From: an uncultured Pelagibacteraceae bacterium
GTDB lineage: Bacteria; Pseudomonadota; Alphaproteobacteria; Pelagibacterales; Pelagibacteraceae
Direction of reading: 5' to 3'
Length of the DNA stretch: 64,000 bases
Assembly: GCA_902585415.1 (NCBI GenBank)
Contig: CACIDN010000002.1
Coordinates: 106,158-170,157 of the forward strand
Part shown: piece after piece, positions 1 through 64,000 of the stretch
How positions within the stretch are numbered: the first letter of the stretch is position 1
Layout: every line of letters starts with the position of its first letter
Notes under the pieces: model-generated
What the model was told of the DNA's origin: nothing
Seen by the model: the letters and a program-made list of their open reading frames with translations, nothing else
The model's database searches: none
Program-made: the position numbers and the translations under genes

Positions 1-282
1 CAATTGTTCTAAATTTTTTGTAAGTTCTTCCCCAATTATATCTGGTCTGGTTGCTAAAAATTGTCCAAGTTTTATAAAAGTAGTTCCAAGTTCTTGAATT
101 GTCGAGCTTAAATCATTTGTGTTTCCGGTTTGTTTTTGTTTTTTGCCAAAAGATAATGAGATTAAACTAAAAAAAAATTTGATAAAAAAGGGGACCTTGT
201 GTGTTTTATCAATAATTTTCACAATATCTGAAGAACCTATTTTTCTTGCAATCTTGAACAGTATAATGAACTTATTAATCAT
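1..282 (-). CDS. ubiB: UbiB family protein (ubiquinone biosynthesis atypical kinase/ATPase), N-terminal part
   Basis: My reading of the minus strand gives a protein starting MINKFIILFKIARKIGS and running off the window at about residue 94. It contains ELGTTFIKLGQFLATRPD followed by IIGEEL, the conserved N-terminal signature of the UbiB/ABC1/ADCK family, needed for ubiquinone synthesis and thought to be an atypical kinase or ATPase at the membrane. The ATG overlaps the ubiE stop in an ATGA junction, so ubiE and ubiB are very likely co-transcribed and translationally coupled. The ORF track missed it because it is short and cut by the window edge. The kinase-like core and C-terminal membrane segments lie outside. 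Confidence 0.88.
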   Translation of the reverse strand, partial: MINKFIILFKIARKIGSSDIVKIIDKTHKVPFFIKFFFSLISLSFGKKQKQTGNTNDLSSTIQELGTTFIKLGQFLATRPDIIGEELTKNLEQL

Positions 283-983
283 ATCTTCCACCCTGAGTGT
301 ATTGAAACTATACCTCCTGAAAGATTTTTATAATTTGGTTTATAGAATTTATTGCTTTTTAAAATTTCAATTAATTCTTCTTGATTTACAAAATTCTCAA
401 TGCTTTCTACTAAATATTCATAAGGTTTGCTTTCTCCGACAATAATTTTACCAATTGTTGGAATTAATTTAGAGTAATTTTTATATAATATTTCTAAATT
501 TTGATTTTGAATTTTTGAAAACTCAAGGCAAAAAAATCTACCCCCCTTTTTTAAGACTCTGTAAGCTTCTTTTATAGATTTATTTATACTTTTTGTGTTT
601 CTCAGTCCAAAACTAATTGTGTAAAAATCAAATCTATTACTTGGTAAATTTAAATTTTCAGCATTAGAAAGTTTCCATTTAATATTCTTATAATTTTTTA
701 GCCTTTTTTTCCCCTCACTCAACATTTTTTGATTAAAGTCTACACACAATATTTTTGAGTTATTATCATTAACATCTGAAAATAGTTTTGCTATATCTCC
801 AGTACCACAAGCCACATCTAAAAGAGTATCATTTGATGATGGATTTATTTGCTTTATCAGTTCTCTCTTCCAATATCTATGCACACCAAATGACATAAAG
901 TCATTCATTAAATCATATTTGTTATAAACAGTGTCAAAAACGCTTTTTACTAACCCTTTTTTTTGCTGAAGATTTTGCTGCAT
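279..983 (-). CDS. ubiE: UbiE ubiquinone biosynthesis C-methyltransferase
   Basis: At 234 residues this is close to the usual length of UbiE, the SAM-dependent C-methyltransferase that converts the demethyl benzoquinol intermediate on the way to ubiquinone. The glycine-rich SAM motif is LLDVACGTGDIAKLF, and downstream are FDFYTISFGLRN and EAYRVLKKGGRFFCLEFS, the conserved UbiE blocks. It is the first gene of a ubiE-ubiB pair (4-nt ATGA overlap) and is divergent from mutM across about 34 bases, so both promoters must sit in that gap or overlap the genes. Respiratory quinone synthesis fits an obligate aerobe; a menaquinone role is unlikely here. Confidence 0.95.
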   Translation of the reverse strand: MQQNLQQKKGLVKSVFDTVYNKYDLMNDFMSFGVHRYWKRELIKQINPSSNDTLLDVACGTGDIAKLFSDVNDNNSKILCVDFNQKMLSEGKKRLKNYKNIKWKLSNAENLNLPSNRFDFYTISFGLRNTKSINKSIKEAYRVLKKGGRFFCLEFSKIQNQNLEILYKNYSKLIPTIGKIIVGESKPYEYLVESIENFVNQEELIEILKSNKFYKPNYKNLSGGIVSIHSGWKI

Positions 984-1017
984 AGTAATAATATTATTCT
1001 TATTAATATAATATTAA

Positions 1018-1872
1018 ATGCCAGAATTACCAGAAGTAGAAGTAGTCACACGTTCATTAAAAAAGACAATTAAAAACCTTAAAATTATTAAAATCACTGT
1101 TAACAATCGAAATTTAAGGTTTAAGCTTCCAAAAGATTTTGAAAGTATTTTAAAAAATAAAATTATTAAAAATATTCAAAGAAAGTCTAAATATATCATA
1201 TTTGATTTTGGTAATAATTTTTATACAATTTTACATTTAGGCATGTCTGGAACTTTACATATTCCATCAAAGAAAAAAATTACAAACTTAAGCTTCTACA
1301 GCAATCCATCTTTACCAAAAAAACATAATCATGTAATTATTCATTTTAAAAAAATTAAACTAATTTATAATGACCCAAGAAGATTTGGATATTTCAAAAT
1401 ATTAAATAACAAAAACGATTTTGAAAATTATTTTACAAGGATTGGACCAGAGGCCTTAGATAAAGATTTTAACTTGATATACCTAACAAATAAAATTAAA
1501 AACAAAAAAAAAAATATTAAAAATTTTTTATTAGATCAAAAAATTGTTTCAGGTATAGGCAATATTTATGCAAATGAAATATTGTATAAATCTCAAATTT
1601 TGCCTACGAAAAGTGTTAAAAAATTAACCTCAATAGACTTAATTAAAATAATTAAATTTTCTAGATTAACACTTAACAATGCAATAAAATTTGGCGGATC
1701 ATCTATAAGAGATTTTAAGGGGATCTCTGGCGGTAAGGGAGATTTTCAAAAAAAATTTGCTGTCTACAACAGAGAAAATCAAAAATGCAATAAAAGTAAC
1801 TGTAAAGGAATAATTAAAAAAAGATATATATCTAACAGGTCGACTTTTATTTGTAATTATTGTCAATCATAA
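1018..1872 (+). CDS. mutM: Formamidopyrimidine-DNA glycosylase (Fpg/MutM)
   Basis: A bifunctional glycosylase/AP-lyase that removes 8-oxoguanine and formamidopyrimidines. After Met removal the N-terminus is PELPEVE, where Pro is the catalytic nucleophile and the following Glu is essential. The middle contains NDPRRFGYF and the helix-two-turn-helix segment LLDQKIVSGIGNIYANEILY, both Fpg signatures. The C-terminal zinc finger is visible as CNKSNC and CNYC, with a K/R-rich stretch between. The length of 284 residues is normal. It is divergent from ubiE and runs straight into the rpsT leader, so rpsT may be read partly from the mutM promoter. Confidence 0.96.
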   Translation: MPELPEVEVVTRSLKKTIKNLKIIKITVNNRNLRFKLPKDFESILKNKIIKNIQRKSKYIIFDFGNNFYTILHLGMSGTLHIPSKKKITNLSFYSNPSLPKKHNHVIIHFKKIKLIYNDPRRFGYFKILNNKNDFENYFTRIGPEALDKDFNLIYLTNKIKNKKKNIKNFLLDQKIVSGIGNIYANEILYKSQILPTKSVKKLTSIDLIKIIKFSRLTLNNAIKFGGSSIRDFKGISGGKGDFQKKFAVYNRENQKCNKSNCKGIIKKRYISNRSTFICNYCQS

Positions 1873-1919
1873 AAAAATTGTTGACCACTTCACGTTCTAA
1901 GGTTATACCAGCTCCTCTT

Positions 1920-2180
1920 ATGGCGAATACAAAATCAGCAATAAAAAGAATTAGAAGAATTAAAAGACAAACATCTATTAATAAAGTTAGAAAAAGTAGA
2001 TTTAAAATTGCTCTTAAAAAAATGAACGGACTGATTGAAAAAAAAGACAAAAAAAAAGCATTAACTTACTTGCCTAAGTTGAATTCTGAACTTATGAAGA
2101 TAGCAAAAACTGGCATCATAAAAAAAAGAAATGCATCAAGAAACATTTCGAGAATTACTAGAAAAATAAACATCCTTTAA
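1920..2180 (+). CDS. rpsT: 30S ribosomal protein S20
   Basis: A small basic protein of 86 residues beginning MANTKSAIKRIRRIKRQ, the S20 start, and ending with the KRNASRNISRITRKINIL type of C-terminus. S20 binds 16S rRNA early in 30S assembly. The ORF track begins 20 codons upstream at a TTG; I chose the ATG at 1920 because family members begin with MANxKSA and the upstream residues do not look like S20. The order mutM-rpsT-dnaA is common in Alphaproteobacteria. Confidence 0.96.
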   Translation: MANTKSAIKRIRRIKRQTSINKVRKSRFKIALKKMNGLIEKKDKKKALTYLPKLNSELMKIAKTGIIKKRNASRNISRITRKINIL

Positions 2181-2432
2181 GCAACCCTAGGTTACGTAAA
2201 AAAACAACCTAAAATTTATTAATACTAGATATAAACGGATTGCAAATCTGCAGACTAGATGTTGAGTCAAATTAAAAATGTAATTTAATAAATTTTTTTT
2301 AGTAATTCTTTTTTTACCATAATTAAAAAAAATTCAATTTCTAATTTATTCAATTAGGGATTTTATTTTTTTTTTTTAAATTTAAAAATTTTATTGAATA
2401 TTTTTCCTTTAGAATTTAGATGGAGTTTCCTA
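2181..2432. promoter_or_regulatory. dnaA upstream region; no convincing oriC elements seen
   Basis: This is about 250 bases between rpsT and dnaA, extremely AT-rich and with long T runs near 2365-2380. Just after the rpsT stop there is a weak inverted repeat, TAGGTT (2188-2193) and AACCTA (2206-2211), possibly a poor terminator. I found no TTATCCACA-like DnaA boxes by eye. Around 2234-2252 is a tRNA-Cys-like anticodon arm without the rest of a tRNA. The dnaA promoter must lie here, but I cannot place it with confidence. Confidence 0.4.
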
Positions 2433-3827
2433 ATGAAAAATAATTTAAATGTTAACATTAATAAAAATTTTAACTGGGAACTCATTCAAAAAGAATTACG
2501 TAGACAATTTGGAAATGAAATTTATGAGAGCTGGTTAAGAAAAATCATATTTGAGGAAAAGTTTATCAATTATATATTAGTTTCTGTATCAACAAGATTT
2601 ATTAGAGATTGGATTGTTTCTCGATACTTAGATCAAATACTTGGGATAATTAAAAAATTTAACAAAGAAATAGTTAGAATAGAGTTTAAAATAGAAAATA
2701 AAACAAATAACGATTCGAATAATATTGAAAAAAATCTAGATACAAATATATCTTTTATAAAGGACTCTTTTTTACAATATAACCGAATAGACAACAGTAA
2801 ATCTTTTGAAAACTTTATTATAGGTGAAAGCAACAAGCTTGCTTATGAAGCATCAAAAAAAGTCTCGGAAAAAGTTTCAAATTATAATCCATTTTATTTG
2901 TACGCAGGTGTTGGCATGGGTAAAACACATCTTTTAAACGCCATAGGTCTTGAGCTCAAAAAAGAGAATAAAGTCACATTTATATCAGCAGAGAGGTTTA
3001 TGTATCAATTTGTGAAATCAATTAGATCAAATGAAATGGTGAAATTTAAAGATAATTTTAGAAATACTGATGTCTTAATTATAGATGATATTCAATTTAT
3101 GAATGGAAAAGAAGCAATGCAAGAAGAATTCTTTCACACATTTAATTCTTTGATTGATAAAGGATCAAAAGTTATTTTGTCTGCAGACAGACCACCTAAT
3201 AAGCTATTAAAAATACAAGAGAGAATAAAATCCAGATTTGCAGGAGGCTTAGTAGTAGATATTCAAAACCCAGAATACGATTTACGTTTAAGAATTTTAA
3301 AGAAAAAAGTTGATGAATTAAATTTATTATACAAAGAAAATTTAAATATTACAGATGATTTGCTAAAATTTATTAGTAATGAAATAAGGAGTAGTATTAG
3401 AGAGCTAGTAGGTGCATTAAATAGAATAGCATCTTTTTCAAGAATTTATAATAGAGTTCCAAATTTAAACGAAATTAAAATAATTTTGAAAGATTTGCTC
3501 AACTTAAATGAAACAAAAATCACAATAGAAAATATACAAACATTAGTTTGTAAATACTTCAAAATAAGCAAAAATGAGATGTTATCATCGAGAAGATCTA
3601 GATATTTAGTCAGACCCAGGCAGGTTGCAATATATTTGTCTAAAATTCTTACAACTAAGTCCTTACCCGAAATTGGAAGGGAGTTCTCAAATCGAGATCA
3701 TACAACAATAATACATTCTGTAAAAGCAATAGAAAAACTTAAAATAGACAACCTGGAAATTTCTAACGGAATAAACTTTTTAAAAAATCAAATATTATAC
3801 AATAAAGAAAATGAAGTTCAGTGTTAA
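2433..3827 (+). CDS. dnaA: Chromosomal replication initiator DnaA
   Basis: The AAA+ initiator that binds DnaA boxes and opens oriC. From the ATG at 2433 it is 464 residues, a normal length. An N-terminal domain I (WELIQKELRRQFGNEIYESWLRKI) is followed by a short linker, the Walker A motif GVGMGKTHL near residue 159, Walker B as VLIIDDIQF, sensor/arginine-finger region, and the C-terminal DNA-binding signature GREFSNRDHTTIIHSV. The track start is a TTG 13 codons earlier; GGAG lies just upstream of the ATG at 2433, which decides the start. dnaN begins inside its last codons (17-nt overlap). Confidence 0.97.
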   Translation: MKNNLNVNINKNFNWELIQKELRRQFGNEIYESWLRKIIFEEKFINYILVSVSTRFIRDWIVSRYLDQILGIIKKFNKEIVRIEFKIENKTNNDSNNIEKNLDTNISFIKDSFLQYNRIDNSKSFENFIIGESNKLAYEASKKVSEKVSNYNPFYLYAGVGMGKTHLLNAIGLELKKENKVTFISAERFMYQFVKSIRSNEMVKFKDNFRNTDVLIIDDIQFMNGKEAMQEEFFHTFNSLIDKGSKVILSADRPPNKLLKIQERIKSRFAGGLVVDIQNPEYDLRLRILKKKVDELNLLYKENLNITDDLLKFISNEIRSSIRELVGALNRIASFSRIYNRVPNLNEIKIILKDLLNLNETKITIENIQTLVCKYFKISKNEMLSSRRSRYLVRPRQVAIYLSKILTTKSLPEIGREFSNRDHTTIIHSVKAIEKLKIDNLEISNGINFLKNQILYNKENEVQC

Positions 3828-4923
3828 TCAAAAAGATTTGCAGGAGTCATTAGGATTTTGTCAAAATGTGATCGAGAGAAGAAGCACTTTACCGATTTTA
3901 TCTAATGTTTTAATTGAGGCAAAATCAGGCAAACTTAAAATTACAGCTACTGATCTGGATTTAATATTTGTTCATTATGTTAACAATGTAGATATTTCTG
4001 TAGAAGGAGAAACAACTACAAACTCTACAATTATGCATGATATTGTAAGAAAGCTTTCTTCTGGTAAAAAAATAAACATAGAGTCTATTTCTGAGAGCAA
4101 AATTCAGATTGAGACAGAAAAATCAGTTTTTAAATTAAATTGTTTAGATGCAAAAGAATTTCCGCTCTCTGAGGATAATATGGAGGCAGAGGAAGTTTTA
4201 CTTAATTCTCAAAATTTTTTAAAACTTTTAAATAAATGTAAATTTTCAATATCAAACGATGAGACAAGACATTTTTTGAGTGGAATTTTTATCCACTTTA
4301 CACAAAGTGAAGAAAAAAACTTTCTTACCGCAGTATCAACTGACTCCCACAGAATGTCTGTTTCTAAAATGAGACTAGATCAGCCTATAAAATTTGAGCC
4401 AATTATATTGCCTAAAAAAACGATATATCAACTATGTTCTCTTCTTGAGAGCTTTAATGGAAATTTAAAATTATATAACTCAAAATCAAAAGTAAAATTT
4501 GCATTAAATAACAGTATTTTAACATCAAAAGTTATAGATGGTAAATTTCCAAATTATATACAAGTAATACCAAAAAATAACAAAAAAAAACTGGAAGCAG
4601 ACTTAGGCTTGTTTCAAAATAGCGTTGATAGGGTTGCTTCGGTTTCCTCAGATAAAAAAGATGGTGTAAGATTTAATATTTCTAAAGACCAGCTAGATCT
4701 CTCAGTTAACAATACTAATAGTGGAAATGGAAAAGAGACTTTGTCTGTTAAATTTGATCACGATTTAGATATAAGCTTTAATTCTAAATATTTAATTGAT
4801 GTTTCTAGCCAACTAGAGGGGAAAAATATTGAAATTTATTTCAATGATACTGCGTCACCTGCGCTAATTAAAGATCCAGGTGATTTTGACAGTATATATG
4901 TTATTATGCCAATGAAAGGTTAG
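3811..4923 (+). CDS. dnaN: DNA polymerase III beta subunit (sliding clamp)
   Basis: A 370-residue beta clamp, the ring that tethers replicative polymerase to DNA. The N-terminus MKFSVNQKDLQESLGFCQNVIERRSTLPILSNVLI matches the family, as do LSGIFIHF, STDSHRMSVS, KFPNYIQVIP and the C-terminal end SIYVIMPMKG, close to the usual YVVMPMRL-type ending that forms part of the protein-binding pocket. It starts in another frame inside dnaA, so expression of dnaA and dnaN is almost certainly coupled. The gene ends two bases before the plsC stop on the opposite strand. Confidence 0.97.
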   Translation: MKFSVNQKDLQESLGFCQNVIERRSTLPILSNVLIEAKSGKLKITATDLDLIFVHYVNNVDISVEGETTTNSTIMHDIVRKLSSGKKINIESISESKIQIETEKSVFKLNCLDAKEFPLSEDNMEAEEVLLNSQNFLKLLNKCKFSISNDETRHFLSGIFIHFTQSEEKNFLTAVSTDSHRMSVSKMRLDQPIKFEPIILPKKTIYQLCSLLESFNGNLKLYNSKSKVKFALNNSILTSKVIDGKFPNYIQVIPKNNKKKLEADLGLFQNSVDRVASVSSDKKDGVRFNISKDQLDLSVNNTNSGNGKETLSVKFDHDLDISFNSKYLIDVSSQLEGKNIEIYFNDTASPALIKDPGDFDSIYVIMPMKG

Positions 4924-4925
4924 AG

Positions 4926-5627
4926 TTAAGAAATATTATTAAGTTCATCGTATATACTTTTTTCAACTTTACTTGCTAGCTCATTTTTTTCTAGCCCATT
5001 TGAAAATAAATTTAATATAGAAATAGTTATTGTTTGATTGGGTTTTAATCTACCGTTCCTAGGCCACACTTTCCCTGAATTAATTGCAACTGGCAAACAT
5101 GAAATTTTAAGATCATTGTAAATTCTTGAGAATCCTTTTTTAAATCTCGATCTATCATCAAAACTCTTCCTTGTGCCTTGTGGAAAAATTATTAAGGTTC
5201 TGCGATCATCCTGTAAAATTTTTTTTACTTGTTCAGAAAAATTTAGGTTGTCTTTTGAAATTCTATTTCTATTGATTGATATGCAGCCCATTTTTTTTAA
5301 ATACCATCCAAACAAAGGTATCTTTGTAAGTTCCTTTTTAAGAATAAAAACTGAATTATCAAATATAGTTTGTAAAAAAAACGTCTCAAAAATAGATTGG
5401 TGAGAACTTACAACAAAGTATTTTTTATTGGTAATTAAGTTATCCGACCCTTTAATTTCAATTTTGGTAGACATAATTAGTTTTAAACAAAATCCAGTCC
5501 AGTAACCTGCTATTTTTCCTCCTAATATAACTAAATTTCTGGTAAGTAATAAGGTAGGTGTAAATAAAATTAAAAGAAATATTAAACCGAAATAGAAAAC
5601 AAATAGAAAAAAAATATTTCTTGCCAT
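4926..5627 (-). CDS. plsC: 1-acyl-sn-glycerol-3-phosphate acyltransferase (PlsC family)
   Basis: Adds the second acyl chain to lysophosphatidate during phospholipid synthesis at the inner membrane. The protein has 233 residues, with hydrophobic N-terminal segments (IFFLFVFYFGLIFLLILF) that anchor it. The acyltransferase block I reads VSSHQSIFETFF, an HX4E version of the usual HX4D, and the later substrate block is FPQGTRKSF. Both variants are, from memory, common in alphaproteobacterial PlsC. It lies 4 bases downstream of lysA on the same strand, probably the last gene of argH-lipoprotein-lysA-plsC. Substrate preference cannot be read from sequence. Confidence 0.85.
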   Translation of the reverse strand: MARNIFFLFVFYFGLIFLLILFTPTLLLTRNLVILGGKIAGYWTGFCLKLIMSTKIEIKGSDNLITNKKYFVVSSHQSIFETFFLQTIFDNSVFILKKELTKIPLFGWYLKKMGCISINRNRISKDNLNFSEQVKKILQDDRRTLIIFPQGTRKSFDDRSRFKKGFSRIYNDLKISCLPVAINSGKVWPRNGRLKPNQTITISILNLFSNGLEKNELASKVEKSIYDELNNIS

Positions 5628-5631
5628 CGAA

Positions 5632-6846
5632 TTAAATTAAGTCATTCAAACTTTGTTTTTTACTAATTTTTTTTATATTTGACTTATTTACAATTACTTC
5701 TAGAGGACGCGGCCTTAAGTTATAGTTAGATGTTAAAACAATCCCATATGCACCAACATCTTTAATTGCTAAATTATCACCTTCATTTAATTGTTGATAA
5801 TTTTTGGTTCTTAGAAAACGATCAGATGTTTCACAAATTGGTCCAACAAAATCATGTGAAATAGAATTTTTACTTGATTTTTTAACTAGTGGAATTATAT
5901 CATGCCTAGAATTGTAAAGTGCAGGTCTTATCAAATCGTTCATTCCAGCATCTATAATAATAAATTTCTTATTTGTGGTTTTTTTAATATAGATTATTTT
6001 GGTCAATAATATTGCTGTGTTTCCCACTATAGACCGACCGGGCTCGAATATTATCTTACAACTATTTTTTTTTGCAAATTTGTGAATATTTTTTGAAAGT
6101 CTTGTATAATCCAACTTTTTACCCTCTTTGTTATATTTGATACCCATACCCCCACCTAAATCTACATACTCAAATTTATGTTTTGTTTTTGATAAAATTG
6201 CATTGATTGAGATAAGCACATTATCATATGGTTTATTTTGAGTTATTTGACTCCCGATATGAACACTTAAACATTTGAATTTAATATCTTTTGAATTAGC
6301 GAATTTATTTAGAATTTTTATTATCTCAGCTTTATTCAATCCAAATTTATCTTGTGTTCTACCAGTTGATATTTTTGAATTAGTTTTTGCGTCTACATTT
6401 GGATTTAATCTCAAACCAACGCTAACCTTCTTTTTCAATTTTTTAGCTAATTTTTCTATAATTTTTAATTCACTTTCAGATTCAACATTTATTAAGAGTA
6501 TATTCTTATTAATTGCAAATTTGAGTTCTTCAAACTTTTTTCCTACGCCAGAATAAACAATTTTATTTGGTTTAAAACCTAAGGATAACACTTTCTTCAA
6601 TTCACCGTCAGACACTACATCGGCTCCAAGACCGTGTTTCTTTACAATTTTAAGTATATTTGAATTATAATTTGATTTAACTGAGAAACAAATTAAAGGA
6701 TCAAAAGATTTGAAAGAACTTTTAAAATTATTTATATTTTCAATTAATCTTTTAGTTGAGTAACAATAAATTGGTGACCCATATTTTTTAATTAGGTTTT
6801 CTGCTTTAATTTTTTCAATATAAAAGTTGTTTTTTTTATAATGCAT
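5632..6846 (-). CDS. lysA: Diaminopimelate decarboxylase
   Basis: Makes L-lysine from meso-diaminopimelate using PLP. The fold-III PLP enzyme signature is visible: ICFSVKSNYNSNILK with the Schiff-base lysine, the SVHIGSQ strand, YVDLGGGMGIKY binding phosphate, FEPGRSIVGN, and the C-terminal GPICETSDRFL motif supplying the active-site cysteine from the other subunit. The 404-residue length is typical. It follows a small lipoprotein gene with a TAATG junction, an arrangement (argH-lptM-lysA) widely seen in Proteobacteria. Confidence 0.95.
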   Translation of the reverse strand: MHYKKNNFYIEKIKAENLIKKYGSPIYCYSTKRLIENINNFKSSFKSFDPLICFSVKSNYNSNILKIVKKHGLGADVVSDGELKKVLSLGFKPNKIVYSGVGKKFEELKFAINKNILLINVESESELKIIEKLAKKLKKKVSVGLRLNPNVDAKTNSKISTGRTQDKFGLNKAEIIKILNKFANSKDIKFKCLSVHIGSQITQNKPYDNVLISINAILSKTKHKFEYVDLGGGMGIKYNKEGKKLDYTRLSKNIHKFAKKNSCKIIFEPGRSIVGNTAILLTKIIYIKKTTNKKFIIIDAGMNDLIRPALYNSRHDIIPLVKKSSKNSISHDFVGPICETSDRFLRTKNYQQLNEGDNLAIKDVGAYGIVLTSNYNLRPRPLEVIVNKSNIKKISKKQSLNDLI

Positions 6847-6962
6847 TAAATAAATATTTTTTGACTTTGACTAATATTATTTACTTTATATTCAGGATCA
6901 GCTTTCTTCCCACATGAATTTAAAAATAACAAAACAATTAAAACTAATAAAAAATTTTTCAT
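6846..6962 (-). CDS. Small LptM-like lipoprotein
   Basis: A 38-residue ORF below the track cutoff. It reads MKNFLLVLIVLLFLNSCGKKADPEYK and continues for 13 residues. A short hydrophobic signal is followed by the lipobox LNSC, then GKKADPEY, resembling the CGxKGPLYxP type of LptM/YifL lipoproteins that assist the LptD outer-membrane translocon. It overlaps argH by ATGA and lysA by one base (TAATG), exactly the argH-lptM-lysA placement known elsewhere. Function is inferred from signal, motif and context; the family match after the cysteine is weak. Confidence 0.72.
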   Translation of the reverse strand: MKNFLLVLIVLLFLNSCGKKADPEYKVNNISQSQKIFI

Positions 6963-8353
6963 TTAATTTCTTTTTTAAGTTTATTTATCATCTTCCTAAT
7001 GTTTTCAAAAGATGTTCCTCCATAAGATTTCTTTGAGTTGACTGAATTTTTCAACTCTGCTTGTTCCAAAATTTCATAATTTAGTCTTTTATCTATACTT
7101 TTAATTTGATCTATATTTAATTCTTCAAATGTTAAATTTAATTTTTCAGCTAAATTTACAATTTTTGAGGTTATTTTATATGCTTCTCTGAAAGTAATAT
7201 TTAAATTTTTCACCATGTTGTCAGCTAGGTCAGTAGCTGTTGTATAACCTTTGCCGGCTGTTTTAAGCATTTCTTGCTTGTTAATTATTAGTCCTTTTAA
7301 AACTTCATCAAATAATATCAAACTATTTTTCAATGTGTCAAACGACTTAAAAACTAATTCCTTGTCATCTTGCAAATCTTTAAAATAAGATAACGGTAGT
7401 CCCTTCACTATTGTCATCATTGAAATTAAAGAACCATAGCTAAAACCTGTTTTTCCTCTTAAATACTCTAATGTATCTGGATTTTTTTTTTGAGGCATAA
7501 TAGAGGAGCCAGTTGTCAAATTATCTTTTAGTTTTATAAAATTAAATTGATCAGAGTTCCAAATAATCATTTCTTCAGAAATTCTTGAAATATGCATTGA
7601 ACATATTGAAACATTGTATAAAAAATCTAAAACAAAATCTCTATCAGATACTGTATCAATTGAATTATTAGTAGGCTTTTCAAATTTCAGTTTTTTTGTT
7701 GTATACCATCTATCAATTTTAAAAGAGGTACCAGAAATTGCACAAACTCCCAGCGGGTTTTCGTTTAAGCTTTGTAAGCTATTATTAAATCTTATTTTAT
7801 CTCTTTTAAACATTTCAACACATGACATAAAGTAATGTGCGAGTGAAATTGGCTGAGCATTTTTTAGATGTGTAAAGCCTGGTAAAACTGTTTTTATATT
7901 TTTCTGTGCATTATTAATTAAAGTTTTTATTACTTTTATCAGCAAATTATTAATCTCATTCGTAGAATCTTTCATCCAAAGCTTCAAATCTGTTAATACT
8001 TGATCATTTCTAGATCTAGCAGTATGTAAAAAACCGGCATCTTCTCCTATTAAATCAAATAATCTACTTTCAATATTCATATGAATATCTTCCTTAGAAA
8101 TATCAAATTTAAATTTTTTTTTCTCAATCTCATTTTTAATTCTGTTTAAACCCCATAAAATTTTATCCTTTACTTTGAGAGAAATAATTTTTTGCTTATA
8201 AAGCATTTCTGTGTGGACTACAGAACCCCTAATATCCTGTCTGTATAAACGTTTATCTATATTGATAGAGGATCCTATATTCTTAAAATTGTTTGAAGTC
8301 GGCCTTTTAATTCGTGCGCTCCAAACTGCGTAGTTGTTTTTATTTTTTCTCAT
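6959..8353 (-). CDS. argH: Argininosuccinate lyase
   Basis: The last step of arginine synthesis, splitting argininosuccinate to arginine and fumarate. The fumarase/aspartase superfamily signature GSSIMPQKKNPD is present with its catalytic serine, together with HTARSRNDQV and GFTHLKNAQPISLAHY. The N-terminus VWSARI replaces the usual lWGGRF. The length of 464 residues is normal. It heads a minus-strand operon leading into the lipoprotein gene, lysA and plsC, with a 4-base overlap at its end. It is divergent from the thioredoxin-like gene across 23 bases. Confidence 0.96.
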   Translation of the reverse strand: MRKNKNNYAVWSARIKRPTSNNFKNIGSSINIDKRLYRQDIRGSVVHTEMLYKQKIISLKVKDKILWGLNRIKNEIEKKKFKFDISKEDIHMNIESRLFDLIGEDAGFLHTARSRNDQVLTDLKLWMKDSTNEINNLLIKVIKTLINNAQKNIKTVLPGFTHLKNAQPISLAHYFMSCVEMFKRDKIRFNNSLQSLNENPLGVCAISGTSFKIDRWYTTKKLKFEKPTNNSIDTVSDRDFVLDFLYNVSICSMHISRISEEMIIWNSDQFNFIKLKDNLTTGSSIMPQKKNPDTLEYLRGKTGFSYGSLISMMTIVKGLPLSYFKDLQDDKELVFKSFDTLKNSLILFDEVLKGLIINKQEMLKTAGKGYTTATDLADNMVKNLNITFREAYKITSKIVNLAEKLNLTFEELNIDQIKSIDKRLNYEILEQAELKNSVNSKKSYGGTSFENIRKMINKLKKEIK

Positions 8354-8376
8354 GATAATTACAAATTATATTTAGT

Positions 8377-8904
8377 ATGTCTAAATTAATTAAATTTTTT
8401 ATAGCAGTTATATTTATTTTTTCTACATTTAGTAGCCACTCTAAAGATTTAAATTTACCAAAAAATTTGATTATTAAAGAAAAAATTAAAGAATATAAGG
8501 ATGTATTTTTTAAGAATAGATTAGATGAGGATATTAATTTATCAAATTACAATGGAAAGTTAATTTTAATGAATTTTTGGGCAACCTGGTGTGAACCTTG
8601 TAAAGAAGAAATGCCCTCACTTGATAAGCTTGCAGTTGATCAAAATTTTAAAAACTTAGAAATTTTAGCAATAAATATCGGTCAAGAAAAAATAAATAAA
8701 ATTGAAGAATTTTATAATAAAACTAAAATTGAAAAATTAGATATATTTTATGATACAGATGTCAGACTAGCAAAAAAATTTTTACTTCGCGGGGTTCCAA
8801 CAACATTAATTATCAATAAAGAAGGCAAGGAAATAGCTAGAGTTGTAGGGTCTATAGATTTTCAAGATAATAGATTTAAGTCATGGCTTCAGAACTTTGA
8901 TTAA
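8377..8904 (+). CDS. TlpA/ResA-type thioredoxin-like protein
   Basis: A 175-residue exported thiol-disulfide protein. An N-terminal hydrophobic stretch (FFIAVIFIFSTFSSHS) looks like a signal peptide or anchor, and the thioredoxin fold carries MNFWATWCEPCKEEMPSL with the WCxxC active site, then a cis-proline GVPTTLIINKEG. Such proteins reduce periplasmic disulfides, for example in cytochrome c maturation or copper delivery; which applies here cannot be told. The argH-tlpA divergent arrangement is common in Alphaproteobacteria. It converges on the HIG1 gene with a 4-base overlap. Confidence 0.88.
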   Translation: MSKLIKFFIAVIFIFSTFSSHSKDLNLPKNLIIKEKIKEYKDVFFKNRLDEDINLSNYNGKLILMNFWATWCEPCKEEMPSLDKLAVDQNFKNLEILAINIGQEKINKIEEFYNKTKIEKLDIFYDTDVRLAKKFLLRGVPTTLIINKEGKEIARVVGSIDFQDNRFKSWLQNFD

Positions 8905-9104
8905 TCTTTAAAAAAATATGCGAGACAAACCAAAACTATGATAGCAACAAATTGCAACAGAACTCTTAGCTGCATAAGTTTATTTGAATATTTTTTACTT
9001 GTAGAGCCACCTTTAAATAATGTACCAATACCTAGTACCAGAACTATAGCAACTGATAATATTAAAACTACAGCTATTATTTTTATTAAAATTTCGGAAA
9101 CCAT
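8901..9104 (-). CDS. HIG1-domain twin-transmembrane protein
   Basis: A 67-residue membrane protein with two hydrophobic helices, around residues 5-28 and 46-64, joined by GTLFKGGSTSKKYSNKLMQL. This loop matches the alphaproteobacterial HIG1 (hypoxia-induced gene 1) family pattern of GG, S/T and SNKLM-R. In mitochondria HIG1 proteins associate with respiratory supercomplexes; the bacterial role is not settled. It is convergent with the thioredoxin-like gene. No partner gene is obvious. Confidence 0.78.
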   Translation of the reverse strand: MVSEILIKIIAVVLILSVAIVLVLGIGTLFKGGSTSKKYSNKLMQLRVLLQFVAIIVLVCLAYFFKD

Positions 9105-9154
9105 AAAAAGTATTTATTACATAAATATTAAAAAAAAAATAAAATAATTTATTT

Positions 9155-9814
9155 ATGGCATTTTGCCTAGACACAAAACTAATAAAACCAGACTCTGAGA
9201 AAGAAATAAAAAATATAGTTTTGTTATTACATGGTTATGGTGGTGACGGAAATGACATTTCACAAGTCACATTAAATTGGAAAAGATTTTTACCTAACAC
9301 ACTTTTTGTTTGCCCTAATGCTCCTGAAAAATGTTTAATAAGTCCATCTGGTTATCAATGGTTTGATTTAAGTCAAGACAACGAGAAATTTATTTTGAAG
9401 GAAAGTAAAAAAAATGAGGAAATATTAAAAAAATTCTTAGAGGAAATTAAAGAAAAATTTTCATTACCAAATTCTAAAATATGTTTATCTGGATTTAGTC
9501 AAGGATGCATGATGTCAATCAATGTGGGTCTTTCATCTGATGAAAAATATTCTGGAATTTTAGGATTCTCAGGAAAAATTATTAACAAAGAAGATTTATC
9601 AAAAAGAATAACTCATAAACCTGAAACATTATTGATACACGGCGAAAATGACGACATTGTTTCTTGTGTAAAATCTTTAGAAGCCAAAGATTTCTTCGAA
9701 AGAAACAAAATTTCTGTTGAATTAAAAATAATAAAAAATTGTGGACATCATATACCTATTGAAGCATCAAGCATAGGGTTAAAGTTTATAAAAAAAATAT
9801 TTAATATAAATTAA
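9155..9814 (+). CDS. Alpha/beta hydrolase, carboxylesterase/phospholipase family
   Basis: A 219-residue hydrolase of the phospholipase/carboxylesterase (Abhydrolase_2) type. The oxyanion-hole segment is LLLHGYGGDGND, the nucleophile elbow GFSQGCMMS, the acid HGENDDIVS and the histidine NCGHHIP, a complete Ser-Asp-His triad. There is no signal peptide, so it acts in the cytoplasm. Relatives cleave short acyl esters or lysophospholipids; the natural substrate is unknown. It stands alone between convergent HIG1 and the HNH gene. Confidence 0.85.
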   Translation: MAFCLDTKLIKPDSEKEIKNIVLLLHGYGGDGNDISQVTLNWKRFLPNTLFVCPNAPEKCLISPSGYQWFDLSQDNEKFILKESKKNEEILKKFLEEIKEKFSLPNSKICLSGFSQGCMMSINVGLSSDEKYSGILGFSGKIINKEDLSKRITHKPETLLIHGENDDIVSCVKSLEAKDFFERNKISVELKIIKNCGHHIPIEASSIGLKFIKKIFNIN

Positions 9815-9871
9815 ATAACATTTAACAATTTGAAGCATTGAATTAATTTTTTTTTTAGGTTAATTTAATTT

Positions 9872-10438
9872 ATGAATTTTCGAGATCACAATGTTTCATT
9901 AGAAAAATGTCCTGCACTAGTTTTAAATGCAGATTATAGACCTTTAAGTTACTATCCATTATCCCTATGGAGTTGGCAGGACTCAATTAAATCTGTGTTC
10001 TTAGATAGAGTATTAATAGTTTCTTATTATGATAGAGTAATAAGAAGTCCTTCATTTAGCATGAAGCTTCCGAGTGTTATTGCACTAAAAAGTTATATTA
10101 AACCACTTTCAAATCCAAACTTCACAAGGTTCAATGTCTTCTTAAGAGATAAATTTTCTTGTCAGTATTGCGGAGGTAAAAACGAATTAACTTTTGATCA
10201 TTTGTTACCAAGATCAAAAGGAGGAAAAACTGATTGGGATAATGTTGTAACGGCTTGCTCAGCTTGCAATGTTAAAAAAGGAGGCCGACTATTAGAAAAA
10301 TCAGGAATGAAATTAAATCAAAGGCCTTTTCAACCCACTACTGAAGATCTTCATAAAAATGGTAGAAATTTTCCACCTAATTTTTTGCACAAAAGTTGGA
10401 TGGATTATTTGTATTGGGATGTAGAATTAGAACCTTAA
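9872..10438 (+). CDS. HNH endonuclease family protein
   Basis: A 188-residue protein with a C-terminal HNH/zinc module: FSCQYCGGKNELTFDHLLPRSKGG, then WDNVVTACSACNVKKGGR. The two CxxC pairs and the DH...N pattern are the HNH_5-type fold. The N-terminal 85 residues (LVLNADYRPLSYYPLSLWSWQDS) are the part typical of the widespread short HNH proteins of Alphaproteobacteria and Cyanobacteria, which are not mobile-element nucleases. Their role, probably in DNA repair or processing, is not established. It converges directly on coq7. Confidence 0.85.
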   Translation: MNFRDHNVSLEKCPALVLNADYRPLSYYPLSLWSWQDSIKSVFLDRVLIVSYYDRVIRSPSFSMKLPSVIALKSYIKPLSNPNFTRFNVFLRDKFSCQYCGGKNELTFDHLLPRSKGGKTDWDNVVTACSACNVKKGGRLLEKSGMKLNQRPFQPTTEDLHKNGRNFPPNFLHKSWMDYLYWDVELEP

Positions 10439-10972
10439 TTAGATTTTTTCAGATATATTAATTGCAATTTTTGAACCAGTTTTTATTACTTTATCAAATA
10501 TAGAATATAAACCATCTTTTGTCGCTCCTTCATCGTAAGCAATATCTTTATGATCTATTTCGTCTTGTCTAAATTTTTTTATCTTTTTTTTAAGTGATTT
10601 TTCGTCATTTTTAATTTCTTTTATTTGGTTTAAGTAATGTTCATCTATTACCTCTTCGACAGATGCAGTACAAAGCATTGCTGCTTTTTTTCCCAGTAAT
10701 GTACTACCAAAACCTAAACCTAAACCCAAAAGATCCCATAAAGGTAAAAATTTTGTTGGTTCAATTCCTCTTTTTTTTATTTCTTTTTCAAAAAACTCAC
10801 AATGCTCTACTTCATGCTCTTTCATATGTTCAATAGTCTTCTTTAGTTCTTCATTTTTAACAACAGTATTTAAGGCTAAAAGCTGACCTTCATAAATTTT
10901 GATTGCACCTCTTTCACCTGCATGATCTACTCTAATAAATTCTTCAATTCTTTTTTTATTACTTTTTTGCAT
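10439..10972 (-). CDS. coq7: Demethoxyubiquinone hydroxylase (COQ7 family)
   Basis: A di-iron hydroxylase of the late ubiquinone pathway, 177 residues from the ATG at 10972. Iron ligands are visible as RVDHAGERGAI, EHEVEHCEFFE (ExxH), SVEEVIDEHY and DEIDHKDIA (ExxH). The track start at 10990 is a TTG codon; the ATG six codons later begins MQKSNKKRIEEF and is preferred. It still overlaps the end of dsbB by 14 bases, so the two are coupled. It complements ubiE and ubiB at the window start. Confidence 0.93.
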   Translation of the reverse strand: MQKSNKKRIEEFIRVDHAGERGAIKIYEGQLLALNTVVKNEELKKTIEHMKEHEVEHCEFFEKEIKKRGIEPTKFLPLWDLLGLGLGFGSTLLGKKAAMLCTASVEEVIDEHYLNQIKEIKNDEKSLKKKIKKFRQDEIDHKDIAYDEGATKDGLYSIFDKVIKTGSKIAINISEKI

Positions 10973-11432
10973 ACTTAAATATATAGACAATGACTATGGT
11001 TAAAACAAACGAAATTATAAAATTTAAGGTCGCAAGCGAAACCCCAAATATTGAAAAATCTACGTCTTTACAATCAGGCTGAATATTATTTAGAGATTTA
11101 AGTATTTCCTCTTTCTCGAGGGCTTTAATATTTTCACCTGTGCATGAAAATAGTGGTTCAATAATTCCTTTTTCAATACTTACATGATAACCTGACAACA
11201 AAATACCTGCTAAAAAGGTCAATCCTAAAATTATTAATAAAATATTCCTATTACCAATGAAAAAAACAATTAAACTTATAAATATCGCTATAGCGTATGG
11301 TATTCTCTGGTAGATACATAATATACATGGTTTAAAACCAAGTATGTATTCTACGTATAAAGCCGCAGCTAAAGAAAAAAAACTAAGAGTAAAAATTATA
11401 ATATAAAATTTTGTGATGTTTTGATCTGACAT
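10959..11432 (-). CDS. dsbB: DsbB family disulfide bond formation protein
   Basis: A 157-residue inner-membrane protein with four predicted helices. The first periplasmic pair is KPCILCIYQRIPYA, the DsbB quinone-reactive CxxC followed by the conserved YQR, and a second cysteine pair lies in the loop FSCTGEN...QPDCKDV. DsbB re-oxidises DsbA and passes electrons to ubiquinone, fitting the adjoining coq7. It is 5 bases from the VTT-protein gene upstream on the same strand and overlaps coq7 downstream, so the three are probably one operon. Confidence 0.9.
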   Translation of the reverse strand: MSDQNITKFYIIIFTLSFFSLAAALYVEYILGFKPCILCIYQRIPYAIAIFISLIVFFIGNRNILLIILGLTFLAGILLSGYHVSIEKGIIEPLFSCTGENIKALEKEEILKSLNNIQPDCKDVDFSIFGVSLATLNFIISFVLTIVIVYIFKYAKK

Positions 11433-11437
11433 TTATT

Positions 11438-12040
11438 TTAAAAATTTATAAGAAATTTATATACAAAAAATGCAAAAACTATAATAATTATCGATACCAA
11501 TATAGAGACTGGAACCAGTTTTTTTTCAATAATCTTTTTCATTGCTGCACCGAAATTACCCAAGAGAAATGCGATTATAAAAAATCTAGATCCTCTCGTT
11601 AGAAGAGAGACTATAACAAAATAAAGGAAGTTAAAATGTACAAACCCACTTGTGATTGTGAGCAATTTAAAGGGCACAGGTGTAAAACCTGCAATCGCAA
11701 GTAATGTAACCCACGCAATTATTCCGCCATCAGAAGAAACCCTATCTTTTAAAAAATTAGTATCATCAACTCCATATAGCTCAAATATCTTTATACCGAT
11801 CTCATTAAAAAAAATATATCCTATAAGATATCCTAAACACGCACCCAAAACTGAACCTGTTGTTGCTATAAAAGCTATTTTTTTCCACTCATTTTTCTTT
11901 GCAATTGTCATAGGTATTATAAATACATCAGGCGGTATAGGAAAAATAAAGCTTTCAATAAATGATATAAAACCTAAAAATTTTTTAGAGTTTTTGTGAC
12001 CGGCAATTTTAATAGATTTATTATAAATATTTTTAATCAT
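11438..12040 (-). CDS. YqaA/DedA-type VTT-domain membrane protein
   Basis: A 200-residue integral membrane protein with the VTT (SNARE-associated, DedA) pattern: SFIESFIFPIPPDVFIIPM near the N-terminus, then GSVLGACLGYLIGYIFF, and GFTPVPFKLLTITSGF. This matches the YqaA subgroup of alphaproteobacteria. DedA relatives are linked to membrane homeostasis and lipid-carrier flipping; for YqaA no function is firm. It is the first gene of a probable operon with dsbB and coq7. Confidence 0.82.
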   Translation of the reverse strand: MIKNIYNKSIKIAGHKNSKKFLGFISFIESFIFPIPPDVFIIPMTIAKKNEWKKIAFIATTGSVLGACLGYLIGYIFFNEIGIKIFELYGVDDTNFLKDRVSSDGGIIAWVTLLAIAGFTPVPFKLLTITSGFVHFNFLYFVIVSLLTRGSRFFIIAFLLGNFGAAMKKIIEKKLVPVSILVSIIIIVFAFFVYKFLINF

Positions 12041-12099
12041 AAATTTGTGTTCTAAAAACGCTCTTTATACTATAAATTTTAGATTAAATTAATTAAAAA

Positions 12100-12186
12100 G
12101 GGCGAATGGCGGAACTGGTAGACGCGTTGGACTCAAAATCCAATAGCAGCAATGTTGTGAGAGTTCGAGTCTCTCTTCGCCCACCA
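12100..12186 (+). tRNA. tRNA-Leu (CAA)
   Basis: An 87-nt class II tRNA. The acceptor stem GGGCGAA pairs with TTCGCCC, discriminator A, and CCA is encoded. The anticodon loop CTCAAAA closed by TTGGA/TCCAA gives anticodon CAA, reading UUG. A variable arm and the T arm GAGTTCGAGTCTC are present. The acyl-CoA synthetase start follows 8 bases after the CCA, so the two may share a transcript. Confidence 0.97.
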
Positions 12187-12193
12187 AAACAAA

Positions 12194-13894
12194 ATGAAAT
12201 TAGATAGCTATAATAATCTCTTAGAACTTTTTTTTGATCAGTATAAAAAACAAGACAAAAATAAAATTTTCTTAACTAATTTAGGTAATCCGCAAAATAA
12301 ATTAAGTTGGGAGAAAACATTTTTATTGGTTAATCACTTATCAAACCAAATATCAAAAGATATTAAATTGGGTGATAGGTGTATATTAATTTCAGAAAAT
12401 AGACCTGAATGGCTTATATCTGATTTGGCAATTATGTTGGCTGGAGGAATTAGCGTACCTTCTTATACAACTTATACTACTAAAGATTATGAATATATTA
12501 TTAAAGATTGCGAACCCTCTGTTGTCGTAGTTTCAAATATTACTCAATTTAAAAAAATTAAAGATATATTAGATTATAAAAAGATTAAGAAAATTATTTC
12601 CTTTGACAGATTGGAAAATTTAAAATTTCAAAATTATTTATGTATTGGAGATATTATTAATAAAAAAAATAATTTTGAAAACTTTGATAGTGAAATAAGC
12701 TTAAAACGTTCAGACCCAGCTTGTATTATCTATACATCTGGAACGCAAGGAAATCCTAAGGGCGTAATTTTAAGCCACGGAGGAATTTTAAGTAATTGTG
12801 AAGGAGGTTATGAACTACTAAAATCAATCATATCGAAAGATATGAAATTTTTAACCTGGTTGCCATTATCACATTCTTATGAACACACTGTACAATTTAT
12901 ACAAATTGCCGTAAGTGCAAAAGTATTTTATGCAGAGAGTATAGACAAATTACTTAAAAATATTAGTGATTGTTCCCCTGACATAATGACAGCAGTTCCA
13001 AGATTTTATCAAAACCTATATCAAAAGATTAACTACACTTTTAGTAAAGCAAAAGGTGTAAAAAAATTCCTTGTAGATAATACTGTTAAATTAGGCTCAA
13101 AAAAATTTAATAAAGAAAAAATGAGCATTAAAGATAAAATAGTAAATAAAGTTTGTGAAATTACAGTTAGGTCTAAGATAAAAAAACAATTTGGAGGTAG
13201 TCTAAAAACATTTGTATCCGGTGGTGGTGCTCTTGACCCTGAAATTGGTATTTTCCTTAATTCAATAGGACTACCAACATTGCAGGGTTATGGCTTAACA
13301 GAAACATCGCCTGTTGTTAGTTGCAACCCAATTGAAGATATAAGGATTGATACTGTGGGAATTCCTTTTAGTTGTAATAATGTAAAAATAGCTGAGGATG
13401 GAGAAATATTAGTTAAGGGAGAAAATGTAATGATAGGCTATTGGAATAAAAAAGCTGAAACAGATAAAGTATTAGTTGATGGATGGCTTCACACTGGAGA
13501 TATAGGTAAATTTGTAAATGGTTATTTAAAAATTACAGATAGAAAAAAAGATATATTAATTACGCCTGGTGGTGACAATATTTCACCTGTAAAAGTGGAA
13601 ACAGCACTTAATAACTCAAATTATATAGATCAAAGTTTAGTATACGGCGATAATAAACCTTATCTTGTAGCTCTCTTAGTTTTAAATTCAGAAATTAATG
13701 TAAATAAAAAAGATTTGGACAGCGAGATAGAAAAAATAAACAAAAATCTAACTAAAATAGAAAAAATAAAAAGATTTTTTGTTATAAAAGAAAAATTTTC
13801 TATAGAAAATGGCATGATGACACCGACTTTAAAGTTAAAAAGATATAAAATAATTAATTTTTACAAAAATAATTTCGAGCAACTTTATAAATAA
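12194..13894 (+). CDS. AMP-dependent long-chain acyl-CoA synthetase
   Basis: A 566-residue member of the ANL superfamily that activates a carboxylic acid as an acyl adenylate and transfers it to CoA. Motifs are CIIYTSGTQGNPKGVILSHGG (P-loop-like), TLQGYGLTETSPVVS and GWLHTGDIGKF, with the C-terminal KITDRKKDILITPGGDNISPVKVE. The order and the LPLSHSYEHTVQF block fit the FadD/long-chain group rather than acetate or propionate enzymes, but chain length is not readable. The gene begins 8 bases after tRNA-Leu. Confidence 0.9.
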   Translation: MKLDSYNNLLELFFDQYKKQDKNKIFLTNLGNPQNKLSWEKTFLLVNHLSNQISKDIKLGDRCILISENRPEWLISDLAIMLAGGISVPSYTTYTTKDYEYIIKDCEPSVVVVSNITQFKKIKDILDYKKIKKIISFDRLENLKFQNYLCIGDIINKKNNFENFDSEISLKRSDPACIIYTSGTQGNPKGVILSHGGILSNCEGGYELLKSIISKDMKFLTWLPLSHSYEHTVQFIQIAVSAKVFYAESIDKLLKNISDCSPDIMTAVPRFYQNLYQKINYTFSKAKGVKKFLVDNTVKLGSKKFNKEKMSIKDKIVNKVCEITVRSKIKKQFGGSLKTFVSGGGALDPEIGIFLNSIGLPTLQGYGLTETSPVVSCNPIEDIRIDTVGIPFSCNNVKIAEDGEILVKGENVMIGYWNKKAETDKVLVDGWLHTGDIGKFVNGYLKITDRKKDILITPGGDNISPVKVETALNNSNYIDQSLVYGDNKPYLVALLVLNSEINVNKKDLDSEIEKINKNLTKIEKIKRFFVIKEKFSIENGMMTPTLKLKRYKIINFYKNNFEQLYK

Positions 13895-14012
13895 GTATTA
13901 ATAAATAGTGTTGTATTAAGCGCATAAACATTAATGTTTTTACATTAACTTAAAAAGTAAATTTTTTTTTTAAATTTTAATTTTACAACTTCATTTATCA
14001 AAAATTAAATGT

Positions 14013-14071
14013 TTGACATAACATTAGAAAAAATTTAAAAATTAGTTAAACCACGAATCAAAACGATTCGT
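14013..14071 (+). promoter_or_regulatory. Candidate promoter and 5' leader hairpin of the basic micropeptide gene
   Basis: TTGACA at 14013-14018 matches a consensus -35 box; a weak AT-rich -10 candidate (TTTAAAA) lies about 17 bases on. The leader carries the inverted repeat ACGAATC/GATTCGT (14053-14059 and 14065-14071), a 7-bp hairpin with a 5-base loop, then GGGAG before the ATG at 14090. The rest of the gap after the acyl-CoA synthetase (13895-14012) holds only a perfect palindrome AAACATTAATGTTT (13926-13939) and T runs. Confidence 0.45.
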
Positions 14072-14089
14072 ATTAACAGGGAGCTAAAG

Positions 14090-14161
14090 ATGGCTAAAAG
14101 AAGAAAAAAAGCTAAGAAAAAAGCTAAGAAAAAAGCTAAAAAAAGAAGAAAAAGAAGATAA
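14090..14161 (+). CDS. 23-residue Lys/Arg/Ala-rich micropeptide
   Basis: Reads MAKRRKKAKKKAKKKAKKRRKRR, a tandem KKA(K) repeat flanked by Arg pairs with nothing else. It is far below the ORF-track cutoff. Support for it being a gene: a GGGAG ribosome site 6 bases before the ATG, a consensus -35 element and hairpin leader upstream, and a perfect terminator hairpin 12 bases after the stop. The composition is that of histone-H1-like tails, so nucleic-acid or ribosome binding is a reasonable guess, but no function is known to me. The transcript might instead act as a small RNA with an incidental ORF. Confidence 0.6.
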   Translation: MAKRRKKAKKKAKKKAKKRRKRR

Positions 14162-14173
14162 TAGTTCTTTTTT

Positions 14174-14217
14174 AAAAACGCTTCTCATAACGTTTGTATG
14201 AGAAGCGTTTTTTTTTA
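14174..14217. terminator. Perfect 16-bp bidirectional rho-independent terminator
   Basis: AAAAACGCTTCTCATA (14174-14189), a 7-base loop ACGTTTG, then TATGAGAAGCGTTTTT (14197-14212) continuing into T residues to 14216. The stem is fully complementary. On the minus strand it is followed by TTTTTAAAAAAG, so it can also end the carD transcript, whose stop codon lies in the T tract at 14215-14217. It separates the micropeptide gene from convergent carD. Confidence 0.92.
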
Positions 14218-15087
14218 ATCCTCATCGTTTTCTTGATCTAAATTGTTATTGTTTTCCTCAATATTGTCTTGGTTAGTATCTTTTATCACCTCATCTTTGT
14301 TAATTTTTGGACTAGCTGCCTCACTTTTTTCAAGGTTCCGTTTTAAAGCTTTGTCAAGTTTTTTTTGTGTGTTTTCTAAATTAAGATTTAAAACTATTTG
14401 GAATTCAGATGCAATTCTTTCGTAGGCTTTTTCAAAAAGTTGTCTTTCTGAATATGACTGATCAATCATTATATCATCACCTTTATTTAAATCCCTAACA
14501 ACTTCTGCTAATTCATAAATTTTCCCAGAGGTTATTTTTTGTTCGTATTCTTGTGCTCTCCTACTCCACATTGATCTTTTAATTTTTGGTTTACTTTTCA
14601 AAATTGAAATTGACTTATTCACTTGATTTATGGTTGATAGCGGCCTAAGATGATATTGTTTATTTATTGGAAGTAATCCTATTGCTTTATCTTTTTCGAA
14701 TTTAATATCATAACATTGAACTTCTATGCCTCCAATTTTTTTTGAGCTTACTGACATTATTTGCCCAACTCCATGTTTAGGATATACTACATAGTCTTTT
14801 GGTTTATATTCTTTCTTTTCAATACCTTGTTTTTTTATTTTTACAATCTCTGGCTTCTGATCTAGGGTTTTGGTAAGTTTTAAATTATCAGTTTTATTTA
14901 AATTCTTTTTTAATTTATTTTTATCTATTTTGTTTTTTATTTCCTTTTTGAACTTGCTTGGTCTTCCTACTTTTTTTGCAATATGCTTTTTAAGCTTAAC
15001 CTTACCTTTTTTTTTTAAAATTTTGTTTTTAGTGTTTTTCTTCTTAAAGGTTTTCTTTAAAATACTTTTCAAATTTATTTTCTTCAT
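14215..15087 (-). CDS. carD: CarD-family transcriptional regulator with Lys-rich N-terminal tail
   Basis: The CarD/CdnL RNA-polymerase-interacting module ([17 protein letters not shown] through the helical part with [13 protein letters not shown] and [19 protein letters not shown]) spans roughly residues 90-250. CarD proteins bind the RNAP beta lobe and stabilise open complexes. Before it is a tail of about 90 residues rich in lysine, containing [12 protein letters not shown], which resembles an AT-hook core; after it is an acidic Asn/Glu/Asp tail. I chose the ATG at 15087 (GAGAAG and AGG upstream) over the one 5 codons earlier. Either way it overlaps the end of fdxA by more than 40 bases, which is unusual. 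Confidence 0.86.
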
Positions 15088-15370
15088 TCCTATACTTCTC
15101 ATTATCTATTGGAGGCTCTTTCTTTTGGGAAATATTCGGCCAAATTTCGGAATATTTTTTGTTTATTTCTAACCATTTTTCAGAGCCTTCTTCTGTGTCG
15201 GGCTTTATTGCATCTACAGGACATTCTGGTTCACAAACGCCACAATCTATACACTCATCCGGTTTAATTACAAGCATATTTTTTCCTTCATAGAAACAGT
15301 CCACTGGACAAACTTCAACACAGTCCATCAGTTTACACTTTATACATTTATCATTAACTATATATGTCAT
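15044..15370 (-). CDS. fdxA: Seven-iron (3Fe-4S/4Fe-4S) ferredoxin FdxA
   Basis: A 108-residue ferredoxin with two cluster motifs: [18 protein letters not shown] and [16 protein letters not shown]. The spacing is that of the FdxA type with one 3Fe-4S and one 4Fe-4S cluster, followed by the family's C-terminal extension ([18 protein letters not shown]). It is a soluble electron carrier whose partner is unknown. fdxA next to carD is a conserved alphaproteobacterial pair. It starts 4 bases inside the TerB-like gene and its last 44 bases are shared with carD in another frame. Confidence 0.93.
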
Positions 15371-15792
15371 TGTTTTTGTTTATTTTGGATTTCTAATTTT
15401 ATATCACCCATAGTTTTAGCATCGAGGTAAAGCAATCCTGCTAAACGCCTCATAAGATTTTCCTCATATATATCTGAATTTCCATCTGACAAAATAATAC
15501 TCCAAATATTTTTTATTATTTCCATCTTATTTTCTTTATCCATAGCCTTTATGTTTTTTGTAAAAGCTTGAATATGATTTGAGTTAGACTCTTTTTTTTC
15601 TGCCTCTAATATCACTTTTTCTATATCATCATCATTATTATCAAGTTTTGTAAGAGTATTTTTAATGATTGTTTTTTCTTTAACAGTATAATTTTCATCA
15701 ATTTTAGCTGCATGTATCATTAAACAAGCCACATTAATTAAATCACTATCATTATTTGATTGTTCCTCTTTGTTAAAAAATTTAATTATCAT
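15367..15792 (-). CDS. TerB-like protein
   Basis: A 141-residue soluble, mostly helical protein. The pattern [28 protein letters not shown] followed by a second half with [26 protein letters not shown] matches the TerB-like (tellurite resistance B / DUF533-like) fold with acidic metal-binding positions. Standalone TerB proteins like this are common in marine Alphaproteobacteria and have no proven role; tellurite resistance is only a family name. ATGA-type junctions on both sides place it in the helicase-terB-fdxA-carD operon. Confidence 0.72.
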
Positions 15793-18275
15793 TTTATGTT
15801 TAACTCTTTTAAAGCTGCAAAAGGGTTATCACCTTCAAATTTATTATTATTCTTTTTATTAATTTTTCTGGTGGGACTATATTTAAAAAAATATTTGTCA
15901 TTTTCAAGTGAGACATTGTAGTTCATTTTCTTTATCAATTTTAGAAAATTTTCTCTATTACAGCCTAAAAGATTTAACATTTTTGGAACTAGCTCAATTT
16001 TACTATATTTAATGGAATTTGAGCTTATTATTTCTAGAAATAATCTTTCTAGAATATCTATTCGTACAAAATAATCATCAAACTTTTCAAAACCACAAAG
16101 TAGCATAAAATTTTTATCATTAAATTTTTTATCATTAAAAAAATTTAGTCCAAAAGTTGGTGGTTCTAAATCATAATATTTTTCATTATAGTTTTTCCAA
16201 AGAATTAATCTTAATGAAACTACAGTTGGCTTAAATAGTTTGTACAAAAATATGTGATATCTTCCAAACTTAACTCCACGATCTCTAAGAATTTTCCTTT
16301 CTTTCTGATCAATACTTCTTAATAATTTTTCAATATTATCTCTTTTTAAAACTCCATTATTCTCGTACAACATGTAAGATAATGCCCTGGTTGAAGAATT
16401 AGATGATTTTATATCTTTTAAATTTATTAGACTACCTAGATTAATATTTATCTTATTCCTTAACCAAGTCTTTAAAAAATTTTGCAGGATATTTTTATGT
16501 TCAGTTTCGACAACATCATCAACAATCACATTTATTTCAGGTTTTAAGTAATCATTTCCTTTTACTAAATATGCTATTGGAAAATTATTCCAATAAATTT
16601 TGAGATCTTTTTTTAATTCAATATTTTTTGTTTTAATTATTTGATTAATTCTCTCCAATATCTCTGGTCCAACATTTTGTCTTGATGCTTTTTTCAACGA
16701 TTTTATGTCAGAGTCCAAATCCCCAATTTTAAAATCTAGTTCAAGTTTTAGCCCTTTTAAATTTCCGATAAATTGGTTATTAATCATAACCTTTTCATTA
16801 TCGACTATTTTAGTTTTAAAGATAATGTCTTGTTTTAAACCTTTGGCTAATACGCTTGCTCTTTTATCAATAAAGCTTTTAGTAAGTTCCTCATGTAATC
16901 TATCGGATAATTTATCCTCTAGAAATTTAGTTCTTTCTATCCAATAATCTTGATTTTCTACCCATCCATTTTTATTAGCTACGTATGACCATGTTCTTAC
17001 GTTTGCAATCCTGTTTGAAACAGAATCTACATTACCATCCAGTTTATCTAATATAGACAACTGTTGTTTCATATATTTACTTGTTATTTTTCCTGGAGAC
17101 TCTCTTAAAAAGTTAAAAACTTTACCAACAACATCTAGGTGATTTCCATAAGTTTTTTTTACAAAGTCAGGTATTTGACAACATTCCCAAAGTAATTTTA
17201 GCTCATTTTCATTGTTAAATATTTGAAGTTTTTCTGTATCTTTCAGTATATATTTTAATACTTTTTCATCTTCACACTCTGAAATTTTTCTCAACCAACT
17301 TTTACCAGGTCTTTCCTCTAAAGATTTAATTAATTTGTCACCATTTTTAAAATTTAAATTCGGATTCCTCCAAAAAATTGTGTGTATTTCATCTATTTTA
17401 TGGTTCTCCAATAAATCTATTTCTTCTGCACTTATTTCTCCACAATCTCCAGTTATTCCAAATGATCCATCATTTAAATATCTTCCAGCTCTACCAGCAA
17501 TTTGAGATATTTCTGAAAGTTTTAATCTTCTTAGTTTTTTACCATCAAATTTTTTTAGATTAGAAAAATAAACATTGTTTAAATCCATATTAATACCCAT
17601 TCCAATTGCATCAGTAGCTACAAGATAATCAACATCACCTGACTGGTATAAATTTACTTGTGAGTTTCGAGTTTTAGGGCTTAATGATCCCATTACTATT
17701 GCAGCACCACCTTTCTGTCTTCTTATTAGTTCTGCTATTGCGTAAACTTCCTCAGCAGAAAAAGCAATTATTGCACTTTTTCTCTCAATTCTAGATATTT
17801 TTTTATGGCCTGAATAAGTTAATTTAGAAAGTCTTTTTCTATCGATATATTCAATATCCTCCTCTAATTTTTCAATTATATTTCGCATGGAGTTTGAGCC
17901 CATAAACATTGTTAGCTTTTCTCCTCTTAAATTTAGTAATCTATCAGTAAATATATGACCTCTTTCGTGGTCGCTGCACATTTGTATTTCATCTATTCCA
18001 ACAAACTCTAAGATCTTATCTACCGGCATAGACTCTACGGTGCAAAAATAGTACTTAGCATTAGCTGGTATTATTTTTTCCTCACCAGTTATCAAAGCAA
18101 CTTTTTGTGGGTCAACTTTTTTAATTACTTTGTCATAAACTTCTCTTGCCAATAATCTTAGTGGAAAACCCATCATTCCAGTGTCAAATGAAAGCATCGT
18201 TTCAATTGCTAAAAAAGTTTTCCCAGTATTTGTCGGACCTAAAACTGCTGTAATTTTATTTTTTTTCATTTCCAT
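15789..18275 (-). CDS. SUV3-type superfamily 2 RNA/DNA helicase
   Basis: An 828-residue helicase. Walker A is GPTNTGKTFLAIETM, the diagnostic GPTNTGKT of mitochondrial SUV3 relatives; motif II is GIDEIQMCSD, and motifs V/VI include VATDAIGMGINM and ISQIAGRAGRY. The region after the RecA domains is long and ends in a basic, Asn-rich tail (KINKKNNNKFEGDNPFAAL). Mitochondrial SUV3 works with a 3'-exonuclease in RNA decay; the bacterial homologues are poorly characterised. It heads the operon leading to carD. Confidence 0.88.
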   Translation of the reverse strand: MEMKKNKITAVLGPTNTGKTFLAIETMLSFDTGMMGFPLRLLAREVYDKVIKKVDPQKVALITGEEKIIPANAKYYFCTVESMPVDKILEFVGIDEIQMCSDHERGHIFTDRLLNLRGEKLTMFMGSNSMRNIIEKLEEDIEYIDRKRLSKLTYSGHKKISRIERKSAIIAFSAEEVYAIAELIRRQKGGAAIVMGSLSPKTRNSQVNLYQSGDVDYLVATDAIGMGINMDLNNVYFSNLKKFDGKKLRRLKLSEISQIAGRAGRYLNDGSFGITGDCGEISAEEIDLLENHKIDEIHTIFWRNPNLNFKNGDKLIKSLEERPGKSWLRKISECEDEKVLKYILKDTEKLQIFNNENELKLLWECCQIPDFVKKTYGNHLDVVGKVFNFLRESPGKITSKYMKQQLSILDKLDGNVDSVSNRIANVRTWSYVANKNGWVENQDYWIERTKFLEDKLSDRLHEELTKSFIDKRASVLAKGLKQDIIFKTKIVDNEKVMINNQFIGNLKGLKLELDFKIGDLDSDIKSLKKASRQNVGPEILERINQIIKTKNIELKKDLKIYWNNFPIAYLVKGNDYLKPEINVIVDDVVETEHKNILQNFLKTWLRNKININLGSLINLKDIKSSNSSTRALSYMLYENNGVLKRDNIEKLLRSIDQKERKILRDRGVKFGRYHIFLYKLFKPTVVSLRLILWKNYNEKYYDLEPPTFGLNFFNDKKFNDKNFMLLCGFEKFDDYFVRIDILERLFLEIISSNSIKYSKIELVPKMLNLLGCNRENFLKLIKKMNYNVSLENDKYFFKYSPTRKINKKNNNKFEGDNPFAALKELNIK

Positions 18276-18394
18276 TATTTGTGTGTCAAAATTTTTGCCT
18301 ACTATATGTTGTTACCTGGTAAGAACAAAAATGGACTAAAACATGACCGAATCGAAGAAAAAAAGTTCTCATTTTCATATATTTTATATTCAAT

Positions 18395-19099
18395 CTAAAT
18401 TTTAATACTTTTATATTTTTTCATACATACGTTTGCTAGTAATAAATTAGGGTCTATAAATATTTTTGATTTTTTAGCTTTTTTGAAAGACTTAAACGCA
18501 AAAATAGCAATTGGTATTTCTGTACATCCAAGAATAATTTTTTTACACCTTATTTTAATTAAATATCTCACAGCAGGACTAATGATTTTTTCAGCTTCTT
18601 TAACCTTGCCAGATTTAACTAGCTGAATAGCTTTATTAACACATTTTTTTTGTAAATTTTTAGTAGGTGTAACTAACTCAAAGTTTCTGGATAAATAATT
18701 ATGATAAATCTTTGTATTTATAGTAGCTTCAGTTGCTAATAATCCAATTTTACAATTTCTTTTGCATGTTTTTTTAGTGTGAAGAAAAACTTCTTTAGGC
18801 ATACTAATTATTGGAATTTTTATTTTTCGTTGCAAATCATTATACCAGTAATGTGCAGTGTTACATGGCATTACAATGAACTTACATTTATTTTTCTGAA
18901 GTAATCGGCAACCTTTAACAAGCTCATCAAGAACATTAAAATATCTTTTTAAATTCTCAGGTCTTTTTGGTGTATCAGATTTATTAAATAATATAAATTT
19001 TGGATATTGTTGGTCTTTCTTGCCTCTATTTAAAACTGCGATTTTATTACAAAAATCCAACCCTGCTTGGGTTCCCATACCACCTAAAATTCCAATCAT
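18395..19099 (-). CDS. Aspartate/glutamate racemase family protein
   Basis: A 234-residue PLP-independent racemase. The N-terminus MIGILGGMGTQAGLDFCNKI is the family start; the two catalytic cysteines are in VMPCNTAHYW and ILGCTEIPIAIF. Overall it resembles the YgeA/RacX broad aspartate-racemase group more than MurI, since it lacks the DSGxGGL start of MurI. It overlaps the thioesterase gene by 4 bases and is likely co-expressed. The preferred amino acid is unknown. Confidence 0.87.
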   Translation of the reverse strand: MIGILGGMGTQAGLDFCNKIAVLNRGKKDQQYPKFILFNKSDTPKRPENLKRYFNVLDELVKGCRLLQKNKCKFIVMPCNTAHYWYNDLQRKIKIPIISMPKEVFLHTKKTCKRNCKIGLLATEATINTKIYHNYLSRNFELVTPTKNLQKKCVNKAIQLVKSGKVKEAEKIISPAVRYLIKIRCKKIILGCTEIPIAIFAFKSFKKAKKSKIFIDPNLLLANVCMKKYKSIKI

Positions 19100-19497
19100 A
19101 TTTTCCTAATTACTTTCCAAACCCCTATCGCAGATGCAATTAATTGATCTTCTTTTTTTAAAGTACAATTAACAAATACCATACTTTTAGTTTTTTTAAG
19201 TATTTGAACATTTCCTATTAACTCATCTTGTTTCCTTGATGGTGCTATAAATTTGATATCAAGAGATACAGTTACACAAGATTTTTCACCTGTCGTTCTA
19301 TATACAGCAGTTCCTGCTCCTGCATCTATCAATGAGCAAATAAAACCACCATGGGTAATCTCTCTTTTATTTAAATGAAATTCCTTAATCGTAGCTTTAA
19401 ACTCATATTCATTTTCAGAAATTTCTCTAAAATGAAGACCACCATTATGATGCATAAATCCTGATACTCTACTAATTTGTTCAAAATCTTGTTTCAT
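19096..19497 (-). CDS. PaaI-type hotdog thioesterase
   Basis: A 133-residue single hotdog domain. Visible landmarks are HHNGGLHFREI near the start, then REITHGGFICSLIDAGAGTAVY with the HGG...D/A catalytic region, and VSLDIKFIAPSRKQDELIG. This is the PaaI/4HBT group that hydrolyses acyl-CoA thioesters; the acyl group cannot be told. It is coupled to the racemase (ATGA) and follows a possible membrane micropeptide and tRNA-Arg on the same strand. Confidence 0.85.
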   Translation of the reverse strand: MKQDFEQISRVSGFMHHNGGLHFREISENEYEFKATIKEFHLNKREITHGGFICSLIDAGAGTAVYRTTGEKSCVTVSLDIKFIAPSRKQDELIGNVQILKKTKSMVFVNCTLKKEDQLIASAIGVWKVIRKI

Positions 19498-19503
19498 ATA
19501 TAA

Positions 19504-19587
19504 TTAAATAATTACAGTTAGTAACAACAAAAATAAAAATACGATTGCAAAAAAAACTATTACACTTTTCTGTAAGGAAATTTTCAT
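19504..19587 (-). CDS. Possible 27-residue single-span membrane micropeptide
   Basis: Between tRNA-Arg and the thioesterase the minus strand encodes MKISLQKSVIVFFAIVFLFL and seven more hydrophobic residues before TAA. It has a short polar N-terminus and one transmembrane helix. AAGGAAA-like sequence is inside rather than ahead of it and no clear ribosome site precedes the ATG, so translation is uncertain. It lies 6 bases downstream of the tRNA CCA end. It may be chance, since AT-rich DNA readily encodes hydrophobic strings. Confidence 0.3.
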   Translation of the reverse strand: MKISLQKSVIVFFAIVFLFLLLLTVII

Positions 19588-19592
19588 ATAAT

Positions 19593-19669
19593 TGGTGCGC
19601 CTGCTAGGAGTCGAACCCAGAACCTCCTGGTCCGTAGCCAAGCGCTCTATCCAATTGAGCTACAGGCGC
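19593..19669 (-). tRNA. tRNA-Arg (ACG)
   Basis: A 77-nt tRNA on the minus strand. The acceptor stem GCGCCTG pairs with CAGGCGC, discriminator A, CCA encoded. The D arm is TAGCTCAATTGGATAGAGC, the anticodon loop CTACGGA gives ACG (read as ICG after deamination) for CGN codons, and the T arm is GGTTCGACTCC. Divergent from the thiolase gene. Confidence 0.97.
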
Positions 19670-19734
19670 TAATAAATTAACATAAATCATCTATATTTTA
19701 ATGTAATTTGTAAATTTAAGTTTATTCTATAGTA

Positions 19735-20841
19735 ATGTCAAAAAATTCGAAAGATATAGTTTTAACATCTGCCTTGAGAACATCAGTAGGCAAGTTTGGT
19801 GGCATTCATAAGAAACTTCAAGCCCATGAATTAGGCTCAATTGTTATAAAAGGTATTTTAAAAAAAACCAACATAGATCCACTAGAGATAGATGAGGTCA
19901 TACTAGGACAAGTTTTACCAAATTTAAGTGGACAAAATCCTGCCAGACAGGCATTAATAAAATCAGGTATCCCTAAAGAGAAAACTGCTTTCAGCATTAA
20001 TCAAGTTTGTGGATCAGGACTAAGAGCTATTGTTTTAGGATACCAGTCAATTGCTATGGGCTCATCAAAATTTGTTATTGCTGGTGGTCAAGAAAGTATG
20101 TCAAATTCAGACGAGAAAGAAATGTTAACAAATGGTTTAATAGATGCTTTTAACAATTACCATATGGGTGTTACCGCAGAAAATGTTGCGGAGAAATTTA
20201 ATATTTCAAGAGATGAACAAGATCATTTTGCTCTAGACTCACAATCTAAAACGGAAAGTTCAATCAAAAGTAAAAAATTTTTAAATGAAATAATTGATAA
20301 TAATCAAGATGAACACCCAAGGTTTAATTTAAATATTGAAAATCTTAAAAAATTAAAACCTGCTTTTAAAAAAGATGGTACTGTTACTGCTGGTAATTCA
20401 TCTGGCATTAACGATGGTGCGGCTGGTGTTTTAATTACTACAAGAGATTTAGCAGAGAAAAAAAATTTAGATATCCAAGCAAAAATTGTTTCTTGGGCTA
20501 CTTCTGGAGTTGATCCAACTTTAATGGGTTTGGGACCAATTCCATCATCTATAAAGGCTCTTGAAATTGCTGGTTGGAGTATAAATGATTTAGATTTAAT
20601 AGAGTGCAACGAAGCTTTTGCTGCACAAACAATTGCAGTTGTTAAAGAGCTTAAAGTCCCTAAAGAAAAACTAAATGTTAATGGAGGTGCAATTGCCATA
20701 GGTCATCCAATCGGAGCATCAGGTGCAAGATTGATAGTCACATTAATTCATGAAATGATTAAACGTAACAACAAAAAAGGTTTAGTTACCCTATGTATCG
20801 GTGGTGGTATGGGCATTTCTATGTGTATTGCGCGCGATTAG
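19735..20841 (+). CDS. Acetyl-CoA acetyltransferase (thiolase), loop-deleted
   Basis: Condenses or cleaves acetoacetyl-CoA. The nucleophile is in SINQVCGSGLRAI, the histidine in NGGAIAIGHPIGASGAR and the second cysteine in LVTLCIGGGMGISM. At 368 residues it is about 20-25 shorter than usual. The loss is after GGQESMSN, where relatives have APH...R.G.K.GD before the DGLxDAF block; here only SDEKEM remains. The catalytic HMGVTAENVAEKF block is intact. The protein is probably active but may have a different oligomeric state. It could be a beta-ketothiolase for longer substrates. Confidence 0.88.
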   Translation: MSKNSKDIVLTSALRTSVGKFGGIHKKLQAHELGSIVIKGILKKTNIDPLEIDEVILGQVLPNLSGQNPARQALIKSGIPKEKTAFSINQVCGSGLRAIVLGYQSIAMGSSKFVIAGGQESMSNSDEKEMLTNGLIDAFNNYHMGVTAENVAEKFNISRDEQDHFALDSQSKTESSIKSKKFLNEIIDNNQDEHPRFNLNIENLKKLKPAFKKDGTVTAGNSSGINDGAAGVLITTRDLAEKKNLDIQAKIVSWATSGVDPTLMGLGPIPSSIKALEIAGWSINDLDLIECNEAFAAQTIAVVKELKVPKEKLNVNGGAIAIGHPIGASGARLIVTLIHEMIKRNNKKGLVTLCIGGGMGISMCIARD

Positions 20842-20951
20842 TATTTTAAAGATTTTAAATTTTTATTTAATAGCGCCAATTGTATCCATACTCTTGCATC
20901 AGTTTGTTTGCTATTATCTCTTTTTAATAATTTTTTTAGCAAATTAATCAT
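20838..20951 (-). CDS. Possible 37-residue small protein
   Basis: In the thiolase-aceE gap the minus strand reads MINLLKKLLKRDNSKQTDAR then a short stretch including VWIQLALLNK and ends at TAA overlapping the thiolase stop. It is amphipathic with a mixed, protein-like composition (Trp, Gln, Asp) rather than pure AT noise, which is why I list it. There is no clear ribosome-binding site and I recognise no family. The rest of the gap up to aceE shows nothing beyond AT-rich promoter-like sequence. Confidence 0.25.
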   Translation of the reverse strand: MINLLKKLLKRDNSKQTDARVWIQLALLNKNLKSLKY

Positions 20952-21020
20952 TTTAATATTTTCATATATAAGGATGTCAAAAAAAAGATATAAATATGTT
21001 ATAATTATAGCCTCAAATTA

Positions 21021-24000
21021 ATGAAAAAAGATCTTTTAGTACCTGATATTGGCGATTTTGAAAACGTTGAGATTATAGAACTGCTAGTAAAACAGGGGCA
21101 GAAAATTTCTAAAAACGATCCGATCGTTACACTTGAAAGTGACAAGTCTAGTGTTGAGGTACCCTCAACCGAAGAAGGTGTTGTTGAAAGTATATCAGTT
21201 AAGATAGGAGACAAAGTTTCAAAAGGCGATAAATTAGTTTCAGTTACATTAGAAGGAGGAAGTGAAATAATCGAAGAACCCGATGAATTTAAAAATGAAA
21301 TAGAAATACCAAAAGATACAGAAAAAATTATAAGTGACGCAGAAAAAGTACAAAAAACTGAGGAACCAAAAATTATCAGACAAGATGTTTCAGAAAATAA
21401 AAAAACCTCAAAGTTAGAAAATTCAAAAATTGAGATTGTATCAGATACAAACGATATAGATCCTAGTGAAACTAAAGAGTGGCTCGAGTCATTGTCTGCT
21501 GTGCTTAACAGTGATGGAAAAGAAAGAGCACAATATATAATTAGACAATTAATAGAACATTCATATAGGGAGGGTTCCGGATTAGTAATGTCTAGAAATA
21601 CTCCCTATATCAATACAATACCTCCTGAAGAGGAGAAAAAATTACCTGGCGATCAAAATGTAGAGAGAAAAATTAGATCTTTAATAAGATGGAACGCCGC
21701 TGCCATGGTTGTAAGGGCTAATAAAAAAAATCCAGAACTTGGAGGACACATTGGAACATTCGCATCTGCTGCAACATTATATGATGTTGGAATGAACCAT
21801 TTTTGGAGAGCAAAAAATAATAAGTTTGGAGGAGATTTAATATATTTTCAAGGTCACAGTGCACCAGGAATTTATGCAAGATCATATCTTGAAGGCAGAT
21901 TAACAGAAAAACAATTAGATAATTTTAGACAAGAAGTCAAATCAGGTGGTTTATCATCTTACCCACATCCATGGCTTATGCCAGAGTATTGGCAATTTAC
22001 TACAGTATCCATGGGTCTTGGCCCAATGCTTGCAATTTATCAAGCTAGGTTCATGAAATATCTTATCAATAGAGGTTTGATTAAAGACGAAGGCCGAAAA
22101 GTTTGGGCCTTTTTGGGCGATGGTGAAATGGATGAACCAGAGTCTTTAGGAGCTATAGGTTTAGCCGCTAGAGAAAATTTAGACAACTTAATATTTGTAG
22201 TAAATTGTAATCTTCAAAGATTAGATGGCCCGGTTAGGGGAAATGGTAAAATTATTCAAGAATTAGAAGGTATCTTCAGAGGGGCTGGATGGAATGTTAT
22301 AAAAGTTATTTGGGGCTCATATTGGGATCAACTATTAGCAAATGATAGAAAAGGGATCTTAGTAAAAAGAATGAATGAAGCAGTCGATGGGGAGTATCAG
22401 GCTTTTAAAGCCAAAGGCGGAGCATACGTTAGAGAAAAATTTTTTGGAAAATATAAAGAACTTAAAGATATGGTATCCAGCATGACAGACCAAGATATAT
22501 GGAGGCTCAATAGGGGTGGTCATGATCCACACAAAGTTTATGCAGCTTATCACCAAGCTGTGAATACTAAGGGGCGTCCAACAGTCATAATAGCAAAAAC
22601 AATTAAAGGTTATGGAATGGGAAAATCCGGGGAAAGTATAAATACAACACACCAGCAAAAAAAATTGGATGTTAAAGATTTAATGTATTACAGAGACAGA
22701 TTTGACGTTCCTCTAACAGATGAACAAGTTAAAAATATTCAATATTATAAGCCTGATGAAAATTCAGAAGAAATTAAATATTTAAAAGATAGAAGAGTAA
22801 AACTTGGTGGGAATATACCTGAAAGATCTACTTTTGCTAAGCCAATAAAAGCTCCACCTAAGGATATATTTGAAGTTTTAAAACAATCGACTGGTTCAAA
22901 GGAAATGTCAACAACGATGGCACTTGTTAGAATGCTAACTAACTTGTTAAGAGATAAAAATGTTTCTCCAAGATTAGTACCTATCATTCCCGATGAGGCA
23001 AGAACTTTTGGAATGGAGGGATTTTTTCAAAAAATCGGTATTTATGCGCATGAAGGTCAAAAGTACGAGCCAGTGGATTCAGAACAATTATTTACATATA
23101 GAGAAGATAAGAAAGGACAAGTATTGGAGGAGGGAATTACTGAAGCAGGCTCAATGTCATCCTGGATTGCAGCTGGTACAGCTTACACAAATCATGATAT
23201 TGAGATGATACCTATTTATTTGTTTTATTCGATGTTTGGTTTTCAAAGAGTTGGTGACTTTGCATACGCCGCTGGAGATAGTCAAACAAGAGGTTTTTTA
23301 ATTGGCGCAACATCAGGGAAAACAACTTTGGCAGGAGAGGGTTTACAGCATCAAGACGGACATAGCCATTTAATTGCATCAACTATTCCAAATTGCGTTT
23401 CTTATGATCCAACATTTGCTTATGAACTTGCTGTAATTTTCAGAGATGGTTTAAAAAGAATGCATGAAAAGAAAGAAAATGTTTTTTATTATATAACAAC
23501 ATTAAACGAAAATTACCCGCATCCAGCAATTCCAAATGAAAAAGGTATAGAAGAGGCAATTTTAAAAGGGATGTATAAAATTAAGTCAAAAAATATTAAT
23601 AAAAAAACAAAAATCACCTTACTAGGATCTGGTGCAATTTTAAGGGAGATGATGGAAGCATCTGACATTTTAGAAAAAGATTATAAAATTGATGCTGATG
23701 TTTGGAGTGTGACGAGTTTTAACGAATTAAGAAAAGATGGAATTGAGATTGAAAGACATAATTTGCTTCATCCAAATGACCCTCCAAAGGAGACATTTTT
23801 AGAAAAATGTTTAAAAAATTCTGAAGGACCTGTTCTATCTGCATCGGACTATATGAGAATTTACTCAGATCAAATTAGGCCTTATACAAAAAAAAATTTC
23901 TATTCTTTAGGCACTGATGGATATGGCAGAAGCGATACTAGAAAAAGTTTAAGAAACTTTTTTGAAGTTGATAAAAAATATATTGTTACTTATGCTTTGA

Positions 24001-24101
24001 GCGTTCTTTCAAAAGAGCAGTTGATCGCATCAAAATATGCTGAAGAGGCAATTAAAAAATACAATATTGATAAAAATAAACCAATGCCAACAAAGTTATA
24101 A
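21021..24101 (+). CDS. aceE: Pyruvate dehydrogenase E1 (homodimeric, AceE) with fused N-terminal lipoyl domain
   Basis: A 1026-residue ORF in two parts. Residues 1-78 are a biotinyl/lipoyl domain (LLVPDIGDFENVEIIELLVK, then TLESDKSSVEVPS with the lipoylation lysine at residue 42). An acidic, Lys/Glu-rich linker runs to about 142. Residues 143-1026 are a full-length AceE, with IRWNAAAMVVRANK, the thiamine-diphosphate motif LGDGEMDEPES and SGKTTLAGEGLQHQDGHSH. E. coli AceE is 887 residues without a lipoyl domain. The E2 gene starts 4 bases later and has no lipoyl domain. The reading frame is open throughout, so this is a real fusion on the DNA given. Confidence 0.95.
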   Translation: MKKDLLVPDIGDFENVEIIELLVKQGQKISKNDPIVTLESDKSSVEVPSTEEGVVESISVKIGDKVSKGDKLVSVTLEGGSEIIEEPDEFKNEIEIPKDTEKIISDAEKVQKTEEPKIIRQDVSENKKTSKLENSKIEIVSDTNDIDPSETKEWLESLSAVLNSDGKERAQYIIRQLIEHSYREGSGLVMSRNTPYINTIPPEEEKKLPGDQNVERKIRSLIRWNAAAMVVRANKKNPELGGHIGTFASAATLYDVGMNHFWRAKNNKFGGDLIYFQGHSAPGIYARSYLEGRLTEKQLDNFRQEVKSGGLSSYPHPWLMPEYWQFTTVSMGLGPMLAIYQARFMKYLINRGLIKDEGRKVWAFLGDGEMDEPESLGAIGLAARENLDNLIFVVNCNLQRLDGPVRGNGKIIQELEGIFRGAGWNVIKVIWGSYWDQLLANDRKGILVKRMNEAVDGEYQAFKAKGGAYVREKFFGKYKELKDMVSSMTDQDIWRLNRGGHDPHKVYAAYHQAVNTKGRPTVIIAKTIKGYGMGKSGESINTTHQQKKLDVKDLMYYRDRFDVPLTDEQVKNIQYYKPDENSEEIKYLKDRRVKLGGNIPERSTFAKPIKAPPKDIFEVLKQSTGSKEMSTTMALVRMLTNLLRDKNVSPRLVPIIPDEARTFGMEGFFQKIGIYAHEGQKYEPVDSEQLFTYREDKKGQVLEEGITEAGSMSSWIAAGTAYTNHDIEMIPIYLFYSMFGFQRVGDFAYAAGDSQTRGFLIGATSGKTTLAGEGLQHQDGHSHLIASTIPNCVSYDPTFAYELAVIFRDGLKRMHEKKENVFYYITTLNENYPHPAIPNEKGIEEAILKGMYKIKSKNINKKTKITLLGSGAILREMMEASDILEKDYKIDADVWSVTSFNELRKDGIEIERHNLLHPNDPPKETFLEKCLKNSEGPVLSASDYMRIYSDQIRPYTKKNFYSLGTDGYGRSDTRKSLRNFFEVDKKYIVTYALSVLSKEQLIASKYAEEAIKKYNIDKNKPMPTKL

Positions 24102-24104
24102 AAA

Positions 24105-25001
24105 ATGAACCAAATTATACATGCAAGCCCAAAGGTAAGAAAGTTTGCAAGGAAACTTGGTGCAGATATTTCTCAACTAAAAGGGTCAGAAAGAAATGGC
24201 AGGATTACCGAGGATGATGTCCGAAATTTTATAAAAATTCAAATTAAACAACAAGAAAATACTCCAAAGAAATCAATAAAAGACGAAAAAAAGAAATTAG
24301 AGTATGATCATAGTGAGTTTGGTGAAATTGAAATAACGCAAATGCCACGAATAAAAAGGTTGGCAGCACCGAATTTGTCTGAGTCCTGGCGAACGATACC
24401 ACATGTAACTCACCATGATGAAGCTGATGTTACTGAACTTGAAAGTTTTAGAAAAAATTTGAAGGATAATTTTACCGGTGAAAAGAAAAAAATAACCCCT
24501 TTAGCTTTTATTATTAAAGCTTTAGTGAATAGTTTAAAAAAATTTCCACATTTTAATTGCTCTATTAAGGATGAAGAAAGCTATGAACTTATATTAAAAA
24601 AATATTTTCATATAGGTATAGCAGTTGATACTGAACATGGTCTAATGGTACCAAAAATAAGGAATGCAAATAGCAAAAAGATAGAAGACTTATCAATTGA
24701 ACTTAAGGATGTAAGTGAAAAATGTAGAAATTTAAAAATTGATAAAAAAGAATTTTTTGGAGGCTCTATGACAATTACAAGTTTAGGAGGTATTGGTGGG
24801 ACTTTTTTTACACCGATTATCAACCCTCCTGAAGTTGCAATATTAGGTATTGGCAAAATAGTAGAACGAAGTAAAAATTTAATGCTTCCATTATCTTTGT
24901 CTTATGATCACAGAGTAGTTAATGGTGCAGATGCAGCAAGGTTTTGTAACGAATTAAAAGAAAACCTTGGGCAAAATTTCGCTTATAAATTATCACTATA
25001 A
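24105..25001 (+). CDS. aceF: Pyruvate dehydrogenase E2 (dihydrolipoyl acetyltransferase) lacking a lipoyl domain
   Basis: A 298-residue protein that begins directly with the peripheral-subunit-binding domain (IHASPKVRKFARKLGADISQ, then NGRITEDDVRNFI) and, after a short Lys/Gln linker, has the catalytic acetyltransferase domain ending LSYDHRVVNGADAARF. The catalytic histidine is in DHR, and Asn in place of the commoner Asp also occurs in Azotobacter E2p. No lipoyl domain precedes it: only three bases separate it from the aceE stop. It must accept acetyl groups from a lipoyl arm on E1 (or one encoded elsewhere). No E3 gene is adjacent. Confidence 0.93.
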   Translation: MNQIIHASPKVRKFARKLGADISQLKGSERNGRITEDDVRNFIKIQIKQQENTPKKSIKDEKKKLEYDHSEFGEIEITQMPRIKRLAAPNLSESWRTIPHVTHHDEADVTELESFRKNLKDNFTGEKKKITPLAFIIKALVNSLKKFPHFNCSIKDEESYELILKKYFHIGIAVDTEHGLMVPKIRNANSKKIEDLSIELKDVSEKCRNLKIDKKEFFGGSMTITSLGGIGGTFFTPIINPPEVAILGIGKIVERSKNLMLPLSLSYDHRVVNGADAARFCNELKENLGQNFAYKLSL

Positions 25002-25005
25002 TTTA

Positions 25006-25902
25006 ATGACAAAAAAAGCTTCCTTAGCAAGTGCACTACTTTGTTGTTTTATTTGGGGAACAACTTTTATTGCACAAGATACAGGTATGGACAACATAGG
25101 GCCTTACACTTTTAATGGTGTAAGATTTATGGTTGGCTTCTTTGCTTTATTACCTATTTTTTTATTGATAGAAAAAAAAAATTTTGCATTCGAATTTAAT
25201 AAAGACAAAAAAAAATTTGTATATTTATCATTTTCAATTGGTATTTTTCTCTTTTTAGGAACTGCACTGCAACAAGTTGCTTTATTATACACAGATATTG
25301 CTAATGCAGCATTTTTTACAATTTTTTATGTTCCAATGGTTCCCTTCGTAGTTCTTTTTTTATTCAAAAAAAAAGTTCATTGGAGTGTTTATCCCTCTGT
25401 AGTTTTATGTGTAATCGGGGGATATTTATTGACTAATTTTTATGATGCTACTGTCAGAAAAGGAGACATGTTAGTTATTTTTTGTGCCTTCTTTTGGGCT
25501 CTTCATATTATTTTTATAGGCGAACTTGTAAAAATCTTTGAGCTACCAATTACAGTTGGCTTAGTACAAACTTTTATTGTATCTGTACTTTCGTTGTTAA
25601 TCAGTCTCTATGTTGAGGAAATAAACATACAAAAAATACTCTCTGAAAAATATGAAATCCTTTATGCAGGAGTTTTATCAGGCGGTTTTGCATTTGTTTT
25701 GCAAATATATGCTCAAAAGAATATTAATCCTGCCCCCGCAGCTATAATATATTCTTTAGAAGGTGTTTTTGCTGCTATTGCTGCATGGTTACTTTTAAGT
25801 CAAGTTTTAAATATAAATAACATTCTTGGATGTGTATTTATTCTAATTGGAGTTCTATTATCGCAATTACTTCCTGAAATTAAAAAAGCTAGCTATAAAT
25901 AA
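25006..25902 (+). CDS. EamA-family (drug/metabolite superfamily) transporter
   Basis: A 298-residue membrane protein with about ten hydrophobic helices in two EamA repeats. The first begins ASLASALLCCFIWGTTFIAQ with the FIWGTTF motif typical of the family; the second repeat has VIFCAFFWALHIIFIGELV and YSLEGVFAAIAAWLLLSQ. The track starts at a TTG inside aceF; I use the ATG at 25006, 4 bases after the aceF stop. It probably exports or imports a small metabolite; being distal in the PDH operon does not prove a link. It overlaps the end of uppP on the other strand by 14 bases. Confidence 0.88.
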   Translation: MTKKASLASALLCCFIWGTTFIAQDTGMDNIGPYTFNGVRFMVGFFALLPIFLLIEKKNFAFEFNKDKKKFVYLSFSIGIFLFLGTALQQVALLYTDIANAAFFTIFYVPMVPFVVLFLFKKKVHWSVYPSVVLCVIGGYLLTNFYDATVRKGDMLVIFCAFFWALHIIFIGELVKIFELPITVGLVQTFIVSVLSLLISLYVEEINIQKILSEKYEILYAGVLSGGFAFVLQIYAQKNINPAPAAIIYSLEGVFAAIAAWLLLSQVLNINNILGCVFILIGVLLSQLLPEIKKASYK

Positions 25903-26656
25903 TATAAAAAATAAACAAAGATAAAATTATTCTATAAATTATAAATAAATTAAAATTAAAATTTTTTATGAAGATCAAAAAATATTTAATTGTGATATAA
26001 GAAAAAATAAAAGATAAGAATACAGATAATATTATTAATGAATTAAAAGTTGCATCTTTTGTAAACACATCTTTCAAACTTAAAAAACTTGCGCCAGCTA
26101 TTGCAGGCACAGATAGGTAAAAAGATATTTTAGTAGCATCATATCTATCAAAATTCAAAAATCTTCCTGCTGTTATCACTATACCAGATCTACTCACTCC
26201 AGGAAAAAGAGAAGCAATTTGGAACAGACCAATAATTAATATTGTTTTTAAATTCAAATCAGTATCTATTTTTTTAGTTACTTTAATTTTATCAGAAAAA
26301 TAAAGCACTATTGCAAAAATTAACGATAACCAAGCAAGCAGTTTTAGGTTTCTTACAGAATCTATAAAACCTGTCGTATAAATTATAAAGCCAGCTAAAA
26401 TCAGAGGAATAGATCCAATGACCATTAAATTTAAAATTTGTTTATTTTTAAGAATATTTAAGAAGTCTTGTCTGAAATAGAATAGAACTGCTATAAGAGA
26501 CCCTAAATGCATTCCGACATCAATCATTAGTGATTGATTTTTAAAATCAAATAATTCTGAAATTATACAAAGATGTGCAGAAGAACTTACTGGTATAAAT
26601 TCAGAAACTCCTTGAATTAATGAAAGAATTAAAATTTCGTAGTAATCAAACAGCAT
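25889..26656 (-). CDS. uppP: Undecaprenyl-diphosphatase UppP (BacA)
   Basis: A 255-residue inner-membrane phosphatase that recycles the lipid carrier for peptidoglycan and surface-glycan synthesis. Both signatures are clear: GVSEFIPVSSSAHLCII near the N-terminus and LFPGVSRSGIVITAGRFL in the middle, with the catalytic Glu, Ser and Arg residues. About seven hydrophobic helices follow the usual topology. It is divergent from gltD across 170 bases and convergent with the EamA gene. Confidence 0.95.
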   Translation of the reverse strand: MLFDYYEILILSLIQGVSEFIPVSSSAHLCIISELFDFKNQSLMIDVGMHLGSLIAVLFYFRQDFLNILKNKQILNLMVIGSIPLILAGFIIYTTGFIDSVRNLKLLAWLSLIFAIVLYFSDKIKVTKKIDTDLNLKTILIIGLFQIASLFPGVSRSGIVITAGRFLNFDRYDATKISFYLSVPAIAGASFLSLKDVFTKDATFNSLIILSVFLSFIFSYITIKYFLIFIKNFNFNLFIIYRIILSLFIFYIIYS

Positions 26657-26696
26657 CTTATTTTCTTAAGATATTTCAAAATTATAGCAATAAGAT

Positions 26697-26821
26697 GTAT
26701 GCATACTTGCTATGCAAAATATGAATTAATGCTTAATTTTCTTACTTTTTTTAAAATTTAGGTCAATTATTATGTCCCAATTTTGATTTATATACCCCAT
26801 CGCTTATTGTATAAGAGCGAT
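26697..26821 (+). promoter_or_regulatory. gltDB upstream palindrome and start-proximal hairpin
   Basis: The uppP-gltD gap holds a perfect palindrome GTATGCATAC (26697-26706) overlapping GCATACTTGCTATGC (26701-26715), which could be an operator for either gene. Immediately before gltD is an imperfect hairpin, ATCGCT (26799-26804) against AGCGAT (26816-26821) with TAT/ATA extending the stem, ending 5 bases from the ATG. No ribosome site outside the hairpin is evident. Function is a guess. Confidence 0.3.
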
Positions 26822-26826
26822 CGATT

Positions 26827-28266
26827 ATGTCAGAAAAAATGCTCAAATTTGTAAATATAGGTCAGCAAAATCCACCTAAAAGAGATACCGATAATAGGAA
26901 GGAGGATTTTAATGAGATCTATAAAGAATTTATTCATGGAAAAGCTCAAGAACAGTCCAGCCGATGTTCTCAATGTGGAGTTCCGTTTTGCCAAGTACAT
27001 TGTCCTTTAAGTAATAACATACCCGATTGGCTTAAGTTAACAGCTGAGGGCAGACTTGAAGAGGCTTATAATTTAGCTCAAAGCACAAATAACATGCCTG
27101 AGGTCTGTGGTAGAATTTGTCCTCAAGACAGATTATGTGAGGGAAATTGCGTAATAGAACAATCTGGTCATGGCACAGTTACAATAGGATCTGTAGAAAA
27201 ATTTATCACAGATAATGCTTGGGCAAATGGTTGGGTAAAACCAATCAAAATAGAAAAAGAATTAAATCAAAGTATTGGCATAATTGGATCAGGACCTGCG
27301 GGCTTAGCTTGCGCCGAACAACTAAGAAAGAAAGGTTACAAAATAACTGTTTATGATCGTTATGATCGTGCAGGAGGCTTGTTAATTTATGGAATACCTA
27401 ATTTTAAACTTGAGAAAGAAGTTGTTGAAAGAAGAATTAAACTTTTAAAGGATGGTGGAATTAATTTTAAATTAAATTTTGAAGTTGGAAAAGATGCAAC
27501 TTTAGATGAATTAAAAAAAGAGCACAGCGCAATACTTATTGCAACAGGTGTTTATAAACCTCGAGAAATAGATATTAAAGGTAGTGATCTTGGAAATATA
27601 TTTCCAGCAATGGAATTTTTAACTACCTCAAATAAAAAAGGTTTAGGTGATAAAGTTGAGAACTTTGAGAACGGAACTTTAAATGCTAAAGATAAAAATG
27701 TAGTAGTTATTGGCGGCGGCGATACAGCGATGGATTGTGTCAGAACTGCTGTTAGACAAAAAGCTAAATCTGTAAAATGCCTTTATAGAAGAGACAAAGA
27801 AAATATGCCAGGTTCTGCAAGGGAGGTTGCTAATGCAGAAGAAGAGGGTGTTGAATTTGTTTGGTTAAGCGGTCCAAAAGAATTTATTGGAAAAAATAAA
27901 GTTGAAAAAGTTTTAGTAAATAAAATGAGACTAGGTGGTCCTGATGATGGTGGAAGGAAAAAGCCAATTATTGATGAAGGATCTGAATATGAAATTGAGA
28001 CTGATATTGTTATAAAATCTTTAGGATTTGATCCCGAAGACCTACCTAAATTATTTGATGAAAAAGATCTTCAAGTTTCTAAGTGGGGAACAATTAAAAT
28101 TGATTTCGATACGATGGAAACTAATTTAAAAGGAGTTTTTGCTGCAGGTGATATTGTAAGAGGTGCTTCGCTTGTAGTTTGGGCTATTAAAGATGGTAGA
28201 GATGTAGCGGAGAGTATCGATAAATTACTAAAGTCAAAAAGAGAACAAGATTTAAAAGTAGCATGA
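26827..28266 (+). CDS. gltD: Glutamate synthase small (beta) subunit
   Basis: A 479-residue FAD/Fe-S protein that supplies NADPH electrons to the GltB subunit. The N-terminal cysteine clusters CSQCGVPFCQVHCPL and VCGRICPQDRLCEGNC bind 4Fe-4S centres; IGSGPAGLACAEQLRKKGY is the FAD site and VVIGGGDTAMDCVRTA the NADPH site, ending in FAAGDIVRGASLVVWAIKDG. It overlaps gltB by ATGA. The order gltD-gltB is reversed from E. coli. Together they assimilate ammonium with glutamine synthetase. Confidence 0.96.
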   Translation: MSEKMLKFVNIGQQNPPKRDTDNRKEDFNEIYKEFIHGKAQEQSSRCSQCGVPFCQVHCPLSNNIPDWLKLTAEGRLEEAYNLAQSTNNMPEVCGRICPQDRLCEGNCVIEQSGHGTVTIGSVEKFITDNAWANGWVKPIKIEKELNQSIGIIGSGPAGLACAEQLRKKGYKITVYDRYDRAGGLLIYGIPNFKLEKEVVERRIKLLKDGGINFKLNFEVGKDATLDELKKEHSAILIATGVYKPREIDIKGSDLGNIFPAMEFLTTSNKKGLGDKVENFENGTLNAKDKNVVVIGGGDTAMDCVRTAVRQKAKSVKCLYRRDKENMPGSAREVANAEEEGVEFVWLSGPKEFIGKNKVEKVLVNKMRLGGPDDGGRKKPIIDEGSEYEIETDIVIKSLGFDPEDLPKLFDEKDLQVSKWGTIKIDFDTMETNLKGVFAAGDIVRGASLVVWAIKDGRDVAESIDKLLKSKREQDLKVA

Positions 28267-31200
28267 ACAAATTAAGAAAAAAAAATTTAGACTTATTAAA
28301 AAAATCAGGTGTTTATCACGAATCTATGGAGCATGACGCTTGTGGTGTTGGTTTAGTTGCATCAACTGATGGAAAAAAATCTAGGAAAGTTGTTGAGTAT
28401 GGTATTCAAGCTTTAAAAGCTGTTTGGCATAGAGGAGCGATTGATGCAGATGGAAAAACAGGTGATGGAGCTGGTATTCATATAGAAATTCCCTCTGATT
28501 TCTTTATTGAAAAAATAGAGGCTACTGGACATAAGCATGATGACTCTGAAGTTTGCGTAGGAATGCTTTTTTTACCAAGAAATAATTATTCGGCACAAGA
28601 GGAATGTAGATCAGTAGTGGAGAGCGAATTAACAAAAAGTAACTTTAATATTTATGGATGGAGACAAGTTCCAGTTGATCCATCAGTATTGGGTGAAACA
28701 GCAGAGTCAAACAGACCTGAAATTACGCAAGTGCTTTTTAAACATAATACTAAAGAAGAGAAAGGCAAAAAATTAGAAATAAAACTTTATGAAGCTAGAA
28801 GAAAAATTGAAAAGAAAATTTTAGAGGCTAATTTAAATGACTTTTATATCTGTTCATTTAGCTCCAAATCAATCATCTACAAAGGAATGTTTCTCGCTGA
28901 AGCCTTATCGGACTTTTATTTGGATCTAAAAGATGAGAGATTTACATCTAGATATGCAATTTTTCACCAACGTTTTTCTACAAACACAGCACCTAGCTGG
29001 GACCTAGCTCAACCGTTTAGAGCTTTAGCTCATAATGGAGAAATCAATACTCTAAAAGGCAATATTAATTGGATGAAAGTACATGAAGAAGAAATGTTTA
29101 GCCCCATATTTGAAGATATGGAAAATTTAAAACCAGTAATACCAAGTGGCAACTCAGACTCTGCTTCATTAGATAATGTTTTCGAGATACTCAATATCTC
29201 TGGACAACCAGCTCCATTGGCAAAATTAATGCTGATACCAGATGCTTGGTCAAAAAAAAATAAAATACTACCTGCTGACCATCAAAAATTATTTAACTTT
29301 TTAAATAGTACAATGGAACCTTGGGATGGACCTGCAGCCATTGCTGCAACTGACAATGAATGGGTAATTGTAGCAACTGACCGAAACGGTTTAAGACCTA
29401 TGAGATACACATTGACAAAAGATAATCTTCTTTTTGCTGGATCTGAAACTGGAATGATAGAGCTTAATGAAAAGAAAATTATATCTAAAGGAAGATTAGG
29501 GCCGGGAGAAATTTTAGGAGTTAGAATAGAGAAAGGAAAAGTCTTTAATAACAAAGATATTAAAAATTATCTTGCTAAAGAATATAAACATTTCAATAAC
29601 CAAATTATCGATCTAGACAAAAAACTACCTATCAAAAACGAAAAAAACATATTTTCAGGAGACAGCTTAAGAAAACTCCAACATTGCTTTGGATATAGCT
29701 TAGAAGATTTAGAATTAATACTTCACCCAATGGCAGAAGATGCTAAAGAGGCGACAGGCTCAATGGGAGATGATACTCCACTTGCAGTCTTATCAAATAA
29801 ATACAGACCACTTTATCATTTCTTTAGACAAAATTTTAGTCAAGTAACCAATCCTCCAATTGACTCATTAAGAGAAAATAAAGTTATGAGTTTAAAAACT
29901 AGATTTGGAAATTTGGGTAATATTTTGGATTTTAATAATTTAACAAAGGAAAATATTTACGTTTTAAATAGTCCTATACTAACAAATAATCAATTTGAAA
30001 AATTCGTAAGTTTTTTTGATAAGAATAATAAAACTATAGACTGTACTTTTAAATCTGGTGAAAAGATTGAGTCAAAACTGAACTCTATAAAGCAAGAGGC
30101 TGAAATTTATGTAAGACAAGGTGTAACTCAGATAATATTAAGTGATAAAAATGTTTCTAAAGAAAACTATCCTGTTCCGATGCTTTTATGTATTGGTGCT
30201 GTTCATACCCATTTAACAAAAATGAAATTAAGAGGCTATGTTTCCTTAAATGTACAAACTGGAGAAGCTCTTGATACACATTCATTTGCTACTTTAATAG
30301 GAGTGGGCGCAACTACAGTAAATCCTTATTTGGCTCTAGATAGTTTATATCAAAGATTTGAAAAAAAATTATTTGGCAAATTCCTGTATGAAGAGTGCGT
30401 TGAAAGATACGTAAAATCAGTAAATTTAGGTCTTTTAAAAATAATGTCGAAGATGGGTATATCAGTAATAAGCTCATACAGAGGTGGATGTAATTTTGAA
30501 ACTGTTGGTTTAAGTAGAACAATCGTTAGAGACTTTTTCCCTGGCGTTTTGTCTAAAATTTCAGGAATTGGATTAACAGGTATTGAAAAAAAAGTTAGGA
30601 AGATACATGAGGAAGCGTTTAATAATGAAAATAACGTATTACCTATTGGAGGAATTTATAGGTACAGAAAAAATGGAGAAACGCATCAGTATCAGGGTAA
30701 ATTAATACATTTACTCCAATCAGCTGTGACTGCAGGTTCTTATGATTTATACACAAAATATTCAAAGGGTATACAAGATTTGCCACCAATAAACTTAAGA
30801 GATTTAATCGATTTTAAAAAAAGAAGCCCAATATCTATAGACTTGGTAGAGTCAGTTGAAGACATACAAAAAAGATTTGGCAGTGGAAGTATGTCTCATG
30901 GCGCTTTATCAAAAGAAGCACATGAAACGCTTGCTATTGGCATGAATAGAATTAAAGGAGCATCATGCAGTGGTGAGGGTGGAGAAGATGATTCTCGATT
31001 TAAAAAATTGGAAAATGGAGACAGTGCTAATTCGCGTGTAAAACAAGTTGCTTCAGCTAGATTTGGGGTAACAATTGATTACTTAAATAATTGTAACGAA
31101 ATTGAGATAAAAATTGCTCAAGGTGCAAAACCTGGTGAAGGAGGACAACTACCTGGATTTAAGGTTACAAAAGAAATTGCGAGACTTAGACATTCAACCC

Positions 31201-32759
31201 CAGGAGTTACTTTAATCTCTCCACCTCCACACCACGACATTTACTCAATAGAGGATTTAGCTCAGCTTATTTATGATCTAAAACAAATTAATCCAAAAGC
31301 TAGAGTTGGAGTAAAACTCGTTGCATCTTCAGGAATTGGTACAATTGCAGCAGGTGTAGCGAAAGCAAAAGCTGATATTATACTTATATCTGGTCATAAT
31401 GGAGGCACAGGAGCAACACCACAAACAAGTGTTAAATATGTTGGTATACCATGGGAGATGGGATTAACAGAAGCAAATCAAGTTTTAACTTTAAATAACT
31501 TAAGACATCAAGTGACTTTAAGAACTGATGGAGGAATTAAAACTGGCAGAGATGTAGTCATTGCAGCAATGATGGGAGCAGAGGAATTTGGTGTAGCTAC
31601 AACTGCATTAGTTGCAATGGGTTGTATAATGGTAAGACAATGTCATTCAAACACATGTCCAGTTGGAGTTTGCACACAAGACGATGAGCTAAGAAAGAAA
31701 TTTACAGGCACACCTGATAAAGTTGTAAATTTATTCAAATTTATCTCTGAAGAGGTTAGAGAAATACTTGCAGAATTAGGATTTAAAACACTTAATGAAA
31801 TAATTGGAAGAACTGATTTACTAAGGCAGATAAGCAAAGGTTCGCCTAATCTAGATGATCTAGATCTTAACCCTTTGTTTGTTAAAGCTGACTCGGGTAA
31901 AAACAAAAGGTATTGTGACGATCCTAAAATTAACTACGTTCCTGATACAGTTGATCAAAAAATCTGGCCAGAGATATTAGATAACTTAGATAACAAAAAG
32001 TCTCTAAAAGACGAGTATTTAATTGAAAATACTGACAGAGCTGTTGGTACAAGAATATCTTACGAATTATATAAAAGATTCAAAAATAAAACTTTGGATG
32101 ATGATTTTTTAAAAATCAATTTTAAAGGATCTGCGGGTCAATCATTTGGAGCATTTGGAATTAAAGGTTTAAAACTTATATTAAATGGTGATGCAAATGA
32201 TTATGTTGGTAAAGGGCTTTCAGGTGCAACTCTAGTAGTAAAACTTCAAAAAGAGAGTAATCTAGTTTCTTTTGATAATACTATAATTGGGAATACAGTT
32301 TTATATGGAGCAACTTCTGGAAAATTATTTGCAGCAGGACAAGCCGGAGAAAGATTTGCAGTAAGAAATTCAGGTGCAACAGCAGTTATTGAGGGTTGTG
32401 ACTCAAATGGTTGCGAGTACATGACGGGAGGCAGCATAGTAATTTTAGGTGAGACAGGTGACAATTTTGGAGCCGGAATGACAGGTGGAATGGCCTTTAT
32501 TTACGATACGAAAAAAGAATTTGATAAAAGAGTTAATCCGGAGTCAGTAATTTGGCAAAAAGTAGAGACAGATTATTGGAAATCATTTTTAAAAAATCTG
32601 ATTACAGAACATCAGCATGAAACAGAATCTTTATTATCAAAAAAAATAATTGATAATTTTGATCAGGAAATAGAAAATTTCATACAAGTTTGTCCAAAAG
32701 AAATGATTGATAAATTAAAAAATCCAATTTCAAATAAAGTTATTAGTTTCGCAAGTTAG
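28263..32759 (+). CDS. gltB: Glutamate synthase large (alpha) subunit
   Basis: A 1498-residue enzyme that makes two glutamates from glutamine and 2-oxoglutarate. The class II glutaminase nucleophile is the cysteine of MEHDACGVGLVAS near residue 27, so a short propeptide is cleaved. HNGEINTLKGNINWM belongs to the same domain. The synthase half has GEGGQLPGFKVTKEI, SGHNGGTGATPQTSVK and the 3Fe-4S cysteines CHSNTCPVGVCTQ. The C-terminal beta-helix (YMTGGSIVILGETGDNFGAGMTGG) closes the protein. Length and domain order are normal. Confidence 0.97.
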   Translation: MNKLRKKNLDLLKKSGVYHESMEHDACGVGLVASTDGKKSRKVVEYGIQALKAVWHRGAIDADGKTGDGAGIHIEIPSDFFIEKIEATGHKHDDSEVCVGMLFLPRNNYSAQEECRSVVESELTKSNFNIYGWRQVPVDPSVLGETAESNRPEITQVLFKHNTKEEKGKKLEIKLYEARRKIEKKILEANLNDFYICSFSSKSIIYKGMFLAEALSDFYLDLKDERFTSRYAIFHQRFSTNTAPSWDLAQPFRALAHNGEINTLKGNINWMKVHEEEMFSPIFEDMENLKPVIPSGNSDSASLDNVFEILNISGQPAPLAKLMLIPDAWSKKNKILPADHQKLFNFLNSTMEPWDGPAAIAATDNEWVIVATDRNGLRPMRYTLTKDNLLFAGSETGMIELNEKKIISKGRLGPGEILGVRIEKGKVFNNKDIKNYLAKEYKHFNNQIIDLDKKLPIKNEKNIFSGDSLRKLQHCFGYSLEDLELILHPMAEDAKEATGSMGDDTPLAVLSNKYRPLYHFFRQNFSQVTNPPIDSLRENKVMSLKTRFGNLGNILDFNNLTKENIYVLNSPILTNNQFEKFVSFFDKNNKTIDCTFKSGEKIESKLNSIKQEAEIYVRQGVTQIILSDKNVSKENYPVPMLLCIGAVHTHLTKMKLRGYVSLNVQTGEALDTHSFATLIGVGATTVNPYLALDSLYQRFEKKLFGKFLYEECVERYVKSVNLGLLKIMSKMGISVISSYRGGCNFETVGLSRTIVRDFFPGVLSKISGIGLTGIEKKVRKIHEEAFNNENNVLPIGGIYRYRKNGETHQYQGKLIHLLQSAVTAGSYDLYTKYSKGIQDLPPINLRDLIDFKKRSPISIDLVESVEDIQKRFGSGSMSHGALSKEAHETLAIGMNRIKGASCSGEGGEDDSRFKKLENGDSANSRVKQVASARFGVTIDYLNNCNEIEIKIAQGAKPGEGGQLPGFKVTKEIARLRHSTPGVTLISPPPHHDIYSIEDLAQLIYDLKQINPKARVGVKLVASSGIGTIAAGVAKAKADIILISGHNGGTGATPQTSVKYVGIPWEMGLTEANQVLTLNNLRHQVTLRTDGGIKTGRDVVIAAMMGAEEFGVATTALVAMGCIMVRQCHSNTCPVGVCTQDDELRKKFTGTPDKVVNLFKFISEEVREILAELGFKTLNEIIGRTDLLRQISKGSPNLDDLDLNPLFVKADSGKNKRYCDDPKINYVPDTVDQKIWPEILDNLDNKKSLKDEYLIENTDRAVGTRISYELYKRFKNKTLDDDFLKINFKGSAGQSFGAFGIKGLKLILNGDANDYVGKGLSGATLVVKLQKESNLVSFDNTIIGNTVLYGATSGKLFAAGQAGERFAVRNSGATAVIEGCDSNGCEYMTGGSIVILGETGDNFGAGMTGGMAFIYDTKKEFDKRVNPESVIWQKVETDYWKSFLKNLITEHQHETESLLSKKIIDNFDQEIENFIQVCPKEMIDKLKNPISNKVISFAS

Positions 32760-32766
32760 GGTATAG

Positions 32767-33621
32767 ATGAATCTTTTATGTTTTGGTTATGGTCAGGTTG
32801 CCAAAAACTTAGTTTTAAATCTTTTAAAAAAAAAAGTTAATTTAAATTTAACAATCTCAACTAGAGAAAACTCATCAATTAAAAAATTGAGTGATTTTCA
32901 ATTTGAGAATCTAGAATTCAAGGAAAATGATTATGACAAGAAAATTTTGGATAAATTAAATGAATATGATTATATTTTAATTTCTGTTCCACCAATTAAT
33001 TCAAAAGATCTATTTTTAGAAAATCTTTCTAGTCATGTGAATGAAAATAATAAAATTAAATCTATTCTATATTTGTCGTCAACTAGTGTGTACGGAGATC
33101 ATAACGGCGCATGGGTAAACGAAGAAAGTGAAACTAAACCAAAAACAAAAATGGGAATTGATAGATTACATATAGAAAATAAGTGGATAGAATTTTCAAA
33201 AAAGAAAAAATTACCAATTCAGATATTTAGATTAGCCGGTATTTACTCAAAAAATAATAATGCAGTCACCAGGCTTCAAAAAAAACAAAGTTTTTTAGTA
33301 GTTAAAGAAAATCATTTTTTTTCAAGGATACACGTTAAGGACATATCTGAAATATTATATCTGTCTTTAATAAATATTAAAGAAAACCAAATATTTAATC
33401 TTGCCGATAATAAACCAGCATCGAGTGTTGAAGTTACAAGTTATGCATCAAAATTGTTAGGATGTGAGTTGCCTACAAAAATAAATTTTGAAGATCTAGA
33501 GGATGGGGTTTTAAAGGATTTTTATAGAGACTCAAAAAAAGTTTCTAATGAAAAAATAAAAAAAGAATTAAATTACCAATTTACTTACCCTACTTATAAA
33601 GAGGGTTTAGCGCATAATTAA
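32767..33621 (+). CDS. NAD-dependent epimerase/SDR-like protein
   Basis: A 284-residue extended-SDR-like protein. The N-terminal nucleotide site is CFGYGQVAKNLVLNLL, a shortened GxGxxA loop, and the middle has ILYLSSTSVYGDHNGAWVNEES. The usual YxxxK is not obvious (the DRLHIENKWIEF segment sits where it would be), so this is the YeeZ-like group, whose substrate is unknown. It starts 7 bases after gltB and overlaps the convergent hydrolase gene by 32 bases. Confidence 0.78.
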   Translation: MNLLCFGYGQVAKNLVLNLLKKKVNLNLTISTRENSSIKKLSDFQFENLEFKENDYDKKILDKLNEYDYILISVPPINSKDLFLENLSSHVNENNKIKSILYLSSTSVYGDHNGAWVNEESETKPKTKMGIDRLHIENKWIEFSKKKKLPIQIFRLAGIYSKNNNAVTRLQKKQSFLVVKENHFFSRIHVKDISEILYLSLINIKENQIFNLADNKPASSVEVTSYASKLLGCELPTKINFEDLEDGVLKDFYRDSKKVSNEKIKKELNYQFTYPTYKEGLAHN

Positions 33622-34357
33622 TTATTTTACCCATACAATTGCTTAAAATTTTCAAATCTTTTATTCTTGAAAGACTATGGTCTCCATTTTTTATATTTAT
33701 AAATTCTTTCTTTGAATTTGGAAATACCTTTAATATTTTTCTTGATAAACTCTGAGGAACCACATTATCTTTCTCACCATGTAAAAGATACACTGGAAAT
33801 TTTGAATTGTTTTTTTTGTTAAGAACTTTATTTTTTCGACTGTCTTTAATTATTTTTAAAGTAATTTTATATGAATAGTCATCATTTTCTAAATTGTAAT
33901 ATTTGTTTTTAAATACCAATTTTTTATTTTTTTTACTTAATTTTTTCCATATAAGTCTATCCAGAAATTCTGGCGCTGCCCCAATTCCAATAAAACCTAT
34001 TATATTCTTGAAATATTTTAGCTGAATTAAACCTAACCAAGCCCCTAAACTAGATCCTATAATTATTATTTTTTTGTTTATTAATTTTTTTTTAATTATG
34101 AATTTTACGTCATTTGACCAACTAGTAATAGTTCCTGTTTCAAATTCACCGTATGATTTACCATGGCCAGAATACTCGAGACCCATGAAACCAACTTTTC
34201 TTTTTTTACATTGTTTCATTAAATAAATAGGTTTCTTCCCGGTTAAATCTGATTTTAAGCCATGTAAAAAAACTACAAAAATATCAGATTTAGGATTTTC
34301 AAATAGAATCCTGATTTTCTTGTTTGTTTTATATTTTATAAATTCAAATTTAGTCAT
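33590..34357 (-). CDS. Alpha/beta hydrolase
   Basis: A 255-residue serine hydrolase. VFLHGLKSDLTGKKPIYL gives the oxyanion region, IIIGSSLGAWLGLIQL the GxSxG nucleophile, LLHGEKDNVVPQSLS the aspartate and NGDHSLSRIKD the histidine. It resembles bacterial homologues of ABHD10 and RSP-type palmitoyl thioesterases by the LE(Y)SGHGKSYGEF block, but the substrate is not known. No signal peptide. It is convergent with the preceding gene and divergent from the glycosyltransferase. Confidence 0.82.
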   Translation of the reverse strand: MTKFEFIKYKTNKKIRILFENPKSDIFVVFLHGLKSDLTGKKPIYLMKQCKKRKVGFMGLEYSGHGKSYGEFETGTITSWSNDVKFIIKKKLINKKIIIIGSSLGAWLGLIQLKYFKNIIGFIGIGAAPEFLDRLIWKKLSKKNKKLVFKNKYYNLENDDYSYKITLKIIKDSRKNKVLNKKNNSKFPVYLLHGEKDNVVPQSLSRKILKVFPNSKKEFINIKNGDHSLSRIKDLKILSNCMGKIINYALNPLYK

Positions 34358-34393
34358 AAAGAGTTACAAAATATGATATTATAAGAATATTAT

Positions 34394-35551
34394 ATGTCAT
34401 CTAAATTAAAAGTTTTACAAGTAATTCCTAGATTAGATTATGGAGGAGCTGAAATAGGGTGTTATGATCTAGCACACTACTTAAGTGAGCAAAAATGCAA
34501 ATCTTATATAGCAACAAGTGGAGGCAAATTAGTCAAATATATCAATAAAAAAAAAGTTAGATTGTTCAAAACCCCTATCCACAGTAAAAATCCGATATTA
34601 ATGATTTTAAATATTTTTATTTTATCATTAATTGTTCTTTTTTTTAGAATTAATGTCATACACGTCAGAAGTAGAGCGCCTGCTTGGTCGTGTTATTTTG
34701 TTGCTAAAATTACTAGGTGTAAGTTAGTTACTACATTCCATGGGACATACAACTTTAATTCATCACTAAAAAAATATTATAATTCTATTATGCTCAAGTC
34801 AGATTGTGTAATAGCTGGCTCAAATTTTATATTTAAACATATTTCAGAAAATTATCCTGAGCATGTTCAAAAAATAAAAAAATTTTTAGTAATATTCAGA
34901 GGTATTAACACAGAATATTATGATCTGAATAATATTAACAAAAAGGATAGAGCTAAATTTTTCGCAAAATTAAATATTGAACCAGGTAAAAAAATTATTC
35001 TTATGCCTGGACGTTTGACAGAATGGAAAGGTCAAGAGTTATTAATAGAGGCTCTAAACATTTTAAAAACTAATTTTGGATACAAAAATTTTGTAGCAAT
35101 TATTTTGGGTTCAGATCAAGGTAGAGATACCTATAAAAAAAAATTAGTTAGATTAGTCGAGCAACATAGACTTAATAATAACATTATTTTTTTAGAACAT
35201 GCAAATTCAATGCCTATTGCCTATAGTATAGCAAACGTAGTTGTGTCTGCTTCAATTGAACCTGAGGCCTTCGGTAGAGTTTCAATAGAGGCCCAGTCAA
35301 TGAAAAGACCAATTATAGCGAGTGATATCGGTGGTTCAAGAGAAACAATTATTGATAACAGAACAGGACTACTATTTAAGTCTGAAGACCCAAAATCTTT
35401 AAGTGAAAAAATTGATAATATTTTTAGATCTGATGATACAACGCTAAATGCCATGGGAAACAGTGGAAGAAAAAACGTTGAACAAAAATTTAATGTTGAA
35501 AAAATGTGTTTTTCAACCTATTCAGAATATAAAAAATTAATAAATGCCTAA
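34394..35551 (+). CDS. Glycosyltransferase family 4 (GT-B)
   Basis: A 385-residue GT-B protein. The N-terminal acceptor domain starts VLQVIPRLDYGGAEIGCYDLA, the GGAE motif of GT4 enzymes; the donor domain has LMPGRLTEWKGQELLIEAL and the nucleotide-sugar site EPEAFGRVSIEAQSMKRPI. It probably adds a hexose to a lipid-linked or LPS glycan at the inner face of the membrane. Its last 8 bases overlap thrS, so it may feed transcripts into the translation block; the connection looks positional rather than functional. Confidence 0.87.
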   Translation: MSSKLKVLQVIPRLDYGGAEIGCYDLAHYLSEQKCKSYIATSGGKLVKYINKKKVRLFKTPIHSKNPILMILNIFILSLIVLFFRINVIHVRSRAPAWSCYFVAKITRCKLVTTFHGTYNFNSSLKKYYNSIMLKSDCVIAGSNFIFKHISENYPEHVQKIKKFLVIFRGINTEYYDLNNINKKDRAKFFAKLNIEPGKKIILMPGRLTEWKGQELLIEALNILKTNFGYKNFVAIILGSDQGRDTYKKKLVRLVEQHRLNNNIIFLEHANSMPIAYSIANVVVSASIEPEAFGRVSIEAQSMKRPIIASDIGGSRETIIDNRTGLLFKSEDPKSLSEKIDNIFRSDDTTLNAMGNSGRKNVEQKFNVEKMCFSTYSEYKKLINA

Positions 35552-37460
35552 TATAACTTTACCAGATGGAAAACAGTTATCTTTTAGCGAAAAGGTAAAT
35601 GGGAACAAGATTGTAGAAAAAATTAGCAAGTCTTTGGCCAAAGAAGCACTCATAATGAGTGTTAATGGTCATTTAAAAGATTTGAGTTTTGAAATAGAAA
35701 AAGACGCTAAGGTTAAAATTTTAACATCAAAAGATGAAGATGGTTTAGATACTATTAGGCATGATACTGCACATATTTTAGCAATGGCTGTGCAAGAACT
35801 ATTCCCAGGAACCCAAGTAACAATTGGTCCAACAATAGAGAATGGATTTTATTATGATTTTGCAAGAAAGGAACCTTTCACAGAAACAGATTTAAAAAAA
35901 ATAGAGACTAAAATGTCAGAAATAGTTGATAGAAATGAAACTACCTACAGAGAAGTTTGGGAAAGAGATAAAGCTATTTCTCATTTTGAAAAGATGGGAG
36001 AAAAGTATAAAGCTGAAATTATTCAAGATATTCCTAAAAGTGAGGAGATATCAATCTATTTCCACGGGAAATGGCATGATCTTTGTAGAGGTCCTCATTT
36101 ACCGTCGACTGGCAGAATTGGTAAACATTTTAAATTAACAAAAGTTGCTGGTGCTTATTGGAGAGGTGACTCAAAAAATGAAATGTTGCAAAGAATCTAT
36201 GGAACATCTTGGGCATCAAAAAAGGATTTAGAGAATTATTTAAAAAGATTAGAAGAAGCTGAAAAAAGAGATCATAGAAAATTAGGTAAAGAAATGAATC
36301 TTTTTCATTTTAGAGAAGAAAGTCCTGGTGCAGTTTTTTGGCATGAAAGAGGATGGAACTTATTTCAAAAGCTAGTTAATTATATGAGGAAAAAACAACT
36401 TGATGCAGGTTATAAAGAAATAAACACTCCAGAAATACTGGATAGATCTTTATGGGAGAAATCTGGTCATTGGGAGAAGTTTGGTGCTCATATGTATACT
36501 TCTCAAACACCAGACGAAAAAATTTTTGCAGTTAAACCAATGAATTGTCCTGGATGTGTTCAGGTATTTAATCAAGGATTAAAAAGTTATAGAGATCTTC
36601 CACTTAAAATGTCAGAATTTGGAAAAGTTCATAGGTATGAACCATCAGGAGCATTACATGGATTGTTAAGAGTAAGAGCTTTTACTCAAGACGATGCACA
36701 TATTTTTTGTACAGAAGATCAAATTACAGAGCAGTCTTTATCCATAACAAATTTAATTTTAGAAATTTACAAAGATTTAGGTTTTAAAAATGTTATCCTT
36801 AAATACTCTGATAGACCTGAACTTAGAGTAGGTAATGATGCTGTGTGGGACAAATCTGAAAAAGCTTTACTCAAAGCAGTAAAAGAAACAAAATTAGATT
36901 ATAGTGTTAATAAAGGTGAAGGTGCTTTCTATGGACCAAAAATTGAATTTGTTTTAAGAGATGCAATTGGAAGAGATTGGCAATGCGGAACATTACAAGT
37001 AGATCTTAATTTACCCGAAAGATTAGGAGCATCATACGTTGAAAAAGACGGCTCTAAAAAAGCCCCTGTTATGTTGCATCGGGCTCTATTTGGGTCACTA
37101 GAAAGATTTATAGGAATACTTATTGAAAATTATTCAGGCAAACTTCCATTTTGGATTAGCCCCTTACAGACTGTTGTAATACCTGTTTCAGATGAATTTG
37201 ATGAATATTCAAAAAAAGTGAACAAACAATTAATTGATGCAGGCTTTTCATCAGAAGTAGATCTTAAAAATCATAACTTAAATTATAAAATTAGAGATCA
37301 TTCGTTATCAAAAGTCCCTATTTTACTCATCTGTGGAAAAAAAGAAGTTGACTCTAATAGCGTAACTATTAGAAGATTGGATTCTAACGAACAGGAAAAC
37401 ATAGAATTGAATAAATTTATAACTACCCATCAAGCTTTAAACAAAGCTCCTTCTTTATAA
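35544..37460 (+). CDS. thrS: Threonyl-tRNA synthetase
   Basis: A 638-residue class II synthetase. It has a TGS domain (MPNITLPDGKQLSF), the editing domain with HDTAHILAMAVQELFPG, then the catalytic core with motif 2 FGKVHRYEPSGALHGLLRVRAF and zinc-binding residues in MNCPGCVQVF, ending in the anticodon-binding domain. The length matches E. coli ThrS (642). It overlaps the upstream glycosyltransferase by 8 bases, and infC follows at the very next base. Confidence 0.97.
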   Translation: MPNITLPDGKQLSFSEKVNGNKIVEKISKSLAKEALIMSVNGHLKDLSFEIEKDAKVKILTSKDEDGLDTIRHDTAHILAMAVQELFPGTQVTIGPTIENGFYYDFARKEPFTETDLKKIETKMSEIVDRNETTYREVWERDKAISHFEKMGEKYKAEIIQDIPKSEEISIYFHGKWHDLCRGPHLPSTGRIGKHFKLTKVAGAYWRGDSKNEMLQRIYGTSWASKKDLENYLKRLEEAEKRDHRKLGKEMNLFHFREESPGAVFWHERGWNLFQKLVNYMRKKQLDAGYKEINTPEILDRSLWEKSGHWEKFGAHMYTSQTPDEKIFAVKPMNCPGCVQVFNQGLKSYRDLPLKMSEFGKVHRYEPSGALHGLLRVRAFTQDDAHIFCTEDQITEQSLSITNLILEIYKDLGFKNVILKYSDRPELRVGNDAVWDKSEKALLKAVKETKLDYSVNKGEGAFYGPKIEFVLRDAIGRDWQCGTLQVDLNLPERLGASYVEKDGSKKAPVMLHRALFGSLERFIGILIENYSGKLPFWISPLQTVVIPVSDEFDEYSKKVNKQLIDAGFSSEVDLKNHNLNYKIRDHSLSKVPILLICGKKEVDSNSVTIRRLDSNEQENIELNKFITTHQALNKAPSL

Positions 37461-38006
37461 GTGCCAGATTTTAAACAAAATTATTTTCAAAGAAGAACCA
37501 AACACAAAGGCCCGAGATCTAATAAACGGATTATCTCAGCAGAGGTACAAGTTATATCAAGTGATGGACAAAATTTAGGAATATTAAACACACAAGAAGC
37601 GATTATGATTGCTAAAAATGAGGGTCTAGATTTAATTGAAATAGCACAAAACGCAAAACCCCCAGTATGTAAAATAATGGATATGGGTAAATATAAATAC
37701 GATGCTCAAAAAAAAGCCAACAAAGCAAAAAAAAAACAAAAAAAAATAGAAATTAAAGAAATTAAATTAAGACCAGTAACCGAAATACATGACTATACAT
37801 TTAAAATCAAGAATGCTCAAAAATTTCTATCTAAAGGAGATAAAGTAAAGTTTACAATAAAATTTAAAGGTAGAGAATTACAGCACTCAAATTTAGGTGA
37901 CGAGTTGATGCAAAAAATTAAAACAGATATGGAAAAACTTGGAAAAGTCGAACTTCAGCCAAGATTTGATGGCAAACAGATGATTATGATTATCCAGCCT
38001 ATTTAA
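37461..38006 (+). CDS. infC: Translation initiation factor IF-3
   Basis: A 181-residue IF-3 that keeps ribosomal subunits apart and checks start codons. The N domain has GPRSNKRIISAEVQVI and the C domain KIMDMGKYKYDAQKK, then KEIKLRPVTEIHDYTFK, ending FDGKQMIMIIQPI. The start is GTG directly after the thrS stop; a non-ATG start is common for infC and relates to autoregulation in E. coli (where it is AUU). Part of the thrS-infC-rpmI-rplT-pheST block. Confidence 0.96.
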   Translation: MPDFKQNYFQRRTKHKGPRSNKRIISAEVQVISSDGQNLGILNTQEAIMIAKNEGLDLIEIAQNAKPPVCKIMDMGKYKYDAQKKANKAKKKQKKIEIKEIKLRPVTEIHDYTFKIKNAQKFLSKGDKVKFTIKFKGRELQHSNLGDELMQKIKTDMEKLGKVELQPRFDGKQMIMIIQPI

Positions 38007-38053
38007 TAAATATCTTGTAAATTTAATATTATATTTGTATAACCCTCGCACTT

Positions 38054-38260
38054 ATGCCTAAACTCAAAACTAAAAGCTCAGCAAAAAAAAGATTTAAAAT
38101 CTCAGCAAGAGGAAAAGTTATAATGCCCCAAGCTGGCAAAAGACATGGGATGATAAAAAGAACAAATTCACAAATTAGAAAACAAAGAGGCACAACGGTG
38201 ATGTCAAAACAAGACAGCAAAATTGTAAAATCATACATGCCTTATAATTTAAGAGGATAA
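38054..38260 (+). CDS. rpmI: 50S ribosomal protein L35
   Basis: A 68-residue basic protein beginning [21 protein letters not shown], the L35 signature, with a Lys/Arg-rich remainder. It follows infC after 47 bases, the usual place for the L20-responsive leader in other bacteria, though I cannot define a structured repressor site here. rplT starts 4 bases later. Confidence 0.96.
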
Positions 38261-38264
38261 TAAA

Positions 38265-38621
38265 ATGCCAAGAGTTAAACGAGGTGTTACAAGTAGAGCA
38301 AAACACAAAAAAGTTTTAAAAGCAGTAAAAGGGCAATGGGGAAGAAGAAAAAATACAATTCGAATCGCAAGGCAAGCAATGGAAAAATCCATGCAGTATG
38401 CTTACAGAGATAGAAGAAATAAAAAAAGAGAATTTAAGTCATTATGGATCCAAAGAATTAATGCAGGTGTAAGATTAGAAGGTTTAACTTACTCAAAATT
38501 TATATATGCATTAAATAAATCAGGTATAAAAATTGATAGAAAAATACTTGCTGAAATAGCTTATGATAATCCAGAAGCATTTAAATCTATTGTTAAAAAA
38601 GCCCAAGCTTCACTAAAGTAA
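38265..38621 (+). CDS. rplT: 50S ribosomal protein L20
   Basis: A 118-residue protein that begins [23 protein letters not shown], followed by [25 protein letters not shown] and [18 protein letters not shown], all L20 hallmarks. L20 binds 23S rRNA early in 50S assembly and represses infC-rpmI-rplT in several bacteria. AGAGGATAATAA precedes the ATG. Confidence 0.97.
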
Positions 38622-38664
38622 TCTTTGGTATTGTTTTTATTTGTTTAAGAAATAATCTGTAAAT

Positions 38665-39732
38665 ATGTCAGATTTTGAAAAAAAAGTCCTAGAATTTAAA
38701 AATAAATTAGATCAAATTAAAGATAATAAATTGGTTGAAACTATACGTGTAGAAATTTTTGGAAAAAACGGGTTTATAAATCAGGAATTTAAAAAAATTG
38801 GAACTTTATCAGCCGATGAAAAAAAAATTTTTGCCTCGTCAATAAATAAAGCTAAACAAGAACTTCAAGATATTATTAGATCTAAAGAAAATGAGCTTAT
38901 AAATAAAGAACTTAATGAAAAACTAGAGAAAGAAAAGATAGATGTAACTTTGCCTGAAAAAGAATTTAAAATTGGTAAAATTCACCCTGTTTCACAAGTA
39001 ATAGACGAAATTTCATGTATATTTTCTGAAATTGGTTTTTCAGTTGAGGAGGGGCCTGATGTTGAAAATGACTACAATAATTTCACAGCACTAAATACAC
39101 CCGAAAACCATCCAGCAAAAGATATGCACGACACATTTTATCTTGATAAAAATATGAAAACATTATTACGAACTCATACTTCACCAGTTCAGGTTAGAAC
39201 GATGTTAAAAGGCAAACCTCCTTTTAAAATTATTGCTCCAGGAAGAACATATAGAAGCGATAGCGACCAAACTCATACTCCAATGTTTCATCAATTAGAG
39301 GGACTGCATATTGATAAGGAAATAAATATGGGTCATTTAAAAGGATGTCTCAATTATTTTATTAAAGAGTTTTTTGAGGTTAAAAAAATTAAAATGAGGT
39401 TTAGACCAAGCCATTTCCCATTTACTGAACCATCTGCAGAAGTAGACATTGGTTATAGAATTGAAAATAATAAAATAATTATAGGTGAGGGAGATAAATG
39501 GCTTGAAATTTTAGGTTGTGGAATGGTTCACCCAAATGTTTTAAAAAATTGTAAAGTCGACTCAAAAATATATCAAGGTTTCGCTTTTGGAATAGGAATT
39601 GATAGATTGGCAATGTTAAAGTATGGAATTAATGATCTTAGATCTTTTTTTGAATGTGATTACAGGTGGTTGAATTATTACGGCTTTGATCCATTGGATG
39701 TCCCAACAAACTATAGGGGTCTAAGTAGATGA
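38665..39732 (+). CDS. pheS: Phenylalanyl-tRNA synthetase alpha subunit
   Basis: A 355-residue catalytic subunit. An N-terminal coiled-coil arm ([18 protein letters not shown]) is followed by the class II core: [27 protein letters not shown], the motif 2 loop [20 protein letters not shown] and the motif 3 region [17 protein letters not shown]. Four-base ATGA overlap with pheT ensures equal production of the alpha2beta2 enzyme. Confidence 0.97.
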
Positions 39733-42101
39733 AATTCACAAAAAATTGGCTCGAAATTCACTTAAGGTCAAAAAAAAAGGAATCTCAAATTATAGATAAA
39801 TTAAATAATATTGGTTTAGAAGTTGAAAAGGTAGAACCAATAAAAAATGAACTGAGTGATTTTATAGTTGCAAAAATTATTAAAGCTAACAAGCACCCCA
39901 ACGCAGATAGATTAAAATTGTGTGAAGTTGATATTGGTGAAAATAAAGTTGTAAAAGTTGTGTGTGGAGCATCCAATGCAAAAGATGGCCTTTTGACGGT
40001 ATATGCTCCCCCAGGATCTGTAATTCCAAAAAATGGAATGAAGTTAGAAATTTCAAAAATAAGGGGTGAAACATCTTATGGAATGCTTTGTTCTGAGTCT
40101 GAGTTAAAATTATCAGATGAAAGCGATGGAATAATTGAGCTAAAAAGAGATAAAAAAAATAAAATTGGGAAATCTTATTTTAGCAATTCTGATAAAAATA
40201 ACGTAATTGAACTATCAATTACACCAAACAGACCAGATTGTTTGGGAGTGAGAGGTATAGCCAGGGATCTAGCAGCATGTGATTTTGGTGACTTAAAGGA
40301 ATTAAAAAAAAAAAAAATAAAAAAAAAAAATAAACACAACTTTAAAGTAAAAATTGAAAAAGACAAAAATCAAGCCTGCTATACATTCGGCAGTTGTATT
40401 ATTCGAAATATCAATAATACAGAAAGTCCAGGCTGGTTAAAGAATAGAATTTTAGCATTAGGTTTAAGACCAATATCTGCAGTCGTTGATATTACAAACT
40501 ATGTAATGTTTGATTTAAATAGACCCCTCCACGCTTATGATTTAGACAAAATTAAAAACAGAATCATTGTAAGAAATTCAAAAAAAGGTGAAATTTTAAA
40601 AGCACTTGATAATAACAATTATACTTTAGATGAAAACATGTGCGTAATAGCTGACGACGAGGGACCACTAGGTTTAGGTGGCATAATAGGTGGCATAAGG
40701 TCAGGAACAGAAATAAATACCAAAAATATTTTAATTGAGTCTGCTTATTTTGATCCTGAAATAACTAGAAAAACTGCAAAAAAGCTAGATTTGAATAGCG
40801 ATGCTAAGTTTAGATTTGAAAGAGGCATAGACCCTAATTCAATTGAATCAGGTCTTGAAGCAGCAGCTGATCTAATAACAAGCATTTGTGGTGGAGAGGT
40901 TTCTGAATTTGATATTCAGCAAAATAAAAAATTTAAATCATTAGAAATTAATTTGGACCCAAGTTTTGTCAATAAAACAATTGGAATAAAAATTAAATCA
41001 AATCAAATCTTACAAATTTTAACTAAATTAGGTTTTACTCTAAAAAAAAAGGGAAAGTTTTTTTCTGTAAAAGTCCCAACCTGGAGACCGGATATATTTG
41101 GTGAAATTGATTTAGTTGAGGAAGTTATTAGAATTATGGGATTAGATAATATTAAATCAATTGAACCCAAGAAGAACAGAATTAAACCAACACTTAATTT
41201 TTATCAAAAACATTTTCATTTAGCCCAACGATCAGTTGCATCCAAAGGTTATTTCGAGACTGTCACCTGGTCATTCACTGATAAAAATTTAAATGATAAT
41301 TTTAAAGAGGACATTGATACTATAAAGATTGTTAATCCAATCAGTTCTGATCTAAATGTTTTAAGAAATTCATTATATCCAAATCTAATATTTTATATGG
41401 AAAAAAATTCAAAAAGAGGTTTTGATGATCAGTCACTTTTTGAAATTGGACCTGTTTTTATTGGAAAAAAACCAGGTGAACAAATTACAGTTGTATGCGG
41501 ATTAAAAAGACAAAGTGGTAGTGACAAACAAAAAGGACAAATTGATGTATTCGAAATAAAAAAGGATTTAGTTCAAACACTAGTAGAGCTAGGAATTGAT
41601 AAAAATGAGTTTAAAATTGAAGACAAAACTCCTAGTTATTACCACCCTGGAATATCTGGATCTGTTTATTCAAAAAGATACAATCTTCTTTTAGGATATT
41701 TTGGTGAACTGCATCCAAAAATTACAAAAAAAACTTTTGGTTTTGAAATAATTATTGAGAATATAGTCGAGTATAAAAGTAGAACAAACAAAGTTAAGGA
41801 AAGTCTTAGTTTTTCAGATTTTCAAAAATCAGACAGGGACTTTGCATTCGTAGTTGATAAAAATATTAATGCACAAAATTTAATCGATGTGATTTCAAAT
41901 ATAGACAATTCTTTAATAAAGGATATTAAAATTTTTGATGTATTTGAAGGTGAAAATATTCCTTCTGGAAAAAAATCAATAGCTTTAAAAGTAACATTAC
42001 AATCTGACTATAAAACATTAAACGAAAATGATTTGACAGAGATTTCAAATAAAATTGTCAGTTCTGTTGAAGAAAAAGTTAGTGCAAAATTAAGATCATA
42101 A
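39729..42101 (+). CDS. pheT: Phenylalanyl-tRNA synthetase beta subunit
   Basis: A 790-residue subunit with the family's domains in order: tRNA-binding OB fold ([21 protein letters not shown]), B3/B4 editing domain ([20 protein letters not shown], with [14 protein letters not shown]), B5, the catalytic-like core ([20 protein letters not shown]) and the C-terminal FDX-ACB domain ([16 protein letters not shown]). A run of lysines ([15 protein letters not shown]) from an A tract near 40307-40330 sits between domains and is a plausible slippage site. lepA begins at the next base. Confidence 0.97.
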
Positions 42102-43907
42102 ATGGCTACACTTGATAACATTAGAAATTTTGCAATTATTGCACATATAGATCATGGTAAATCAACTATTGCAGATAGAATAATTCAGTTATGTGGTGGA
42201 TTAACCGAGCGTGAGATGAAAGAACAAGTTCTAGACTCAATGGATATCGAGAGAGAAAGAGGAATAACTATTAAAGCCCAGACAGTAAAACTCAAATATA
42301 AATCTAAAGACGGCAAGGATTATATTTTGAATATAATAGACACTCCTGGACATGTAGATTTTAGTTATGAGGTGAGTAGATCGCTGTATGCTTGTGAAGG
42401 ATCTATATTAATTGTTGATAGCACCCAAGGTGTTGAGGCGCAGACATTGGCAAACGTTTATCAAGCTTTAGATATAAACCACGAGATTATACCAATTCTT
42501 AACAAAATTGATTTACCAGCTTCTGATTTGGATAGAACAAGAAAACAAATTGAAGATGTTATAGGCATAGAAACTTCAAATTCTGTTCCTTGCTCAGGTA
42601 AAACAGGTGAAGGTATAGACGAAATATTAGAGCAAATAATATCTATTTTACCATCTCCAAAAGGAAATAAAAATGAAAATTTGAAATGTTTATTAGTAGA
42701 CAGTTGGTACGACTCTTACTTAGGTGTAATTATTTTAGTTAGAGTAATTGATGGAAAAATTAAAAAAAATATGAAAATTAAAATGATGTCATCAGGTAAA
42801 GAGTATATTGTTGAAAAAGTTGGAGTATTTACCCCTAAACCAGTAGATATTAAAGAGTTAAATTCAGGGGAGATTGGTTTTATTATCACTGGTATAAAAA
42901 ATCTATCCGAAACAAAAGTTGGAGATACTATTTGTGATTCGTCAAATCCTATTATAGAAGCCCTGCCTGGTTTTAAACCTAGTAAGCCAGTTGTATTTTG
43001 TGGACTATTTCCAGTTGATAGTTCAGAATATCAAAAGTTAAAAGATGGACTTGCAAAATTAAAATTAAATGATGCCAGCTTTTCTTATGACCCAGAGTCA
43101 TCTTCTGCCTTAGGCTTAGGGTTCAGATGTGGTTTTTTAGGTCTTTTACATCTAGAAATAATTACAGAGAGATTAGAAAGAGAGTTTGATATTAATTTAA
43201 TTACGACTACTCCAGGTGTCGTTTATAAAGTTCACTTAAATAATGGTAAAGTTATTGACCTCCAAAATCCATCAAATTTACCAGACCCAACACTTATTAA
43301 AATGATAGAAGAACCGTGGATCAAAGCCACTATAATAAGTCCAGACCAATATCTAGGTTCAATTATAAAATTATGCCAAGGAAAAAGAGGCATTCAAAAA
43401 AATTTAAATTATTCAGGAAATAGAGCTGTCATAAATTATGAAATTCCATTAAATGAAATTGTATTTGATTTTAATGATCGGTTAAAATCGATGACCAGTG
43501 GATACGCGAGTTTTGATTATGAAATTATTGGTCATAAAGAGGGAGAATTAGTTAAACTTGGGATACTTGTAAATTCAGAACCTGTTGACGCACTTGCAAT
43601 GATGGTTCATAAAAATTTTGCACAGTCAATAGGCAGAGAGGTTTGTGAAAAATTGAAAGATCTAATTCCAAGACACAATTTTATGATTCCAGTACAAGCA
43701 GCCATAGGAGGTAAAATTATTGCTAGGGAAACAATTAAAGGTTTTAAAAAAGATGTTTTGACTAAAATTCATGGTGGTGGCGCTACAGATAGAAAAAGAA
43801 AGCTTTTGGAAAAACAGAAAAAAGGCAAAGCTAGATCAAAACAATTTGGAAGAGTAGAAATACCCCAAGAAGCTTTTATTGGAGTATTAAAAATAAACAA
43901 AGATTAA
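42102..43907 (+). CDS. lepA: Elongation factor 4 (LepA) GTPase
   Basis: A 601-residue translational GTPase. G1 is [14 protein letters not shown], the switch regions include [12 protein letters not shown] and [15 protein letters not shown], and NKIDLPASD is the NKxD motif. The LepA-specific C-terminal domain is clear in [21 protein letters not shown] and the basic end [22 protein letters not shown]. LepA acts on stalled or assembling ribosomes. It abuts pheT upstream and the oxidoreductase gene downstream without any gap. Confidence 0.97.
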
Positions 43908-44936
43908 ATGTCAACAATTAATTGGGGTATTATTGGATTAGGAAATATTGCCTATAAATTTGCGTCAGGTTTTGATGAGGTAAAAAATTCTAAACTAGTT
44001 TCAATAGCAAGCAAAAATAGCGAAAAATTAGAAAAATTTCAAAAAAAATTTAATATTGACAAAAACTTTTGTTTTAATGAATACGAAAAAGTATTATTAA
44101 ATAATAAAGTTGACATAGTTTATATTGCATTACCTCATAACTTACACTCTGAATGGATTATAAAATGTATAAATGAAAAAAAAAATATTCTAAGTGAGAA
44201 ACCGGCTACAGTAAATTTACAAGAGATAAGAAAAATTAATCAAAATTTAAACAATTCAAACGTATTTTTTGCAGAGGGTTTTATGTATCGATTTCACCCA
44301 CAAACATCTGCACTAGTTGAAGTTATTAGACAAAATGAAATTGGCGAATTATTAAAAATGGAATCTTTTTTTGGAATTAATATTGTTGAAAAAAGAAATA
44401 TATTCGGTTTTAAAAGATTAAAAATTAATAATAAAAGTAGATTATTTAATAAGGATTTAGGGGGAGGTTCTATTTTAGATTTAGGCTGCTACCCATCGTC
44501 TTTAAGTATACTAATTGCAAGTTTAAAATCAGAAAATTTTAAAAAAGAAATAAAATTAACGGATAAGATTAAGACAATAGGCCCCACAGACGTAGATTTA
44601 GAGGCTTATACAAAAATAAACTTTCCGAACGATTTTGTTTCAGATATTGGGACTTCATTTAAAAAAAACATGGGAAAAACAACAACTATCACAGGTACCA
44701 AAGGAAATATTGTGATACCAGATTCTTGGCATTGTGAATTATATAAATTTATTGTTAATGGCAAAGACCATAATATCAATCAAAAATTTAAAAATATTTT
44801 TTCTTATGAAATTGAGTCAATAAGTAATTCATTATTAAATAAAGAAACAGAGCCCAAATATCCTGCAATTAAAAGAGACGAAACTGAAATTAATATGAAA
44901 ATTTTAAATGATTGGAAAAATTCAAATGAAAAGTAA
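43908..44936 (+). CDS. Gfo/Idh/MocA-family oxidoreductase
   Basis: A 342-residue NAD(P)-dependent sugar-type dehydrogenase. The Rossmann start is INWGIIGLGNIAYKFASGF and the conserved substrate motif is LSEKPATVNLQE (EKP); the C-terminal domain has AEGFMYRFHPQTSALVEVI. Members oxidise sugars, inositols or trans-dihydrodiols. It starts at the base after the lepA stop and leads into the glycan cassette, so it may make a modified sugar. The substrate is unknown. Confidence 0.85.
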   Translation: MSTINWGIIGLGNIAYKFASGFDEVKNSKLVSIASKNSEKLEKFQKKFNIDKNFCFNEYEKVLLNNKVDIVYIALPHNLHSEWIIKCINEKKNILSEKPATVNLQEIRKINQNLNNSNVFFAEGFMYRFHPQTSALVEVIRQNEIGELLKMESFFGINIVEKRNIFGFKRLKINNKSRLFNKDLGGGSILDLGCYPSSLSILIASLKSENFKKEIKLTDKIKTIGPTDVDLEAYTKINFPNDFVSDIGTSFKKNMGKTTTITGTKGNIVIPDSWHCELYKFIVNGKDHNINQKFKNIFSYEIESISNSLLNKETEPKYPAIKRDETEINMKILNDWKNSNEK

Positions 44937-45735
44937 AATTATAGACTGCATAACTTTCTTTAATGAAAGTTTTATTTTTGAGCTTAGGTATAACATAATT
45001 AAAGAATATGTGGATTTCTTTGTTATTTGTGAGTCAAAATATGATCACAAAGGTAATGAAAAAAAATTAAATTTTGATTTAAAAAAATATTCTAATGATA
45101 AAAAAATAAAATATCTAGTACTTGATGAGCCATTTCCAAAAAAAAATGAGCCGTGGAGTAATCAGGCAATACAAAGGGAATTTTTATTAAAAAGTTTAAC
45201 ATTTGTAAATGACGACGATTATATTTTCTTTTCTGATCCAGATGAAATTCCAAATACCGACGTATATACTAATTTTAAATTAGAGAAAAAATTTGGAATA
45301 TTTTTACAGAAATGTTTTAATTATAAGTTCAATTTATATAACAAACATGAATCACCGTGGGAAGGAACAAGAGTTTGTAAAAAAAAAAATCTAAACTCTA
45401 TAGATTTTCTGAGACAAAAAATTAAATCCAAAAACTTAAAATATGGATTTTTTAGATTTGATAAAGAAAAAAATATTCAAATTTACAAGAATGCCGGTTG
45501 GCATTTTAATAATGTAATGCCCCCTGAACAAATTTCTTTAAAACTAAAAACTTTTGCGCATATAGAATTTTCTAAAGATAAATATTCATCATTTGAAGTA
45601 ATAAAAAAAAAAATAGATCAAAGAACAGATTTATTTGAAAGAGGACATACTTACGAAAAAGTAGAGTTAGATAAAACTTTTCCAAAATATTTAATTGAAA
45701 ATAAGCTTAAATATAAAGAATATATAATCAGTTGA
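44926..45735 (+). CDS. Glycosyltransferase family 17-like protein
   Basis: A 269-residue protein starting MKSKIIDCITFFNESFIFEL, with YVDFFVICESKYDHKG and the metal-binding FFSDPDEIPN, the pattern of GT17 (beta-1,4-mannosyl-glycoprotein GlcNAc-transferase-like) proteins, which are also found in bacterial surface loci. I use the second ATG at 44926, giving an 11-base overlap with the oxidoreductase; the first ATG at 44908 is also possible. No signal peptide or anchor. The acceptor is unknown. Confidence 0.82.
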   Translation: MKSKIIDCITFFNESFIFELRYNIIKEYVDFFVICESKYDHKGNEKKLNFDLKKYSNDKKIKYLVLDEPFPKKNEPWSNQAIQREFLLKSLTFVNDDDYIFFSDPDEIPNTDVYTNFKLEKKFGIFLQKCFNYKFNLYNKHESPWEGTRVCKKKNLNSIDFLRQKIKSKNLKYGFFRFDKEKNIQIYKNAGWHFNNVMPPEQISLKLKTFAHIEFSKDKYSSFEVIKKKIDQRTDLFERGHTYEKVELDKTFPKYLIENKLKYKEYIIS

Positions 45736-45736
45736 T

Positions 45737-46480
45737 TTAAATTTCTAATTTAATTTTGTTTTTTAGGCAAACTAGATTTTCACTTATGACAAAAAATTTA
45801 AAATCCTTTTCTTGCAATTTATTAATTAAAGTTTTGAATATTTCGTGATCTATGTGAATATATTCGAATATAATTGCCTTGCATTCAATTGAATTTTTTA
45901 AAAAACTTAATACAATTTCGCCATCATACCCTTCAGCATCAACATAAAATAAATCGATATTATTTAATTTATATTTCTCAATTAATGTACCAATCGAAAT
46001 TGATCTTACAGATAATTTTTCAATATGTTTTTTTTTAATACTATGTTTTAAAAGATGATCTAAACTAAATGAGCTTATAGCATCCGAGTGTTTGCCGTAA
46101 ATCTTTTTAAAATCATTTTTAACAGAGTATAAAATTTTTTTTCCTTGTTCTTCTGAAATTGCAACATTTTCAAGTTTAATGTGATTGTTTGAAGAATAAG
46201 TTGAAAGTAGTTTTTTAAAATGTTCTTCAATTGGTTCCACTAAAATAGAATTAACAGAATATTTTTTAATAAAATAGGATAATTCATCGAAGCTTTCTCC
46301 GTCATTTGCCCCAATTTGGATTAAAGATTCAACAATTTTATTTTCAAATAGATAGTTAAGTATATTTTTGATTTTTAAGTATGAATATTTTTCACACAAT
46401 CTATTATTTTTAACAAAATTTTTGTCAAATAATTTATAACCAAGCGCTCCACTAATCTTTTTTAACAATTTTGATGTCAT
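45737..46480 (-). CDS. FkbM-family methyltransferase
   Basis: A 247-residue SAM-dependent methyltransferase. The SAM motif is SLIQIGANDGESFDELSYF, followed by SILVEPIEEHFKKL and the FkbM hallmark DLFYVDAEGYDGEIVLSFL. FkbM enzymes O-methylate sugars or polyketides; in surface loci they usually cap or decorate glycans. It is convergent with the GT17-like gene (one base apart) and divergent from the DUF4422-like gene. Confidence 0.87.
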   Translation of the reverse strand: MTSKLLKKISGALGYKLFDKNFVKNNRLCEKYSYLKIKNILNYLFENKIVESLIQIGANDGESFDELSYFIKKYSVNSILVEPIEEHFKKLLSTYSSNNHIKLENVAISEEQGKKILYSVKNDFKKIYGKHSDAISSFSLDHLLKHSIKKKHIEKLSVRSISIGTLIEKYKLNNIDLFYVDAEGYDGEIVLSFLKNSIECKAIIFEYIHIDHEIFKTLINKLQEKDFKFFVISENLVCLKNKIKLEI

Positions 46481-46545
46481 CTATAAATAGAATTATTATT
46501 AAAAAATAGATATATGTACAATAAAATTGATATAATGAATATTTT

Positions 46546-47343
46546 ATGAGCAAACTTCACATATATTGTGTTACGAACAAAAGATTACCTTTTTTAGAGG
46601 AGTCAAGTTATAAATTATGTTCTGTTGGCAAAGAATTTTTACATGACAGATATTTAAATTCCAATTATTTAAAAAATATTTTTGAAAAAGAAAAATATTA
46701 TTCTGAATTAACATTCCACTATTGGTATTGGAAAAATTTAATGGATATAAATAGTGATGATTGGATTGGCTTCTGCCAAAAAAGAAGATTTTGGATAAAA
46801 AAGAATTCAGCAAATAAAGAAATAAACAAAAATAATTTATTACAACATATGCTAGTAAGCGAAGATTCTTCGTGGAACGATTATGAGGCTATTATATGTA
46901 ACCCTATAAAGGTTTCTGGAGTTAAGAAAATTAAAATAATTAAAAGAGGCTGGAGAAATATTTTAAAAAATCCAAATATTTTTTTTGATGAAAAAAAACA
47001 AACAATTAAATTCCATTTTGATATGCACCATGGATACAATAATCTGGATAAAGCAATTGATTTAATTAAAAAAAGAGATCGAGATAATTTTAGACAATAT
47101 GTAAATTCTGAATGTCAATATAATCCTCATATAATGGTCATCTCAAAACCAAAAATTTTAAATAGATGGTTTGAAGATTTATTTGAATGGCTTTTAAAAT
47201 GTGAGGAAATCTTTGGATTTAAAGAACTTAAAGGTTACGACACTCAGCGGATTTACGCATATTTGGCAGAACGATATTTGTCTTATTGGTTCAGAAATAA
47301 CTCAAATTTTCTAGAATGGCCCTGGGCTTTTGTTGATGATTAG
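46546..47343 (+). CDS. DUF4422-like putative glycosyltransferase
   Basis: A 265-residue protein resembling DUF4422 surface-glycan proteins: YSELTFHYWYWKNLMDINSD, GFCQKRRFWI in place of the usual GLxHYRRYF, and a C-terminal helical part with KPKILNRWFEDLFEWLLKC and the AERYLSYWFRN block. DUF4422 is found in capsule and LPS loci and is believed to be glycosyltransferase-like. The assignment rests on pattern memory and is moderate. It is convergent with the next methyltransferase gene (overlap of 4 bases). Confidence 0.6.
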   Translation: MSKLHIYCVTNKRLPFLEESSYKLCSVGKEFLHDRYLNSNYLKNIFEKEKYYSELTFHYWYWKNLMDINSDDWIGFCQKRRFWIKKNSANKEINKNNLLQHMLVSEDSSWNDYEAIICNPIKVSGVKKIKIIKRGWRNILKNPNIFFDEKKQTIKFHFDMHHGYNNLDKAIDLIKKRDRDNFRQYVNSECQYNPHIMVISKPKILNRWFEDLFEWLLKCEEIFGFKELKGYDTQRIYAYLAERYLSYWFRNNSNFLEWPWAFVDD

Positions 47344-48275
47344 TAGTTTAATTTATGATTTAGTTTTCTTTTTTTCATAGCTACTACTTTCATTTGATCT
47401 CCGTGCATTAAATCTAAAATATTCAAAGAAAATTCACTTATTCTTAAGAAAATTGAATTAATATCGAGTTTTATAATATCCAATAAAATTTTCGCAGGTA
47501 ATTTAATAAAATTTTTAATTAATCTTTTTGGTTCTACCAGTGAAAAACTACTAATATGAATTAATTCAAAATTAGACTTATTAAGTGCCAACTCACAAGA
47601 TTTTTTTGAAAAAAAATTTATGTGTGCTAATGGTACAACCATACTCCAGTTGCTATTTAATAATCTTGATTTATAAGAGTCTGCATTAGGAAATGTCAAA
47701 AATAACAATCCATTGACTTTAAGTTTAGTATTTATGTTATTTAAAAGCTGAATGGGATCTGTTGTATGTTCTATTACATCAAAAGCAACTGCAATATTTT
47801 TAGTATTTTTTTTTACATATTTAAAACTCTTTACGATTCCAGGAGCTTTTATAAATGGCTGGAGATCAATTCCATTACATTCCCAGCCTTTTTCATAAAA
47901 GGTTTTATACATTCTGCATAAACCAGGTCCAATTTCCAAATATTTTTTGGCATTATTGAAATCTACGTATTTAAATATCCAATGTTTATTGAGAGATATT
48001 ACAGATTTGAATCCATTTTTTTTAAAATATTTTTTTTGTGATTCTTCATTTGCATCATGACCAAATACATGATTGGAGTTTTTTTTGTAAAGGCTATTTA
48101 AATATTTTATTTTTGGAAATTTAGACAAGAATCTGTGATTACAATTTTTACATAGTTTTAATGAGAAATTATTATCAATCTTTGTGTTTTTTGACCTTAT
48201 TAATCCCTTAAATGTAATTTTATTAGATTTGCAAATAGGACAATTATTAATTTTAATAAGATTTTTAATTATCAT
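47340..48275 (-). CDS. Class I SAM methyltransferase with N-terminal zinc-ribbon
   Basis: A 311-residue protein. The N-terminus carries CPICKSNKITF and LKLCKNCNHRFLS, two CxxC pairs of a zinc-ribbon, and the methyltransferase motif is YLEIGPGLCRMYKTFYEKGW, then NIAVAFDVIEHTTDPIQLL. This architecture (methyltransferase type 11/23 with N-terminal zinc-binding) is common in glycan and natural-product loci, often in C-methylation of sugars. It overlaps the large membrane protein by 11 bases on the same strand. Confidence 0.83.
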   Translation of the reverse strand: MIIKNLIKINNCPICKSNKITFKGLIRSKNTKIDNNFSLKLCKNCNHRFLSKFPKIKYLNSLYKKNSNHVFGHDANEESQKKYFKKNGFKSVISLNKHWIFKYVDFNNAKKYLEIGPGLCRMYKTFYEKGWECNGIDLQPFIKAPGIVKSFKYVKKNTKNIAVAFDVIEHTTDPIQLLNNINTKLKVNGLLFLTFPNADSYKSRLLNSNWSMVVPLAHINFFSKKSCELALNKSNFELIHISSFSLVEPKRLIKNFIKLPAKILLDIIKLDINSIFLRISEFSLNILDLMHGDQMKVVAMKKRKLNHKLNY

Positions 48276-50121
48276 TCTTAATTAAGATTTTAAAATTATT
48301 TTTATCAATATAATTTAGATAATTTTTATTTATATATTTGTCTATAATTTCAAACCTTTTTTGAGGACCTAGTAATTTTAGCACATCATCTTTATCTATA
48401 ATTAATTTATTAGATTTAGATTTTATTAATTCTTCTACAAAATTAACTTGATCATTTTTGGATGCAATTATAAATATTTTATAAAATTTTGTACAACTTG
48501 GTTTTTTTAATAAATAATAAATTGTTGGATCATAATTAAAATTTTGTATACAACTATCATTTATAGTAACCTTTTGTAACTCTCTATAAAAAGAAAGATA
48601 TTCTTCATTTAAATAAAATTCGTCATTTAAATTAATAAAATTAGTGAATCTTAATTTATAATTAATTACGTTCTGTAAATTATTATGTTTCGTAACCACA
48701 GATAGATTAAATAAAATAATTATAAAAAAAATATAAATTAATAAAAAAGTATTACTATATTTAGATATAAAATTATACTTATTGAAGTCTATTTGTAATA
48801 TTTTATAGACAATGAAGACAAAAAACAAAATATAATTTAACGATGAGCCAATTACTATATGTCCACCGTCAGATCTTGACAAACCAATCTTGTAGTAAAA
48901 AAATGCTAAAATATAATATATGATTAGAAAATTTTTTGTCTGAGGAGCTATCTTACTTCTTCTATCAAAAATATATCTAATTATTATTATACCATTTAGA
49001 AAAATTAAAATTAATGCTTTTGTGGCCCTTGTAGAATTTTTTTCACTTGAGAAAGGAGTTGGATGAATTATTCCATTCCAAAGTTCGTTGAATTTTAAGA
49101 TATTATAAGAATTATTTATAAAAGCTGTAAACTCAATTGGTCCAAAAACTAATAAAAAAGTGAACCACCCAAAAAAAATACCTAGTAATAAAAATATTAT
49201 TTCTACAAATTTTTTTTGAAATATAAATATGAAACAAATAATTATCAAAGTTGCATTTAAAAATACACCTCTATCAAGACTCCACAGCAGAGATAATATG
49301 CTTAAATTACCTATGAGAAAAAAATGTAATTTTGAAAAATTTTGATTTAATAAAGCTCCTGCTAATAAAATTAAAAATAATATTGAAAAGAAATCTCTAT
49401 AATTTGGAAAGTAAGGATATGTAATTGCATAAAAATACAAACAGAAAGAACTTACGGTTATAAAAAAAAAGTTTCTTTTAAAATTTTCTAAAAAAAAAAG
49501 TTTTGAAAGATTTAGAACGAAAAAAATTATTAAAATATAAAACGAATAATTTAAAATTTGTTGAAAATATCTATATGCACTTATGTTTTCTTTATCAAAC
49601 AATGACCAAGCAAATTTTGTATTTAGGATATCATAAAAAAGTCCAGTATTTAAATAAGAACCAGTCCAAAACATATTTTTCAAATTGTAATTCATCGCAC
49701 CAGTTAAGAGTTGACCCTCATGGAAAATATCTAGTTTATAATCCGGAAATTTAACCATTAAAAAATTGAAAATTATTATAAGAATAAAAATTAAAATTAA
49801 CAAATGAGAGAAATTATTTGTTTTAATTTTGATATTTTCAAATTCGTTATGATTTATAATTTGTTTTATCGATAATACATTTTCCTTATCAATTAAAAAA
49901 AAAGTTAATAAATAGTTAAACAAAGGAATTGAAATAAATAATATAAAACGAAGAGTATCATTAAATTGATGATGTCTAGCATTCCCGTAATTACCAACTA
50001 TTTCATTACTTTTATTATAAGGTAACGATATTTTTTCCCACAATAGTGAAAGAATAAAAACCGAAATTAAAGATATAATTAATGGGACATAATTCTTAGC
50101 CTTATAAATTAGGTATTTCAT
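48265..50121 (-). CDS. Large polytopic membrane protein of the glycan cassette
   Basis: A 618-residue protein with a dozen or so hydrophobic segments, starting YVPLIISLISVFILSLLWEK, and a soluble C-terminal part of about 120 residues (after NLSVVTKHNN) with two cysteines near DSCIQNFNYDPT. An early periplasmic-side segment reads FPDYKLDIFHEGQLLTGAMN, with acidic residues as in GT-C lipid-linked-sugar transferases. I therefore suspect a GT-C transferase, but no family motif is certain. It is coupled to the methyltransferase gene and is likely part of the same minus-strand unit. Confidence 0.62.
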   Translation of the reverse strand: MKYLIYKAKNYVPLIISLISVFILSLLWEKISLPYNKSNEIVGNYGNARHHQFNDTLRFILFISIPLFNYLLTFFLIDKENVLSIKQIINHNEFENIKIKTNNFSHLLILIFILIIIFNFLMVKFPDYKLDIFHEGQLLTGAMNYNLKNMFWTGSYLNTGLFYDILNTKFAWSLFDKENISAYRYFQQILNYSFYILIIFFVLNLSKLFFLENFKRNFFFITVSSFCLYFYAITYPYFPNYRDFFSILFLILLAGALLNQNFSKLHFFLIGNLSILSLLWSLDRGVFLNATLIIICFIFIFQKKFVEIIFLLLGIFFGWFTFLLVFGPIEFTAFINNSYNILKFNELWNGIIHPTPFSSEKNSTRATKALILIFLNGIIIIRYIFDRRSKIAPQTKNFLIIYYILAFFYYKIGLSRSDGGHIVIGSSLNYILFFVFIVYKILQIDFNKYNFISKYSNTFLLIYIFFIIILFNLSVVTKHNNLQNVINYKLRFTNFINLNDEFYLNEEYLSFYRELQKVTINDSCIQNFNYDPTIYYLLKKPSCTKFYKIFIIASKNDQVNFVEELIKSKSNKLIIDKDDVLKLLGPQKRFEIIDKYINKNYLNYIDKNNFKILIKNDN

Positions 50122-50221
50122 GGATATTGTAATGAAAAATATATCACGAATTATATTAAAAAAAAAATAGTTATAGCATACACTTCAGATAGGTTTACTC
50201 TGGTTTAAAGCAAATATAAAA

Positions 50222-51340
50222 TTAATTATTTTTTTTTAAGAACAATTTGATTTGTTTAAAAATTTCATTAATTTCTTTTACCTCTAGCTTTGCATGAAAA
50301 GGCAAACTCAAGGTTTCCTCACCCCATCTCTCACTATTTGGGCAATTGTTATTATTATACTTTTTATTATAGTATTTTAATTTAGTTATTGATTTAAAAT
50401 TAACTGTAACAAATATTTTTTTAGAGGTTAAGTACTCAATTAATTTGTTACGAATTTTTTTTTCTATTCCAATTGGAAATAAGTAGTAATCTCTATTTTT
50501 ATTCTTTAAGTTTTCAGGAAATTGTAACTGATTTAAACTAGCTAATTTCTTTTTTAACGTGAAATAAATTTTCTCTTTTTTTTTTGCTAATTTTTCGTAA
50601 TTCAAAATTTGGTCTGCCAACAAAGATGCATTTAAATCACTCATATTGGCTTTAAATCCGTAACTTACAACATCCCAAGGTTTGTATTTATTATTTTCAA
50701 ATCTTTTAAAAGCTGGCTTTGACATTCCATTATTCGCGATTGATCTAACCTTTTCCATAATCTTTTTATTGTTTGACAATATTGCCCCTCCCTCTCCACA
50801 TGTAACACTTTTAGTTGCGTAAAATGAAAAAATTAAAAAATCGGAGTAATAACCTAGTTTTTTGTCATTGTATTCACCTGAAAAAGCGTGAGCACTATCT
50901 TCAATTACAATAATGTTTTTTCTAATTTTTTTTTTTAATTTATATGTTGGAAATAAGTTTCCATATAAATGAACTGGCATTATAATTTTTGTTTTTTTAT
51001 TTATCTTTTTTAGGCAATCATCAATATCCATTAATTTCGTTTTTTTATCTATATCAGCAAAAACTACTTTTCCACCCGCCATTTCAATAACATTGGCACA
51101 AGCTACAAAAGTACAAGCAGGTATTATAATTTCATCTCCTTTTTTAATTTTTAATGCTAAAAGAATTGAAATTACAGAGTTAGTCCATGAGTTTGTAAGA
51201 TAAGCAAAGTTTTTAGAAAACCTTTTTTTTAAAATATTTTCTACCTCTTCACATTTTGGGCCTGAAGTAAGATAATAACTTTGTAATGTTTTTTTCAAAT
51301 AATTTTTATTAACTAGATTATGCTTATAAAAAGGTATCAT
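50222..51340 (-). CDS. DegT/DnrJ/EryC1-family sugar aminotransferase
   Basis: A 372-residue PLP enzyme. The N-terminus has the TSGPKCEEVE motif, then PACTFVACANVIEMAGGKVVFADID, EDSAHAFSGEY and the lysine region FSFYATKSVTCGEGGAI. These proteins aminate keto-sugars of nucleotide diphosphates for LPS or capsule. The epimerase gene lies directly upstream with no gap, so the pair probably makes a modified nucleotide sugar. Could alternatively be a dehydratase of the same fold (ColD type), but the lysine is present. Confidence 0.9.
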   Translation of the reverse strand: MIPFYKHNLVNKNYLKKTLQSYYLTSGPKCEEVENILKKRFSKNFAYLTNSWTNSVISILLALKIKKGDEIIIPACTFVACANVIEMAGGKVVFADIDKKTKLMDIDDCLKKINKKTKIIMPVHLYGNLFPTYKLKKKIRKNIIVIEDSAHAFSGEYNDKKLGYYSDFLIFSFYATKSVTCGEGGAILSNNKKIMEKVRSIANNGMSKPAFKRFENNKYKPWDVVSYGFKANMSDLNASLLADQILNYEKLAKKKEKIYFTLKKKLASLNQLQFPENLKNKNRDYYLFPIGIEKKIRNKLIEYLTSKKIFVTVNFKSITKLKYYNKKYNNNNCPNSERWGEETLSLPFHAKLEVKEINEIFKQIKLFLKKNN

Positions 51341-52306
51341 TTATTTTTTTAAAAGTTTTTTATAAATATTTAAGGTTACCTTGTTTTTTTTAAAAGGTTC
51401 CTTATCATTTTTAATTTTTTTAAAAGTTTTTAAGATAGAATTATCCACATATTTTTTGAAAGATAAATTTTTAAAAAGTTTTTTTACTGTATTCATTGAA
51501 ACTTCATAGGATCTGTTGTCAATATTATGCTTTTCATGGACCAAAGTTGTATTTTTTACTTTTGTGATTTTCAGAATTTTTTTTGCTAAATTGATAATAT
51601 TTGTATTAAATACACCTATATTTAAAATTTTATTTTCAAATTTCCTATCTTGAATAGCTAATATTTTGCCAATTGTTTCGCAAGCCAACATATTATAACA
51701 AAAAAATCTTAATTGTTCTCCCCCTAATATTTCTATTCTTCTTATAAATAACATATCTCTTATAATTTTGTTTATTGCTATGTCATATCTCATTCTTGGA
51801 GACCATCCGTAGAGAGTTCCAAGTCTTAGTATAGTAAAATCAATTTTTTTTTGCTTATTTAAATACTTTTCAAACTCTAAACATAGCTTTGAATAAAGAG
51901 ATATTGGTCTTGGTGTACTTTTTTCATTTATAATTTTTGTATTATTTCCATACACAGAGCATGATGACATATATATATATTTTTTAATGTTTTTAAGTTC
52001 TTTAATTTTATTGTAAAGCTTAATTTTATTTTTAAAGTTAGTTTTTATAGTAAAATTTTTATCAATTTCTGAAGCTGGATCATTTGATATATTTACTAAA
52101 TCAATTATATAATCAAACTCTTTATAAAAATTTTTACTCAATTTGGCATAATCTGATTTAACAATGTTAATATTATTTGAATTTTTATTATGTTTACCAA
52201 AAAAACATTTATCAACCCCAGTAATTTTGTAATTTAATTTTCTTAAATAAGGTACCAATACAGATCCCAAATATCCTTCTGAACCTAAAATGAGAATTTT
52301 ATGCAT
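51341..52306 (-). CDS. NAD-dependent nucleotide-sugar epimerase/dehydratase
   Basis: A 321-residue extended SDR. Cofactor loop KILILGSEGYLGSVLVPYL, then IYMSSCSVYGNNTKI, and the catalytic YSKLCLEFEKYL (YxxxK). TILRLGTLYGWSPRMRYD matches the nucleotide-sugar epimerase group. It is upstream of and directly joined to the DegT aminotransferase gene. The specific sugar cannot be assigned. Confidence 0.88.
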   Translation of the reverse strand: MHKILILGSEGYLGSVLVPYLRKLNYKITGVDKCFFGKHNKNSNNINIVKSDYAKLSKNFYKEFDYIIDLVNISNDPASEIDKNFTIKTNFKNKIKLYNKIKELKNIKKYIYMSSCSVYGNNTKIINEKSTPRPISLYSKLCLEFEKYLNKQKKIDFTILRLGTLYGWSPRMRYDIAINKIIRDMLFIRRIEILGGEQLRFFCYNMLACETIGKILAIQDRKFENKILNIGVFNTNIINLAKKILKITKVKNTTLVHEKHNIDNRSYEVSMNTVKKLFKNLSFKKYVDNSILKTFKKIKNDKEPFKKNKVTLNIYKKLLKK

Positions 52307-52340
52307 ATAAAAAATTTAAATTTCGATATACTATTATTAG

Positions 52341-52574
52341 ATGAAAAAAAACATTTTTTTTTGTGTCACAAAATATAAAGCAGGAATTATCTATAATTTT
52401 ATCAAAAAAAATGATCTAGTTCGTATAAATAAAAATTTAAAAATTTCATTCTTGTTTGATCCTGGTCTAAAAAAGCCACAATTTAAATCTGAGGTAATAT
52501 TTTCATATAAACAAAAAGATTTTGCAAAGTTTACTAGAAAAAATAATCATAAAGTTATAATTAGATATCTTTAA
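52341..52574 (+). CDS. Short ORF of unknown function (77 aa)
   Basis: A 77-residue Lys/Phe/Ile-rich ORF starting MKKNIFFCVTKYKAGIIYNF. I recognise no family. It is divergent from the epimerase gene and ends 4 bases before the next gene, which would suit a small operon partner. It could equally be the degraded N-terminal piece of a larger glycosyltransferase; the composition is normal for this genome. It has no clear membrane segment. Confidence 0.45.
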   Translation: MKKNIFFCVTKYKAGIIYNFIKKNDLVRINKNLKISFLFDPGLKKPQFKSEVIFSYKQKDFAKFTRKNNHKVIIRYL

Positions 52575-52578
52575 ACTA

Positions 52579-53445
52579 ATGAAGATATATCTAGCATCGT
52601 TTTATAGTGCAGATTTGAAAAGGTCTGCTGATAGATTTAAAGAACAAGCTTTAAAAATGGGCATATACAACTCAATTAAAATTTTTACTTTTAATGATTT
52701 AAATGAGGATTTTAAATTATATGTAAAAGAATTAATAAAAAAAGGAAAAAAAAAAGGATATGGATATTGGGTATGGCAAACTTATGTGCATCAAAATATA
52801 TTATCAAAATTAGAATATGGAGACGTATATCATTGGTGTGATGTCGGGTGTCATTTTAATGTGCAAGGAAAAAAAAGATTAGAAGATTATATAAACATTG
52901 TATCAAAAGATGAAAATGGCTTTCTTGGTTTTGATTATAGAAATTTAGAAGATGAAAGTTTTTCAGAATATAATTTTCCTAATTATTTGGAATATCAATA
53001 TACCAAAGAGGATTTATTTAAATTTTTTGATGTCCAAAAAAATTATAAAATTACTGATACCCCACAAGTTTGGGGAGGTTCGTTTTTTGTAAAAAAAACT
53101 AGAAAATCAATGGATATGATGAGACAACATTACAATATTACCAGAAATAGATTCGATTTGATTGATGATGATCCAATAAAATTTATCGAAAAATCAAGAG
53201 TTGGTTTTATTGCACACAGACATTCTCAAAGTGTATTATCAATTATTGTAAAGTTATCAAAATGCAAACTGTTATCAGCATATGAATCTGAATGGGCATT
53301 AGATAAAAACAACCAAAGAACTTTTTTACACCTAAAAAATTTTCCTATAATTGCAAGAAGAGATAAGAGAAAAAATATTTTTTTAAGATTTATAGATAGA
53401 CAGATAAGAACATTTAATAGATATAAAAATAAATTTAGATTATAA
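52579..53445 (+). CDS. Putative glycosyltransferase-like protein
   Basis: A 288-residue soluble protein starting MKIYLASFYSADLKRSADRF. The block KGYGYWVWQTYVHQNILSKL followed by GDVYHWCDVGCHFN resembles a family of glycosyltransferase-like proteins with a GYGYWxWKPxxI ... GDxxxYxDxGC pattern seen in marine bacteria and phages; the D-x-G could bind a metal-sugar donor. A basic C-terminus (RFIDRQIRTFNRYKNKF) may bind membrane. Neither reaction nor acceptor is known. Confidence 0.55.
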   Translation: MKIYLASFYSADLKRSADRFKEQALKMGIYNSIKIFTFNDLNEDFKLYVKELIKKGKKKGYGYWVWQTYVHQNILSKLEYGDVYHWCDVGCHFNVQGKKRLEDYINIVSKDENGFLGFDYRNLEDESFSEYNFPNYLEYQYTKEDLFKFFDVQKNYKITDTPQVWGGSFFVKKTRKSMDMMRQHYNITRNRFDLIDDDPIKFIEKSRVGFIAHRHSQSVLSIIVKLSKCKLLSAYESEWALDKNNQRTFLHLKNFPIIARRDKRKNIFLRFIDRQIRTFNRYKNKFRL

Positions 53446-53526
53446 ATTAAGAAATTAAAAATGTATGTAGGCATCAAATTAATTTATTTCAAGATTAATT
53501 ACTAAGTAGATTACTAAATTGAAATT

Positions 53527-53616
53527 GGAGAGATGGCCGAGCGGTTTAAGGCGCACGCTTGGAAAGCGTGTTTAGGGGAAACTCTTTCGTGGGTTCGAAT
53601 CCCACTCTCTCCGCCA
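53527..53616 (+). tRNA. tRNA-Ser (GGA)
   Basis: A 90-nt class II tRNA. Acceptor GGAGAGA pairs with TCTCTCC, discriminator G, CCA encoded. D arm TGGCCGAGCGGTTTAAGGC, anticodon stem CACGC/GCGTG with loop TTGGAAA gives GGA for UCC/UCU, long variable arm, and T arm GTGGGTTCGAATCCCAC. It forms the left edge of the insert described in the findings. Confidence 0.98.
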
Positions 53617-53629
53617 ATTATTTGGTGAA

Positions 53630-54547
53630 TTAATTCTTTATAACCAATCGACTTATTGGCATTGCAAATCGCCCTTGATCTTTAAATATTCTGCGATTTT
53701 TTGATGTGGTGATTAAACTAGATAATTTTGAAATCATCGAGCTGTGGGCCTTTGGGTGTAAAATGAACGAAGCGTAAAAAAAACCAGCAGCCGTTCTTGT
53801 TACTTCATCAATAGGGCCCTCCATAGAAACTACATTAGTATCTATTTTCACAGTTGCATCTGGAAAAATTTCAGTTGCAAGATTAATCAAACTATCGTTA
53901 TTACGAATTCTGGGATCGCCTAATTCAATCTCACCATAATCAGGAAGCTCATCTTGTACATATTCGTATATCAAATCATGTACATCAGAATATCCTGGAG
54001 CTGCATTCATTGGTCCATTAACTAAAGCTGCGAACTGTCCACCTGAACATAGTACACGACGCACCTCATTTAAAACTGGAATAATTGGATCCATTAGTGT
54101 CAAAGCCCAATGACATAGTACTACATCTAATGAGTTATCATTGATTGCTTTCAAATTTTGAGCTTTTGATTGAAATAAATTAACTTCGTAATCTGATATA
54201 CGCTCTCTTGCAAGTGCTAATTCCTCTGGACTTACATCTATTCCTGTTAGTTTAAGATCTATACTTCGATTGTATAAAATTTTTAGTAACGGTCCTGATC
54301 CACAAGCAAGATCTAAGACACGTGTGCCATTAATGTTAGGCACAATTTCAGCTAGCCACTCATAACTATTAAGTCCAGACCGATCACGACAGCTGCTTGC
54401 GCATTTCTCAGTGAAGCCAGTATGATGTTTATGTATAGTTTTTAAATGAGCTAGAAGCGCTTTACTGTCTGGCCTTTTATTATTAGCAATACTATCAGTC
54501 CAGACTGAGGTTAGGCTATTATGATCATTTATATTTTTAATTGTCAT
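53630..54547 (-). CDS. Class I SAM methyltransferase (island cargo)
   Basis: A 305-residue methyltransferase. The SAM motif is RVLDLACGSGPLLKILYN, motif II GIDVSPEELALARERI, then DVVLCHWALTLMDPIIPVL and EVRRVLCSGGQFAAL, the type 11 fold. The track start is a TTG; the ATG at 54547 overlaps the end of the dioxygenase gene by 11 bases. Arginine codons CGT and CGG (for example in SSCRDRSG) are frequent, unlike the AGA-dominated neighbours, and a hand count of 54361-54420 gave 29 G+C in 60. Likely acquired by transfer; substrate unknown. Confidence 0.85.
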   Translation of the reverse strand: MTIKNINDHNSLTSVWTDSIANNKRPDSKALLAHLKTIHKHHTGFTEKCASSCRDRSGLNSYEWLAEIVPNINGTRVLDLACGSGPLLKILYNRSIDLKLTGIDVSPEELALARERISDYEVNLFQSKAQNLKAINDNSLDVVLCHWALTLMDPIIPVLNEVRRVLCSGGQFAALVNGPMNAAPGYSDVHDLIYEYVQDELPDYGEIELGDPRIRNNDSLINLATEIFPDATVKIDTNVVSMEGPIDEVTRTAAGFFYASFILHPKAHSSMISKLSSLITTSKNRRIFKDQGRFAMPISRLVIKN

Positions 54548-55532
54548 CAACTGGCCAACAAATTGGATTTAGGGGGCTAGCGGCTATATCACCTGGTTTT
54601 ACATTAGGCATAAATTTTTGCCAATCTCCAGATACCATTGTGGGAGAATTAATCACTCGTGCTCCATCTCTGTAATAAGTATTTGCTAAAGCAATACGGC
54701 TACGACTAGTTCCATTTCGTGAAGCGGTATGAAAATTTAAATTGTGGTGAAAGCTTACTTCGCCCAACTCGAATGGAGTTTCATTCACTGAAACCCTATT
54801 TTTAGAGAACACTTCAGCCACTCCTCTGTCATAGCTAGAACCTTTCTTTTCAAATTTTATAGCATTAACTAGTTTATGTACATCAAGCGGGTAGGCAAAA
54901 GAAAGAGGTCCCATCTCGAGAGGGGTTGGTTGAGCTGGTATCCAAGCAGTAACCACGTCATTAGTGTCTAACGGAAAATGATGGTCGTCATAGTGCCATG
55001 GGGTTCTACCACAACCAGATTGTTTTGCTAAAACATTATCATGATACAATCTAATTTTTGAAACTCCAAGCAAATCTGCTGAAATTTGCCCCAGTCTTGG
55101 TGATAACACATAAGATCGCAGCAATTTATTTTCAAGCCAGATCATTTCAAGACTAAGAAACCGATCATTGGCACCTTTATCAGGATCAACATTGAATTCT
55201 TTTTTTAATAGATTTATTAATTCAGCTCTGAGTTTTAAAACGGTTCCAGGAGTGAAAACTTTCTTAAGTTTGATGAAGCCGTTTTTTCTAAAGAAAATGA
55301 TTTGATCATTTTTTAGAGTATAAGTTTCAGCTAACTCTGATACAATTTCATCATCACTTGGAATTTTGACATTTGGCAATGGTTTGGATTTGATAATTTT
55401 ACATTTTGAATTTTTGTTATCTGCAAGACCTACATACCAATCCCACCAAGCCTGGTTATTACTATCCCAAGGTTTGCTTATATCGTTTGGGTCAGATTTT
55501 TCGAAGTTTATTTTATCTTGAACAATTTTCAT
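54537..55532 (-). CDS. Phytanoyl-CoA dioxygenase (PhyH)-like Fe(II)/2-oxoglutarate oxygenase (island cargo)
   Basis: A 331-residue oxygenase. The metal site is TPWHYDDHHFPLD (HxD) with the distal histidine in LNFHTASRNGTSRSRIAL, which also supplies the arginine that binds 2-oxoglutarate. VVTAWIPAQPTPLEMGPLSF is the PhyH core strand region. PhyH relatives hydroxylate fatty acyl-CoAs, osmolytes, phosphonates and natural products. Start at the ATG near the degenerate tRNA; the gene is coupled to the methyltransferase. Arg codons CGA/CGT in the NGTSRSRI stretch again differ from the host style. Confidence 0.84.
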   Translation of the reverse strand: MKIVQDKINFEKSDPNDISKPWDSNNQAWWDWYVGLADNKNSKCKIIKSKPLPNVKIPSDDEIVSELAETYTLKNDQIIFFRKNGFIKLKKVFTPGTVLKLRAELINLLKKEFNVDPDKGANDRFLSLEMIWLENKLLRSYVLSPRLGQISADLLGVSKIRLYHDNVLAKQSGCGRTPWHYDDHHFPLDTNDVVTAWIPAQPTPLEMGPLSFAYPLDVHKLVNAIKFEKKGSSYDRGVAEVFSKNRVSVNETPFELGEVSFHHNLNFHTASRNGTSRSRIALANTYYRDGARVINSPTMVSGDWQKFMPNVKPGDIAASPLNPICWPVDDN

Positions 55533-55579
55533 AAAATATAATTATACTATTTTTTGAAATTAGTAAGACTTAAGTTAGT

Positions 55580-55638
55580 CGCTTGGAAATTTTATATAGG
55601 GGAAACTTTCTTAGGCTCGAATCTGACTATCTCCACCA
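55580..55638 (+). pseudogene. Degenerate copy of the tRNA-Ser 3' half (likely att remnant)
   Basis: CGCTTGGAAA, then GGGGAAACT, then TTC..TAGGCTCGAATC and CTCCACCA align with the tRNA-Ser segment 53556-53616. My hand alignment matches 47 of 59 bases with a 2-base gap; the anticodon-loop region, the variable-arm GGGGAAACT, TCGAATC and the CCA survive. The anticodon stem and T stem no longer pair, and there is no 5' half, so it is not a tRNA gene. It is in the same orientation as the tRNA, about 2 kb away. The rest of 55533-55801 contains only a short inverted repeat AATGGA/TCCATT (55733-55749 region) and the gyrB promoter area. Confidence 0.8.
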
Positions 55639-55756
55639 TTTAATTCACTTTTTTTGATGGTATTTTTGAAAAACAATCTAAAAATTAAATTTTCATCAAA
55701 TTACCTTTAGATATCAGGGTTAATTTAACACAATGGAGTTGGTCCATTTTATTTAA

Positions 55757-57862
<2,106 letters not shown>

Positions 57863-57867
57863 ATGAT

Positions 57868-59148
57868 ATGGAAACAAACTCTGTTTCTCGAATTTATTCC
57901 TTAAATAAATCCACATATATAAATTTAAGATGGATTGGTATTATTGGACAATTTGTTACTATTAATGTAGTTTATTTTTTATTTAAATTTCAATTTAATG
58001 TTTACTTTACTAATCTAATTATTTTTATAGGTATTTTAACAAACTTAGTTTTAGCTTATTTTTATCAAAAAAATATTTTATCAAACAGAGCCTCTTTCAT
58101 TTTTCTATTAATAGATATTTTACAACTTAGCTTACTTATTTATCTTACGGGAGGAATTTTGAATCCTTTTTCGATTTTTTTAATCATACCAAGTGTTTTT
58201 TCGTCCTCTAATCTAGAAATCAAAGCTAGCCTAACTTTAATTTGCATAACAATTTTGTCAATATTTTTACTAACATTTTATCATGTAGAACTTACTTACC
58301 CTGGCACAAACATAATTTTAGTAAATAACTTTTACTATTATGCAATTCCGACGTCTTTATTTATAGCTTTAATATTCCTTAATTATTTTGCTGCTACGTT
58401 TGGCCAAGAGTCAAGGTTAAGAAAGGAAGCGTTAGATAAATTAGAGCAAGTTATTGCAAAAGAGCACGAATTAGTCTCCCTCGGTGGCCAAGCTGCAGCT
58501 GCGGCACATTCATTAAACACACCCCTTTCAACTATAAAAGTTATATCACAAGATATGTACAAACAATTTAAAGATCAAAAAGATATAAAAAAAGACATTG
58601 AATTATTAGTTAGCCAAGTAGAGAGGTGTGGTCAAATTTTAAAAAAATTATCATTAAATCCATCTCAAGAAGATGATTTTATTAATCAGGAGTTATCTAT
58701 TTCAGATTATGTTTCTGAAATTATTAAATCTTTTAAAGAAATATCCAATAAAGAATTTGTAATTAATTTGAGCCAAGACTCTAACTCGTTTAAAATATTT
58801 AAAAAAATTGAAATCATTTATGGTATAAGAAATTTTGTTGGAAATGCTAATAAATTTGCAAAAAATAAAATATATATTTCAGTTAAAAGTAATAACGAAA
58901 TTACTGAAATATCAATAGAGGATGATGGAAAAGGATACCCCAAAGATATTTTAGGAAAGATTGGTGAACCATATATAAAATCGTCTTTAAATAAAAATAA
59001 TAGTAAATCTGGCCTAGGTTTAGGAATTTTTATTGGAAAAACACTATTGGAAAGAAACAAAGCAAAAGTTATTTGTAGAAACTCAAAGACAAGACCTGGT
59101 GCTGAAGTAATTATTACTTGGAGAAATGCTTTTTTGAAAGATATTTAA
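57868..59148 (+). CDS. regB: RegB/PrrB-type redox-sensing histidine kinase
   Basis: A 426-residue membrane kinase. Six hydrophobic helices (starting about residue 20) include the quinone-sensing motif [12 protein letters not shown] (GGxxNPF). The H box is [20 protein letters not shown], the RegB-like cysteine is in [13 protein letters not shown], and the ATPase N box [11 protein letters not shown] and G boxes EDDGKGYP and [19 protein letters not shown] follow. RegB represses or activates aerobic respiration and related genes through RegA, which is not in the window. It starts 5 bases after gyrB. Confidence 0.9.
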
Positions 59149-60950
59149 TGATAAGTTTTTTTAGTCTTATTATCAAATAATTGACTTAATTGTTTTATCA
59201 TTACATCACCAAGCTCTTGAACATCTGTAATTTTTATAGCTTTTTTATAATAACGGGACACGTCATGACCAATACCTATAGCTAGGATTTCAAAATCTTT
59301 ATTGTCTTGAATATTTTTAACAACTTTTTTCAGATGTTTTTCTAAAAAGTCACCAGAATTTACTGATAATGTAGAGTCATCAACAGGTGCTCCATCGGAA
59401 ATTACCATTAAAATTTTTCTCTCTTCTTTTCTTTTTTTTAGCCTATTAAACGCCCAAAGTATTGCTTCACCATCTATGTTTTCTTTAAGTAATCCTTCCT
59501 TTAACATAAGGCCTAAATTCTTTTTTGATTGTCTCCAATTAGAGTCTGCACTTTTATAAATTATATGTCTTAAATCATTTAATCTTCCTGGATACTGAGG
59601 TTTTCCATTTTTATTCCACTCTTCTCTAGACTCACCACCCTTCCAATTTTTTGTAGTGAAACCCAAAATTTCCACTTTGACATTACATCTTTCTAATGTT
59701 CTAGACAAAATATCTGCACATAATGCTGCAATAGTTATCGGTCTTCCCCGCATTGAACCAGAATTATCAATCAATAAGGTCACTATTGTATCTTTAAATT
59801 CAAATTCCTTTTCTTTTTTGAAAGAAAGAGAATTTCGTGGATCAATTATAATTCTAGTTAGTTTAGAACTGTCTAATAAACCTTCTTCAAGATCGTATTC
59901 CCATGATCGATTTTGTATTGCCAATAATTGTCTTTGCAATTTATTAGCTAATTTTGTCACTAAATCCTGAAAATTAATTAGCTGTTGATCAAGGTTCTTT
60001 CTTAGTCTTAAAATTTCCTCCTCTTTTTCTAAATTTTCTGCTTTTGCAATTTCATCAAATTTTGAGGTAAAAACTTTATATTCGATATTTTTTTTATTAA
60101 TATTTAGTTTTTGAGTAACTCTCTCTAGACTTTCTCCTGAATTATCAGATTGTTCAGTATCTTCTTCCATCCTAAATTGGTTTACGTCATAATCAGTTTC
60201 AACACTTAATTGATCCTCACTTGGTTTCTCTTGACTACTTTGTTTATTGTTATTTTCCTCGTCTTTAGAGGTATCATTATTTGATTGATTTTGATTGTCT
60301 TGGCTTTGGTTAATTTCCTGATTTTGATCGTTTTCAAAAATATCCATTTTTTCAAGCAACTGTGAAAATTTTGAATTATAATTTTCTTGGTTTTCAAAAT
60401 TTTCTATTAAATAATTAAGATGATTATTAAAGTTTTTATCAAAATCCTTTTTCCAGTAACCCAGAACTTTGATAGAAATTTCGCTTAAATTAAGTTTAAA
60501 AAATTTTTCCATCATATATAGCTCAAATGCGTCAAGGACATTAACCTCTTTTTTAGTATTAATATCTTTATATTTTTTGTTATTTATTTTTTGGTAATAA
60601 TTATTTTCAAGATTTTTTTTAATACCACTTAACATATTTGAACCAAGCATTTCACATCTTATTTTTTCGGATAGTTCATAAATTTTGCTTAAGGCTGGAT
60701 TTTTAGGTTGATTTTTAATGAAAATAGCATTGTCAGAAAACCTAAGTTTCAAAGCTTTTGAGTCAGTATTTGCCCTTAATTTAATATAGTCATTTTTAGA
60801 TTTTAAATCTTTAATCTCAGACAGATCTAATATTTTAATTTTCGAATCTTTATTTTTTGAATTTTCTGCAATATGATTTGAAATTACTTTGAAGGTTGAA
60901 GTCAGTGCTTGTTTGATTTGTTCTTCTAGAATTTCTCTTTTTTTTTCCAT
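59145..60950 (-). CDS. cobT: CobT-like VWA protein (cobaltochelatase subunit homologue)
   Basis: A 601-residue CobT family protein. The N-terminal region is Lys/Glu-rich; the middle (about residues 200-270) is an Asn/Gln/Asp/Ser-rich low-complexity acidic stretch, and the C-terminal third is a von Willebrand A domain with the MIDAS motif [13 protein letters not shown] and [12 protein letters not shown]. In aerobic cobalamin synthesis CobT and CobS with CobN insert cobalt. No CobN is seen here. Convergent with regB (4-base overlap), 5 bases after cobS on its strand. Confidence 0.9.
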
Positions 60951-60955
60951 GAGAG

Positions 60956-61924
60956 TTAGGAATTAATGAGCGACTCTTGTAGATCTTCCCCAAAACATCT
61001 TTGATAATATTCAGAAATAATACTTTTCTCAGAGTCATCGCATTTATTTAAAAAGGTAACTCTAAATGCATACCCTAAATTCTTAAATATTTCAGCATTT
61101 TCTGCCCAATGCAATACTGTTCTTGGACTCATAATAGTTGAGATATCTCCAGCTATAAAACCTTTTCTAGTTAAAGTAGCCACCTTAATCATATTTGAAA
61201 TTTTTTCTTTACCTTCAGGATTATTATAAGACTTATTTTTTGCTAAAATTATTTCCATTTCTTTTTCAAGACTTAAGTAATTTAGAGTAGTAACAATGTT
61301 CCACCTATCCATTTGGCCCTGGTTTATTTGTTGGGTACCGTGGTAAAGACCTGATGTATCTCCCAATCCAACAGTGTTTGAGGTTGCAAAAAGTCTGAAA
61401 TATCTATTCTGCTTAATTACTTTATTCTTATCAAGCAATGTAAAACTTCCTTCCGACTCCAAAATTCTTTGAATTACAAACATAACATCTGGTCTGCCAG
61501 CATCATACTCATCAAAAACTAAAGCAACAGGGTTTTGAATTGACCAGGGTAAAATACCTTCTTGAAATTCTGTTATTTGTTTTCCATCTTTTAATCTAAT
61601 AGCATCTTTACCTATAAGATCTATTCTACTTATGTGACTATCTAAATTTACTCTAATACAAGGCCAATTAAGTCTGGCGGCTATCTGTTCTATGTGAGTT
61701 GATTTTCCAGTTCCGTGATATCCTTGGACTAGAACTCTTTTGTTAAAAGAAAAACCAGACAATATTGCAGTTGTAGTATCTTTATCAAATTTATAATTTT
61801 TATCTATTTCTGGAACAAACTCATTTTTCTTTTCAAATGCATCTACTTCTAAATTGCTATCAAATCCAAATGTTTGTTTTACTGACAATTTTATACTTGG
61901 TACTATATTTAGTTCATTACTCAT
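60956..61924 (-). CDS. cobS: CobS-like AAA+ ATPase (cobaltochelatase subunit homologue)
   Basis: A 322-residue AAA+ protein of the MoxR/CobS type. Walker A is [21 protein letters not shown], Walker [15 protein letters not shown], and [18 protein letters not shown] contains sensor 1 and the CobS-specific loop. It starts 4 bases inside the end of the DnaJ gene and is followed by cobT; CobS hexamers assemble with CobT. The N-terminal [14 protein letters not shown] is also CobS-like. Confidence 0.93.
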
Positions 61925-62436
61925 TTTTTCAAAGCTCTTTTTAGTTGCGTATAAGCTAATGTTATTACTTTAAGTTTTTCTTCGAATTTTTTGTTTCCTG
62001 CATTCTTATCAGGATGAAATTTTTTAACAAGTTTTTTAAACTTTGATCTTATAATTTTCCAGTTTTTAGTCACATCTAAGCCCAAAATATCAAAAGCCTT
62101 TAAATCTTTGTTGGTGAAATTAAAATTTAATGACTTTGAATTACTTTTATCAAACCCATTTTTATCTAAATTTTCATTCAAAGCATTGTTCCATAATATT
62201 TTAAAAAAATTGTCTTGCGCACTAAAATTTTGGGTTGGCTTATGCCAAGTCATGTCGGCTTTAATAAATTCTAAAATTTCTGTGTCATTCATGTTTTCAA
62301 AATAATTCCAATTTTTGTTAAATTCTTTAATATGTTCTGAACACAGTAACCTATATTTTTTGCTGTTATCTCTCTCTACTGGAGCCTTGTACTCTCCAAT
62401 TTTATTACAATTATGCCAATCACAAATAGTTTTCAT
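61921..62436 (-). CDS. DnaJ-domain protein linked to CobST
   Basis: A 171-residue protein with a C-terminal J domain: LGLDVTKNWKIIRSKFKKLVKKFHPDKNAGNKKF, containing the HPD tripeptide that stimulates DnaK. The N-terminal half has CDWHNCNKIGEYKAPV and LLCSEHIKEFN, four cysteine/histidine residues that may bind zinc, as in the family of alphaproteobacterial DnaJ-like proteins always next to cobS-cobT. Divergent from bolA over 25 bases. Confidence 0.9.
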   Translation of the reverse strand: MKTICDWHNCNKIGEYKAPVERDNSKKYRLLCSEHIKEFNKNWNYFENMNDTEILEFIKADMTWHKPTQNFSAQDNFFKILWNNALNENLDKNGFDKSNSKSLNFNFTNKDLKAFDILGLDVTKNWKIIRSKFKKLVKKFHPDKNAGNKKFEEKLKVITLAYTQLKRALKK

Positions 62437-62461
62437 TAAATTATTATTATATAATTTTTAT

Positions 62462-62722
62462 ATGGAAATAAATATTTTAATAGAAATAGTAAAAAAAAAA
62501 ATTTGTGATAAAATTAAATGCGAAAAAATTATAATTGAAGATAAAACATTTTTGCACAAAAAACATAAAAATTTTGACTCAAAAAAATTTCATTTAAAGA
62601 TTAAAATCGACTCTATAGAACTTAGATCAAAAAAAAAATTAGAATCAAACAAGTATATTTTTTCTATTATAAATAAAGAATTAAATGAACATATACATTC
62701 CGTTCAATTATTTATTAATTAG
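62462..62722 (+). CDS. bolA: BolA-family protein
   Basis: An 86-residue BolA/IbaG-like protein starting MEINILIEIVKKKICDKI. The H-containing segment (KFHLKIKIDS) and the C-terminal ELNEHIHSVQLFIN correspond to the class II KH-like fold's LxxxIHALxIxxxT helix. BolA works with monothiol glutaredoxin in iron-sulfur handling. The track ORF begins 49 codons upstream in sequence that belongs to the divergent DnaJ gene; the ATG at 62462 is the family start. Converges on aroB with a 15-base overlap. Confidence 0.85.
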   Translation: MEINILIEIVKKKICDKIKCEKIIIEDKTFLHKKHKNFDSKKFHLKIKIDSIELRSKKKLESNKYIFSIINKELNEHIHSVQLFIN

Positions 62723-63802
62723 TGTATTTAAAAATTTTTCAATTTTAATTTTGGGATAAACATTATTCAAAAGTGGTTTTGAAATTTTTTTTAATAAAAT
62801 TAAATTAATATTTTTACTGTAATTTTTTTTATCTTTAGCCATAAAATTTGAAATTCTCTTAATACTTTTTTTATTAAAATATTTTTTTAAATTATTATAT
62901 TTTAATTCTTTAATATGACTCTTTATCAATTCGAGCTCACTTTTTGGAAGAAATCCCTCTTTGTTACTAAATTTTGACGCCGCTAAAATACCTAGCAGAA
63001 CTGCCTCTCCATGATTTAATTTATTCGTATATCCTAGAGTAGACTCAAATGCGTGAGCAAAGGTATGACCGTAATTTAATGTTTTTCTTAAATTGACCTC
63101 TCTCTCATCTTTTTCCACAATACTTTTTTTTATTTTGCAACTCTTAAAAATTGCTTTCTTAGTTATATTTGGACTTAAATTTAAAATATTTTTAAAGTTG
63201 TTCTTTAAAAAAATAAAAAATTTTTTGTCACTAATTAAAGCATGTTTTAATATTTCTGCATATCCACAAATCATCTCTCTTTTCGGAAGTGATTTAAGAA
63301 ACGTAATATCAGTAATTACAACATTAGGTTGACAAAAAGTTCCAATCATATTTTTACCAGAAAAATTATTTATTCCAGTCTTGCCTCCTATTGAGGAGTC
63401 TACTTGGCTTAATAAGGTTGTTGGAATGTTAACAAATTTTATTCCTCTTTTGTAAATACTTGCAGCAAAGGCACATATATCACCTGCAATACCACCCCCA
63501 ATACAAATCATGGTATCATTTCTATTAAAATTATTTTTTCCTAAAATATTTAATAATTTTTTAATTGTATCTAAATTTTTTATCTTTTCATTAATTTTAA
63601 GCGCAAGGAAAATATTTTCACCCTCTTTTAATGTATGTTTAAATTTGTTAATAATATTTTTTGGAATATTCTTGTCATGGACAACCATCAATTTTTTTGT
63701 ATTAATATTATTTTTAATTAAAATTTTTTTAAAATTAATATGACTGTTAGCAACAAAATAAATTGGATATTTTCTATATCTTGTCTTAACAAATAATTTC
63801 AT
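62708..63802 (-). CDS. aroB: 3-dehydroquinate synthase
   Basis: The second shikimate-pathway step, forming dehydroquinate from DAHP with NAD and a metal. NAD-binding region CIGGGIAGDICAFAASIYKRG, then NIPTTLLSQVDSSIGGKTGIN and metal-ligand stretches GYAEILKHALI, LNYGHTFAHAFE and LNHGEAVLLG. Length is 364 residues. The preceding aroK overlaps it by 17 bases, as commonly seen. Confidence 0.96.
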   Translation of the reverse strand: MKLFVKTRYRKYPIYFVANSHINFKKILIKNNINTKKLMVVHDKNIPKNIINKFKHTLKEGENIFLALKINEKIKNLDTIKKLLNILGKNNFNRNDTMICIGGGIAGDICAFAASIYKRGIKFVNIPTTLLSQVDSSIGGKTGINNFSGKNMIGTFCQPNVVITDITFLKSLPKREMICGYAEILKHALISDKKFFIFLKNNFKNILNLSPNITKKAIFKSCKIKKSIVEKDEREVNLRKTLNYGHTFAHAFESTLGYTNKLNHGEAVLLGILAASKFSNKEGFLPKSELELIKSHIKELKYNNLKKYFNKKSIKRISNFMAKDKKNYSKNINLILLKKISKPLLNNVYPKIKIEKFLNTLINK

Positions 63803-64000
63803 TTTTCTTACATTTTTTAATAATTTTATCTACTATTTCGGCTTTCTTTAAACTTTCACAAATTATTTTAAAGTCTGAAAAATAGTAAATTTTGTTTCTT
63901 TCATTGATCAACTTTTTAATCTCAATATTATCTAATCCTTTTATTATTGGTCTTTTATCGTTATTCTTAATCCTTTTTATTAAGGTCTCAGGATTCCAGT
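63786..64000 (-). CDS. aroK: Shikimate kinase, C-terminal part
   Basis: The minus-strand frame entering at the window end reads WNPETLIKRIKNNDKRPIIKG, then about 50 further residues and a TAA at 63786. The RPII segment corresponds to the RPLL/RPLI of shikimate kinases, followed by a variable helical end with RNKIYYFSD. Position directly before and overlapping aroB supports aroK. The P-loop and substrate-binding parts lie beyond the window. Confidence 0.8.
   Translation of the reverse strand, partial: WNPETLIKRIKNNDKRPIIKGLDNIEIKKLINERNKIYYFSDFKIICESLKKAEIVDKIIKKCKKNEIIC

Follow-up and report, generated by a model that had tools for sequence, protein, structure and literature searches.

Two genes only, a methyltransferase (MT) and a dioxygenase (PhyH), both on the minus strand, separate an intact tRNA-Ser(GGA) gene from a decayed, same-orientation copy of its 3′ portion in the window (the whole 64,000-nucleotide stretch of DNA analysed here; Table 1). 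The host assembly (G000) belongs to the Pelagibacteraceae (SAR11); this draft of 39 contigs totals 1.04 Mb, at an estimated completeness of 82%. The reading frames of MT and PhyH overlap by 14 bp, and the two genes likely form one operon. Surface-polysaccharide-type genes are found upstream of the tRNA; just before it, at 52341–53445, lie two open-reading frames (77 and 288 aa), neither of which has a Pfam match.

Table 1 Features of the tRNA-Ser to gyrB locus, in window coordinates.
Feature	Position	Strand	Basis or remark
tRNA-Ser(GGA), intact, proximal functional gene	53527..53616	+	ARAGORN; Rfam RF00005, 60.7 bits
11-bp ATTATTTGGTG, directly after the tRNA	53617..53627	+	10/11 to each cassette left end in three relatives
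MT, SAM-dependent methyltransferase, 306 aa, cargo gene 2	53630..54550	-	Methyltransf_11, E=5e-17
PhyH, PhyH-family Fe(II)/2-oxoglutarate dioxygenase, 331 aa, cargo gene 1	54537..55532	-	PF05721, E=2e-13
PhyH upstream region	55533..55567	-	Homologous to sister-genus loci up to ...AGTAAG (pairwise alignments, L177 and L178)
Decayed direct copy of tRNA-Ser nt 30–90	55580..55638	+	Displaced 3′ end, 163 bp before gyrB
gyrB	55802..57862	+	Conserved native right neighbour; anchor outside the insert, used to locate the site in relatives

The copy aligned to the tRNA at 47 of 59 positions with a single 2-nt gap, and its local score was 51, whereas the best of 100 shuffles scored 25; under a second scoring scheme it scored 31, a value reached by 0 of 200 shuffles, the highest of which scored 11. 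By inspection, a doubtful and weaker match continues from nt 30 back to nt ~17 of the tRNA, reaching about 55568. ARAGORN called no tRNA at 55580–55638 and Rfam gave no match there down to E=10, so that the segment is a dead remnant.

The inserted genes differ in composition from the DNA around them. The G+C of the pair is 0.36 against 0.23–0.30 in its surroundings, with values of 0.36–0.40 inside the insert and 0.20–0.30 outside it, and arginine is encoded by CGN in 11 of 16 codons in MT and 6 of 14 in PhyH (17 of 30 together), against 64 of 662 in the 47 other genes of the window. An earlier note, written from the letters of this DNA, had pointed to the tRNA-Ser(GGA), to the same-orientation copy of its 3′ part and to the two lone genes with CGN codons and higher G+C, and had proposed that G+C and codon usage be computed; the ARAGORN and Rfam results, the alignment with its scores far above the shuffles, the gene calls and the measurements just given bear it out on each of these points. 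Orthologues of MT and PhyH are just as rich in G+C and CGN codons in all the hosts checked; composition is therefore a sign that the pair is foreign but not of when it arrived, and its use as a date was rejected.

Both enzymes look functional. The glycine-rich SAM motif of MT (LDLACGSG) is invariant across 31 orthologues, as are the three residues of the PhyH metal triad, of which HYD supplies the first His and the Asp, and the remaining one is the second His; PhyH thus has both the PF05721 match and the 2-His-1-Asp triad by which its family is recognised, and the nearest solved sequences to it are SnoK/SnoN. Identity among PhyH sequences was 0.84, 0.92 and 0.58 at codon positions 1, 2 and 3, and, with conservation much lower at third positions than at the other two, MT and PhyH look to be under purifying selection.

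Empty and occupied sites in related genomes

For a survey of the site, gyrB was located in 121 genomes of the genus, the DNA upstream of it was taken and the gap between tRNA-Ser(GGA) and gyrB was measured. Both genes were present at 84 loci, the window's among them, and in 61 of these the gap is 98–226 bp. The tRNA of nearly all empty sites ends 98–171 bp from gyrB, a range that takes in the distance of the window's remnant, which thus lies in the tRNA's place and marks the ancestral tRNA end. Longer gaps mostly hold glycosyltransferase/epimerase-type genes (types judged by eye) and no tRNA repeat; being mostly surface-polysaccharide-type genes without such repeats, these occupants were rejected as elements of the same kind. 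The MT-PhyH pair is absent from the site in the four nearest relatives by gyrB, and a sample of about 200 genomes of the genus yielded no second case of the pair linked to a tRNA.

Close relatives carry other cargo at the window's spot. In AG-891-M18 (G068; gyrB 93%) tRNA-Ser is followed by a gene for a 287-aa GIY-YIG (T5orf172) protein and then by an exact 80-bp copy of tRNA nt 11–90, with gyrB 160 bp further on. The cassette recurs in AG-912-F23 (gyrB 93%), where the protein is 97% identical and the tRNA copy has partly decayed, and AG-422-C22 (gyrB 87%) has kept the cassette left end alone. It is the left ends of these three genomes that ATTATTTGGTG resembles in the window, where MT then starts, and we infer that it is an 11-bp stub of such a left end. 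In another lineage (G027, L141), a 23-bp copy of tRNA-Ser nt 29–51, comprising the anticodon arm only, is located between tRNA-Ser and gyrB, 214 bp before the latter.

The gene pair in a sister genus

In a sister genus (g2), tRNA-Ser(GGA), MT and PhyH occur in identical order and orientation at loci of about 18 genomes. Remnants of the tRNA 3′ end behind PhyH beat all 200 shuffles in 4 of 14 sister-genus loci; the other 10 have no statistically clear remnant, look-alikes such as GAATCCTGCTCTACGCCA not being counted. Homology between the window and the sister genus stops at 55567, immediately ahead of the remnant in the window. Cassettes separate the tRNA from MT in at least two genomes of the sister genus, in keeping with successive arrivals of which the newest adjoins the tRNA.

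The other close copies of the pair in the window's genus, from six other genomes, adjoin egtD. In the MT tree, the window and the sister genus split from these egtD-linked copies with 100/100 support; the PhyH tree agrees weakly, and in both trees the window sits on a long branch, which indicates that the donor is unsampled. One sister-genus locus (G535, L202 2611–2698) has behind PhyH a near-complete second tRNA-Ser, in which a Ser body bears the Tyr anticodon GTA; its anticodon stem is paired, but the acceptor lacks its first three bases. ARAGORN calls it tRNA-Tyr, and it may be either dead or a tRNA that misreads.

A candidate cassette family at tRNA-Ser

We scanned all GTDB r220 genomes with the left-end pattern CTCTCCRCCA-N(18-48)-ACGTTAAGAT, which gave 23 matches, 16 of them in Pelagibacterales, every one with a span of 49–50; the other seven lay at scattered spans, and so act as a built-in chance control. 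Six cassette units were readable from end to end. On the left side, ACGTTAAGAT lies at about +30 after the tRNA and is followed by a pair of TGTCGTC repeats with 11-bp spacing, near +46 and +57, whilst on the right side a TGTCGTC pair precedes the distal copy by about 77 and 66 bp (a single repeat is left in one unit). The cargo consists of one to four small genes, and the distal end is an 80-bp copy of tRNA nt 11–90. Other cassette units have the variant arms TGACGCCA or TGCCGTC, which brings the arms to at least three sequence classes at the same offsets (L175, L180, L182, the second unit of L173, L177 and L178), a pattern that suggests more than one recombinase specificity. Joined as a circle, a cassette would have an arm-core-arm arrangement that looks like a complete attP site in the style of tyrosine integrases. 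Tandem arrays occur in AG-333-E18 (L173, 5297–8000), AG-337-I18 (L168) and AG-414-B15 (L177, 2765–5694), and their cargo differs, including GIY-YIG and Sel1/trypsin-like proteins as well as small membrane and secreted proteins with no assigned role.

The structure of these units, from which alone we would read them as mobile, leads us to a proposal that we hold about as readily as we doubt it: SAR11 would have a family of integrase-less, attP-like cassettes of ~0.5–2 kb, ordered at the 3′ end of tRNA-Ser(GGA), moved by an integrase in trans and able to stand in tandem, at a site that MT-PhyH shares. The insert in the window has neither ACGTTAAGAT about 30 bp after the proximal tRNA, where the 11-bp ATTATTTGGTG stands alone, nor paired arms spaced 11 bp apart (TGTCGTC or variant) at either end, the arm pattern scan of the window being empty; for this reason it is not filed as a member of the family, in which its membership is not proven. 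The open-access literature searched held no description of SAR11 tRNA-Ser cassettes, an absence that is no proof of novelty.

Neither of the two genes in the insert is a site-specific recombinase. A single PF00589 protein is encoded in six of the nine cassette genomes tested, and none in the other three. Most SAR11 genomes tested encode a single tyrosine recombinase of 311–326 aa, which is a candidate helper; in G408 (L256 1108–2085) a tyrosine recombinase adjoins a glycosyltransferase-like gene. Viral contigs were scanned with four queries, of which the left-end motif, the arm pattern and the tRNA core gave zero matches, and the tRNA 3′ end alone gave 67. None of the 30 lowest-G+C matches among these 67 was a SAR11 tRNA-Ser(GGA) att site, most being other, whole tRNA-Ser genes; the phage and viral contigs scanned thus yielded no matching attP, and PhyH had no match in phage records.

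Origin of the insert

The segment 53617–55638 was probably acquired by insertion at the tRNA-Ser(GGA) 3′ end, through an integrase acting in trans and with MT-PhyH from a source related to the sister genus. The features expected of a genomic island are present: an intact tRNA, a displaced 3′ fragment in direct orientation (here decayed), empty sites in relatives and cargo of foreign composition. New DNA would enter by site-specific integration at the tRNA, restoring the gene, and the old 3′ piece would be pushed outward and then decay. The integrase would be supplied in trans, as is suggested by the integrase-less, attP-like cassettes at tRNA-Ser in SAR11, which include those at the window's spot in two close relatives, and the donor of MT-PhyH would be a lineage related to the sister genus. 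The pair perhaps replaced the interior of an older cassette, whose survivors would be the 11-bp left stub and the tRNA remnant.

The earlier note had taken the locus for the footprint of an integrative element that has since lost its integrase, or else of a tRNA duplicate that decayed. Insertion at the tRNA 3′ end is upheld by the empty sites, the distance to gyrB, the relatives without the pair and the independent elements at the same place; a former integrase of its own is not, as PF00589 is absent from the assembly (82% complete) and from the related elements read. A search for integrases at this locus in relatives, which the note had advised along with a comparison of the tRNA-Ser to gyrB interval, gave no recombinase among the cassette cargo read, whilst the interval itself proved empty in the 61 loci described above and filled with other cargo in AG-891-M18 and AG-912-F23. 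A recent arrival is likewise unproven, the pair being on a long branch and the distal copy strongly decayed.

Homologous recombination alone might have left a similar locus, either from a tandem tRNA-Ser duplicate or by RecA-mediated import of tRNA-MT-PhyH, with decay of the redundant copy and no site-specific recombinase. This would agree with the lack of an integrase in the assembly; the tRNA 3′ ends of the window and the sister genus, identical over about 30 bp, offer a possible crossover site, one sister-genus genome has its near-complete second tRNA-Ser behind PhyH, and the site borders a hypervariable surface-polysaccharide region where turnover leaves no tRNA repeats. We nevertheless consider it unlikely, as the remnants and copies mostly start at nt 10–22 and never at nt 1 (nt 4 in one sister-genus case), which is expected of att copies and not of whole-gene duplications, and the closest relatives hold a tRNA-flanked cassette with fixed arm repeats at the exact spot. 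Less probable again is ancestral retention, by which tRNA-Ser-MT-PhyH would go back to the ancestor of the family and would have survived only in the sister genus and the window's lineage, all others of the window's genus having lost it. The common tRNA and orientation, the near-equal spacing to MT (13 to about 30 bp), the grouping of window and sister genus in the MT tree and the old, decayed distal copy speak for it, but the pair is tRNA-linked nowhere else in the genus genomes sampled, the six other copies being egtD-linked, its PhyH-side neighbour in the sister genus is not gyrB, and its absence here from the four nearest gyrB relatives calls for many independent losses. The earlier note had reasoned that the segment would be ancestral if all close relatives carried the pair with matching phylogeny and the same remnant, and the nearest ones lack the pair at this site. 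That the similarity at 55580–55638 arose by chance or as an assembly artefact is hardly credible: beyond the incomplete draft in 39 contigs nothing was found to support it, the scores far exceed those of shuffles, an independent close relative has an exact copy at the matching position and orientation, the flanks are contiguous within a 170-kb contig, and the decay and divergence are unlike a chimeric join.

Relation to known elements

SAR11 is an abundant ocean bacterium with extremely streamlined genomes, from which, to our knowledge, recognised mobile elements are usually missing, so that its route of gene gain is an open question. A foreign pair flanked by tRNA sequence suggests how such tiny genomes acquire genes. 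With an arm-core-arm signature at a defined integration site, gene gain becomes searchable in any SAR11 genome or metagenome, and the same sequences could serve as bait for the missing integrase; if the cassettes are what we propose, the most abundant bacteria of the ocean would have an equivalent of integron cassettes that is built on a tRNA.

CIMEs are elements flanked by attL and attR that are mobilised in trans. The SAR11 cassettes share with them attachment sites without recombination genes and arrays formed by repeated integration at one site, but have conserved arm repeats and cargo of mostly small genes of no known role, and no parent element with matching arms was found for them. Hitcher elements have been reviewed elsewhere (PMC11389934). 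Integrase-type genomic islands at tRNA 3′ ends, as collected in Islander (PMC4383910), likewise have an intact tRNA at one end, a direct, displaced 3′ fragment at the other, foreign cargo and empty sites, whereas the insert in the window is only 2 kb long, has a decayed remnant and is without an integrase, inside it or elsewhere in the assembly. Tycheposons of Prochlorococcus and Methylophilaceae, which span 4–200 kb and encode a tyrosine recombinase (xerD; PMC10872708), share the streamlined marine host, the tRNA border and metabolic cargo; at 2 kb for the insert and about 0.5–2 kb for the SAR11 cassettes, without a recombinase, neither would count as a tycheposon. Finally, tRNA genes flank the SAR11 hypervariable region HVR4, and HVR2 has an integrase gene (PMC2217521); the window's site also borders strain-variable surface-polysaccharide genes, but that study draws no tie to tRNA-Ser cassettes.

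A link to ergothioneine genes

The neighbours of the pair in relatives from the genus are egtD and, in two loci, also egtB. The egtD gene was found in all seven of the genus genomes that have a close PhyH relative, compared with 14 of the other 194, an association weaker than it looks, since in six of these seven the genes are physically linked. From this gene neighbourhood, MT and PhyH probably act together in ergothioneine/histidine-betaine metabolism, where we infer that hercynine or ergothioneine is tailored by them. The cargo thus hints at a dioxygenase-methyltransferase pair, so far unrecognised, with ties to ergothioneine genes; a literature search found no link between PhyH and egtD. 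PhyH-MT-egtD is a recurrent SAR11 cluster (L064–L069, with egtB in L065/L066), and possibly an unrecognised ergothioneine tailoring module. In the window's own genome, egtB-egtD lies apart from the insert, at C3:82032–82928 (L156), and in the sister genus an egtD match is present in 15 of 17 genomes with the pair, a count made in pair-bearing genomes only.
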